Shown piece by piece: positions 1-46,549 of a stretch of DNA of 46,549 bases. A program made the translations under genes and the position numbers. The stretch's first letter is position 1, and the number at the start of each line of letters is the position of its first letter. The stretch comes from Bacteroidia bacterium. GTDB lineage: Bacteria; Bacteroidota; Bacteroidia; Bacteroidales; Paludibacteraceae. Under the pieces are notes generated by a model. That model made no database searches, was not told the origin of the DNA, and worked only from the letters and a program-made list of their open reading frames with translations. The stretch spans positions 1 through 46,549 of the forward strand of contig SAAL01000015.1 of the NCBI GenBank assembly GCA_009929445.1, read 5' to 3'.

Positions 1-497
1 GAAAAATTGTTCTCTGAAAATGAAAAACTTACAAAATACTTAAATTTCAAAAACCTACCGCAAGCGGGTTAAATGAAGCTTGCGAAAGTTGAATTATTTA
101 ATACTTTAATTTGAGGGTGATATAAATATACAACCGATTCAGAAAGTAGTATATTCTTTTCCTTTGCAATTTCTATCAATTCTTGAGTTTCTTCCAATCG
201 GATTGTAGCAGGCTTATCAATTATTGTATTTATACCTCTAAGCAATGTACGTTTAGCCCATTCATAATGAGAATGATTTGTAGTTGAAATATATGCAATA
301 TTTCCATTAAATTGTTGTAAAGCAGTTTGATAATCTTCATACAATTTAACTGGCTTATTTATATTTTTATAGACATCATCCCAATCTTGTTTTGAGTACT
401 TAGCTATAGAAATACTATCGATAAAATCCAATTCATCCAATATTGGGAGGATTCTATTTTTAAATAAATTGGAATATCCAATAATTAAAAGTTCCAT
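1..497 (-). pseudogene. Gfo/Idh/MocA-family oxidoreductase, interrupted and partial
   Basis: The first 142 codons (497 down to 69) encode the N-terminal NAD(P)-binding Rossmann half of a Gfo/Idh/MocA oxidoreductase. It starts MELLIIGYSNLFKNRILP and carries the IDKPA motif (the family's EKP lysine motif) near residue 95 and a YHPQ segment near residue 127. The family is usually 310-350 residues. A TAA at 69-71 stops the frame, but the same frame continues without another stop to the window edge, and the translation after it (FKYFVSFSF) resembles the start of the family's C-terminal sheet. The TAA lies in the loop of a perfect CGCAAGC/GCTTGCG hairpin. The gene follows the 2,3-dehydratase by 3 bp, so an intact version would be expected to act as the NDP-3,4-diketo-hexose 3-ketoreductase. 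Whether it is a true pseudogene or a short functional protein is not proven. Confidence 0.6.
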
Positions 498-500
498 ATA

Positions 501-1958
501 TCACTTGTTTAAGTCAATACAAGAAATTAAACTCCTTGCTTCAATATTGAACATACTATAACGCATAAAATCCATCATCTGATTGACTGTCATCCAACAA
601 AAATTATCCGGAATGTCAAAGTTTTCATGTTCATCTATGATGATAATCTTATTTCTATTCTGCATTTGGTAGAAACGCCCCCCTTCTTCCGATTGAAGCA
701 TATCAAACAAAACATTATCAGAATTTTCTCTCATAAAATACTCAATAAATGGTGGTTGAAATTCTGGATTTTCTGAAATATATTTATAATTGGAACAAGA
801 AACGGTAGGTGATAATTCGATTATGTCAATATTACCGGGTTCGACTTTTGCTTGTACCAGAAAATGATATATTCCATCGATTTTTTTCAAAAGAAATCCT
901 AACAAACCGATATTATCATCCTTAATGAGTGGTTGTGTCCACGTAGACACCTCTCTTGTGCCTGCTATAACTTTTACACCTATTACGGAGAAAAAGCGAT
1001 TATTATTACTTATATTATTTTCGGAAATCGTCCAATTGGTAATCTCTGACAAAGAAATCTGTTCAGTATTTAATTCATATTTAACTTTCATGGATGTGTA
1101 CCAGGATATTATTTGGTCTTTGCTGCTTACATTTGTTATTGGTGAACATGCCGAAATAATTAACTCGAGATCAAATCCGCTGTAAATTTTATCGTTAATT
1201 GTCAATTCCTTCAATTCGGACAAATCTTTATGTAATAGAATATCCATTACACTGTCATCTACAAAAGGAATCGTTGAAATAACGGAACGGGCATCCATAT
1301 TTACAAAATTGTCAATCTTTAGCAACTGTTTAATCTCCCCTAATGTCAACCAGCAAAAATCATCTAATATTTCAACATCTTCCGATACCTCAATAACCAT
1401 ATTCCGATTCCTTTTTCGAAGAAATCTGCCTCCTTGTTCAGTCTGAAGTTGATCAATTATGGTTTTTGATTTGGAAGGATCTACAAAATACTCCAGATAT
1501 GCAGGTGATTTCCCCTTGTGAACACGAGAAAAATTACTTTTTGTAGCCTGAACAGTGGGAGAAAGTTGTAAAATATTGATATTACCTGGCTCCATTTTTG
1601 CCTGCATCAGAAAATAACGAACCCCATCAATTACTTTTGTCAAAATTCCCAATATTCCAATTTCAGGTTGATTGATAATAGGTTGTTCCCACACTCTTAA
1701 TCCCAAAAAATTTGTTCTTACCCGAACACCCTCTATTCTGAAAAATTTTCCTGAATTGTGAACTAAACTGTGTTTATTTGGCGTAAAATGCCATTGATCT
1801 AACTTATCAAATGAGATTTGTTCAACACTAAAGTGCTTTTCTTTTTTTGATTCAAACCATTTAAGAAAATTTTCGAATGACTGAAACTTATTTTCTACTA
1901 TTTGAGACGAACAAAAAAATGTACTTCTGGGGGCTGAAATTTTTTCTCTTCTTATCAT
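501..1958 (-). CDS. NDP-hexose 2,3-dehydratase family protein
   Basis: This 485-residue protein consists of two tandem copies of the hexose 2,3-dehydratase domain (roughly residues 30-225 and 275-480). The duplication is visible in paired motifs such as KMEPGNINILQLSPTVQ and KVEPGNIDIIELSPTV, and in GGRFLRKRNRN and GGRFYQMQNRN. Known members (TylCVI, EvaA, SpnO) remove the C2 hydroxyl from NDP-4-keto-6-deoxyglucose on the way to 2,6-dideoxysugars, and the length matches them. The start overlaps the end of the ketoisomerase gene by 4 bp and the stop lies 3 bp before the Gfo/Idh gene, so the three are translationally coupled. It is expected in the cytoplasm, supplying a deoxysugar for surface polysaccharide. 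The substrate is inferred from the family, not seen. Confidence 0.85.
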   Translation of the reverse strand: MIRREKISAPRSTFFCSSQIVENKFQSFENFLKWFESKKEKHFSVEQISFDKLDQWHFTPNKHSLVHNSGKFFRIEGVRVRTNFLGLRVWEQPIINQPEIGILGILTKVIDGVRYFLMQAKMEPGNINILQLSPTVQATKSNFSRVHKGKSPAYLEYFVDPSKSKTIIDQLQTEQGGRFLRKRNRNMVIEVSEDVEILDDFCWLTLGEIKQLLKIDNFVNMDARSVISTIPFVDDSVMDILLHKDLSELKELTINDKIYSGFDLELIISACSPITNVSSKDQIISWYTSMKVKYELNTEQISLSEITNWTISENNISNNNRFFSVIGVKVIAGTREVSTWTQPLIKDDNIGLLGFLLKKIDGIYHFLVQAKVEPGNIDIIELSPTVSCSNYKYISENPEFQPPFIEYFMRENSDNVLFDMLQSEEGGRFYQMQNRNKIIIIDEHENFDIPDNFCWMTVNQMMDFMRYSMFNIEARSLISCIDLNK

Positions 1959-2362
1959 TTTAAATTTTCAATATAGTTTATATAATCTTCTTTTGTTCTT
2001 AATGACATTTTCATATCATAGTGAGTGTTGGCTAAAACAAGACAAACAGCATCTGGAGAAAAATCATACAAGTCAGTAAATATTAATCTCGGTGTAAAAA
2101 TCCCTTTTGTGCAATCATTAAGGATGTAAATATCTTCAGCTTTTCCATCAAAAACTTTCACTTTGAAAGATCCGGAAATAGGTATTATTACCTGGTCGGT
2201 ATCAATATGAGCATGCCCACCTCTGTCCTGTGTTACATGGTGCATATAGAAAATGCGTTTTATATCGATGGGAATAGTTGAATTTTGTTCGATTGAGGTA
2301 AGGAATCCTCTGTCATCTCCATTGTTTTGAAAATTTATTTCGTAAACAGTTTTTATATGCAT
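1955..2362 (-). CDS. FdtA/WxcM-type dTDP-4-oxo-6-deoxyglucose 3,4-ketoisomerase (cupin)
   Basis: This 135-residue single-domain cupin matches the FdtA/QdtA/WxcM C-terminal family of sugar 3,4-ketoisomerases in length and in the RGGHAH motif near residues 47-52, which carries the active-site histidines. A conserved HYDM segment lies near residue 115. Family members convert dTDP-4-keto-6-deoxyglucose to the 3-keto isomer, which normally feeds 3-amino-3,6-dideoxyhexose synthesis. No aminotransferase for that reaction is next to it. Instead a 2,3-dehydratase gene overlaps its end by 4 bp, so its role here may differ. It is preceded by the GT4 gene with a 24 bp gap. Confidence 0.8.
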   Translation of the reverse strand: MHIKTVYEINFQNNGDDRGFLTSIEQNSTIPIDIKRIFYMHHVTQDRGGHAHIDTDQVIIPISGSFKVKVFDGKAEDIYILNDCTKGIFTPRLIFTDLYDFSPDAVCLVLANTHYDMKMSLRTKEDYINYIENLK

Positions 2363-2386
2363 AGCATTTATGATGTATTTATTTTC

Positions 2387-3556
2387 TTACTGTCCAATTG
2401 TTTTCTTTGCGATAATTTCGTAGTTTAAAAATTCTTCTGCTGTTTTTTTAGCGCCATTACTCATATCTTTTAATTTAGTTGGATTATGAAATAATTCGGA
2501 TAATAACTTATTTATAAACTCCGAATTAATATTATCTTTTGGTATTACAATTACATTCCCATTCCTATTTAAATAGGACGCATCTTGTCCTCCTACATCT
2601 CCTACTACTAGAGGTAAATGCATTCCAATAGACTGTTGCCAAAGAACTGACTGGCTTGCTGGAAAGATAGCAATGTTTGAAATACTCATTAATTCAAGTA
2701 TATCACGAGTGTTCATCCATCCCATAAATCGAATATTACAATCCTTTGACATCTCTTTTAGCTCATTTTCATATTCTATATCATTGGAATCGGCACTGCC
2801 AACTATTAACAAAAGAATATTTTCATTCTTTATTAATTTGATGGAATCTATTAAAATATCCGTTTTCTTAATCCTCTTTAACTTTCCTCCGGTAAAAACT
2901 ATGAAATTGTTGTTGCTAATATTGAATTTCTTTTTAATTTCTTGGCCATTTTTTCTGTTCCGTATTTCTTCGGACAAATCATAATCACACCCTAAAGGTA
3001 AAAGTTCAATATCAGAACATGGAACTCCAAAAACATCATTCATAAACCTCATGCCTTCAGGTACAATTGCATATAGTTTGTCAATATGTTTTTTGTGAAA
3101 CTTCAGAAAATATTTTCTAAATATACCGTTCAAAACATGTAAAGATAACCAATTATTTCCTGAGTTACTAAAATCGGCATGACTATCAGTTATTATTTTA
3201 CATTCAATATTTATACTTTTTTTGTACCAAACAGCATCCATTAGATTGAGGTGAATACCATGAGCAAATATAACATCCGGCCTCTCATTCTGTAAAATCT
3301 TTCTTACATTACCAAACATTCTTATCTTACCTAAGAAGTTGATGGAGTAGGATAACCGAATGATTTTTGTCCCATCAATTATTTCATTCTTTTTTTTCTT
3401 TACTTTATATCTGTTATTGTAATAATCGTGAATATCTTCAAATGTGCTTGCCACCACCACCACATTGTGACCAAGTTTTTTGTAATATTTGGATAAGTAA
3501 TTTTCTTGATATTGTTGGCCAACACCAAAAAAATCACATAGCATAAGGATATTCAT
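2387..3556 (-). CDS. Glycosyltransferase family 4 (GT-B fold)
   Basis: This 389-residue GT-B protein has an N-terminal acceptor domain starting MNILMLCDFF, and a C-terminal Rossmann domain from about residue 210 (FIVFTGGKLKRIKKTDILI) with the GT4 features LLLIVGSAD and RFMGWM. The usual E-x7-E motif is not clear: the segment FPASQSVLWQQSIGMHLPLV replaces the first glutamate with serine or glutamine. It probably adds one sugar of the repeat unit at the cytoplasmic face of the inner membrane. Donor and linkage cannot be told from sequence. It stands between a 473 bp AT-rich gap and the deoxysugar genes. Confidence 0.8.
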   Translation of the reverse strand: MNILMLCDFFGVGQQYQENYLSKYYKKLGHNVVVVASTFEDIHDYYNNRYKVKKKKNEIIDGTKIIRLSYSINFLGKIRMFGNVRKILQNERPDVIFAHGIHLNLMDAVWYKKSINIECKIITDSHADFSNSGNNWLSLHVLNGIFRKYFLKFHKKHIDKLYAIVPEGMRFMNDVFGVPCSDIELLPLGCDYDLSEEIRNRKNGQEIKKKFNISNNNFIVFTGGKLKRIKKTDILIDSIKLIKNENILLLIVGSADSNDIEYENELKEMSKDCNIRFMGWMNTRDILELMSISNIAIFPASQSVLWQQSIGMHLPLVVGDVGGQDASYLNRNGNVIVIPKDNINSEFINKLLSELFHNPTKLKDMSNGAKKTAEEFLNYEIIAKKTIGQ

Positions 3557-4029
3557 TTCAATCTGTCTTGATTATTTTTTTTATTTTCAATATGATTAGT
3601 ATTATTAAATTACTCTATAGAAAACACAATATTCTCTAATAGGTAAGTTTCTTTTAATAATAATAATAATAACATTCCTATTACTGTTTATTCTGAATTT
3701 ACTTTTTATTTATTCTGCTTAAATATTCCTCTCATTTTTTTTGTCTAATTCACCCGCATAAATTACAACAAAATCGTTAAATCCTACTCTATAATTTTTC
3801 AAAGATTTTACTCATTACTTGAAAATTTGGAGATAATAAATTAGTATCAGTTCTAAAAAACAGAAGGTAGATTTTGTTTTGACCCCCTATTTCTGCTCAA
3901 CCTGAAGCTTAGCGAGTATATTAACCTAATATCCTGCATCAGGATGAAAGAAATCTTCTATGTGGACAAATCTCATATTTTATTTTTTTGAATTAAACAT
4001 AAAGGAGTAAATCGTCGAAAAATTAATCT
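3557..4029. other. AT-rich intergenic gap without a supported gene
   Basis: This is 473 bp of very AT-rich DNA with stops in all frames. It holds a run of six AAT/TAA triplets near 3656-3674. A 6-bp hairpin with a 3-nt loop (ATCCTGCATCAGGAT) lies at 3931-3945, in a segment with higher GC (about 3885-3965) that looks unlike the surroundings. The segment might be the remnant of a mobile element, but no protein similarity is recognisable. A promoter for the GT4 and deoxysugar genes could lie here. Confidence 0.5.
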
Positions 4030-5400
4030 CTATATTAAATCAGTATCAACAGTTTTTTCATAAGTATTCTTTTTATATCGGGATAATTCTTTATCGAAAT
4101 CAAAAAATTTTAAAATAAAGACCAAAAACAATAAGCCGCTGGATAATAACGTAGTAAAAAAAGAAACATTTAGAAGTGAAAAAATTTCGCCGGTAAAAAC
4201 CAATATATAAAATATCGATTGTCTATTTTTAAACAAGGAGTTGATCCACAATAAAAATAAAAACATTATTACTGTTATAATAACTATTCCAATAATACCT
4301 TGAGCTGCAACTCCATCAGTTGCCCAGAAATTCGCATTCGCATTTGCATTTGTACTATCATAATTACCAATGACTACCCCGATAGGATCATTGCCATATG
4401 GATAAGAATTGGTAAAAGAATTTACCAATCCAATATGAGAATAGTTCGTATTTGGATGGGTAGAAAAAAATGACAAATAATTTGAAAACAAATAGCCCGG
4501 CATGCTTAAAGTTCTCATAAGAAAAACTGAGCGGGTCACAAATAGTGCGTCTATATCAACCCAAAAAAGAAGTAAAGCAAAACAGGCGATGAAAAACAAT
4601 AGTGATTGAGATAAACTAAAATATTTGATTTTTTTTAACACAGAATAAAATAGAAAAATAATCAAAGGCATTAATAAACTTGCCTTTGCTCCTGTAATCA
4701 TATAAATAATGATATGTCCGATAATACCTATAATCAGATTTATTTTATTTTTCCCCACCAATCCTATCGTAAAATAAATTGGATAAACAAAGTATGTTGC
4801 CCACATGGTGAAATATTGAGAAAGAGAATCAGAATTTTCAGAATTTTCAAATCTCAATTCATAAACATCTGCAAAGCCTACAAATCTCATGTTCCCGGAA
4901 AATTTATATAAAAGATATCCTGTTATGATCCCTGCAATTAAATGAAACCAGTTAAAAGGGATTTTAAAATTAATTTCTTTTGATTTTATTGACTTGGCTC
5001 TATCAATTAAAAAGAAAATAGACATAGACAAAGACAAGACAGCTTCATTAAGCAATACAGTTTGAGATCCCAATTCTTCAGTATTATTGTAATTTATGGT
5101 TATGATGATGGGTATATAAGCCATTACAAAAATAATTATTGAGAAATAGCTTGATATTCTTTTAAGTCCAGAATAAAAATATATTGGAAACAATGAAAAG
5201 AAATACATTAGAATAACTTGGTTAAAGTCCAATTCATTTTTAAAATATCTCATATAACTCCACACTTCACTTAAATAATTTAAATGTATATATTGATACA
5301 TCCAAATGAAGAAAATTGCAAATACTGTTTTCTTGAAAACAGATTCTTTTTGTGTATCCGTATATGTAATTTCGTCTATATTTTCAAATATATAATTCAT
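4030..5400 (-). CDS. wzy: O-antigen/oligosaccharide repeat-unit polymerase (Wzy-like)
   Basis: This 456-residue integral membrane protein has about 11-12 hydrophobic segments spread over its whole length. A larger polar loop lies near residues 315-360 (around SFTNSYPYGNDPIGV), typical of Wzy polymerases and likely periplasmic. Wzy proteins are poorly conserved, so the call rests on topology, size and position: it follows the flippase gene by 2 bp and is in a cluster with glycosyltransferases. Its role would be to join lipid-linked repeat units at the periplasmic face of the inner membrane. An EpsG-like or ligase function is less likely but not excluded. Confidence 0.7.
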   Translation of the reverse strand: MNYIFENIDEITYTDTQKESVFKKTVFAIFFIWMYQYIHLNYLSEVWSYMRYFKNELDFNQVILMYFFSLFPIYFYSGLKRISSYFSIIIFVMAYIPIIITINYNNTEELGSQTVLLNEAVLSLSMSIFFLIDRAKSIKSKEINFKIPFNWFHLIAGIITGYLLYKFSGNMRFVGFADVYELRFENSENSDSLSQYFTMWATYFVYPIYFTIGLVGKNKINLIIGIIGHIIIYMITGAKASLLMPLIIFLFYSVLKKIKYFSLSQSLLFFIACFALLLFWVDIDALFVTRSVFLMRTLSMPGYLFSNYLSFFSTHPNTNYSHIGLVNSFTNSYPYGNDPIGVVIGNYDSTNANANANFWATDGVAAQGIIGIVIITVIMFLFLLWINSLFKNRQSIFYILVFTGEIFSLLNVSFFTTLLSSGLLFLVFILKFFDFDKELSRYKKNTYEKTVDTDLI

Positions 5401-5402
5401 AT

Positions 5403-6665
5403 TTAATCTTCAGAAAAATTATAAATAATCTTTAATGACACCATTAAAACTATAAAAACACATCCTGCCATAAAAGATATTGTATGATATGGATTTTTAT
5501 TGAACAAATAATTCCCGAGTAGTAATGAGAAAATTATAATAACAAATAAAGATAATTGTATATAAAAATAGACTTTATATTGCTTCTTTACTAATAAAAT
5601 ATCATAAAAACACTGAGTCATAAAAATTGAAAATGCATATAGGACAACAGATTGATTTAAAATACCTGCATTATACCATGATTCTCCTAAAGCAAACTTA
5701 AATAACCAGGGAGAAATAATTCCCAGAACAGAGTATAAAATTATACCTATTACAAACATCTTTCTAACTAAAGATAGAAATAAAGGACTAATACTTTTGC
5801 TTTCGTTCTCTAATATTGACACTTCTGTTCTCAATACACTTCCTATAGCTCCACCTATCACAATCGAGGGAAGCAGTGACAAACGATTTGACATTGCAAA
5901 ATATCCAACAAAAGTAGGTGTATATAATATCTGCAATAAAATAGGTATAATTTGAGCGCTTAATATTGAAAACAATGTTGTTGGTAATATTATTTTTGGA
6001 TATTTGACATATTCCTTAAATGCTGATTTAAAATTTTTTATGTTTGCATAATCTTTATAATGAAATAACAAAGATTTATAATTAGAAAAAAATAAAAAAA
6101 TCACACTAAAAGAATAGCTTAACAAATAACCATAGATTAATCCATATTTAAGAACGCCGAAAACGCCAAATAATATGGCTCCAAGTGCATTTGAAACTGA
6201 TTGAATTATATTACTTGAAGATGAAACAGAAAATTTTTTCTTTTTATTATTAAATTGAAGTAATGCAGAAAGTAGTCCAATCAAAAGAGTTGTAACAAAA
6301 ATCGAAAATATTAATATCAAATCATTCTCTAAATCTAAGTAGTTAAATATTAAATCTCCAAAAAACAGAAATAGTGTAAAAAATACTAACGAGAAAAGTG
6401 CAGAAAAACTGATTGTTAAGATCACTAATGAGAATGACTCCTTATCTTCTTTTGCAAATACAATAGGAAGCTCATATTTCAGAGTAAAAAGTGAACCTAA
6501 TATAAGTGCAAAGCTTAAATAAATTGATTGTAGTCCAAAATTTTCAGGATGATAGATTCTTGACAAAATTGGTATAGCAATTATTACAATAAGCTGACTT
6601 ATAACATATCCACCTGATACAATTGAAATATTTCTCCAAAATTCGTTTAACTTCAAATTGAACAT
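5403..6665 (-). CDS. wzx: Polysaccharide flippase (Wzx, MATE/MOP superfamily)
   Basis: This 420-residue protein has about 12-14 transmembrane helices and the N-terminal pattern NISIVSGGYVISQLIVIIAI followed by PILSRIYHPENFG, typical of Wzx flippases (the family's S-R-x-x-x-P-E-x-F-G block). It moves undecaprenyl-linked repeat units across the inner membrane. The open frame extends upstream to 6893, but that extension crosses a terminator hairpin and encodes no conserved sequence, so I chose the internal ATG at 6665 just before the conserved block. No Shine-Dalgarno site is visible, as usual for this phylum. It opens the 1-6665 cluster; the promoter should lie between 6666 and 6838. Confidence 0.85.
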   Translation of the reverse strand: MFNLKLNEFWRNISIVSGGYVISQLIVIIAIPILSRIYHPENFGLQSIYLSFALILGSLFTLKYELPIVFAKEDKESFSLVILTISFSALFSLVFFTLFLFFGDLIFNYLDLENDLILIFSIFVTTLLIGLLSALLQFNNKKKKFSVSSSSNIIQSVSNALGAILFGVFGVLKYGLIYGYLLSYSFSVIFLFFSNYKSLLFHYKDYANIKNFKSAFKEYVKYPKIILPTTLFSILSAQIIPILLQILYTPTFVGYFAMSNRLSLLPSIVIGGAIGSVLRTEVSILENESKSISPLFLSLVRKMFVIGIILYSVLGIISPWLFKFALGESWYNAGILNQSVVLYAFSIFMTQCFYDILLVKKQYKVYFYIQLSLFVIIIFSLLLGNYLFNKNPYHTISFMAGCVFIVLMVSLKIIYNFSED

Positions 6666-6838
6666 ATATAAAACATACAAAATAACATATTTCGGATAAA
6701 TAGATACGAAAAATGGTATATTTAATTTGAAACTATTGGTTTTTTTATATTTTTCTTTCCACAAAATTACAACAATTCCCCCAATAAACCTCAAAATCAC
6801 TATTATCATTTCATCACTATGGGCCACTAATGGACAGC

Positions 6839-6868
6839 AAAAAGCCCACGTACTGGAACGCGGGCTTT
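6839..6868 (-). terminator. Rho-independent terminator after the DUF6261-like gene
   Basis: Read on the minus strand, AAAGCCCGCG and CGTGGGCTTT form a stem around an 8-nt loop, followed by a run of T. It lies 40 bp after the stop of the gene ending at 6909 and before the wzx start, so it separates that gene from the polysaccharide cluster. Confidence 0.85.
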
Positions 6869-6908
6869 GTGGATTGGAATGAATAATTATCAACTAAAAA
6901 AACAGCGA

Positions 6909-7685
6909 TCAGTCAACCGGAATCATATTGTCTGATTCAGAGCTGCCGACGGCTGTTTCAAGAGATTCTTCGGATTCACCGGATGCAACACGCGGCTTGC
7001 GGCTGGTGTTGCATTGTTCCACTTCCTTGTTCCACTCATTGATAAGAGGAGTATAATCAAGTTCGGGATGTTCGATCTGAGCCAGTTCGATAGCCGAAGA
7101 CAACTGACGGAGATGAAAGTACAGCGTACGTTTTATCTGTATCGTACGTGCTTTCTGATTTTCCGAAAGAGCTCTACGCCTTTCGTTATAAATAACATCG
7201 AGTGTTTCTTTATCCTTCCGGATGACCTCAAAAGTTGCTGTCAGGTTCAATGTCTGGATGCTGGCTTTCAACTCGGGCTGCTCATCAATGCCATTGAGCA
7301 TATTGGTTATCAGTGCAAACTGCTTGTAGACATTTGCTCTCGACAAACCACGCATGTGAAGGTCAACGTAATCGTACACCCTCGTCACGTCAGCCGATTT
7401 TTCAGCATCGGGCATTTTTTTCAGCGAATTCAGGTGACTAAGCAAGGGCTTAATCGTTTTCCTGATAGTGCTGAGACCCGACTTCTGTTCCTTCGTCAGC
7501 GGTTTTTTCAGATTAATCACTTTCAGCTCTGCCGCCAGGGGCAGCGCCTTTTTTGCACTCTCGTAAGCCGAAGAAATTTGTAACTTCTCCGGATTGTGAA
7601 TTTCGACAACACCTAAGCAATTGACAAAAGCACGTCCAAACTCGATTTTTTTTGTTTTAGATACTAAGGGAATAAAATTTTCCAT
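6909..7685 (-). CDS. DUF6261-like hypothetical protein
   Basis: This 258-residue soluble, mostly helical protein has no signal peptide or membrane segment. Its opening (MENFIPLVSKTKKIEFGRAFVN) and helical body with several basic stretches (NERRRALSENQKARTIQIKR) resemble DUF6261 proteins, a Bacteroidota family of about 250 residues with no known function; I give this from memory of the family with moderate certainty. The last 35 residues are acidic and low in complexity. It forms a single transcription unit with its own terminator at 6839-6868 and 1.1 kb of repeat-rich DNA on the other side. Base composition is higher in GC than the adjacent cluster. Confidence 0.55.
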   Translation of the reverse strand: MENFIPLVSKTKKIEFGRAFVNCLGVVEIHNPEKLQISSAYESAKKALPLAAELKVINLKKPLTKEQKSGLSTIRKTIKPLLSHLNSLKKMPDAEKSADVTRVYDYVDLHMRGLSRANVYKQFALITNMLNGIDEQPELKASIQTLNLTATFEVIRKDKETLDVIYNERRRALSENQKARTIQIKRTLYFHLRQLSSAIELAQIEHPELDYTPLINEWNKEVEQCNTSRKPRVASGESEESLETAVGSSESDNMIPVD

Positions 7686-8187
7686 TCTCTACGTTTTAAA
7701 ATTGTTAATATTGTGAACCTTAATAGAAAAAACCTGCCAACGGACGTACTAAACGAAATGATCCTGTATTTTTTTCATATTTCCGAACAAAGGTCGCTAT
7801 CTTTGCCATAAAGGTTCGGGTTATTTTTTGCGCTGAAAACGGACATAAAAAAGCAACTGCCCATTTTCGTTGCATTGGCATAGCTAAAGCAAATATCATA
7901 CTATATTATTAACAATATAGCCATTCATTTTTCAATTATTTAAACTTTTATTTTTAACTTTCTAACCTACAGACACTTCTGAAGATACATCGTTAACATT
8001 TAAATGTTTTATTTTTTCATTGCTTAAAAATCAATATGACAAAATGTCCACTTTCTTAGAAATTAGCTATTTATCTGACAATTATTGTCAAAACCGGACA
8101 TTTTTACATCTTCACGAAATGTCATTTTGACAGTTTCTGAATGTATTTTTCGAAATATATTCGATTTATTGAAAAATAAATCCGAGC
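7686..8187. other. Intergenic region with GACA/TGTC dyads
   Basis: No gene is supported here. The right half contains several dyads of the GACA-n-TGTC kind: GACAAAATGTC near 8038, the perfect palindrome TGACAATTATTGTCA at 8076-8090, AAAATGTCC (8041-8049) facing GGACATTTT (8096-8104), and TGTCATTTTGACA near 8119. They could be a regulator cluster or a degraded element. A TATCTTTG box at 7798-7805 resembles a -7 element on the plus strand but has no clear -33 partner. Confidence 0.4.
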
Positions 8188-8345
8188 ATCCCGTTGAACG
8201 CAGAAAGAATCTCGTTTTTCGCAGTAGGTATCCCGATTAACGCAGGAGGAATCCCGTTGAACGCAGGAGGAATCCCATTTTTCGCAATAGGAATCCCGTT
8301 GAACGCAGGAGGAATCTCGTTTTTCGCAACAGGAATCCCGTTGAA
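8188..8345. repeat. 21-bp tandem repeat (about 7.5 units)
   Basis: Seven full 21-bp units start at 8188, 8209, 8230, 8251, 8272, 8293 and 8314, with a partial unit at 8335. Two variants alternate: one with core ATCCCGTTGAACGCAGGAG and one with core ATCTCGTTTTTCGCA. Because the period is seven codons, both strands stay open as short frames (around 8166-8427), but their products are only the repeat translated and are not annotated as genes. Confidence 0.9.
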
Positions 8346-8423
8346 TATTTTTTGGGAGATTGAGATAAATCGCCGATTTGCAACAAAAAAAGCATCTACC
8401 GCCGCAGGTAAATGCATTTTATG

Positions 8424-8759
8424 TTGAGGTCATCCTGACTTCGGAGACAGTAAACTGACGCTTGTAGCGGCATTTTGCTTAGTTGAATTACACACGGTCA
8501 TTGCCGCTGCAAGCGTCAGTGCCCTGTGTACTTCTAAAAAAACAGAAGTCCAGCGAGTTCATTGATTTCCGATAAATAAACTCGTCTTGACTTATTAATT
8601 TCAACTCAGAATGAATAATAAAAAATAAAAGAGATCCATATGTTTTTAATTTTAACTACTAATTTCACGAAAAATACGAATTTATTCGTGCAATTAGTGT
8701 CATTCGTAGTTTAAAACAATAAATTATTCAGCTTTTTGAAAAAGTCAAGATGACTTCAA
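8424..8759. mobile_element. Candidate MITE/foldback element with 18-bp terminal inverted repeats
   Basis: TTGAGGTCATCCTGACTT at 8424-8441 is the inverted partner of AAGTCAAGATGACTTCAA at 8742-8759, with 16 of 18 positions matching. Inside lies a second strong inverted repeat: CTGACGCTTGTAGCGGCA at 8455-8472 pairs with 8502-8519, the only difference being a G-T wobble, and an outer ACAG/CTGT pair extends it. No transposase is encoded in its 336 bp. The flanks TTATG and TTATA could be a worn target duplication. The inner hairpin could alternatively serve as a terminator for the minus-strand genes ending at 8783. Confidence 0.5.
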
Positions 8760-8782
8760 TTATAGGAAAAAAGTAAAAAAAT

Positions 8783-9910
8783 CTACGCCAGATATTCCTT
8801 TATCTTTTCACACACCAGTTGCACTTCTTCCTCCGTAATGTACGGATGAATCGGTAGTGAAAGCACGGTTTCGCACAGGTGTTCGGTTACCGGACAAGCA
8901 CCTTCGCCGTATCCAAGCGCTTTGTATGCAGTCTGTTCGTGCATTGGTTTGGGATAGTAAACCATCGTGGGGATGCCCTGCTCTTTCAGAAACGCCTGCA
9001 ATCCGTCGCGTTGCTCGCGGTTGGCAAGTGTGATGGTATATTGCGCCCAGCTGGAATAAAAACCTTCGGGAATAATTGGAGTTTTTACCACACCTTTTAG
9101 TTTTTCGGTATAAAGATCCGCTGCTTTGTTAATATCTGCCACTTCGTATGCTTTGAAAGCGTTGAATTTCACATTCAGAATAGCAGCCTGAAGGGTATCG
9201 AGGCGGGAATTGACGCCGATACGCACGTTATCGTATTTGAACGAACCTTTTCCGTGTACGCGGAGCGAATCCAGAATAGTTGCCCACTCGTCATTATCTG
9301 TAAACACAGCTCCGCCGTCGCCATAGCAGCCGAGCGGTTTGGCCGGGAAAAAGGATGTAGTGGAAATGTCGCCGAAACTGCAGGCACGTTTCCCGTTTAT
9401 CTCTCCGCCAAAACCCTGTGCACCGTCCTCGAGTATGCGTAAGCCATAATTGTCGGCTATTTCGCGGATTTCAGGATAGTTGGCCGGCAAACCGAATAAA
9501 TCGACGGTAATAATTACTTTCGGCGTTAATTTTCCTTCGAGCACCGTATTCTCAACGGCTTCTTTAAGGCTTTTCACATCCATATTGAAGGTATCGGCAT
9601 CCACATCCACAAATACCGGAGTGGCTCCTTCGAGCGAAATGACCTCAGCCGAAGCAAAGAAGGTGAAATCGGGCACAAAAACGGCATCTCCTGCACCGAT
9701 ATTCCATGTTTTCAAAGCCAGCGTCAGGGCATCGGTGCCATTCGCACAGCTGATGCAATGTTTTACGCCCACATATTCGGCCAGCGAGGCTTCCAGTTCT
9801 TTCACCTGTTTGCCCATGATAAACGCACCCGATGCCACCGCATCAAGCATTGCCTGGTCCATGTCTGTTTTAAGGACCTGATATTGTTTTTTTAAATCTC
9901 TAAACTGCAT
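8783..9910 (-). CDS. wbpE: DegT/DnrJ/EryC1/StrS aminotransferase, WbpE-like
   Basis: This 375-residue PLP enzyme of the sugar aminotransferase family has ANGTDAL near residues 56-62, EDGAQ with the pyridine-binding Asp near 162, and SFFPAKPLGCYGDGGA with the Schiff-base Lys at about 191. WbpE/WlbC transfers an amino group from glutamate to C3 of UDP-2-acetamido-3-keto-glucuronic acid. Genes for the other three steps (acetyltransferase, 3-dehydrogenase, 6-dehydrogenase) lie just upstream on the same strand, which is the main support for this substrate. The length is normal and the start is supported by the family opening MQFRDLKKQY. It is the last gene before the repeat-rich gap. Confidence 0.85.
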   Translation of the reverse strand: MQFRDLKKQYQVLKTDMDQAMLDAVASGAFIMGKQVKELEASLAEYVGVKHCISCANGTDALTLALKTWNIGAGDAVFVPDFTFFASAEVISLEGATPVFVDVDADTFNMDVKSLKEAVENTVLEGKLTPKVIITVDLFGLPANYPEIREIADNYGLRILEDGAQGFGGEINGKRACSFGDISTTSFFPAKPLGCYGDGGAVFTDNDEWATILDSLRVHGKGSFKYDNVRIGVNSRLDTLQAAILNVKFNAFKAYEVADINKAADLYTEKLKGVVKTPIIPEGFYSSWAQYTITLANREQRDGLQAFLKEQGIPTMVYYPKPMHEQTAYKALGYGEGACPVTEHLCETVLSLPIHPYITEEEVQLVCEKIKEYLA

Positions 9911-9916
9911 TTTTTT

Positions 9917-9975
9917 TGAATTTTACGAATTTCCACGAATTTAAGCGAATTACACGAATTGGATTTGCGAATTGT
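9917..9975. repeat. Short-period ACGAATT-type repeat
   Basis: Between wbpE and the kinase-like gene are five successive copies of a nACGAATT or nGCGAATT motif spaced 10-12 bp apart. The same word family occurs at 11325-11360, inside 8663-8712, and in the opposite orientation at 24722-24774. Confidence 0.7.
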
Positions 9976-9999
9976 ACAAAAAGTTATAGTGTTTATATT

Positions 10000-10656
10000 T
10001 TAATCTATTTTTAATTTTTCCCAAAAAATTTCTGGTTTTATATAAAATACCGTGTCAATAAAATAAAGGATTCCATTCTTGGTTAATACATTCTCATCAT
10101 GCAAATCTTCCAAAATTATTCCAAGTTCCGGATGATAATAATCGTTATTCTTTGAATTTTCAAAACCATTCGCAACAAGAAAACTTTTCACATTAGTCAG
10201 ATCAGTTTGCTCGTCAGTTTTTATAAAACTCTGTTTAACAGCAGCATATAATACGTTTTCTTTTAGATAAAAACCCAAAAAAGAATAAGCTGTATCTGAA
10301 AAAAAATAATTATGCAGCAATAAATTGTGAAAATAATCTTCCCACGAAGCATAGTAAATAGAATCATTTAGTTTAATGACAGCATCATGGCCAAACATAA
10401 ACACTTTTTGCTCTGCTCCTTCGGAAATATAATTATCTTCTGATAATAATTCGTAAAACAGATTGTGTTTATTAGCGTATTCTATCAATTTCGCTGTTTC
10501 TTCAGGTTTGTCTTCGTGTTTTTCTTCAGCCGTTGGGCTTGTTCTTTTGCTTCTTCTAAGGTAACGGGCAATTGCTTGGATAACTGCATCGTAGCTATTG
10601 CCGCTCGTTCCCGAAAGGATATTTTGTAATTCATTGTGTACAAGTTTTAAGTTCAT
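10000..10656 (-). CDS. Kinase-like protein of the polyvalent-protein kinase type
   Basis: This 218-residue protein has a protein-kinase-like layout: a GAEQKV nucleotide-loop-like segment at 80-85, an IK lysine at 95, LHDENV at 185-190 in the place of the catalytic HRDxxxxN, and FIDT at 199-202 in the place of DFG. The segment from about 65 to 210 matches what I know of the Kinase-PolyVal family (PF18762), usually a domain in large phage or conjugative-element polyvalent proteins. Here it stands alone behind a short helical N-terminus. It sits among genes for UDP-GlcNAc3NAcA synthesis, on the same strand, but with 90 bp gaps on both sides, and it is richer in AT than its neighbours, suggesting insertion. 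Target and activity are unknown. Confidence 0.65.
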   Translation of the reverse strand: MNLKLVHNELQNILSGTSGNSYDAVIQAIARYLRRSKRTSPTAEEKHEDKPEETAKLIEYANKHNLFYELLSEDNYISEGAEQKVFMFGHDAVIKLNDSIYYASWEDYFHNLLLHNYFFSDTAYSFLGFYLKENVLYAAVKQSFIKTDEQTDLTNVKSFLVANGFENSKNNDYYHPELGIILEDLHDENVLTKNGILYFIDTVFYIKPEIFWEKLKID

Positions 10657-10746
10657 TATATGTTTTTATTAAGCACAATAAGTCGCAGTTTTATGCTGAT
10701 GTAAGGATTAACGTACAAAATTAACCCAATTGAAAGATAAGTAAAT

Positions 10747-11310
10747 TTAAATTTCAATTAATCCTGTTTCTATTTCTTTGTATTTTTTACTACATTTTTG
10801 GCATTTAAATGAGTTATCAAGACGCTCACCGCACTCACATACCCAACCAATCTGTCGTGCAGGTACACCTGCCATCAATGCATAATCTTTTACATTTTTT
10901 GTTACTACTGCTCCGGCGGCAATCAGTGCACATCGGCCAACTGTATGTCCGCATACCACGGTGGAATTGGCTCCGAGTGAAGCACCCCATTTAATCAGTG
11001 TTTTGGCATAAATGCCGTGAACCGGATAGTGCGAACGGGGTGTGGTCACATTGGTAAAAACGCACGATGGTCCGCAGAACACGTTGTCTTCTATCTCCAC
11101 GCCTTCGTACACCGAAACGTTGTTCTGAATGCGTACTCCATTGCCGATTTTCACGTTGTTGGCCACGTTTACGTTCTGTCCGAGCGAGCAGTTTTCGCCC
11201 AGCACGGCTCCTTTTTGTACGTGGCAGAAATGCCAGATTTTGGTTCCTTTACCAATCGTTACGTTTTCATCCACGTAACTGCTTTCATGTACGAAATATT
11301 GTTTTTCCAT
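10747..11310 (-). CDS. wbpD: UDP-2-acetamido-3-amino-glucuronate N-acetyltransferase, WbpD-like
   Basis: This 187-residue left-handed beta-helix acyltransferase is built of hexapeptide repeats through residues 12-150 (for example [29 protein letters not shown] and [13 protein letters not shown]). WbpD/WlbB uses acetyl-CoA to acetylate the 3-amino group made by WbpE. The final 30 residues carry CECG and CQKC, four cysteines spaced like a small zinc ribbon. The start [14 protein letters not shown] fits the family. Gene order with wbpE, wbpB and wbpA supports the substrate. AATTCGT-type repeats directly precede the gene. Confidence 0.85.
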
Positions 11311-11324
11311 AATACGAGTTTTCC

Positions 11325-11566
11325 AAATTTCACGAATTAAGAACGAATTTCACGAATTAAGACCTGCTGAAAACTCAACTGAGATTTCAATCCCCCTACA
11401 CCCCATTTTCTAAGGGGATGGAAGACGTGCTATCTTTATATTTTCTGCAAACAATTTCAAAAGTTCACATAGAATGCGATTTTCCCCCTTCAGGGGTTAG
11501 GGATTCTTTTCTTTAAGTCCTCCGGTGGGCTTGCCCGCCTATGGTGGGGGATTTAGGGGGCCTCGT
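11325..11566. repeat. Intergenic repeats: ACGAATT motifs and CCCC/GGGG palindromes
   Basis: The left part (11325-11360) holds ACGAATT repeats. From 11391 to 11418, CCCCCTACACCCC faces AAGGGGATGG. From 11484 to 11566 there are CCCCCTTCAGGGG, GGGCTTGCCCGCC and GGGGGATTTAGGGGG. These are members of a dispersed palindromic family also at 12514-12546, 18001-18090, 26968-27052 and 35012-35035. The right end runs into the wbpB coding sequence and supplies its last codons and stop. Confidence 0.65.
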
Positions 11567-12509
11567 CTATCAATTCCTGTGCTTTTTCGAGCACTTTCAC
11601 CACTTCGTAGCCCGAGCGTCCGTCGGCTATTTCGATTTTTCCATCCAGATTCTCAACGAAATATCTCAGCTCTTCGGCCAGGGGTTGTTTTTTGTCGTAG
11701 GGAATGATTTCGGTCGGATTTTCTATCTTAATAGGGATACCCCGATCAAATTCGATGTGTTTGTCGTAGAATTGAATCTCTTTCTCCGCCGATGAATCGT
11801 CGAATGAAATCATCCCTTTACTACCGATTACCACCAACCGTTGTTCCTTGAACGGGTGCAGCCACGACACAAAAATATGTGCGTGTACATTGCCCGGGTA
11901 TGTCAGCTGAGTCATGGTGTAGTCGTACACGTTCTTTTGCAGAAATTTGGTTCCTTTGGATTCTATTTGTTCGGCCGGATGACCAACAAAATAATCCAAA
12001 ACCGAAATATCATGTGGTGCAAACGACCAGAAAACATTTTCTTCGGTGCGCACTGTTCCCAGATTCAAGCGCGTGGAATAAAGGTAGTAAAGTTGGCCTA
12101 TTTTTCCCGAGTCAATTAATTCCTTGATTTTCCGGATAGCGGGGTGAAACAGCAGTACGTGACCCACCATCAGCTGAGCTTCGTTTTTCTCAGCGAGTTC
12201 CACGAGTTCCAGCGAAGTTTCGGCCGACAAGGTCATCGGTTTTTCCACCAGTACGTGCTGTCCTTTTTCGAGCAGTTTTTTGGCTATTTCATAATGAAGC
12301 GGTGCCGGTGCAGCTATGGTATAACCATCAAAACCAGCAGCGATTGCCTCATCGAGGTTTGAAAACCCGGCTACCGGATATTGTTTCAGCAGCTCTTCGA
12401 GACGCGCTGCACTTGCCTCAACAATTCCACCCAGGTTTCCCATCTGAAAAAGCGTACGAATGTGGTTTTGACCCCATTTACCGCCGCCTATTACACAAAT
12501 TCTTTTCAT
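11553..12509 (-). CDS. wbpB: Gfo/Idh/MocA oxidoreductase, WbpB-like UDP-GlcNAcA 3-dehydrogenase
   Basis: This 318-residue protein has the N-terminal Rossmann motif VIGGGKWGQNH, the VEKPMT motif with the catalytic lysine near residue 95, and SFAPHDISVLDYF with the conserved histidine near 175. WbpB/WlbA oxidises C3 of UDP-GlcNAc uronic acid with NAD+, giving the substrate for WbpE. The frame is open eight codons further upstream, but those codons come from a CCCC-rich repeat, so the ATG at 12509 is chosen. The last codon and stop (CCC TAA) also come from a repeat. It shares its operon with wbpA, 138 bp upstream. Confidence 0.85.
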   Translation of the reverse strand: MKRICVIGGGKWGQNHIRTLFQMGNLGGIVEASAARLEELLKQYPVAGFSNLDEAIAAGFDGYTIAAPAPLHYEIAKKLLEKGQHVLVEKPMTLSAETSLELVELAEKNEAQLMVGHVLLFHPAIRKIKELIDSGKIGQLYYLYSTRLNLGTVRTEENVFWSFAPHDISVLDYFVGHPAEQIESKGTKFLQKNVYDYTMTQLTYPGNVHAHIFVSWLHPFKEQRLVVIGSKGMISFDDSSAEKEIQFYDKHIEFDRGIPIKIENPTEIIPYDKKQPLAEELRYFVENLDGKIEIADGRSGYEVVKVLEKAQELIDEAP

Positions 12510-12513
12510 AAAA

Positions 12514-12546
12514 AGCCCCTCCAACCTCCCCAAAAGGAGGCTTAAT
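12514..12546. repeat. AGCCCCTCC-type palindromic intergenic repeat
   Basis: AGCCCCTCCAACCTCCCC followed by AAAAGGAGGCTT forms an imperfect palindrome just upstream of the wbpB start. Its first 24 bp closely match the left end of the palindrome inserted in uvrA at 26968, which shows that the family is dispersed. Confidence 0.7.
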
Positions 12547-12646
12547 CTTCTGATTTATATTATATTCTATTTTCTAAGTTTTTAAATTAATAAGCTGAGA
12601 TGTCTCCTTTGGTTTGCCTGCCTCAGGCGGGGAGATATATAGGGTT

Positions 12647-13963
12647 TTATAATAATTCAATATTTTCCCGGTTTTTCACCGCTTTCATCGCATTTTTGGT
12701 ATCGAAAATAAATGTAGCCTGTTGCTGAACGAAATCATAGTCCACGTTGGTGTGAGCAGCTGTAACCATCACCAGGTCGGCAGATTGGAGCAGTTCGGCT
12801 GTCATTTCCTTTTCTCCCTGATGAATTTTTCCCTTGTATTTGTATTCTGAAATATAAGGATCGAAAAACAGCACTTCTGCTCCCATTCCTTTCAGAATAT
12901 CTATCACTGCCAGCGCCGGACTTTCACGATAATCGTCGATGTCTTGCTTGTAAGCCACGCCGAGTACCAGGATTTTGGAAGCACTCAACGATTTTTTATA
13001 CCGGTTGAGAATAACGCTTGCTCGCTCCATGCAGTATTCGGGCATGCGGTCGTTGATCATCATCGAAGATTCAATCATGGAAGTATGGAATCCGAATTCA
13101 CGCGCTTTCCACGAAAGATAATACGGATCGAGCGGAATGCAATGTCCTCCCAGTCCGGGTCCGGGATAGAACGCCTGAAATCCGTAAGGTTTGGTTTTGG
13201 CTGCATCAATGACTTCCCAGAGGTTGATGTTCATTTTATGACAAAGCATTGCCAGTTCGTTCACCAGACCAATATTAATGTTGCGATAGGTATTTTCAAG
13301 TATTTTTTCCATTTCGGCGATTGCCGGACTCGAAACTGTGTGAACATCGCTATCAAGCACGGCGCGATACATGGCTGCAATTACTTCCAGTGCATCGTCT
13401 CCAATGGCTCCCACAACTTTGGGTGTGTTTTTTGTTTTGTAAATCAAATTTCCCGGATCGACCCGCTCAGGCGAAAAGCCGAGATAGAAATCCTCACCGC
13501 ATACCAACCCCGAACCTGCTTCAAGAATTGGTTTGACGAGTTCTTCCGTAGTACCCGGATAGGTAGTGGATTCAAGTACCACCATCGTACCTTTTTTCAT
13601 ATAACGGGCAATGGATTCGGTAGATGATTTCACGTAACTTATATCCGGCTGCTGGTACATATCCAGCGGCGTGGGCACGCAAATAGCCACAAAATCAACA
13701 TCGCGGATAAAACTGAAATCGTTGGTGGCCGAAAGCATTCCTTTCCCCACAATTTCTTTCAAATCGTCGTCCACCACATCGCCAATGTAGTTATGACCGG
13801 CATTTACCATGTCCACTTTTGCTTCCTGCACATCGAAACCGATGGTTTTGAATCCGGCTTTGGCTTTTTCAACGGCAAGCGGCAATCCTACATATCCGAG
13901 GCCTACCACTCCCACAACGATTTCGCGCTGTTCAATTTTTTTCAGTACATTTTCTTTTATCAT
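12647..13963 (-). CDS. wbpA: UDP-N-acetylglucosamine 6-dehydrogenase, WbpA-like
   Basis: This 438-residue member of the UDP-glucose/UDP-mannuronate dehydrogenase family has the NAD-binding VGLGYVGLPLA at 19-29, ESTTYPGTTEE near 130, FSPERVDPGN near 165, and the catalytic-cysteine motif GPGLGGHCIPLDPYYL near 260. It oxidises C6 of UDP-GlcNAc to the uronic acid, the first step of the pathway completed by wbpB, wbpE and wbpD. Length and motifs are normal. A CAAAAATA box on the plus strand at 14010-14017 reads as a -7 element (TATTTTTG) on the gene's strand, so this is probably the first gene of the wbp transcript. Confidence 0.88.
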   Translation of the reverse strand: MIKENVLKKIEQREIVVGVVGLGYVGLPLAVEKAKAGFKTIGFDVQEAKVDMVNAGHNYIGDVVDDDLKEIVGKGMLSATNDFSFIRDVDFVAICVPTPLDMYQQPDISYVKSSTESIARYMKKGTMVVLESTTYPGTTEELVKPILEAGSGLVCGEDFYLGFSPERVDPGNLIYKTKNTPKVVGAIGDDALEVIAAMYRAVLDSDVHTVSSPAIAEMEKILENTYRNINIGLVNELAMLCHKMNINLWEVIDAAKTKPYGFQAFYPGPGLGGHCIPLDPYYLSWKAREFGFHTSMIESSMMINDRMPEYCMERASVILNRYKKSLSASKILVLGVAYKQDIDDYRESPALAVIDILKGMGAEVLFFDPYISEYKYKGKIHQGEKEMTAELLQSADLVMVTAAHTNVDYDFVQQQATFIFDTKNAMKAVKNRENIELL

Positions 13964-14146
13964 GCTCTATATGCTTGTTGTATTCTGTTAATCGGATATT
14001 TTCAACTGACAAAAATACAACTTTTTTTTCAGAAACGAATCAGGTTATTCTGGTGTTTTGATTTTGATGGTTAGAATTTGTATTATTGGATCTTTAGGCC
14101 GAATACTGAAGTATGGATGAGGCACATAACTTTAATAATTCAGCCT

Positions 14147-14176
14147 AAAAAAAGCACCTGCAAATGCAAGCGCTTT
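14147..14176 (-). terminator. Terminator after rmlB
   Basis: On the minus strand AAAGCGCTTGCA and TGCAGGTGCTTT form a 12-bp stem (two G-T wobbles) with a 2-nt loop, followed by four or more T. It begins 22 bp after the rmlB stop. Confidence 0.7.
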
Positions 14177-14198
14177 CTGATATTACCATGTAGATGAT

Positions 14199-15263
14199 TT
14201 ATTTTCCGTACATGTTCTCGTAGTATTTTTCATATTCGCCGCTGGTCACGTTGTCCATCCATTCCTGGTTTTCGAGATACCATTTCACGGTTTTCTCAAT
14301 TCCTTCCTCAAACTGGAGCGAGGGTTCCCACCCGAGTTCGTTTTTCAGCTTGGTAGAATCTATGGCGTAGCGCAAATCATGTCCTGCCCTGTCGGTGACG
14401 TAGGTAATCAGGCCGAGCGAATGTCCTTCGGGGTTGCCGAGCAGTTTATCCACCGTTTTAATCATCACTTTTATCAAATCGATATTTTTCCACTCGTTGA
14501 ATCCGCCGATATTATAGGTATCTCCCGGTTTACCCCGATGAAAAATCACGTCGATAGCGCGTGCATGATCCACCACATAAAGCCAGTCGCGCACGTTTTC
14601 GCCTTTGCCGTAAACGGGAAGCGGTTTTTCGTGCCGTATATTGTTGATAAATAGCGGAATAAGTTTTTCGGGGAACTGATATGGACCGTAGTTATTCGAG
14701 CAATTGGAGATAATCACATTCAGACCATAAGTATCGTGAAATGCGCGTACAAAGTGATCGGAAGAGGCTTTACTGGCCGAATAAGGCGAATGTGGATCGT
14801 AACTGGTCGTTTCGGTAAACATGCTGCCGTCAAATTCCAGCGCTCCGTACACTTCGTCGGTTGAAATATGATAGAAACGGTGCGCAGCGTAGTCTTCTTT
14901 CCACATTTCCTTAGCAGCCTGAAGCAAACTCAGGGTTCCCATTACGTTGGTCTGTGCAAATGTGAACGGATCTTTGATGCTTCGGTCCACATGACTTTCG
15001 GCAGCCAGATGTATTACATCTGTAACTTCATACGTTTTGAAGATTTGGAGCATCTGCTCAAAATCACAAATATCAGCTTTCACAAACCGGTAATTCGGAG
15101 CATTTTCGATGTCTTTCAGATTAGCCAGATTTCCGGCATACGTAAGTTTATCAAGGTTGATGATGCGGTAATCCGGATACTGATTCACAAACAGACGGAC
15201 AACATGGTTGCCTATAAATCCGGCACCTCCGGTGATGAGGATATTTTTAGCGTTTTTTTTCAT
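14199..15263 (-). CDS. rmlB: dTDP-glucose 4,6-dehydratase RmlB
   Basis: This 354-residue extended short-chain dehydrogenase has the NAD-binding GGAGFIGNHVVRLF at the N-terminus, HLAAESHVDRSI near 85, STDEVYG near 135 and the catalytic YSASKASSDH near 160. It makes dTDP-4-keto-6-deoxyglucose, which can feed both rhamnose synthesis (RmlC, RmlD) and the deoxysugar genes at 1-2362. It is separated from rmlD by the RAYT/REP insertion and has its own terminator at 14147-14176. Confidence 0.95.
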   Translation of the reverse strand: MKKNAKNILITGGAGFIGNHVVRLFVNQYPDYRIINLDKLTYAGNLANLKDIENAPNYRFVKADICDFEQMLQIFKTYEVTDVIHLAAESHVDRSIKDPFTFAQTNVMGTLSLLQAAKEMWKEDYAAHRFYHISTDEVYGALEFDGSMFTETTSYDPHSPYSASKASSDHFVRAFHDTYGLNVIISNCSNNYGPYQFPEKLIPLFINNIRHEKPLPVYGKGENVRDWLYVVDHARAIDVIFHRGKPGDTYNIGGFNEWKNIDLIKVMIKTVDKLLGNPEGHSLGLITYVTDRAGHDLRYAIDSTKLKNELGWEPSLQFEEGIEKTVKWYLENQEWMDNVTSGEYEKYYENMYGK

Positions 15264-15303
15264 TTCAGTATTTTTGTTAAATTGGTTTCGAATAATGATT
15301 TTT

Positions 15304-15430
15304 GGGGGTGAAATCCCTGTTTTATGGTAGCAAATAGTTATGGTTTAAATTTTCAGGAGTGTAACCCCTTTTTTATGGTAGCAAATAGTTTGGTTTGGAT
15401 TTTCAGGGGTGTAACCCCTTTTTTATGGTT
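15304..15430 (-). repeat. REP-like hairpins, AGGGGT family (three units)
   Basis: Three units about 51 bp apart lie beyond the 3' end of the transposase gene. Read on the minus strand each is ACCATAAAA, then a stem AGGGGT/ACCCCT with a 3-nt loop (TAC or TTC). The outermost unit is degenerate. They are inverted relative to the AGGTGC family on the other side of the gene, and the ACCATAAAA motif faces the gene on both sides. Confidence 0.85.
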
Positions 15431-15439
15431 TAGCCACCG

Positions 15440-15901
15440 TTATTCATAAAACTCAAACAAATATGCATCCTCATACTTAATTTCAAATTTCTTCAACAAT
15501 TCCATGTATTCTTCTCTAAATGTTTTTTTCTTATGATGATCTTTTTGACCAATTATATATTTTATCACATTGTCTCTTTGACTTTTTGAATAACTGAATG
15601 CGGCATATCCCTTCTGCCATTCAAAATGACTTGAGATTTTTCGATTATCATTTATCCATTTTGACGAATTTGTTTTCACAATATCCATAATCTCAGCAAT
15701 TGTAATTGTCATTGTTAATTCGAAAAACACATGAATGTGATCTTTGTATCCTCCAACCGCTAATGGATATTGTTTTTTCTCAAGGAGTTTTCCACTTATT
15801 ACTTTACAGAGTTCATCCATGAGTGATTCCGAAATTAAATTCTTTCGTCCTTTTACGGAAAAAACGGCATGAATGTTTACCTGACTGTATGTGTTTGCCA
15901 T
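15440..15901 (-). CDS. IS200-like REP-associated tyrosine transposase (RAYT, Y1/HUH)
   Basis: This 153-residue single-domain Y1 transposase has the metal-binding HUH motif HIHVFF at 55-60 and VIKYIIGQKDHH at 112-123, in which Tyr115 is the likely nucleophile. It ends EDAYLFEFYE, as many short Bacteroidota relatives do. Such enzymes cut and rejoin single-stranded DNA at hairpins. The frame is open ten codons upstream, but those codons overlap a REP hairpin, so the ATG at 15901 is chosen. The gene is bracketed by REP hairpin arrays at 15304-15430 and 15910-16191 and interrupts the rml genes. It appears intact. Confidence 0.85.
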   Translation of the reverse strand: MANTYSQVNIHAVFSVKGRKNLISESLMDELCKVISGKLLEKKQYPLAVGGYKDHIHVFFELTMTITIAEIMDIVKTNSSKWINDNRKISSHFEWQKGYAAFSYSKSQRDNVIKYIIGQKDHHKKKTFREEYMELLKKFEIKYEDAYLFEFYE

Positions 15902-15909
15902 AATATTAA

Positions 15910-16191
15910 CCATAAAACAGGTGCGATGCACCTGTATATTCTTTTATAAAATCTTTTTCCTACCATAAAAGAGGTGCTACGTACCTGCATATTCTTTTTT
16001 GAAATCTTTCATACCATAAAAGAGGTGCGATGCACCTATACATTCTTTTTTAAATTCTTTCCTACCATAAAATAGGTGCCACGTACCTACATATTCTTTT
16101 TTATAATCTTTCCTACCATAAAAGAGGTGCGATGCACCTACGTATTCTTTTTTAAAATCTTTTTCTACCATAAAAGAGGTGCGATGCACCT
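15910..16191 (+). repeat. REP-like hairpin array, AGGTGC family (six units)
   Basis: Six hairpins start at 15919, 15972, 16023, 16074, 16125 and 16177, a period of 51-53 bp. Each unit is TACCATAAAA, one or two bases, AGGTGC, a 3-nt loop, GCACCT (GTACCT in two units), then a T-rich spacer. The near-51-bp period keeps a minus-strand frame open (16195 to 15977) whose product is only the repeat translated. The unit next to the transposase reads TTAACCATAAAA instead of CTACCATAAAA. Confidence 0.92.
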
Positions 16192-16257
16192 GCATATTCT
16201 ATGAAATAATTTTTATCAAATTTATATTACAAAATTGTTTTTTGCATTTTTGTGAGA

Positions 16258-16530
16258 TATAAGATATTCAGGGGTGAAACCCCTGTTTTATGGTAGCAAA
16301 TAGTTTGGTTTAGATTTTCAGGGGTGTAACCCCTTTTTTATGGTAGTAAATAGTTATGATATGAATGTTTTCATGATGTTTGTGTTTGCCATAATATTAA
16401 CCATAAAACAGGTGCGATGCACCTGCATATTTTTTTTTGAAATCTTTTCCTACCATAAAAGAGGTGCGATGCACCTACGTATTCTTTTTTGAAATCTTTT
16501 TCCTACCATAAAGGAGGTGCGATGCACCTT
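16258..16530 (-). mobile_element. Transposase-deleted second copy of the RAYT/REP element
   Basis: This segment repeats the layout of the element at 15304-16191 but lacks the gene body. It has two AGGGGT-family hairpins (16270-16334), then a short stretch matching the first codons of the transposase (the ATG lies at 16391-16393, translation MANTNIMK), then an identical run of over 40 bp around the start, and three AGGTGC-family hairpins (starting 16410, 16462 and 16515). It probably arose by internal deletion or by duplication of the flanks. Confidence 0.75.
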
Positions 16531-16577
16531 GAATGTAAATTCCTTATCGAGAGCCTGTAAGATTTTTTCAATAAGAT

Positions 16578-17426
16578 TTAAGTCATTTCTCTCAACGAAA
16601 CCTTCCAGTACGGTATTTTTAACCCAAACGTTTCTTTTATTTTTGTTTTGTCTAAAACAGAAAAATTCGGCCGTTTCACTTTGCTTGGAAATTCGGCCGA
16701 GTGGCAGGGCTGAATGTCGCACAGGTTGCCGCTCAGATTCCGGATTTCAATTGCAAAATCATACCACGAGCATACTCCTTCGTTGGAGAAATGATAAATG
16801 CCCGAATTACTTTTGTACTTTCCGGTTTCGATTATTTCCAGAATGGCACTTGCCAAATCTGCGGCATACGTAGGCGTTCCTACCTGGTCGAAAACCACTT
16901 TCAGACTATCCTTTTCGGCTGTGAGTCGTCGAATTGTTTTCACAAAATTATTCCCGAAAGAAGAATACAGCCACGAAGTGCGGATAATCAGATAATCGCA
17001 CCCGGAATCTGTCACCGCTTTTTCACCGTCAAGTTTTGTACGGCCGTAAACTCCGAGCGGGGCTGTAGGATCGGTTTCGAGATATGGCGTATTTTTGCTC
17101 CCGTCGAACACGTAATCGGTCGAGATGTGAATAAGTATCAGTTTGTATTTTGCACTTACCTCTGCCAGGTTTTTCACCGCCAGGTGATTGATATTATCCG
17201 CCATTTCTGTATCGTCCTCGGCTTTATCCACGTTGGTGTATGCAGCGCAGTTAACAATGATATCAGTTCCGTGTTCCGACACGTAATTGTCAACGGCTTC
17301 CCGATTGGTAATGTCCAGTTCGGCCACATCGGTAAAGAGAAACTCGTGATTAGAATTCACTGACAGCACACGTAATTCACTTCCCAATTGCCCATTTGCT
17401 CCGGTAACAAGAATTTTTTTACTCAT
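16578..17426 (-). CDS. rmlD: dTDP-4-dehydrorhamnose reductase RmlD
   Basis: This 282-residue short-chain reductase has ILVTGANGQLGSELR at the N-terminus, VNCAAYTNVDKAE near 65, STDYVFDG near 105, and YGRTKLDGEKAV near 130 holding the catalytic Tyr and Lys. It reduces C4 of the RmlC product to dTDP-L-rhamnose. The frame opens ten codons earlier, but the ATG at 17426 before MSKKILVTG is the conserved start, and it overlaps the end of rmlC by 8 bp. The 3' end lies 48 bp from the nearest REP hairpin, so the RAYT element landed just behind this gene. Confidence 0.93.
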   Translation of the reverse strand: MSKKILVTGANGQLGSELRVLSVNSNHEFLFTDVAELDITNREAVDNYVSEHGTDIIVNCAAYTNVDKAEDDTEMADNINHLAVKNLAEVSAKYKLILIHISTDYVFDGSKNTPYLETDPTAPLGVYGRTKLDGEKAVTDSGCDYLIIRTSWLYSSFGNNFVKTIRRLTAEKDSLKVVFDQVGTPTYAADLASAILEIIETGKYKSNSGIYHFSNEGVCSWYDFAIEIRNLSGNLCDIQPCHSAEFPSKVKRPNFSVLDKTKIKETFGLKIPYWKVSLREMT

Positions 17427-17991
17427 ATAAATTGATTGAATAGTCAAACAACACATCCGCCTCGCTCAACAAAGGATTATTCCTGTCCTTTTCCGAAAGC
17501 AGAATTTCTGCTGCCGGAATTTTCCAGTCAATACCTAATGCTGCATCGTCCCAGGCTATTCCGGCTTCGGACTGAGGAGCGTAATAATTATCACATTTGT
17601 ACTGAAAGACAACCGTTTCACTCAACACTACAAATCCATGTGCAAATCCTCGCGGAACGAACATCTGACGTTTGTTCTCGTCATTCAGTTCAGCGGCCAC
17701 GTACTTTCCGAACGTGGGCGAACCTTTGCGAATGTCGACCGCCACATCGAGCACGCTTCCCTGAACCACACGAACTAACTTGGATTGTGCGTAAGGAGCT
17801 TTCTGAAAATGAAGCCCCCGCAATACGCCAAACCTCGATTTTGATTCATTGTCCTGTACGAACTCCGTTTTAAACACTTTTTCTTCGAACTCCCGCTGCG
17901 AAAACGATTCGAAAAAATAACCCCGATGATCGCCATACACATCGGGTTCCAGAATCTTCACTTCAGCTATTTCTGTATCAATTATTTTCAT
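17419..17991 (-). CDS. rmlC: dTDP-4-dehydrorhamnose 3,5-epimerase RmlC
   Basis: This 190-residue cupin epimerase has the catalytic-histidine motif VLRGLHFQ near residues 56-63, a basic SKLVRVVQGSVLDVAVDIR strand, and FVPRGFAHGFVVLSE near 115. It epimerises dTDP-4-keto-6-deoxyglucose at C3 and C5. Length and motifs are standard. It overlaps rmlD by 8 bp, so the two are translated together. The gap upstream to rmlA holds two copies of a CCCC/GGGG repeat. Confidence 0.95.
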   Translation of the reverse strand: MKIIDTEIAEVKILEPDVYGDHRGYFFESFSQREFEEKVFKTEFVQDNESKSRFGVLRGLHFQKAPYAQSKLVRVVQGSVLDVAVDIRKGSPTFGKYVAAELNDENKRQMFVPRGFAHGFVVLSETVVFQYKCDNYYAPQSEAGIAWDDAALGIDWKIPAAEILLSEKDRNNPLLSEADVLFDYSINLYE

Positions 17992-18000
17992 AAATTTATC

Positions 18001-18090
18001 AGCCCCTTACCCCCGAAGGGGGAAATAGAGAGCACTTTTCGTTATTTTTGAGGCCCCTTAACCCCTGAAGGAGAAATGAGAGCGTTTTTT
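18001..18090. repeat. Two tandem copies of a CCCC/GGGG intergenic palindrome
   Basis: AGCCCCTTACCCCCGAAGGG begins at 18001 and GGCCCCTTAACCCCTGAAGG begins at 18052. Each is followed by GGAAATAGAGAGC or a close variant (GAGAAATGAGAGC). The 90-bp stretch lies between rmlA and rmlC and belongs to the same dispersed family as 12514-12546 and 26968-27052. Confidence 0.7.
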
Positions 18091-18226
18091 CAATGTTTTA
18101 AAAAATCAGGAAATACGTTTGTTTAAAACCAACTACTTTTTTCAATCAAATTTTTCACGTAGTTTTTGAATTCTTCTGAAAAGATGGCGGTTAACTTTGC
18201 TGTTTTTCATCGCAGTATTCTTACGC

Positions 18227-19126
18227 TCATTCTTTTGGGGAGATGGAGGGGGCAGAATTTAACAACCCCATCAAATACTGTCCGTATTCATTTTTTATCA
18301 TCCCCTGAGCTATCTGCCTGAGTCGTTCGTCGGTAATCCATCCGTTGCGCCATGCAATTTCCTCGAGACACGAGATTTTCAGGCCCTGCCGTTTTTCGAG
18401 CACTTCGATGAAGGTTGATGCTTCCGCCAGCGAATCGAATGTACCGGTATCCAGCCAGGCAAATCCGCGTCCGAAAAGTTGAACCTTCAGCTGCTCGTCT
18501 TTCAGAAATTCCTGATTGACAGTCGTTATTTCCAGTTCTCCCCGTGCGGATGGTTTGATGTTTTTTGCAACTTCCACCACTTTGTTCGGATAGAAATAGA
18601 GTCCTACCACGGCATAATTCGATTTTGGTTCCTTCGGTTTTTCTTCGATGCTGATTACTTTACCGTCATTATCGAATTCTGCCACTCCGTATCGTTCCGG
18701 GTCGTTCACCCAATATCCGAAAACGGTTGCCAGGTTGTTTTCAGCTGCGTCTTTTGCAGCATTTCGGAGCATGGTTGGGAAACCGTGTCCGTAGAAAATG
18801 TTATCTCCCAGCACCAGGCATGCTGCATCGTCACCTATAAATTTCTCGCCAATGATAAAAGCCTGTGCCAGGCCATCGGGACTTGGTTGCTCGGCATACT
18901 CAAAATTCACCCCGTAATCCGAGCCATCGCCGAGTAAACGTCTGAAACCGGGTAAATCGGCAGGTGTGGAAATGATCAGGATATCCCTGATTCCGGCCAG
19001 CATAAGTGCCGAAATGGGATAATATACCATCGGCTTATCGAAAATCGGAATCAATTGTTTGGAAATACCTTTCGTGATGGGGTAAAGTCGGGTTCCGGAG
19101 CCTCCGGCAAGTACTATTCCTTTCAT
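18227..19126 (-). CDS. rmlA: Glucose-1-phosphate thymidylyltransferase RmlA
   Basis: This 299-residue nucleotidyltransferase has the signature [18 protein letters not shown] at 7-24, the [10 protein letters not shown] segment near 108, [19 protein letters not shown] near 160, and [15 protein letters not shown] near 220. It joins dTTP and glucose-1-phosphate to give dTDP-glucose, the entry to the rhamnose pathway. The frame is open 18 codons further up, but the family start is MKGIVLAGG, giving the ATG at 19126. The C-terminus is slightly long: the last ten residues ([10 protein letters not shown]) fall in a GC-rich repeat-like stretch. Confidence 0.95.
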
Positions 19127-19176
19127 GAGTAACTTTTTATTTATTATAAAAAAAAAATAATTATAACCAATACTAA

Positions 19177-19815
19177 TCAAAGATAATAGGTAATACCCAC
19201 CGAAAGTGCAGGCATTATATCCAATTTACTCCTCATTTCAAAACCGTTGTAGTTGTCATCAACAATATTGAGTTCAAAAATGGCTTTCAAATCCATGTAT
19301 TCATTCAATATGAAATTAGTCTGTGCTCCTAACCTGCCTACCATACTGAACAAACCGGCACCATTTCGGGTCATTCTGTTTCTGAAATGAAAGCCTGTTC
19401 CGGCAAAAGCCAGAAAATCGAAAGAGCGGGCAAGGTTCTGCCCTTCGAGGTAATTGCTGATATTCATCATCACATCACCTGTTACATATTTGGAGGCAAA
19501 TGAAATCACTTCTTTGTAGTAAAGCGTGGCATCGGGCCAGTGATTTTGGGTATAACCCACAAATCCTCTGGCTCCCCAGACGGGAGAAAAGTTATAACCG
19601 ATTTCGGCTCTGAACATCGAACCGGAGTTTCTGCCTAATGAATACCGGCTGTCCGGATTATTTGAAAAATTGTCGATCCTCTCGCCTGCCAGCCAGCTAG
19701 TGCCCAGATTGCCACCTACATACCATCCCGGGTAAAAACCATCATTTCCGGCCGTTTGAGCCGACACCAGCAGTGTGGAAAATAAAATACTGACAATAAA
19801 TACAATTTTTCTCAT
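19177..19815 (-). CDS. Outer-membrane beta-barrel protein
   Basis: This 212-residue protein starts with a clear signal peptide ([20 protein letters not shown]) and continues with alternating amphipathic strands such as [35 protein letters not shown] and [13 protein letters not shown], ending in SVGITYYL with a terminal hydrophobic residue, as in eight-stranded OmpA/OmpX-like barrels. No OmpA peptidoglycan domain is present. The start is the ATG at 19815; two upstream codons beginning with TTG are less likely. It is divergent from mlaEFD, with a 393-bp gap between. The function is unknown: porin-like, adhesin or structural. Confidence 0.75.
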
Positions 19816-20208
19816 CGCCAACAGGTTTATTTTTACTTTTTCGTTTGTTTTTTCAGGTTATTAATACATTCCGGATTACCAAAAAACAATCAGCACTCTC
19901 CGATACAGACTGCTGCCATATTTTTTTTCAGATTGAACAAAAAAAGTAAAGAAATTGATTTTTTTGATTGAAATACAAAAGTAAGCATTTTTCTTCTACT
20001 CTGAAAAACAGAAATGAAAATAGGAAGAAACTCTCCGGCTGATACTTTTTTTTTCAAGGAACTGAAATTCGTTACAAGATGGAAAAATTTATTTTTATGA
20101 TGAAAAAAGACTATCTTTATCTGCTAAAAAACATTTTATATTATACGGATGTTTTAGTTACAAAACAGGAAAACGGCTTATTGCAATGTCAATTTTACCG
20201 GCGAATTT
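19816..20208. other. Divergent intergenic region between barrel gene and mlaE
   Basis: This 393-bp AT-rich region must carry promoters for both directions. CAAAAGTA at 19976-19983 reads as a -7 box (TACTTTTG) on the minus strand for the barrel gene, leaving a leader of about 160 bp. On the plus strand only a weak TATCTTTA at 20112-20119 is visible for mlaE. No gene is supported. Confidence 0.4.
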
Positions 20209-21042
20209 TTGAAAAAAATAAATAATTTCTATTTCAACGTGAAAAAAGATGAACACAAAAGACTTCGGATAGATAACACAAAAAAGTTCTACAACGTTGT
20301 TTTTATTGATCTGGGCGAACTGGCCATTTTCACTGCGAGAGTGATCCGGCAATTCGTTTCGCCTCCCTATGAGCATCGGGAACTAATCAGGCAGGCTTAC
20401 GTCATCGGGAACAAGTCTGTGGCAATGGTGGCACTAACCGGTCTCATCATGGGTTTGGTACTCACCATGCAAACTCAGCCTACGCTGGTACAGTTTGGGG
20501 TTCAGTCGCTCATACCCGGGATGGTAGCCGTTTCCATGTTTCGGGAGGTAGGTCCCGTTGTCACCGGATTGATTTGCGCCGGCAAAATAAGCTCGGGTAT
20601 CGGAGCCGAAATCGGGGCTATGAAAGTGACCGAGCAAATAGATGCCATGGAAGTATCCGGCACCAAACCGCTGAGTTTTGTAGTGGCTACGCGTGTGCTC
20701 GCAACAACCGTTATGGTACCGTTACTGGTGTTTTTTTCTGACGCGTTCTCCCTCATAGGTTCGTACCTGGGAGTGAATTTGTTTGAATCCATGAGTTTCG
20801 AACTCTTTATGAAAAATGCATTTGACATGCTTGGTTTCATGGATGTAATTCCGGCAACCATCAAATCGGTTGTATTCGGATTCTTCATCGGGCTAATAGG
20901 AGCTTACAAGGGTTATCAGGCCGGATTGGGAACCGAATCGGTGGGACAGGCTGCCAATTCGGCGGTAGTAAACGCATCACTTTCCATTTTCATCATCGAC
21001 CTGGTTGCTGTACTGATTACTAATCTTTTAACAGGCAATTGA
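20209..21042 (+). CDS. mlaE: MlaE-type ABC transporter permease
   Basis: This 277-residue MlaE/YrbE permease has about five hydrophobic segments and the family core EVGPVVTGLICAGKISSGIG, then AEIGAMKVTEQIDAMEV near residues 135-152. With MlaF and MlaD it moves phospholipids between the inner and outer membranes; in this phylum the genes commonly occur as E, F and D without MlaB or MlaC. The frame begins with TTG at 20209; an alternative GTG is at 20239. The N-terminal 30 residues are longer and more basic than usual, so the exact start is uncertain. The stop is 1 bp before mlaF. Confidence 0.88.
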   Translation: MKKINNFYFNVKKDEHKRLRIDNTKKFYNVVFIDLGELAIFTARVIRQFVSPPYEHRELIRQAYVIGNKSVAMVALTGLIMGLVLTMQTQPTLVQFGVQSLIPGMVAVSMFREVGPVVTGLICAGKISSGIGAEIGAMKVTEQIDAMEVSGTKPLSFVVATRVLATTVMVPLLVFFSDAFSLIGSYLGVNLFESMSFELFMKNAFDMLGFMDVIPATIKSVVFGFFIGLIGAYKGYQAGLGTESVGQAANSAVVNASLSIFIIDLVAVLITNLLTGN

Positions 21043-21043
21043 A

Positions 21044-21763
21044 ATGATAGAAGTTAAAGATTTGTATAAAGCCTTTGGAGAAAATGTAATACTAAATGGT
21101 GTCGGTTTCCACCTCTTGAAGGGTGAGAATCTGGGCATTCTCGGAAAATCAGGATCAGGAAAATCGGTGCTCACCAAGTGCATTGTCCGCCTGATTGAAC
21201 CGGACTTCGGCGAAATTAAAGTTCTTGGAAAGGACATTCTGAAAATGTCGCTGAATGAGTTGAACGAAATCCGGAAAGACATTGGTTATCTTTTTCAGGG
21301 TGGCGCCTTGTATGACTCCATGAATGTACGCGAAAACCTGGAGTTCCCGATCCGACGCACTCAGATGGCGAGCAACAAACACGAAGTGAACGAACGGGTG
21401 GAACAGGCGCTGAGGAGTGTGGGGCTGCTGGATGCAATAAACAAAATGCCTACAGAACTCTCCGGAGGCATGAAAAAACGAATCGGCCTGGCAAGAGCGC
21501 TGATTCTAAGGCCGAAAGTAATACTGTACGACGAACCCACCACCGGGCTCGACTCGGTGACCTCGGGCGAAATCAGCGAATTGATTCTGAAAGTACAGGA
21601 AGAATACAATGCATCGTCCATCATCATTACCCACGACATGAAATGTGCAAAAATTGCTACCGATAAAATAAAAATCCTGGAAAATGGCACATTTCTGACG
21701 GAAGGAACTTACGATGAATTAAGCAAAAGCACCGACAGACAAATCAGAGCATTTTTTATGTAA
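21044..21763 (+). CDS. mlaF: MlaF-type ABC transporter ATPase
   Basis: This 239-residue ATPase has Walker A GKSGSGKSVL near 35-44, Q-loop FQGGALYD near 84, signature LSGGMKKRIGLARAL near 140, Walker B VILYDEPTTGLD near 162, and the switch histidine in IITHD near 195. The GGALYDSMNVREN segment is typical of the MlaF/Mkl family. It powers the MlaE permease. It starts 1 bp after mlaE ends and 55 bp before mlaD, so the three are one operon. Confidence 0.93.
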   Translation: MIEVKDLYKAFGENVILNGVGFHLLKGENLGILGKSGSGKSVLTKCIVRLIEPDFGEIKVLGKDILKMSLNELNEIRKDIGYLFQGGALYDSMNVRENLEFPIRRTQMASNKHEVNERVEQALRSVGLLDAINKMPTELSGGMKKRIGLARALILRPKVILYDEPTTGLDSVTSGEISELILKVQEEYNASSIIITHDMKCAKIATDKIKILENGTFLTEGTYDELSKSTDRQIRAFFM

Positions 21764-21818
21764 AAAAAAGAACTGCAGTTGTATCAACTCTTTTTTTAAT
21801 CCGATAAAATTAGAATAA

Positions 21819-22784
21819 ATGAAAAATCAAACAAATAAAGCACTGCGGGTAGGATTATTTGTATTTACCGCGCTGGCCATTTTCATCACCATCATTTACC
21901 TGATCGGGAGTAAAGACAATTTGTTCAAAACCAAAACCACAATTACCACTTCGTTCAACGACATACGAGGCGTGGTGGTAGGCAACAACGTCCGTTTTTC
22001 GGGGATAAATGTAGGAAAAGTCAGCGATATCAACGTCGTTTCGGACAAGGAAGTTGTGCTTGAACTGTCCATAGTGAAAGAATATGCCCGTTTTATTTAC
22101 AAAGATGCACTTGTAGAGATCAATCAGGACGGGCTGATGGGGAGCAAATTAATTAACATCACCTCCGGTCATTCATCAGCCGGAAAGATAGAGGAAGGCA
22201 CTCATCTGAAAGGGAAAGAAGGTATTGATATTGAAAATATGCTTTACGAAGTACACGATATACTCGTTGAGGCGGGTGATGCCGTTGCCAGTCTGAAATC
22301 AATAGCCGGAAAAATCGATTCAGGAGAGGGTGACCTGGCAAAACTGGTGAATGACGACGTACTCTCTACAGAACTGACCGCCACCACCCGGCAGCTGAAT
22401 ACTACACTGGCAACGGTGGAACAAATTACCAAAAACATGACAACGGGCGAAGGTGACATAGCACGACTGATCAACAGCAACGAGCTAACCTCGCAGGCAC
22501 ATCAGTTATTGGGCAATCTGAACGAAGCTGTGGAGAAAACGCATCGGGTAGCTGAAAATCTCGAAACCACTTCCCGTCAGATAAACTACGGCGAGGGTGC
22601 TGTAAATCTTTTGCTGAACAATAAAAACACCGCTCAAAACATCGATACAACCATTCTGAAGTTACAGAACAGCCTGAACGAATTTGATAAAACGGCCAGA
22701 GCCGTACAGAACAGCTGGCTGATTCAGCTATTCAACAGAAAAAAACTCAAAGATAAAAAAACCGCTAAAGACTCCATAAAATAA
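21819..22784 (+). CDS. mlaD: MlaD-type MCE-domain lipid-binding protein
   Basis: This 321-residue protein has one N-terminal transmembrane helix (about residues 9-30), a single MCE domain at about 38-120 (RGVVVGNNVRFSGINVGKV), then a long helical and coiled-coil tail rich in T, N and L with repeated GEGDLAKLVNDD, GEGDIARLINSN and GEGAVNLLLNN segments. It would be anchored in the inner membrane and form the periplasmic lipid ring or tunnel. E. coli MlaD is only about 180 residues; the long tail is common in this phylum. The stop codon lies inside the terminator hairpin at 22780. Confidence 0.88.
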   Translation: MKNQTNKALRVGLFVFTALAIFITIIYLIGSKDNLFKTKTTITTSFNDIRGVVVGNNVRFSGINVGKVSDINVVSDKEVVLELSIVKEYARFIYKDALVEINQDGLMGSKLINITSGHSSAGKIEEGTHLKGKEGIDIENMLYEVHDILVEAGDAVASLKSIAGKIDSGEGDLAKLVNDDVLSTELTATTRQLNTTLATVEQITKNMTTGEGDIARLINSNELTSQAHQLLGNLNEAVEKTHRVAENLETTSRQINYGEGAVNLLLNNKNTAQNIDTTILKLQNSLNEFDKTARAVQNSWLIQLFNRKKLKDKKTAKDSIK

Positions 22785-22824
22785 TGAAACAACCGAAGTT
22801 CATCACTTCGGTTGTTTCATTATT
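22780..22824. terminator. Bidirectional terminator between mlaD and aminopeptidase P
   Basis: A perfect 19-bp stem (22780-22798 with 22806-22824) with a 7-nt loop lies between two convergent genes. A-rich and T-rich ends on both sides allow it to work in either direction. The mlaD stop codon is within the left arm. Confidence 0.88.
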
Positions 22825-22839
22825 AAAACCACTCCATCA

Positions 22840-24618
22840 TTAAATGGCTTCTGTTTTACGACTCAGCCATTTTCTTTCCTTTTCGGTAAGGTTCGGGCAA
22901 AGCGTTTTGCAAACACGAAGATGGTAATCGTTGAGCCATTTTCTTTCGTTATCTGTAAGCATATCTTTTTCCACCAGACGGGTATCGATATAGCAAAGTG
23001 TGAGCGTTTCGAATTTCAGGAACTGACCGAATTCGGTTTTTTCTGCCGGAATCACCTGTACCAGGTTTTCGATTCGTATTCCATATTCTCCGGTTCTGTA
23101 AAGTCCGGGCTCGTTTGAAATCATCATGCCGGGCATTAGTGTAACCGGATTTTCGTCCATCCGGATGTTTTGCGGACCCTCGTGCACATTCAGAAAATGT
23201 CCGATTCCGTGACCCGTACCGTGTCCGTAGTTAATTCCTTCGTCCCACATGGCTTTCCGGGCCAGAATATCCAGCTGCGAGCCGCGTGTGTTCACCGGGA
23301 ATTTTGCCAACGCCAACTGAATATGCCCTTTCAGTACCATGGTGAAATCTCTTTTTTCCTTTTTGGAAGGTTTACCAAGTGCAATGGTTCGGGTAATATC
23401 GGTTGTGCCGTCCAGGTATTGTCCGCCCGAATCAAGCAGCAGGATTCCTACATTTTTTATCACCGCATCGCTTTCGGGAGTAGCTTTGTAGTGCACTATA
23501 GCTCCATGACCTGCATATCCGGCAATAGTTCCGAAACTTTCGCCCCTGAAACCTTCCTGATCTTCGCGAAATGAGCGAAGTTTATCAGAAATGGATAATT
23601 CTGTGAGTTTTTCATTTTTCAGACTTTTCTCAAACCACATGAAGAAACGTGTCAAAGCTACTCCGTCTTTAATCATCGCATTTCGAACGCCACGCATTTC
23701 TGTTTTGTTTTTCACACTTTTCAGTCTGAAAACAGGCGACATGGCTTTTCTCTTAATGCATTCTGCAGGAATAGCTTCAAAAAGTGATTGATTCAGTTTC
23801 CCAGCATCCACCAACACAGCTTTTGATTTCGGAATTTTTTGTAATTCTTCGTGAATATTGAAGTAATCCTTTACTATGATCCCGTTTTTGTCGAGGTATT
23901 TTTTAGTTTCTGTCGTTATTTTTTCGGAAGAGATAAATAATGTTGCCGATTTTTCGTCGATCAATGCGTAAGTAATCACCACCGGATTGTAGTCCACATC
24001 GTTACCGCGGATATTAAACAGCCAGGCAATATCATCCAAAGCTGACATTACAAAAACATCGGCATAAAGTTTTTTCATTTCGTGCCGAAGTTCGTCGAGC
24101 TTCTCTCCCACCGATTTTCCGGTATATTTTTTATCAAAAATGAAAAACGGATTTTTCGGCAATTCAGGTCGATCAATCCATACATCTTTCATTAAATCAA
24201 TGGATACCAATTCAATGTCACTCAGTGCAAGTTCCGTTTTCATATTCTGATAGCCGTTTACCGAAAACATTTCGGCACTCACGGCTACTTTTTCGCCTTT
24301 ACGTAGCTCTGTCGAGAGCCACGGAATAATTTCCAGCGTTTCAGGCAGTCCCTGTTTCATCAATTGAATTTCAGTACCTTCCAGCTGCTGCGCACCCTGA
24401 AGAAAATAGCGTGAATCTGTCCAGAGTCCGGCTTTCTGGTGAGTCAAAGCCACCGTGCCGGCCGATCCGTCGAATCCGCTGATCCATTCCCGCTCTTTCC
24501 AGAAATCGGCGATGTATTCACTGGCGTGTGGATCGGTTCCAGGGATTATACAAGCCGCTACCCCGGCTTTTTTCATTGCTTCGCGCAATGCACTAATTCG
24601 TCCGTTAATTTGTGTCAT
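22840..24618 (-). CDS. Aminopeptidase P family protein (M24B, Xaa-Pro aminopeptidase)
   Basis: This 592-residue metallopeptidase has three parts: an N-terminal creatinase-like domain (ACIIPGTDPHASEYI), a second creatinase-like domain, and the C-terminal pita-bread catalytic domain from about residue 310. Metal ligands are visible in LLLDSGGQYLDGTTDITRT (two Asp), GHGTGHGIGHFLNVHEGP (His), ISNEPGLY (Glu) and GIRIENL (Glu). The length and arrangement match the long eukaryote-like APP1 group common in Bacteroidota. It removes N-terminal residues before proline, probably in the cytoplasm as no signal peptide is seen. An 8-bp repeat begins 2 bp before its start codon. Confidence 0.9.
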   Translation of the reverse strand: MTQINGRISALREAMKKAGVAACIIPGTDPHASEYIADFWKEREWISGFDGSAGTVALTHQKAGLWTDSRYFLQGAQQLEGTEIQLMKQGLPETLEIIPWLSTELRKGEKVAVSAEMFSVNGYQNMKTELALSDIELVSIDLMKDVWIDRPELPKNPFFIFDKKYTGKSVGEKLDELRHEMKKLYADVFVMSALDDIAWLFNIRGNDVDYNPVVITYALIDEKSATLFISSEKITTETKKYLDKNGIIVKDYFNIHEELQKIPKSKAVLVDAGKLNQSLFEAIPAECIKRKAMSPVFRLKSVKNKTEMRGVRNAMIKDGVALTRFFMWFEKSLKNEKLTELSISDKLRSFREDQEGFRGESFGTIAGYAGHGAIVHYKATPESDAVIKNVGILLLDSGGQYLDGTTDITRTIALGKPSKKEKRDFTMVLKGHIQLALAKFPVNTRGSQLDILARKAMWDEGINYGHGTGHGIGHFLNVHEGPQNIRMDENPVTLMPGMMISNEPGLYRTGEYGIRIENLVQVIPAEKTEFGQFLKFETLTLCYIDTRLVEKDMLTDNERKWLNDYHLRVCKTLCPNLTEKERKWLSRKTEAI

Positions 24619-24620
24619 AT

Positions 24621-24676
24621 GTTAGATTGTTAGATTGTTAGATTGTTTGGATGTTTGGGTGTTTGGGTGTTTTGTT
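24621..24676. repeat. Octanucleotide tandem repeat next to the aminopeptidase start
   Basis: Seven 8-bp units follow each other exactly: GTTAGATT three times, GTTTGGAT once, GTTTGGGT twice and GTTTTGTT once. The array begins 2 bp from the start codon of the aminopeptidase P gene, so it lies in its leader or promoter. Confidence 0.9.
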
Positions 24677-24721
24677 ATAGTTTGAAGTTGGAACACACAA
24701 ATTATAAAGCAGAATTTAAAA

Positions 24722-24774
24722 ATTCGTGAAATTCGTCCTAATTCGTAAAATTCGAAAAATTCGAAAAATTCGTT
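24722..24774. repeat. AATTCGT short-period repeat
   Basis: Six copies of AATTCGT, AATTCGA or AATTCGTA occur with spacing of about 9-10 bp. The sequence is the complement of the ACGAATT repeats at 9917-9975 and 11325-11360. It keeps a plus-strand frame open before the oxidoreductase gene (frame from 24726), but that extension is not protein-like. Confidence 0.7.
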
Positions 24775-24893
24775 TCCCACACAAAGATATAAAATTAAAA
24801 CTTTATGCTTTCGACCAATTAAACTTGATTAACACAAAAACAAATCACAAAATCATTTTGTTTATAATAAAACCCTCAAAAAACATCGTCAAC

Positions 24894-25934
24894 ATGGATT
24901 TGATCAATCAACCGCTGAGAATTAAAAACACAGTACTTAAAAACCGTATCGGGATGTCGCCCATGTGTATGTATTCTGCCATTGATGGTTTTGCTACCGA
25001 CTGGCATCTGGCACATTACGGTGCACGGGCTACAGGCGGTACGGCACTTATCATTCAGGAGGCAACGGCAGTGACCCCCGAAGGAAGAATTACACCTTAT
25101 GATCTGGGTATCTGGAAAGATGAACACATCGAGCAACTGAAGAAAATTACCGGTTTTATTTCTTCACAAGGTGCCGTTCCGGCTATTCAGCTGGCACATG
25201 CCGGGCGTAAAGCTTCGCACGACAAACCTGCGAATGGCGGTAAATTTCTTTCTCCCGAACACGGAGGCTGGCAAACAGTGGCTCCTTCGGCAGTTCCATT
25301 TTCACCCGAAACAAATGTGCCCACAGCATTGACCGAATATGGCATCCGGCAGGTAATTGAATTATTTGCAAAAGCCGCCCGGAGAGCCGTTACAGCCGGA
25401 TATAAGATTATTGAAATTCATGCTGCCCACGGATATTTGATTCAGGAATTTCTGTCGCCGCTGAGCAACCACAGAAACGATGAATACGGTGGGAGTTTCG
25501 AAAATCGAATCCGGCTGCTTTTGCAAGTGGTGGAAGCCGTAAAACGTGTGATTCCGGATGAAATGCCCTTGTTCGTGCGGGTGAGCGCTTCGGAATGGAC
25601 CGAAGGCGGATGGACGATTGATGAAACCGTGAAACTGACTGAAATTCTAATGGAGAAAGGAGTCGATCTCATGGATTGTTCATCGGGCGGCAATATTGCC
25701 GATGCGAAAATGGCACCCGGACCGCTCTATCAGGTTCCATTTGCTGAGGCTGTACGTAATACAGGCATGAAAACAGCTGCTGTAGGCCTAATCACCACAC
25801 CGCAACAAGTCAATTCGATCCTTGAAAAAGGTCAGGCAGACCTGGTACTTCTCGGCCGGGAATTACTCCGGAATCCGTATTTTGCTTTGCAGGCGGGAGC
25901 AGATTTTCCGGAGCAGTATTTGAGGGGAAAATAG
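24894..25934 (+). CDS. NADH:flavin oxidoreductase, Old Yellow Enzyme (YqjM-like)
   Basis: This 346-residue FMN TIM-barrel enzyme matches the YqjM branch of Old Yellow Enzymes: NRIGMSPMCMYSA near residue 20 with the FMN-modulating Cys, AHYGARATGGTALIIQEATA near 43, QLAHAGRKAS near 100, EIHAAHGYLIQEFLSP near 170 with the His-x-x-His pair, and GRELLRNPYF near 320. It reduces activated alkenes with NAD(P)H; the natural substrate is unknown. The open frame extends 56 codons upstream across AATTCG repeats; I chose the ATG at 24894, which begins MDLINQPLRIKN as in relatives. Confidence 0.9.
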   Translation: MDLINQPLRIKNTVLKNRIGMSPMCMYSAIDGFATDWHLAHYGARATGGTALIIQEATAVTPEGRITPYDLGIWKDEHIEQLKKITGFISSQGAVPAIQLAHAGRKASHDKPANGGKFLSPEHGGWQTVAPSAVPFSPETNVPTALTEYGIRQVIELFAKAARRAVTAGYKIIEIHAAHGYLIQEFLSPLSNHRNDEYGGSFENRIRLLLQVVEAVKRVIPDEMPLFVRVSASEWTEGGWTIDETVKLTEILMEKGVDLMDCSSGGNIADAKMAPGPLYQVPFAEAVRNTGMKTAAVGLITTPQQVNSILEKGQADLVLLGRELLRNPYFALQAGADFPEQYLRGK

Positions 25935-26046
25935 TTATAATCATTGATTTTGAAGTGAAAATCACTCCCTCACTACACCTGATAGTAATATTAATTCTTC
26001 TAAATTTCTTCAAATTAAAGATTCTCCTTTTTTTTGGAAAAAAAGA

Positions 26047-26086
26047 GCCTTATGGATTGTTCGGATACAACTTTCATAAGGCAATT
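26047..26086 (+). terminator. Possible terminator after the oxidoreductase gene
   Basis: GCCTTATG at 26047-26054 pairs with CATAAGGC at 26075-26082 around a 20-nt loop, followed by an AT-rich run. It is 113 bp after the stop, and the rest of the 296-bp gap is AT-rich with nothing else recognised except the uvrA -7 box. Confidence 0.45.
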
Positions 26087-26199
26087 TATTTTAAAAAATC
26101 TCAGTAATCGATTTCTGATATTTTACTCAATTTCATCTTTATCTTTTCATTTGGTGAATTCTGCTGGTATCTTCCTGTGAATTTACCACAGAAAATTAG

Positions 26200-26207
26200 T
26201 ACCTTTG
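26200..26207 (+). promoter_or_regulatory. Bacteroidota -7 box for uvrA
   Basis: TACCTTTG fits the TAnnTTTG -7 consensus and lies 23 bp before the uvrA start. At the -33 position only TGTG is found (26176-26179), so the upstream half is weak. Confidence 0.5.
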
Positions 26208-26230
26208 CAGGTTATTAAAATTGACATATT

Positions 26231-29140
26231 TTGGATACTACTAAAAATATTCATTTACCGGATACCACTGAAAATGTGGATGTTATCGGAGCAAGAGTTC
26301 ATAATCTGAAAAATATCGACGTTTCCATTCCGCGCGATTCACTCACCGTAATCACCGGATTAAGTGGCAGCGGAAAATCATCGCTGGCGTTTGATACCAT
26401 TTTTGCAGAAGGTCAGCGTCGCTATATCGAAACTTTTTCAGCCTATGCCCGCAGTTTTCTGGGTAATATGGAACGACCCGATGTGGATAAAATTACAGGA
26501 TTGAGTCCTGTTATTTCTATCGAACAAAAAACGACCAACAAAAATCCACGCTCCACCGTGGGTACCACCACCGAAATTTACGACTTTCTTCGTCTGCTAT
26601 TTGCACGTGCGGGTGTTGCCTATTCGTATCTCTCGGGCGAAAAAATGGTAAAATATACCGACGAGCAGATTGTGAATTTGATTTTACAAGAGTACGAAGG
26701 CAAGAAAATATACCTCCTTGCACCTGTAGTACGTGGCCGAAAAGGACATTACCGCGAATTATTCGAAAACATCCGAAAAAAAGGTTACATCCACGTTCGT
26801 GTGGATGGCGAGTTGTGTGAAATCACACACAACATGAAAGTGGATCGCTACAAAATCCACGACATTGAAATCGTAATCGACCGCCTGATTATTACGGCCA
26901 AAGACCGGAAGCGTCTGCTCGATTCAATGCAAAAAGCGATGCAACAAGGTAATGGCGTAATTATGATAGCCCCTCCACTCTCCGAAAAGGCCTCCTCTAA
27001 CTCACCCAAAGGGGGAGAAAATATCCCTCATTCGGCGGAGTTAGACGGGGCTCGTTACTTCAGCCGAAAACTGATGTGCCCTTCCACCGGAATTTCGTAC
27101 GATGAGCCGGCACCTCATCATTTTTCGTTCAATTCGCCCCACGGCTACTGCCCGCGGTGCAAAGGTCTTGGATTTGTCAACGAAATTGATATGGAAAAAA
27201 TCATTCCTGATAAATCTCTAAACATCCACAACGGTGGAATAGCTCCACTCGGAAAGCATAAAAACAGCATGATTTTCTGGCAAATAGAAGCCATTCTGGA
27301 AAAATACGAATGCACGTTGAAAACTCCAATTGTTGACATACCGGACGATGCGATAGATGAAATAATGAACGGAACAGACGAACGGCTGAACATCAAAAAC
27401 CAGTCGCTCGGAAATTCCAATTACTTTCTGAATTACGATGGAATTCTGAAATACATCGAAATGCAGCAGGAGAATACCGCTTCGGCAACGGAGCAAAAAT
27501 GGGCAAATCAGTATTCAAAAACAAGCAAATGCCCCGAATGTAACGGGCAACGGCTGCGAAAAGAATCGCTTTTCTTCCGGATTCACGACAAAAACATTGC
27601 CGAACTGGCAGAAATGGACATGCTGGAATTGAATGAGTGGTTGAAAAACGTCGAGCAGTTCATGTCTGACAAGCAAAGAACCATTGCTTCAGAGATTCTG
27701 AAAGAATTAAAAAGCCGTTTGCAATTTTTGCTGGACGTCGGTCTGAATTACCTGGCCATGAACCGGCCTTCTCTTTCGCTTTCGGGGGGTGAAAGCCAAC
27801 GCATCCGACTGGCCACTCAAATAGGATCGCAACTGGTCAATGTACTGTATATCCTGGATGAACCGAGTATCGGACTCCATCAGCGCGACAACGAACGGCT
27901 GATAAAGTCGCTGAAAAAACTCCGCGACACCGGAAATTCCGTAATTGTGGTGGAACACGATAAAGACATGATGCTTGCAGCAGATTACATTGTGGACCTG
28001 GGACCCCGCGCAGGGCGATTGGGCGGCGAACTTGTTTTTGCGGGAACACCCGATGAGATATTACTTTCGGACACACTGACTGCCGACTACCTGACCGGTA
28101 AAAAGAAAATTGAAATTCCGGAATCCATCCGAAAAGGAAATGGTAAATTCCTTACAATTAAAGGCGCCAGAGGCAATAACCTGAAAAATGTGGATGTAAC
28201 TTTTCCGTTGGGAAAAATGATTTGTGTTACAGGTGTATCGGGCAGCGGCAAATCGTCACTTATCAACGAAACGCTGCAACCGATTTTGAGTCAGCATTTC
28301 TACCGTTCACTGAAAGATCCGCTGGATTACGATACGGTGGAAGGCATCGAAAACCTTGACAAGGTGGTTCAGGTGGATCAATCACCCATCGGACGTACTC
28401 CCCGCTCCAATCCGGCTACATACACCGGAGTTTTCAGTGACATACGCAACCTTTTTGCTTCTTTGCCCGAGGCAAAAATCAGAGGATACAAAACCGGACG
28501 ATTCTCGTTCAATACTGCCGGCGGAAGATGCGAAACCTGTGGTGGAAACGGATACAAAACCATTGAAATGAATTTTCTGCCAGATGTGTTCGTTCCGTGT
28601 GAAACGTGCAACGGTAAACGTTACAACCGCGAAACGCTCGAAGTTCGCTTCAAGGGAAAATCCATTGCCGATGTACTCAATATGACTATCAATCAGGCAG
28701 TTGAATTCTTTGAAAACCAGCAATCCATACTGAATAAAATTAAAACCCTTCAGGATGTTGGACTGGGTTATGTGAAGCTCGGACAAAGCAGCACAACGCT
28801 TTCGGGAGGCGAAAGTCAACGCGTGAAACTGGCTACCGAACTTTCAAAAAAAGACACCGGCAAAACGCTCTACATTCTCGACGAGCCAACTACCGGATTA
28901 CACTTTGAAGATATCCGTGTGTTGCTGAAAGTGCTCAACCGGCTGGCTGACAAAGGAAATACCGTAATCATCATCGAACACAACCTGGATGTGATAAAAG
29001 TAGCCGACTACATCATCGATATCGGGCCGGAAGGCGGCAACAGAGGTGGTTACATCATGTGCGCGGGTACTCCGCAGGAAGTAGCCAGCCACGCGCACAG
29101 CCTGACAGGAAAATTCCTTAAAAAAGAATTTCAACAGTAA
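26231..29140 (+). CDS. uvrA: Excinuclease ABC subunit A (UvrA)
   Basis: This 969-residue DNA damage-recognition ATPase has both ABC modules: Walker [13 protein letters not shown] near 44 and [12 protein letters not shown] near 660, signatures [12 protein letters not shown] and [12 protein letters not shown], and zinc-finger pairs [13 protein letters not shown] and [10 protein letters not shown]. With UvrB it starts nucleotide excision repair. No in-frame ATG precedes the conserved region, so TTG at 26231 is the likely start; GTG at 26276 is possible. Two oddities: about 28 residues around 246-274 are encoded by a palindromic repeat not expected in UvrA, and the first zinc-finger pair reads CPST (Cys283) rather than CxxC, while its partner CPRC (307-310) is kept. 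Confidence 0.95.
26968..27052. repeat. Palindromic repeat inserted in frame in uvrA
   Basis: The segment begins AGCCCC and ends GGGGCT. CTCCGAA near the left end pairs with TTCGGCGGAG near the right, and the centre is CTCACCCAAAGGGGGAG. The first 23 bp match the intergenic repeat at 12514 with few differences. It is read as part of UvrA residues 246-274 ([14 protein letters not shown]), which is proline- and serine-rich. Confidence 0.75.
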
Positions 29141-29201
29141 CAAATACCATCGGATCTGATTGTCGATTATACGGTTTTCAGGATGAGGCAAATTCCATCA
29201 G

Positions 29202-29231
29202 TTGATAATTGGAATTTAATTCTTAACTTTG
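29202..29231 (+). promoter_or_regulatory. Bacteroidota promoter for the 29253 gene cluster
   Basis: TTG at 29202-29204, a 19-bp spacer and TAACTTTG at 29224-29231 match the -33/-7 pattern. The ATG of the small membrane protein is 21 bp downstream. The site likely drives the four plus-strand genes up to 32838. Confidence 0.6.
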
Positions 29232-29252
29232 TAAAAATCAATTTTCTCAACT

Positions 29253-29459
29253 ATGAATTCCACCATAAAATTAATCATTTACGCTATCAGCACTTTCCTT
29301 GTTTTCCTTTTACTAACTTGGATTTTAAGACTAATGGCAGGAAAACTTCCCATTGAAAACGGCATACTGGGTGTATTTAAAAATTCGGATCTGTTGCTCG
29401 GCCTCGTTGTTGCCGTAGCTGTCACCTTCTCGCATATACAGAAAAGAAAACTCAAGTAA
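29253..29459 (+). CDS. Small membrane protein, two predicted helices
   Basis: This 68-residue protein has two hydrophobic segments (about residues 6-28 and 45-60), separated by a polar stretch with GILGVFKNSDLLLG, and a basic tail HIQKRKLK. No family is recognised. A promoter lies 21 bp upstream, and the stop is 9 bp before the deacetylase-like gene, so it is probably translated and co-expressed with the glycan genes. It may be an inner-membrane anchor or accessory protein, but this is a guess from position only. Confidence 0.6.
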   Translation: MNSTIKLIIYAISTFLVFLLLTWILRLMAGKLPIENGILGVFKNSDLLLGLVVAVAVTFSHIQKRKLK

Positions 29460-29468
29460 CACTATGGG

Positions 29469-30794
29469 ATGGAAAAGGATTTGACAAAAATAACGGATTA
29501 CATCATTCGCTTCTTGCTGGGAAATGAAAATGCAGAATTTGCAAAACACATCGGATATTATTCCGACAAGGATAATTATTCCGGCTGTAATCTGGTAATC
29601 CGGCGCTCAAATTTCTTTGATCCGGATATTTACGGAACGACACAATCTTATCCTACATTACCTTTGTCGCTTTGGAAAGATATTCCGCTGCTTTTTGGCA
29701 GTCCCGAAATAAAAAAATCGGGCAACTCCCTTATTTTACATGCCGATATCATAGCAAGTACTTTTTTTCTGATAAGCCGCTACGAAGAAGTCATCCGCCG
29801 CGATGAACGCGACCAACACGGGCGCTTACCGGGTATAAGTTCACTTCCGTTCCGAGCCGGTTTTCTGCACCGCCCTGTAGTGGACGAATACGGAAAACTG
29901 CTGAGAAAACTGCTCCGCGAAACCGGACTCGATATCACGGAACCCGAAGAAAAATTCCGTAAAATCTACCTGACTCACGATGTGGACCAGCTGGCTCATT
30001 ACCGCAATTTCAGAGGAATGGCCGGTGCCGTTTCACGCTTTTTCAAAAATCCATATCAAACCGGTAAAGCTGTAAAGTCTTATTTCGGAGGTATTGGGAA
30101 TGACCCCTGGTACACATTCCCCTGGTTTTTTGATCTGGCAGAAGAATTGCGAAAAGAGAAACCGGAATCAAACTGTGAAAGCATTGTCTTTTTCAAAACG
30201 GGAGGCGGCGACCTGATGACCGATAAACCTCTTCACGATGTAAGAGATAAAGATTTCAACCGGTTATTTTCACTTTGCAGGCAATTCGGGGTAAAAATCG
30301 GACTTCATCCCTCCTATCAGGCCGGAATGAATCCGAATTATATTCAAAAAGAAAAAAAGATACTTGACGAAACCACAGGCCTGAATACCACTTACTCCCG
30401 CAACCACTTTCTGAGCAATCGGGAACCGGAACACATGCAGGCATTGATTGAAGCAGGTATTACTGATGATTTCACAATGGCTTATGCCGATATCGCAGGT
30501 TTCAGGTTGGGTACATCAAGACCGGTAAAATGGATTAATCCGCTCACCGGGGAGATCACCGATCTTACGCTGCATCCGCTCATATTGATGGACAGCACTC
30601 TCAGCGACGAGCGATACATGAAACTCAGAGCCGATGAAGCATTTTCATATTCAAAAAAAATGATAGATCTCGTTAAAAAACACAACGGAGATTTAGTGTT
30701 GCTTTGGCACAATACTACGGTGGAAAAACACAACGGACAGTATCACAGGGATTTGTACCGTTGGATGATAAATTATCTGAAAATGAATCTGTAA
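29469..30794 (+). CDS. Polysaccharide deacetylase-like protein (DUF7033 type)
   Basis: This 441-residue protein has an N-terminal domain of about 170 residues (ADIIASTFFLISRYEE, RAGFLHRPVVDEY) followed by a NodB-like deacetylase region with YLTHDVDQ near 170 (metal Asp), IGLHPSYQAG near 277 (metal His motif), SRNHFLS near 312 and LLWHN near 418. Bacteroidota members with this layout are annotated as DUF7033-containing deacetylases next to glycosyltransferases. No signal peptide is seen, so a cytoplasmic location is likely. The substrate could be an acetylated sugar in a surface glycan. Its stop is 2 bp before the GT4 start. Confidence 0.75.
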   Translation: MEKDLTKITDYIIRFLLGNENAEFAKHIGYYSDKDNYSGCNLVIRRSNFFDPDIYGTTQSYPTLPLSLWKDIPLLFGSPEIKKSGNSLILHADIIASTFFLISRYEEVIRRDERDQHGRLPGISSLPFRAGFLHRPVVDEYGKLLRKLLRETGLDITEPEEKFRKIYLTHDVDQLAHYRNFRGMAGAVSRFFKNPYQTGKAVKSYFGGIGNDPWYTFPWFFDLAEELRKEKPESNCESIVFFKTGGGDLMTDKPLHDVRDKDFNRLFSLCRQFGVKIGLHPSYQAGMNPNYIQKEKKILDETTGLNTTYSRNHFLSNREPEHMQALIEAGITDDFTMAYADIAGFRLGTSRPVKWINPLTGEITDLTLHPLILMDSTLSDERYMKLRADEAFSYSKKMIDLVKKHNGDLVLLWHNTTVEKHNGQYHRDLYRWMINYLKMNL

Positions 30795-30796
30795 CA

Positions 30797-31915
30797 ATGT
30801 CAAAAAAAGCCATAGTTTGTGTAACCAACGACCTGACAACCGATCAGCGTGTGAGTAAAACCTGCACTACGCTTTTAAAATGCGGTTATCAGGTTATAGA
30901 AACCGGACGATTGCTGCCCGACAGCCTGGAGTTTGCACCTTCTTATACCATCCGCCGAAAGAAATTGTGGTTCAACACCGGTGCACTTTTTTATGCCGAA
31001 TACAACATCAGGCTGTTTTTTTACCTCCTTTTTGCTCGTGTTGACCTCATTTTCAGCAACGACCTGGATACACTGCCGGCAGCATTCGTCGTATCAGAAA
31101 TCCGACGAAAAAAACTCATTTACGATTCTCACGAGTATTTTACCGAAATGCCTGAATTGGTTGGTAGAAAGAAGATACAGGCAACCTGGAAATTTTTCGA
31201 GCGTGCCATTTTTCCGAAACTCAAACACATCATCACTGTAAATCATTCGATAGCAGATCTTTATGCCAAAGAGTATCAAAAAGAAATTCATGTGGTGAGA
31301 AATATTCCACCCACCTACAATCCTGATGTGATTAAAAGCCGTAAAGAACTCGACCTGCCGGAAGACAAGAAAATCCTGATTTTACAGGGAACTGGCATCA
31401 ATATCGACCGTGGCGCCGAAGAAGCCGTAATGGCGATGAAATATATTGAAAATGCCGTTTTACTTATTGTGGGCAGGGGCGATGTTATTCCCGCGTTACG
31501 ACACATAGTGCAGGAAGAAAAACTGGAACACAAAATCATTTTCAAACCGAAAATGCCTTTTACCGAACTCAGGCAACACACCATGAATGCCGATCTGGGT
31601 CTTGTCATTGACAAAGACACCAACCTGAATTACCGTTTTTCGCTGCCCAACAAATTGTTCGATTATATTCATTCAGACATACCGGTGCTCGCATCTGAGC
31701 TGCCCGAAATAAAAAATATAATCGACAAGTACGATATCGGTTATTATATTCCAAATCACTCGCCACAAGCAATTGCTGAAACTGTAAACCGGATTTTTGA
31801 AAACAAATCCCGTTACCAGACTGTTAAACACAATACTCAGAAAGCCAAAACGGAATTATCGTGGGAAAAAGAAGAACTCAATCTGATTGAGGTGATTAAC
31901 AACGTCAATCTCTGA
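30797..31915 (+). CDS. Glycosyltransferase family 4
   Basis: This 372-residue GT-B protein starts MSKKAIVCVTNDLTTDQRVS, the opening of a Bacteroidota GT4 group. It carries SNDLDTLPAAF and YDSHEYFTEMPEL in the N-domain and KILILQGTGINIDRGAEEAV, VLLIVGRGDVIP and FSLPNKLFDYIHSDIPVLAS in the C-domain. The final glutamate motif is near PNKLFDYI. The frame is open from 30704 but overlaps the previous gene; the ATG at 30797 is 2 bp after that gene's stop and is conserved. It likely works with the deacetylase and the GT2 on one glycan. Confidence 0.85.
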   Translation: MSKKAIVCVTNDLTTDQRVSKTCTTLLKCGYQVIETGRLLPDSLEFAPSYTIRRKKLWFNTGALFYAEYNIRLFFYLLFARVDLIFSNDLDTLPAAFVVSEIRRKKLIYDSHEYFTEMPELVGRKKIQATWKFFERAIFPKLKHIITVNHSIADLYAKEYQKEIHVVRNIPPTYNPDVIKSRKELDLPEDKKILILQGTGINIDRGAEEAVMAMKYIENAVLLIVGRGDVIPALRHIVQEEKLEHKIIFKPKMPFTELRQHTMNADLGLVIDKDTNLNYRFSLPNKLFDYIHSDIPVLASELPEIKNIIDKYDIGYYIPNHSPQAIAETVNRIFENKSRYQTVKHNTQKAKTELSWEKEELNLIEVINNVNL

Positions 31916-31941
31916 TTTCGAATCCGAAAAAAAAATCTGAA

Positions 31942-32838
31942 ATGCTGTCAATTCTTATACCAACATACAACTACAACGTAACACACCTGGCGGAAGAACT
32001 TCACCGGCAGGCAATGAATACGTATGTTGATTTTGAAATTTTGGTTATGGAGGACGGTTCAACACAGTTTGTGGATGAAAACAAAGCAGTAGCTGATTTA
32101 AAGTACTGCAAATACACCATTCTCACCAAAAACATCGGACGTTCGGCCATCCGCAACCGGTTAGCCGACGATGCCAGATTCAATCACCTGCTTTTTCTGG
32201 ATTGCGACAGCGAAGTAATCATGCCTCATTTTATCGAAAAATACATTGCGTTTTGCAAAGAAAACTCGGTAGTGGTAGGAGGAACAGCATACGATACCGG
32301 CAATAAAAATCCTAAATACAGCTTACGATTGAAATATGGGCGTCTCCGGGAAGCCAAATCAGCTCTGGAACGCGAAAAGGATGGACTATATTCACATTTC
32401 TCGGCTTTCAATTTTCTGATATCGAAAAGCACATTCAACCAAATCCGTTTCGATGAAGACATTCAGGGCTACGGGCACGAAGACACATTATTCGGTCATA
32501 AAATAGCAGAACTCAAATGCATTATGCACCATATTGACAATCCGCTGCTCCACCGGGGGCTGGACGAAAACGATATTTTCATCCGAAAAACCGAAGAAAG
32601 TACCAGAAACCTCTATATACTGTACCTTACAGGAAAATATCCATCCCTCGAAAAGCAGTCGAAATTATTGTTTAAATTCAATCAGTTCAAGAAGAAAAAT
32701 TTTGTCTGTGTTCTGGCAGCACTCTTCACAGCACTTCAACCGGTTTTAATGAGCAATCTGACAAGCTCCGCTCCCTCTCTCAGACTTTACGATTTATACA
32801 AACTACTTTTTCTTGCCAAAATTTCACGCTCGAAATGA
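31942..32838 (+). CDS. Glycosyltransferase family 2
   Basis: This 298-residue GT-A enzyme has SILIPTYNYN at the N-terminus, VMEDGST near residue 36, NIGRSAIRNRLA near 64, the DxD-like LFLDCDSEV near 86 and GYGHEDTLFGHK near 178 (the ED catalytic motif). The last 60 residues are basic with a hydrophobic stretch, suggesting membrane association. It is 26 bp after the GT4 gene. Its TGA stop begins a perfect 13-bp palindrome, TGACAACTTGTCA, that lies on the groESL side. Confidence 0.85.
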   Translation: MLSILIPTYNYNVTHLAEELHRQAMNTYVDFEILVMEDGSTQFVDENKAVADLKYCKYTILTKNIGRSAIRNRLADDARFNHLLFLDCDSEVIMPHFIEKYIAFCKENSVVVGGTAYDTGNKNPKYSLRLKYGRLREAKSALEREKDGLYSHFSAFNFLISKSTFNQIRFDEDIQGYGHEDTLFGHKIAELKCIMHHIDNPLLHRGLDENDIFIRKTEESTRNLYILYLTGKYPSLEKQSKLLFKFNQFKKKNFVCVLAALFTALQPVLMSNLTSSAPSLRLYDLYKLLFLAKISRSK

Positions 32839-32928
32839 CAACTTGTCAGTTTCTTGCGCTCTCAACACCCGGATTGTTCTTTTTTTATGCCAAAATTTCA
32901 TTTACATTCCGTTGGCATACATTTCGCT
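32836..32928 (+). promoter_or_regulatory. groESL upstream region with dyads
   Basis: There is no CIRCE element. Instead there is TGACAACTTGTCA at 32836-32848, ATGCCAA (32887-32893) facing TTGGCAT (32912-32918), and TTGGCATACATTTCGCT at 32912-32928, whose GG and GC are 12 bp apart as in sigma-54 promoters, though the -12 part (TCGC) is imperfect. A clear -33/-7 pair is not visible. Regulation is not proven. Confidence 0.35.
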
Positions 32929-32987
32929 AACTATGACATGTTTTGAAACAAGTAAACATATCAATAAACTCTAAAAATATTAATCTT

Positions 32988-33257
32988 ATGAACATTAAAC
33001 CCTTAGCAGATCGCGTGCTGGTAAAACCCGCACCGGCAGAAGAAAAAACAATAAGCGGAATTATCATCCCCGACAGCGCAAAAGAAAAACCGTTGAAAGG
33101 CGAAATCCTGGCAGTAGGAAATGGCACCAAAGACGAAGAAATGATTGTAAAAGTTGGAAATACTGTACTCTACGGTAAATATGCCGGAACCGAACTCGAA
33201 TGGGAAGGCGAAAAATACCTGATCATGCGTCAGAATGATATTTTGGCAATTATTTAA
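32988..33257 (+). CDS. groS: Co-chaperonin GroES
   Basis: This 89-residue protein starts [19 protein letters not shown] and has the mobile-loop segment [15 protein letters not shown] near residues 20-34 and the beta-barrel core [15 protein letters not shown]. It caps the GroEL cage. The frame is open 15 codons upstream, but the ATG at 32988 gives the conserved N-terminus. It is followed after 116 bp by groEL; that gap holds short repeats (AAATTAGAA, ATCGTAAAT). Confidence 0.97.
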
Positions 33258-33358
33258 AAATTAGAAGTCAGAAATTAGAAATCAGAATTTTGTTTGCCTT
33301 TGGCAGATTAGATATATGAGCTAATTAAATGACGCAATCGTAAATCGTAAATTATTAA

Positions 33359-35005
<1,647 letters not shown>

Positions 35006-35056
35006 AAAAGCCGCCTAAATCCCCCTCAGGGGGACTTCAGAATAAAGCATAATGAC

Positions 35057-35094
35057 AAACTCCCCGAATCGAATATGATTCGGGGAGTTTTTTG
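35057..35094 (+). terminator. Rho-independent terminator of groESL
   Basis: A 14-bp perfect stem (35057-35070 with 35077-35090), a 6-nt loop GAATAT and a T run form a strong terminator 52 bp after the groEL stop. A CCCCTCAGGGGG repeat lies between. Confidence 0.9.
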
Positions 35095-35193
35095 TTTGTT
35101 TAGTAAAACTTTTCACTAAAATAATGAGAATTATTCCTGTTCTTCCCTTTTTTTTCTTTACTTTGCAATCATAAAACTTAAAAAATAACGGCG

Positions 35194-36228
35194 ATGAAAA
35201 TTGGAATTCTATCTTCGGGCGGCGACTGTCCCGGTATCAATGCTACGATACGTGGCGTTGGAAAAACAGCCATCAGCAAATACGGAATGGAAGTAATCGG
35301 CATCCAGAATGGCTTCTCAGGATTGTTATACAAGGATATAATTCCTCTTACTGAAGGTTCATTATCAGGTATCCTGACTTTAGGAGGCACCATACTGGGT
35401 ACCGCTCGCGAAAAAGAGTTCAGAAAAATTCTGAAATCGCCCGACAAGAAAGATCAGGAAGTAATCAAAAAAAGCTACAAGGAACTGGGTTTGGATTGTC
35501 TGGTATGTATCGGTGGAAACGGCACACAAAAAACCACCTGGCAACTCTCCGAGCTTGGACTGAATGTAATCGGCATCCCTAAAACCATCGACAACGATGT
35601 TTTCGGAACCGATGTGACCTTCGGTTTTAATTCGGCCGTGGACATAGCTACCGATGCTATTGACAGGCTCCATTCTACAGCAAGTTCACATCAGCGGGTG
35701 ATGGTCATCGAGCTGATGGGACATCATGCCGGATGGATAACACTCTACGCAGGTATGGCCGGAGGAGCCGATGTGATACTTTTACCCGAACTTGGATATG
35801 ACCTGAATACGGTGACAGAAGTGCTCAACAGACGCAAAAAAAGCGGAAAAGCTTATTCAATCGTAGCTGTGGCAGAGGGAATTGTAGTAGAAGGAGGAAC
35901 CGACGGACATCATCCGGCTACGTATTTTGCCCGAAAAATTGAAGAACTCACCGGCATCGAAGCTCGTGAAACCGTGTTGGGTTACATTCAGCGTGGCGGA
36001 TCGCCTTCGCCCTACGACCGGAATCTGGGCACTTTGCTTGGCGGACATGCCACAAAACTAATCAACGATGAAAAATTCGGACGAATGGTTGCTGTGAAGG
36101 GCATTGACGTAATCACAGACGTTCCGCTCAAAGATGTGGCAGGAAAACTTCGCCTGGTTACTCCCGATCACATCATGGTAAAACAAGGCAAACGTATGGG
36201 TATTTCTTTCGGGAAATTAGGTTTATAA
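35194..36228 (+). CDS. pfkA: 6-phosphofructokinase
   Basis: This 344-residue phosphofructokinase A-family enzyme has SSGGDCPGINATIRG at 7-21, GGNGTQKT at 107-114, PKTIDND at 129-135 (catalytic TIDND), MGHHAGW near 184 and GYIQRGGSPSPYDR near 268. Two positions matter for the phosphoryl donor. Gly110, in the place of E. coli Gly104, favours ATP. Lys130, in the place of Gly124, is found in PPi-dependent enzymes but also in ATP-dependent group III enzymes. Asn109 replaces the usual Asp103, a Mg-binding residue. I expect ATP use, but this is uncertain. The gene is monocistronic, with a terminator shared with rplT. Confidence 0.93.
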   Translation: MKIGILSSGGDCPGINATIRGVGKTAISKYGMEVIGIQNGFSGLLYKDIIPLTEGSLSGILTLGGTILGTAREKEFRKILKSPDKKDQEVIKKSYKELGLDCLVCIGGNGTQKTTWQLSELGLNVIGIPKTIDNDVFGTDVTFGFNSAVDIATDAIDRLHSTASSHQRVMVIELMGHHAGWITLYAGMAGGADVILLPELGYDLNTVTEVLNRRKKSGKAYSIVAVAEGIVVEGGTDGHHPATYFARKIEELTGIEARETVLGYIQRGGSPSPYDRNLGTLLGGHATKLINDEKFGRMVAVKGIDVITDVPLKDVAGKLRLVTPDHIMVKQGKRMGISFGKLGL

Positions 36229-36243
36229 AAAATTCATTTTCTC

Positions 36244-36288
36244 AAAACAAAAACCGCAACTCTTTTTCAGAATTGCGGTTTTTGTTTT
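36244..36288. terminator. Bidirectional terminator between pfkA and rplT
   Basis: A perfect 16-bp stem (36244-36259 with 36273-36288) and a 13-nt loop separate the convergent pfkA and rplT genes. A and T tracts flank both arms. Confidence 0.88.
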
Positions 36289-36302
36289 TATTACTACAGG
36301 GA

Positions 36303-36677
36303 TTATTTTGCAGCCTTAGCTTTATTTTCGGTGTGATTTACGCTTTTCACGATAGCGCTGAATGCTTCCGGATGATTCATGGCTAAATCGGCCAGCACTT
36401 TGCGGTTCATTTCGATACCGGCTTTGTGCAGAGCACCCATGAGGCGTGAATATGACATACCTTCCAGGCGTGCTGCAGCGTTGATGCGCTGAATCCACAA
36501 AGCGCGGAAATTGCGTTTTTTGTTTTTACGGTCGCGGTAAGCATATTGCAAACCTTTTTCCCATGTGTTTTTGGCTACGGTCCATACATTACGACGACCT
36601 CCAAAATAACCTCTGGTGAGGCTTAGAATTCTTTTTCTTCTTTTACGTGAAGCTACGTGATTTACTGATCTTGGCAT
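36303..36677 (-). CDS. rplT: 50S ribosomal protein L20
   Basis: This 124-residue basic protein starts [18 protein letters not shown] and has [15 protein letters not shown] and [19 protein letters not shown] as in L20. It binds 23S rRNA early in assembly. It is the last gene of infC-rpmI-rplT. A few extra residues at the C-terminus ([10 protein letters not shown]) make it slightly longer than the usual 115-118. Confidence 0.97.
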
Positions 36678-36785
36678 AATTAAATGTTTTTTTGAAAGTT
36701 AGCGCTGCCTTCAGCAGTCTTTTTAGCTAATCATTCGGTTTAACTTGTAAGAAATTTTGTTTTAAAAAGTGTTGATTCTGACTGC

Positions 36786-36980
36786 TTAAACGCGAAGCAT
36801 TGCTTTTACGTTTTTAACATCCACGCTGTCCACCAGACCAGTCTGGGTCAGATTACGTTTTTGTTTTGTGGTTTTTTTAGTCAAAATGTGACTTTTAAAA
36901 GCATGTTTTCTTTTGATTTTTCCTGTTCCGGTAAGAGCGAATCTTTTTTTGGCACCGGAGTTAGTTTTCATTTTTGGCAT
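36786..36980 (-). CDS. rpmI: 50S ribosomal protein L35
   Basis: This 64-residue basic protein starts [20 protein letters not shown] and contains [20 protein letters not shown], the L35 pattern. It lies between infC (32 bp upstream) and rplT (108 bp downstream) in the usual order. Confidence 0.97.
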
Positions 36981-37012
36981 TTTATCCTTTTTTATTTATT
37001 AGTGAGATTTCG

Positions 37013-37552
37013 TTATTTAGTTTTTTTGGGCGAAAACATGATAATCATCCTTTTACCCTCCAACTGAGGAAGCTGATCAACTTTGGCATATTCTTCCAGA
37101 TCGTTGGCAAATCGGAGTAAAAGTACTTCACCCTGCTCCTTGAACAGAATAGAACGACCTTTGAAAAACACATACGCTTTCACTTTATCGCCTTCCTGAA
37201 GGAACTTGATGGCATGTTTCAACTTGAAGTTGTAATCATGGTCGTCAGTCTGAGGCCCGAAACGAATTTCTTTTACATCTATTTTGGTTGACTTGGCCTT
37301 GTTCTCCTTTTCCTTTTTCTTAAGCTGGTACAGAAACTTTTGATAATCAACAATTTTACAAACAGGCGGTGCCGCATTCGGCGCAATTTCAACCAGGTCC
37401 AATTCGAGATCTTCAGCTATTTGCATGGCACGCTCTATGGTATAGATGCCGGGCTCAACATTTTCACCTACTAACCTGACCTCTTTAATGCCTTTAATCT
37501 TTTCATTAATTCTGTTAGGCATTTCTTTCTGTTGACCTTGTCTGGGTCTCAT
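37013..37552 (-). CDS. infC: Translation initiation factor IF-3
   Basis: This 179-residue protein has the N-domain ([40 protein letters not shown]) and the C-domain ([32 protein letters not shown]). IF-3 prevents joining of the ribosomal subunits and checks start codons. The start is ATG, not the rare AUU known from E. coli infC. A strong -33/-7 promoter is 80 bp upstream. Confidence 0.97.
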
Positions 37553-37631
37553 AAATGGTTGTTTAGCTATTGCTTGTTTCCTCCTAATTTTAAGTTATTT
37601 ATATGATTTTCTGTACACTTTTTTGAGCGTG

Positions 37632-37662
37632 CAAATATAATGCTTTTTTTTAGATTTACAAA
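37632..37662 (-). promoter_or_regulatory. Bacteroidota promoter of infC-rpmI-rplT
   Basis: On the minus strand TTTG (37662-37659), a 19-bp spacer and TATATTTG (37639-37632) match both halves of the -33/-7 consensus. The infC ATG is 80 bp downstream, leaving a leader of roughly 70 nt. Confidence 0.8.
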
Positions 37663-37796
37663 ATATCATGGTAACGAATTTGAGAAAACCCTGGTTGAGC
37701 ATATCTTAAATACGACATTCATATGCTGGGATCTGGCAGTAAACTTTCCTGGCTTAATAAATCAACACACTGATTAACAAAGTTTTAATCAGATGA

Positions 37797-37828
37797 TTTG
37801 TGTGTTTCATATTTATTGAGTAATTTTG
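37797..37828 (+). promoter_or_regulatory. Bacteroidota promoter of rlpA
   Basis: TTTG at 37797-37800, a 20-bp spacer and TAATTTTG at 37821-37828 match the consensus. The rlpA ATG is 44 bp downstream. Confidence 0.78.
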
Positions 37829-37872
37829 CATTCTGAATTTTTGCAGAAAGCTGCAAATTAAAAAACCAAATT

Positions 37873-38397
37873 ATGAAGAAACTGATATTATTGTTTGTTG
37901 TACTTTCAATGATGTTTTCATCATCACTGTACAGCCAGCAAAGAGTGAAAGCCTCATATTATGCAGACAAATTTCACGGAAGAAAAACTGCCAGCGGAAA
38001 GCTTTACAACCGCGACAGTTTGACATGTGCACATAAAACCTATCCTTTCGGGACCATACTCAAAGTAAAAAATCCGCGTAATGATAAGGAAATTTATGTT
38101 AAAGTAACTGACCGCGGTCCATTCGTTAAAGGGCGGTCCATTGATTTATCATACGCTGCTGCTAAAAAAATTGGTGTTATCGGCCATGGAATCTCAATTG
38201 TTGATATCACTAAAACAAATCTGACACAAATCCCCAAGGCGGGAGAAAGAAAGATGATTCCGGATTCACTTAATCTTGAAAACATTGAAATCAGGAGTGA
38301 CTCCATCATTATTCAACCCGACAACACGAAAGTATCGAACGACAGCATAAAGCTGGCTTTGAAAATCAACATCCCAATTAAAACAAAAACAGCCTGA
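37873..38397 (+). CDS. rlpA: RlpA-like double-psi beta-barrel protein
   Basis: This 174-residue protein has an N-terminal signal peptide (MKKLILLFVVLSMMFSSSLY) and a double-psi beta-barrel domain: KASYYADKFHGRKTASG, LTCAHKTYPFGT, VKVTDRGPFVKGRSIDLS. RlpA proteins act on peptidoglycan at the septum as lytic transglycosylases; the family Glu and Asp positions would need an alignment to check. No SPOR domain is present, and the C-terminal 50 residues are unordered. The protein is periplasmic or secreted. It has its own promoter and a terminator that includes the stop codon. Confidence 0.85.
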   Translation: MKKLILLFVVLSMMFSSSLYSQQRVKASYYADKFHGRKTASGKLYNRDSLTCAHKTYPFGTILKVKNPRNDKEIYVKVTDRGPFVKGRSIDLSYAAAKKIGVIGHGISIVDITKTNLTQIPKAGERKMIPDSLNLENIEIRSDSIIIQPDNTKVSNDSIKLALKINIPIKTKTA

Positions 38398-38414
38398 TTA
38401 TCAGGCTGTTTTTG
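38384..38414. terminator. Bidirectional terminator between rlpA and the Lrp gene
   Basis: A perfect 14-bp stem (38384-38397 with 38401-38414) with a 3-nt loop TTA and A/T tracts stands between convergent genes. The rlpA stop codon is the top of the left arm. Confidence 0.9.
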
Positions 38415-38441
38415 TTTATCATTGATAAAGCAGAAATTAAA

Positions 38442-38942
38442 TTATTCCTCTATTTCATCATCATCACCTTCTTCGGTATCAAATACAGAGAGTTGCCTGT
38501 TGAAGATTTCGTCCAGTGACAGTTGAAAAGTTTCTGTATGCTGCACTCCGTCAATGGTGGTAAGATTTTCAAGAATTATTTGTAGCAGATGCCGGTTATC
38601 TTTTGCGTAGATTTTGATAAACATGGAGTATTTACCCGTAGCATAGTGACATTCAACAATTTCAGGAACTTTTTTCAGTTCGGCTACCACTGATTGAAAT
38701 TTTTTGATGTCTGAAAGCACAATACCAATATAGGCACACGTCAGGTAACCTATTTTATAGGTATCTACCACAAATTCCGAACCTTTGATAATGCCTAAAT
38801 TACGTAGTTTCTGAATCCGCTGATGTATGGCGGCCCCGGAAACATTACATTCACGTGCTACTTCGAGAAACGGTATTCGAGCGTCTTTCGATATTAGTTG
38901 TAATATTTTTTTATCCAACCGGTCAATTTGATGATGTCCCAT
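38442..38942 (-). CDS. Lrp/AsnC family transcriptional regulator
   Basis: This 166-residue regulator has an N-terminal helix-turn-helix (IDRLDKKILQLISKDARIPF, then CNVSGAAIHQRIQKLRNLGI) and a C-terminal RAM effector domain (AYIGIVLSD, ECHYATGKYSMFIKIYAKD). The last 12 residues are acidic (TEEGDDDEIEE). Such proteins sense amino acids; the target here is unknown. It is convergent with rlpA and carries its own likely -7 box (CAAAATTA on the plus strand at 38994-39001). Confidence 0.92.
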   Translation of the reverse strand: MGHHQIDRLDKKILQLISKDARIPFLEVARECNVSGAAIHQRIQKLRNLGIIKGSEFVVDTYKIGYLTCAYIGIVLSDIKKFQSVVAELKKVPEIVECHYATGKYSMFIKIYAKDNRHLLQIILENLTTIDGVQHTETFQLSLDEIFNRQLSVFDTEEGDDDEIEE

Positions 38943-39067
38943 TTTTGGTTTAAGTTTTTTACAGGTTAATTTTAAATAGAATTATTTAACAGACAAAATT
39001 ATTTATTTTATTTGATTTTTCCTAATAATATTTAGAATTATTACATTTTCCCATAAAAAGTTTTTTT

Positions 39068-39991
39068 TTAACGGTATTTTTCATTCTTGCTATCCTCCAA
39101 AATACTCAAATAACTCTGATACCTTGACTGACTGATATAATGATTTTCCAATGCTTCTAAAACGGCACAACCCGGCTCGTGGGTATGTGTGCAATTATTA
39201 AACCTGCATTTGCGTGAAAATTCGAATATTTCTCTGAAAAAATGACCGACCTCAATTTCGCTCATATCAATAGTCCCGAAACCTTTAATTCCGGGTGTAT
39301 CAATAATTCCACCGCCTCCCGGAAGCGTGAACATTTCAGAGAAAGTGGTGGTATGCATTCCTCTGTTGTGGTACTCGGAAATTACGCCTACACGAATCGT
39401 TGATTCAGGAATTAACTGGCTGATTATAGTGGACTTGCCAACTCCCGAGTTACCTGAAATAAGGGTAATTTTACCGGCAAGGAATTGCTGCAATTCGTCC
39501 AGAGTCTCCGGATGAAGCGCCGAAACGAGAAAAACCGGATAACCGATTATTTCATACAGTTTTTTCAGACTCTTTGCATACTCCAATTCAGCAACGTTAT
39601 ACCGGTCTGATTTATTGATAATTATGCAAGCCGGAACGCGATAGGCTTCGGCTGTAGCCAAAAAACGGTCAATGAAAACAGAAGATGTCTCGGGGTAGTT
39701 AACTGTGACAACCAGCGCAGTCAGATCCAGATTGGCAGCCAGAATCTGAGAGAATTTGGATAGATTCGATGACCGGCGGATGATGTAGTTTTTTCTGTCG
39801 CATATCTCATGAATTACTGCCGATCCGTCGGCTGCCGAAGAAAATTCCACTCTGTCGCCTACTGCAATAGGATTGGTGCTGCGGATATCTCTGATTCGAA
39901 GATTTCCCCTTATTTTACAATCCACCAGTTGACCATCGTCGGTTTTCACGGTGTACCAGCTGCCGGTATTTTTTACTACAAGTCCCTGCAC
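39068..39991 (-). CDS. rsgA: Ribosome small-subunit GTPase RsgA
   Basis: This 307-residue circularly permuted GTPase has an N-terminal OB fold ([16 protein letters not shown]), then G4 NKSDRY near 125, G1 [10 protein letters not shown] near 180, G3 DTPGI near 230, and a C-terminal zinc motif ([14 protein letters not shown] near 262). It helps late 30S maturation. Length and motif order are normal. It follows frr after a 115-bp gap with a likely terminator. Confidence 0.95.
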
Positions 39992-40019
39992 TATAATATA
40001 AATTTGAAAATGGAAAAAT

Positions 40020-40048
40020 AAAAGCGATTATTTCAAACAACCGCTTTT
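40020..40048 (-). terminator. Likely terminator after frr
   Basis: On the minus strand AAAAGCG and CGCTTTT form a 7-bp stem around a 15-nt loop and are followed by ATTTTT. It lies between frr and rsgA. Confidence 0.55.
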
Positions 40049-40106
40049 GTGTAACCCGCATACTGCAGGTTGGTTTGTGTAAATTGTGTAATTCAGAAAA
40101 AAACAG

Positions 40107-40667
40107 TTACACGGTCATAATTTCTTTTTCTTTTTCAAGCAGCAATTCATCCACTTTCCGGATGTATTTATCGTGAATTTTCTGAACTTCGGTTTCCGCA
40201 TCTTTTTCCACATCTTCGGGAAGTCCCTCTTTTACCATTTTTTTGAAATGTTCGATTGCCTCACGTCGTGCATTCCGAATGCTTATTTTAGCTTCCTCGC
40301 CTTCAGAGCGCGATTGTTTTACCAATTGTTTACGTCGTTCTTCGGTGAGTGGCGGTATGCCCAGCCGAATGACTTCTCCGTTGTTAACCGGTGTTATACC
40401 AACATCCGAATTCATAATTGCTTTTTCCAAAACATGAATCATCGCTTTTTCCCAGGGTTGGATGGCAATTGTTTTTGCATCGGGAGTGGTAACTGTGGCT
40501 ACGTTGGTTATCGGGACCATCGATCCATAATAATCTACCCTTATCCCATCCAGAATGCGTGTATTGGCCTTTCCGGCCCGAATATGAGCAAGTGCTTCGT
40601 CCAGATACCCGATAGCAGCATTCATAAATTCTTCTGCTTCCTGCATTATTGCTTTTGTGTCCTGCAT
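40107..40667 (-). CDS. frr: Ribosome recycling factor
   Basis: This 186-residue protein shows the RRF pattern: [46 protein letters not shown], and VRNARREA-like [16 protein letters not shown] near 135, with a C-terminal long helix rich in K and E. It splits ribosomes after termination. It is downstream of pyrH by 58 bp, a common pair. Confidence 0.97.
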
Positions 40668-40725
40668 AGTTTTTATGTTTTGATTTTTTATTCGTTATTT
40701 TTTAAAGCCTTGTTTTGTGGTAAAG

Positions 40726-41436
40726 TTAATTTTTCACCAGCGTACCAATATTTTCTCCCATCACAACTTTTTTCAAATTTCCAACTGTATCCATATCGAA
40801 TACGTATATCGGCATACTGTTTTCTTTGCACATGGTAGTAGCTGTCAGATCCATTACTTTCAGGTTACGGTTGTACACTTCATCGTATGTGATTTCGTCA
40901 AATTTCACTGCTGTAGGATCTTTTTCAGGATCGGCGGTATATACGCCATCCACACGTGTACCCTTTAACATCACATCCGCTTCAATTTCAATGGCACGCA
41001 GGGCTGAAGCTGTATCGGTAGTAAAATAAGGATTGCTCGTACCACCGGCAATAATTACTACTTCGCCTCTTTCTAAACATTCAACAGCGTAACGTTTGCT
41101 GTAATACTCGCCTACAGGTTCCATACGTACTGATGTAAGTACCCGTGATTTTGTTCCATTTGCCTGTAGGGCTGAATTTAATGCCAAACTGTTTATTACA
41201 GTTGCCAGCATACCCATCTGATCGCCCTGCACCCGGTCGAATCCTTTGGTTGCGCCGCTTAATCCCCGAAAAATATTACCTCCACCTATTACAACACCTA
41301 TTTGTACACCAATGTCTGCAATTTGTTTTATTTGTGTAGCATATTCTTCGAGCCTTAGTGTATCAATACCCTGTTTTGTTGCTCCGGCAAGCGATTCGCC
41401 ACTTAATTTCAACAAAATCCGATTATATTTTATCAT
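40726..41436 (-). CDS. pyrH: UMP kinase PyrH
   Basis: This 236-residue amino-acid-kinase family enzyme has YNRILLKLSGESLAG at the N-terminus, IGVVIGGGNIFRG near 50, GDQMGMLATVINSLAL near 75 and GGTSNPYFTTDTASALRA near 133. It phosphorylates UMP to UDP, supplying UTP for RNA and for UDP-sugars. The frame is open 36 codons further up, but the ATG at 41436 gives the conserved N-terminus and lies after the terminator of the ribosomal operon. Confidence 0.95.
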   Translation of the reverse strand: MIKYNRILLKLSGESLAGATKQGIDTLRLEEYATQIKQIADIGVQIGVVIGGGNIFRGLSGATKGFDRVQGDQMGMLATVINSLALNSALQANGTKSRVLTSVRMEPVGEYYSKRYAVECLERGEVVIIAGGTSNPYFTTDTASALRAIEIEADVMLKGTRVDGVYTADPEKDPTAVKFDEITYDEVYNRNLKVMDLTATTMCKENSMPIYVFDMDTVGNLKKVVMGENIGTLVKN

Positions 41437-41521
41437 TGGTCGTTTTATTTTACTAATGAGTAACAAAAGTACATAATTTGATTTGGATTTGCAAATACAA
41501 GAAATCAGAGATTTAATTTGT

Positions 41522-41561
41522 AAAAAAAAATGAGAACAAACCAAACTGATTTGTTCTCATT
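41522..41561 (-). terminator. Terminator of the ribosomal protein operon (after rplQ)
   Basis: On the minus strand AATGAGAACAAA and TTTGTTCTCATT form a perfect 12-bp stem with a 9-nt loop, followed by at least seven T. It begins 25 bp after the rplQ stop. Confidence 0.9.
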
Positions 41562-41585
41562 CTCATTCTATTGATAACTGATTTG

Positions 41586-42116
41586 TTATTCTGCTTTCTC
41601 TTCAGCCGGTGTTTCGGCTTTCGGTTCTTCCTTTTTTGCCTCAACTTTCGTTGTTTTTGCTTTGGGCGCTTCAGTTTTTGCTTCAGTTTCAGCGGCTTTT
41701 TTGGATGAACGGCGTGTACGGGTTGTTTTCCTGGATGTTTTATCTTTCAGCATGTTTTCGTTGTAGTCCACAAGCTCAATGATACACATCTCAGCGTTAT
41801 CTCCCAAACGGAATCCTGTACGAAGTATCCGGGTGTATCCTCCGGGACGATCGGCAATTTTCACTGCCACATCGCGGAAAAGTTCGGTTACCGCTTCTTT
41901 GTTCTGCAGATAGCTGAACACCGTACGGCGTGAGTGTGTTGTATCATCTTTGGCTTTGGTAAGCAGCGGTTCTACATACACTCGCAGTGCTTTTGCTTTG
42001 GCCAGCGTGGTAGCTATTCTTTTGTGGCGAATCAGTGAAACAGCCATATTGGACAACAGTGCGTGTCTGTGTGATGCAGTACGTCCTAAATGATTGAATT
42101 TCTTATTATGTCTCAT
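41586..42116 (-). CDS. rplQ: 50S ribosomal protein L17 with extended tail
   Basis: This 176-residue protein has the L17 core in its first 120 residues ([35 protein letters not shown]). The rest is a lysine-, alanine- and glutamate-rich tail ([20 protein letters not shown]) not present in E. coli L17 (127 residues) but common in this phylum. It is the last gene of the operon, 8 bp after rpoA. Confidence 0.96.
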
Positions 42117-42124
42117 TTTTATTC

Positions 42125-43117
42125 TTACTCTTTATCTAATTTATATTTAGTTACATCCATACCGAAGTTCAGATTCAGACTTTCCAGTTTTTCTTCCAGT
42201 TCGGTCAGTGATTTTTTACCGAAGTTGCGGAATTTCAACAAATCATGACGATGATTGCTTACCAGTTCTCCAAGTGTCGTAACGTCAGCTGCTTTGAGGC
42301 AGTTGAGTGCGCGTACTGAGAGTTCCAGATCTGTCAGTTTGGTTTTCAGCAACTGACGCATGTGCAGGATTTCTTCATCAAATTCTTCTACTCCTTCACC
42401 TTCAGGAACTTCCAGTGAAATCTTCTCATCGGAAAATAGCATGAAGTGGTGAATCAGGATCTTGGCAGCTTCTTTCAAAGCTTCTTTAGGATGTATTGAT
42501 CCATCGGTTGTTATCTCAATAACCAATTTCTCATAGTCGGTAACTTGTTCTACACGATAATTTTCAACCGTGTATTTCACATTGCGTATCGGAGTATAGA
42601 TTGCATCGATGGGGATAACACCAATTTCGGAGGTTGACAGTTTTACTTCATCGGCAGGTACATACCCGCGTCCTTTACTGATAGTAATGTCAATATTAAA
42701 ACTGGCTTTTGAATCCATCGTACAAATCACGAGTTCGGGATTTAACACATCGAATCCGGTCAGGTATTTACCCAGATCGCCGGCTTTGAAAGTGGTGGTT
42801 CCTTTAACTGTAATGGTTACTTTTTCGTTTTCAATTTCTTCAACTATTTGTTTGAAACGAATTTGCTTCAAATTCAGTATGATATTGGTAACATCATCCA
42901 ACACTCCGGGTATTGATGCAAATTCATGATCTATACCTTCAATATGAATAACATTTATCGCGAAGCCTTCGAGCGACGAAAGTAGAATACGGCGCAAAGC
43001 ATTACCAATTGTAATACCATAACCTGGTTCTAACGGACGAAATTCAAATTTTCCCTGAAAGTCGTCAGCTTCCAACATGATTACCTTCTCGGGTTTTTGA
43101 AATGCTAATATTGCCAT
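42125..43117 (-). CDS. rpoA: RNA polymerase alpha subunit
   Basis: This 330-residue protein has the N-terminal dimerisation domain ([20 protein letters not shown] near 30-50) and the C-terminal helix-hairpin-helix domain ([20 protein letters not shown] near 258, [16 protein letters not shown] near 292). The length is normal. It lies 8 bp after rpsD. Confidence 0.98.
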
Positions 43118-43125
43118 GGCTTCAC

Positions 43126-43734
43126 TTAGTTTTTAGAGTACAACTCAACGATTAACTGTTCTTTAATATTTTCAGGAATATCATCACGCTCCGGAATATG
43201 GAGGAAAGTACCTGACATGGTTGAATCAGAGTATTCAATCCAGGGATATTTACTGTGATTAAATCCGCTCAGTGAATTGAGGATAACTTCCATCGATTTG
43301 TTTTTCTCACGTACAGCCACTACTTGTCCGGGACGAACATTGTATGATGCGATATTCACCACCTTACCATCTACGGTAATGTGACGGTGGCTAACAAGCT
43401 GACGTGCGCCTGCTCTTGTGGGAGCAAATCCGAGACGATAAACCACATTATCCAGACGTGATTCAAGCAATTGAATTAATATTACCCCTGTAATACCTTT
43501 AGTGCGTTTAGCTTTTTCATACGTATTACGGAATTGTTTTTCGAGCAAACCGTAAGTATACTTAGCTTTTTGTTTTTCGCGTAACTGAATTCCATATTCG
43601 GAAGTTTTTCTGCGACGTGAGTTTCCGTGCTGTCCGGGAGGATAATTCTTTTTAGACAATACTTTGTCAGGTCCGAAAATAGGCTCACCAAACTTACGGG
43701 CAATTTTAGTTTTTGGTCCAGTATATCTTGCCAT
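43126..43734 (-). CDS. rpsD: 30S ribosomal protein S4
   Basis: This 202-residue protein starts [18 protein letters not shown] and has the S4 RNA-binding fold ([20 protein letters not shown] then [16 protein letters not shown]). The zinc-type N-terminal cysteines are absent. It nucleates 30S assembly. It follows rpsK after a 151-bp gap. Confidence 0.97.
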
Positions 43735-43885
43735 TTTTTATAATTTAATTTTTATTTAATTTTTGTGTTTCATTGTGCTGATTTTCATGTTTCTTTTTCG
43801 ACAGCCGCGACTGCAGAGAGGTTTGAAAATGCAGTCATATCAAAAAAAAATCCGGGAAAATACTTCCAGCTGAAACAAGCTGTGA

Positions 43886-44275
43886 TTACACTCTTCTGCG
43901 TTTAGGAGGACGACAACCGTTGTGTGGAAGTGGAGTAACGTCAACAATTTCTGTTACTTCGATGCCTGCACCATGAATGGTACGAATAGCAGATTCACGA
44001 CCATTTCCGGGTCCTTTTACGTAAGCTTTTACTTTTCGCAGACCGAGTTCGAATGCTACTTTTGAGCAATCCTGAGCTGCCATCTGCGCAGCATAGGGAG
44101 TGTTTTTCTTTGAACCGCGGAAACCCATTTTGCCGGCTGATGACCAGGAGATTACCTGACCTTCGGAATTTGCAAGGGTTACAATGATGTTGTTGAAAGA
44201 TGAATGTACGTGTAGCTGTCCTACACCATCCACTTTTACTACACGTTTCTTGGCTGCAACTGTTTTCTTTGCCAT
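43886..44275 (-). CDS. rpsK: 30S ribosomal protein S11
   Basis: This 129-residue protein contains [40 protein letters not shown], and ends with the S11 hallmark [18 protein letters not shown]. It lies 54 bp after rpsM in the usual order. Confidence 0.98.
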
Positions 44276-44329
44276 ACTTTTTTCTTAATTTTTTTGCTTT
44301 TCTAAAATTCGCAAACCGTTAACTACCTT

Positions 44330-44710
44330 TTACTTTGTTGCTTTTTTCTTGTTTGCAACTGTTTTCTTTTTCCCTTTGCGGGTACGAGCGTTGTTTTTGG
44401 TACTTTGACCTCTCAACGGAAGACCGATACGGTGACGGATGCCACGATAACAACCAATATCCATCAATCGCTTGATGTTTAATTGAGTTTCCGAACGCAA
44501 ATCACCTTCTACCTTAAATCCGGTTCCGATGATTTCACGGATTTTAGCTGCTTGGTCGTCAGTCCAGTCTTTTACCTTGATGTTGATATCAACACCGGCT
44601 TGTTCCAAAATTTTTTTTGCACTACTGCGACCTATTCCGTAGATATAAGTCAATCCAACTTCCCCTCTTTTGTTTTGGGGTAAATCTACTCCGACAATTC
44701 TTATAGCCAT
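44330..44710 (-). CDS. rpsM: 30S ribosomal protein S13
   Basis: This 126-residue protein contains [34 protein letters not shown] and the C-terminal signature [20 protein letters not shown]. It contacts the P-site tRNA and the subunit bridge. Confidence 0.98.
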
Positions 44711-44741
44711 AAACTATTTTTTTATTTAGCAATTAAATAAA

Positions 44742-44858
44742 TTATCCCTGACGTTGTTTGAACTTGGGATTTTTTTTGTTAATAACATACAAGCGTCCTT
44801 TTCTACGCACGATTTTACAATCGGCTGTACGCTTTTTAATTGATGCTCTGACTTTCAT
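44742..44858 (-). CDS. rpmJ: 50S ribosomal protein L36
   Basis: This 38-residue protein reads [20 protein letters not shown] and ends NPKFKQRQG. It has one of the cysteines (Cys14) of the zinc-type L36 but lacks the C-x-x-C pattern, so it is the zinc-free form. It sits between infA and rpsM, its usual place. It is too short for many gene finders. Confidence 0.95.
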
Positions 44859-44870
44859 GTTGTTTTATTT

Positions 44871-44945
44871 TTTGATGTCAGACGTCAGATTTCAGATTTT
44901 CAGATTTTCACTGTCTGGTGTCTGTACTCTGGTGTCTATTGGTCT
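44871..44945. repeat. Short-period TCAGA/GTCTG repeats between rpmJ and infA
   Basis: GATGTCAGACGTCAGATTTC and then CAGATTTTCAGATTTTCA are followed by GTCTGGTGTCTGTACTCTGG. A similar sequence (CAGATATCAGATATCAGA, and GTCTGATATCTGCTATCTG further on) occurs between map and secY at 45979-46046. These look like copies of a simple-sequence family inserted in operon gaps. Confidence 0.6.
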
Positions 44946-44949
44946 AATT

Positions 44950-45168
44950 TTATTTGTATCTGAATGATATTCTTCCTTTTGACAGATCGTAAGGTGACAT
45001 CTCAACTTTCACTCTATCGCCGGGCAGAATTTTAATATAGTGCATTCGCATTTTGCCCGAGATGTGAGCTGTAATGACATGTCCGTTTTCAAGCTCTACC
45101 CGAAACATTGCGTTTGATAATGCTTCTATAATAGTACCGTCTTGTTCTATCGCTTGTTGTTTTGCCAT
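44950..45168 (-). CDS. infA: Translation initiation factor IF-1
   Basis: This 72-residue S1/OB-fold protein contains [40 protein letters not shown] and [23 protein letters not shown], the full IF-1 pattern. It lies 3 bp after map. Confidence 0.98.
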
Positions 45169-45171
45169 AAA

Positions 45172-45957
45172 TTAAAATTCTCTGTCTCCTAAAACTTGTT
45201 CAATATATTCAAAACTTGAAAGTATATCAGCCTTACCCTGTCTAATAGCGACTGAGTGTTCAAAGTGAGCCGAAGGCTTTTTATCTGCTGTACGTGTAGT
45301 CCAGCCATCTTTTTCAAAAATCAGATTCCTTGTTCCCAGGTTTATCATTGGCTCTATTGCGATAGTCATTCCTGATTTGAGTAACACTCCGTTGCCCTTT
45401 CTGCCGTAATTCGGTACTTCGGGCGACTCGTGAAGCTTTCGTCCTACTCCGTGTCCGACCATTTCGCGAACAACAGAATAACCTCTTGACTCACAATATG
45501 TTTGTACTGCAGCTCCGATATCGCCAATTCTTTTTCCTTCGTAAGCCTGCTCTATTCCCTTGTAAAGCGATTCTTTAGTGGCTCGCAGCAAACTGATGAT
45601 TTCCGGTTCTACTTCACCTACACAGAATGTATAGGCAGAATCGCCATTGAAACCGTCTTTCAAAACTCCACAATCGATTGAGATGATATCTCCATCTTTC
45701 AGGATTACTTTATCTGAAGGTATTCCATGTACTATCTGATCATTTACTGAAGTACAAATTGAACCCGGGAAACCGCCGTATCCAAGGAAATTAGGAATTC
45801 CACCGTTGTCTCTGATAAACTCGTCTGCTCTGTTGTTAAGCTGGAGGGTTGAAACTCCGGGAGCGATAATTTTAGCCAGTTCAGCCAACGTCTTGGCTAC
45901 TATTAAATTACTGTTACGCAGCAATTCTATTTCTTCATCTGATTTAAGATAAATCAT
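45172..45957 (-). CDS. map: Methionine aminopeptidase type I
   Basis: This 261-residue M24 peptidase has VSVNDQIVHGIPSDKVI-like TSVNDQIVHGIPSDKVIL near 70, the metal ligands in ISIDCGVLKDGFNGDSAYTF (two Asp), MVGHGVGRKLHESPEVPNYG (His), IEPMINLG (Glu) and HFEHSVAI (Glu). It removes the initiator methionine from new proteins. It lies between secY and infA as in other Bacteroidota. Confidence 0.97.
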   Translation of the reverse strand: MIYLKSDEEIELLRNSNLIVAKTLAELAKIIAPGVSTLQLNNRADEFIRDNGGIPNFLGYGGFPGSICTSVNDQIVHGIPSDKVILKDGDIISIDCGVLKDGFNGDSAYTFCVGEVEPEIISLLRATKESLYKGIEQAYEGKRIGDIGAAVQTYCESRGYSVVREMVGHGVGRKLHESPEVPNYGRKGNGVLLKSGMTIAIEPMINLGTRNLIFEKDGWTTRTADKKPSAHFEHSVAIRQGKADILSSFEYIEQVLGDREF

Positions 45958-46048
45958 TTTTTTTTTAGAATTTAGATTTCAGATATCAGATATCAGATTT
46001 ATGATTAGCATCTTTTTGTCTGATATCTGCTATCTGTATTCTGACAGT

Positions 46049-46549
46049 CTAATAAGCCGACGCACTTCCTGTACGTCCCTTTATTCTTCCGGATTTAAGC
46101 AATCCATCGTAATGACGCATCAAGAGGTGACTTTCTACCTGCTGCAATGTATCCAGAATTACTCCGACAAGAATCAAGAGTGATGTTCCGCCAAAGAACT
46201 GCGCAAACTGCTGATTGATTCCTAAGATAGAAGCAAAAGCGGGTAATATTGCAATGATTGCCAGAAAGAATGATCCCGGTAAAGTAATACGCGACATGAT
46301 TAAATCAAGGTATTCCGCTGTTCTCTTTCCGGGTTTAATACCGGGTATAAATCCATTGTTTCGTTTCATATCTTCGGCCATTTGAGTAGGATTTACAGTA
46401 ATGGCTGTATAGAAATAGGTAAACGCAATGATTAGAAGAGCAAAAACCAGATTATACCAAAAACTTTCGTATCGGGTAAAGTGGCTCCAGAATGTTTGAG
46501 TTGCTTCAGAGTTGGAATATCCTGCTATTGCGAGCGGAATAAACATGAT
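46049..46549 (-). CDS. secY: Preprotein translocase SecY, C-terminal part
   Basis: About 166 residues of the C-terminal half of SecY are visible, cut by the window edge. They carry the last four or so transmembrane helices with the family segments FYTAITVNPTQMAEDMKRNN, GFIPGIKPGKRTAEYLD and QFFGGTSLLILVGVILDTLQ. SecY forms the protein-conducting channel of the inner membrane. The short ATG-started frame at 46546 is not the true start; the gene continues past 46549. Confidence 0.95.
   Translation of the reverse strand: MMFIPLAIAGYSNSEATQTFWSHFTRYESFWYNLVFALLIIAFTYFYTAITVNPTQMAEDMKRNNGFIPGIKPGKRTAEYLDLIMSRITLPGSFFLAIIAILPAFASILGINQQFAQFFGGTSLLILVGVILDTLQQVESHLLMRHYDGLLKSGRIKGRTGSASAY

Follow-up and report, generated by a model that had tools for sequence, protein, structure and literature searches.

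What kind of genetic system is formed by a single Y1 transposase gene with arrays of short hairpins on both of its sides? The question is raised by one locus in the 46,549-nt stretch of DNA analysed here (the window). As read from the sequence and the list of open reading frames, a gene for a 153-residue Y1 transposase (tnpA, 15440-15901, minus strand) is flanked there by two mutually inverted arrays, with three units with an AGGGGT stem on its left and six with an AGGTGC stem on its right. In both arrays the hairpins face outward and the GGTAG feet face tnpA. On the plus strand, the left units read as a hairpin followed by TTTTATGGTAG, with start-to-start spacings of 51 and 50 bp and GTA or GAA loops: GGGGGT-gaa-ATCCCT then GTTTTATGGTAG (15304-15330), AGGAGT-gta-ACCCCT then TTTTTATGGTAG (15355-15381), and the inner AGGGGT-gta-ACCCCT with a degenerate foot, ATGGTT (15405-15430). 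The right units lie on the minus strand and appear on the plus strand as a CTACCATAAAA-type head followed by the hairpin, with starts at 15908, 15961, 16012, 16063, 16114 and 16166 and spacings of 53, 51, 51, 51 and 52 bp, so that the period at the locus is 50-53 bp overall. The inner one (15908-15933) has an AGGTGC stem and the foot TTAACC on the plus strand; it is followed by CTACCATAAAA with AGGTGC-tac-GTACCT (15960-15986), by a third unit (16012-16037), by AGGTGC-cac-GTACCT (16062-16088), and by the last two (16113-16139 and 16165-16191). Their loops are GAT, except for TAC or CAC in these two variants.

The preliminary description of this DNA had reported both inverted families around the transposase, and their numbers and stem letters are as it gave them. 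It overlooked a second, gene-less set immediately beyond the first. Two left-type AGGGGT units (16270-16346, plus strand, starts at 16270 and 16320; 94% identical to the first copy over 81 nt) are followed by a remnant of tnpA (16361-16392, minus strand), which consists of codons 1-11 and matches 15869-15901, and by three right-type AGGTGC units (16399-16529, minus strand, starts at 16399, 16451 and 16504; 93% identical over 72 nt). Because only the start of tnpA remains between the arms, this set is an internal-deletion derivative of the whole left-gene-right element. The head sequence is less uniform than had been proposed: some heads read AACCATAAAAC or ATACCATAAAA instead of CTACCATAAAA. 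Likewise, the claim that variant stems always keep pairing by wobble depends on the strand, since the unit at 15355 (AGGAGT/ACCCCT) has an A.C mismatch on the plus strand and a G.T pair only on the opposite one. Terminator-like hairpins number 20 in the window against 0.7 in shuffled sequences, and a chance origin of the window's hairpins is excluded.

The element sits between rmlD (dTDP-4-dehydrorhamnose reductase, 16578-17456) and rmlB (dTDP-glucose 4,6-dehydratase, 14199-15263), both named from their sequences without a family search. The two genes belong to a co-directional operon, and tnpA is on the minus strand as they are. The gap between them is 1317 nt long in the window; in two members of the same family it is 113 and 126 nt, and in a genome of the same genus 579 nt. 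The element is therefore an addition to the operon. Comparison of the rmlD-rmlB gaps of relatives did not recover a clean empty site or the exact insertion joint, since the genome of the same genus (G439, locus L166) holds another insert in this gap. That 579-nt insert is a different one and apparently contains an open reading frame, so the gap may be an insertion hotspot.

As for the identity of the transposase, Pfam Y1_Tnp matches it with an E-value of 7.6e-21, while the NCBIfam IS200 equivalog model NF033573 is just missed (54.1 bits against a cut-off of 55). The protein carries the motifs DHIH, WQKGY and YIIGQKDHH. The Y---Q--HH motif is found in 117 of 122 relatives, and among 52 aligned relatives both histidines of the HUH motif, the W-Q pair, Y115, Q119, H123 and E131 are invariant; the window protein has H55, H57, W95, Q96, Y115, Q119, H122 and H123. 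A search of the PDB with the single sequence gave no match. A profile search of the PDB matched ISDra2, IS608 and other IS200-type structures, and TnpAREP was absent from its matches. The AlphaFold model is confident (pLDDT 92) and resembles the hairpin-bound TnpA of IS200/IS605 elements; in a fold search with this model, structures of the IS608/ISDra2 type came first and the Escherichia coli TnpAREP (4er8) ranked 30th. Subclass 1.2 of TnpA was defined by DH[IV]H, WQ and Y---Q--HH, a length of about 148-150 residues and an occurrence in Bacteroidetes and Cyanobacteria (Quentin et al. 2018, PMC6006769). The window protein has DHIH, WQ, Y---Q--HH and 153 residues, its named relatives are mostly Bacteroidota, and it lacks the Y---NP motif by which RAYTs (class 2) are recognized. 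On sequence grounds it is thus assigned to TnpA subclass 1.2, within the IS200 clade. Together with the IS200-type profile and fold matches, these motifs mean that it is not a RAYT by clade, and the label 'RAYT' in the preliminary description had to be given up.

The other copies of the transposase in its own genome are only 32% identical to it. Within the genomes of relatives, identity between tnpA genes has a median of 51% and a maximum of 90%; the several near-identical whole copies that characterize IS200/IS605 subclass 1.1 were not seen. Such low intragenomic identity is as expected for a domesticated gene with mobile palindromes. Of note, a distant Y---Q--HH gene on contig C19 of the own genome (locus L011) lies between two direct copies of a different hairpin, TCCCGC-cat-GCGGGA, at positions 1041 and 1866, and a Y1_Tnp stretch with two in-frame stops on contig C270 (L010) is apparently a decayed copy.

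Do the hairpins belong to the gene, or only to this locus? Relatives were picked by protein similarity alone, from 393 genomes of the order and a named genome collection, and 122 loci were read. The stems in their flanks differ and the geometry is one: a 5-bp stem, a loop of 3-4 nt (mostly GTA or GTTA), exactly nine nucleotides, and GTA[G/A]. The pattern hairpin-N9-GTA[GA] accounts for 300 units in 92 of the 122 loci, against 4-33 units at other spacers and 19 at spacer 9 in reversed sequences; these loci share ancestry, and unit counts do not represent independent events. Under the rule used, 30 of the 122 loci have no unit. All 18 relatives with at least 55% identity and full flanks have units, and permuted feet, used as a control, are scarce. 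The total includes a second type of foot, TTTGTAG, which stands at equal distance in many of the loci left over by the GGTA[AG] foot. The window units fit the same pattern, with their sixth pair corresponding to the first base of the spacer. Searching the relatives for the literal head CTACCATAAAA returned nothing useful because the first seven bases of the spacer vary, the distance to GTAG being the only constant. The window's period is typical as well: of 67 steps between successive same-strand units in relatives, 50 measure 46-56 nt. Among the loci read, the hairpin unit is a family-wide feature. No Rfam family matches it. In three Planctomycete relatives (L080, L081 and L082), the hairpin is followed by GTAG at spacer 8 and not 9.

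That the hairpin itself is under selection was already proposed in the preliminary description, and the relatives bear this out. Among 65 distinct units, two-sided changes are found at all five pairs. They fill 109 cells, where shuffles gave 23.4 and slid controls no more than 16; because perfect pairing was the criterion for entering this set, its informative part is the variety of the pairs alone. Unbiased tests of pairing come from two other sets. When feet of the form [AT][TA][ACT]GGTA[AG] were chosen blind to pairing (550 sites), 198 were preceded at the fixed distance by a stem with five of five Watson-Crick pairs, and the units with at least four of five pairs comprised 47 distinct stems. 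In an earlier, narrower set with a spacer of 8 before GGTAG, full pairing was seen in 25% of the sites with a 3-nt loop and in 48% with a 4-nt loop, where shuffles gave 5% and 13%; the remaining spacers gave 0-5%, save for 11% in one case that is an echo of the same stem. The wobble pattern failed as an indicator of the folded strand: single non-Watson-Crick pairs are split evenly (16 G.T and 16 A.C), so they give no clue to the strand under selection. GNA triloops occur in 63 of 89 units on the strand that reads hairpin then foot and in one on the other strand, which is a hint only, because related units are not independent.

Units whose transposases are more distant from each other also differ more in spacer (Mantel r 0.58) and in stem (r 0.47; p 0.001), a relationship that would fit co-inheritance as well as co-adaptation. 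Units in tandem on the same side tend toward a common stem. The proposal that each side has its own stem holds as a tendency only, since among 32 two-sided loci the left and right stems are different in 22 and the same in ten. Tandem amplification that proceeded separately on the two sides explains this tendency best, and the earlier suggestion that the units multiply in tandem as partners of a Y1 transposase is supported.

The preliminary description would count a lack of further copies in the genome against its reading. For the exact stems such a lack is seen, and for the unit type it is not. The exact AGGGGT and AGGTGC families are confined to the tnpA locus in the 3.83 Mb searched, and the head CTACCATAAAA recurs at one site elsewhere, on contig C166; units of the same type with other stems are dispersed in this genome as in those of relatives. 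With a covariance model of the unit, 2-43 copies per genome were detected in all 21 tnpA-positive genomes, the own genome included, whereas 18 of 20 tnpA-negative genomes have none or one and two have at least two. The copies are spread over many contigs, many copies stand without a transposase, and units outnumber genes. Gene-less copies occur in the + + - - order found around the gene in genome G262, and in the - - + + or - + + order in G145, G129 and the own genome. In the latter, the copies on contigs C68 and C180 match almost completely over the units and lie in unrelated flanking sequence, and further single units with other stems lie on C154, C207 and C19. Some G262 copies share sequence past the borders of the units, so segmental or larger duplications may contribute to dispersal. 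On one contig of G152 (C152, 11288-11767), the covariance model detects about ten tandem units with a 50-nt period.

We consider it probable (about 0.75) that the locus is a REPtron-like system for the processing of single-stranded DNA, which is built on an IS200-clade transposase and hairpin-N9-GTAG units and has seeded gene-less copies. Each unit, with its stem of about 5-6 bp, its loop of 3-4 nt, nine nucleotides and GTAG, would be recognized and processed by TnpA in single-stranded form, for example on the lagging-strand template. TnpA would bind the hairpin and would cut and rejoin at the GTAG, nine bases on its 3' side, or close to that motif, as the TnpA proteins of IS608 and ISDra2 do with a hairpin and a nearby cleavage site. 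At the right end of IS200/IS605 elements the processing site is expected 3' of the hairpin, and in IS608 the cleavage site at this end lies at a distance from the hairpin similar to nine bases. The distance between hairpin and GTAG seems closer to this arrangement than to that of REPs, which have GTAG at the 5' foot. The inverted arrays, the tandem amplification at about 51-53 bp and the gene-less copies would result from TnpA activity or from recombination between units. The family-wide unit, its exact spacing, the covariation of its stem, its tie to the presence of tnpA, the dispersal and the gene-less derivatives are observed, and we infer TnpA binding, cleavage, the strand used and mobility; the expected binding of a folded single strand and the cut near GTAG are drawn from the chemistry of IS200/IS605 and TnpAREP (PMC8266576).

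Other readings deserve to be weighed against this one. A classical RAYT/REP system, with a class 2 TnpAREP and its GTAG REPs, would account for a single-copy-like Y1 gene, inverted palindromes, a GTAG motif and copies dispersed in relatives. It is nonetheless very improbable: the protein has Y---Q--HH and not Y---NP, the profile search matches IS200/IS605 TnpA structures and no TnpAREP, 4er8 comes far behind IS608 and ISDra2 in the fold search, and GTAG stands nine nucleotides 3' of the hairpin and not at its 5' foot (PMC6006769). Membership in class 2 is thus refuted by motif, profile, fold and GTAG position alike.

Less improbable than a RAYT, though still unlikely, is a conventional IS200/IS605 insertion sequence that carries several hairpins at its ends by coincidence and has given rise to MITEs. 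The closest solved structures are indeed those of IS transposases, NCBI annotates one relative as an IS200/IS605 family transposase, the second copy is an internal-deletion derivative, and gene-less copies keep the + + - - layout. However, there is no near-identical multicopy gene (32% identity in the own genome, an intragenomic median of 51%), units exceed genes in number, and the NCBIfam IS200 model falls just below its cut-off. Moreover, the arrays are inverted, whereas IS608 has two hairpins on the same strand. Alternatively, the hairpins could be RNA elements, or transcription terminators or attenuators within operons, with the transposase being incidental. In the window, T-rich runs follow the hairpins, which are scored as terminators far more often than expected, and the elements lie between co-directional genes (44 of 54 neighbours). 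Yet the GACATTATGGTAG-type tails of relatives are not T runs, Rfam offers no family, the presence of units follows the gene, and termination explains neither the exact 9-nt distance to GTAG nor the inversion on both strands. This reading therefore appears quite improbable, and termination is rejected as the general main function; in the window itself, the units could in addition act as terminators.

With a REPtron-like system as the preferred reading, its place among known systems can be outlined. As in TnpAREP REPtrons (PMC6006769, PMC8266576), a Y1 HUH protein is encoded beside inverted short GTAG palindromes, several per side, and palindromes of the unit type, though not those with the window's own stems, are dispersed and non-autonomous. 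In contrast, the protein is of class 1.2, GTAG lies nine nucleotides 3' of the hairpin where class 2 REPs are recognized by GT[AG]G at its 5' foot (PMC6006769), stems are of about 5-6 bp, and the units form tandem arrays with a period of about 51-53 bp. Fold, catalytic residues and a hairpin with a nearby site are common to IS608 and ISDra2, unlike the inverted multi-hairpin arrays on both sides, the low gene copy number and the many gene-less units. REPINs (PMC3116915) likewise consist of inverted palindrome pairs dispersed without a transposase, resembling the - - + + copies in G145, G129 and the own genome; here, the type of palindrome and the transposase clade are different, and copies number in the tens. 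REPIN copy numbers reach hundreds.

All signatures of TnpA subclass 1.2 are shared, but the survey that described it lists no REPs for it and concluded that IS properties are not shared (PMC6006769), whereas most of the relatives tested here have cognate units. The absence of REP or IS hairpins is a result of that survey, not a defining property of the subclass. While REPs, REPINs and RAYTs are known, the open literature searched yielded no account of palindromes accompanying subclass 1.2, subscription journals and ISfinder lying outside the search; relative to that literature, this kind of palindrome and its association with the subclass are new. We lean towards the view that a second REP-type system has arisen in the IS200 clade apart from RAYTs, by domestication of a subclass 1.2 TnpA with its own palindromes and a reversed GTAG geometry (hairpin-N9-GTAG), and that its range takes in Bacteroidota, Ignavibacteria and at least one bin of the Acidobacteriota. 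The role of subclass 1.2 transposases was open because they had been described without insertion-sequence features or REPs. A precise candidate substrate makes it directly testable with one protein and one short single-stranded oligonucleotide. Such a system would show that the coupling of a lone Y1 transposase to dispersed palindromes arose outside the RAYT clade, would account for a class of short intergenic palindromic repeats in Bacteroidota, and would reveal that bacteria have a second, overlooked type of system in which a transposase is combined with dispersed palindromes.

In the genomic surroundings of the relatives, genes next to tnpA (L024-L056) are mostly on the same strand, 25 of 28 upstream and 19 of 26 downstream, as in the window. 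Four of the closest relatives (L025, L026, L027 and L040) are embedded in cas operons of type I-B, where they stand beside cas3 or in the intervals cas5-cas3 and cas7-cas5; a further two lie directly 3' of hsdR in type I restriction systems.
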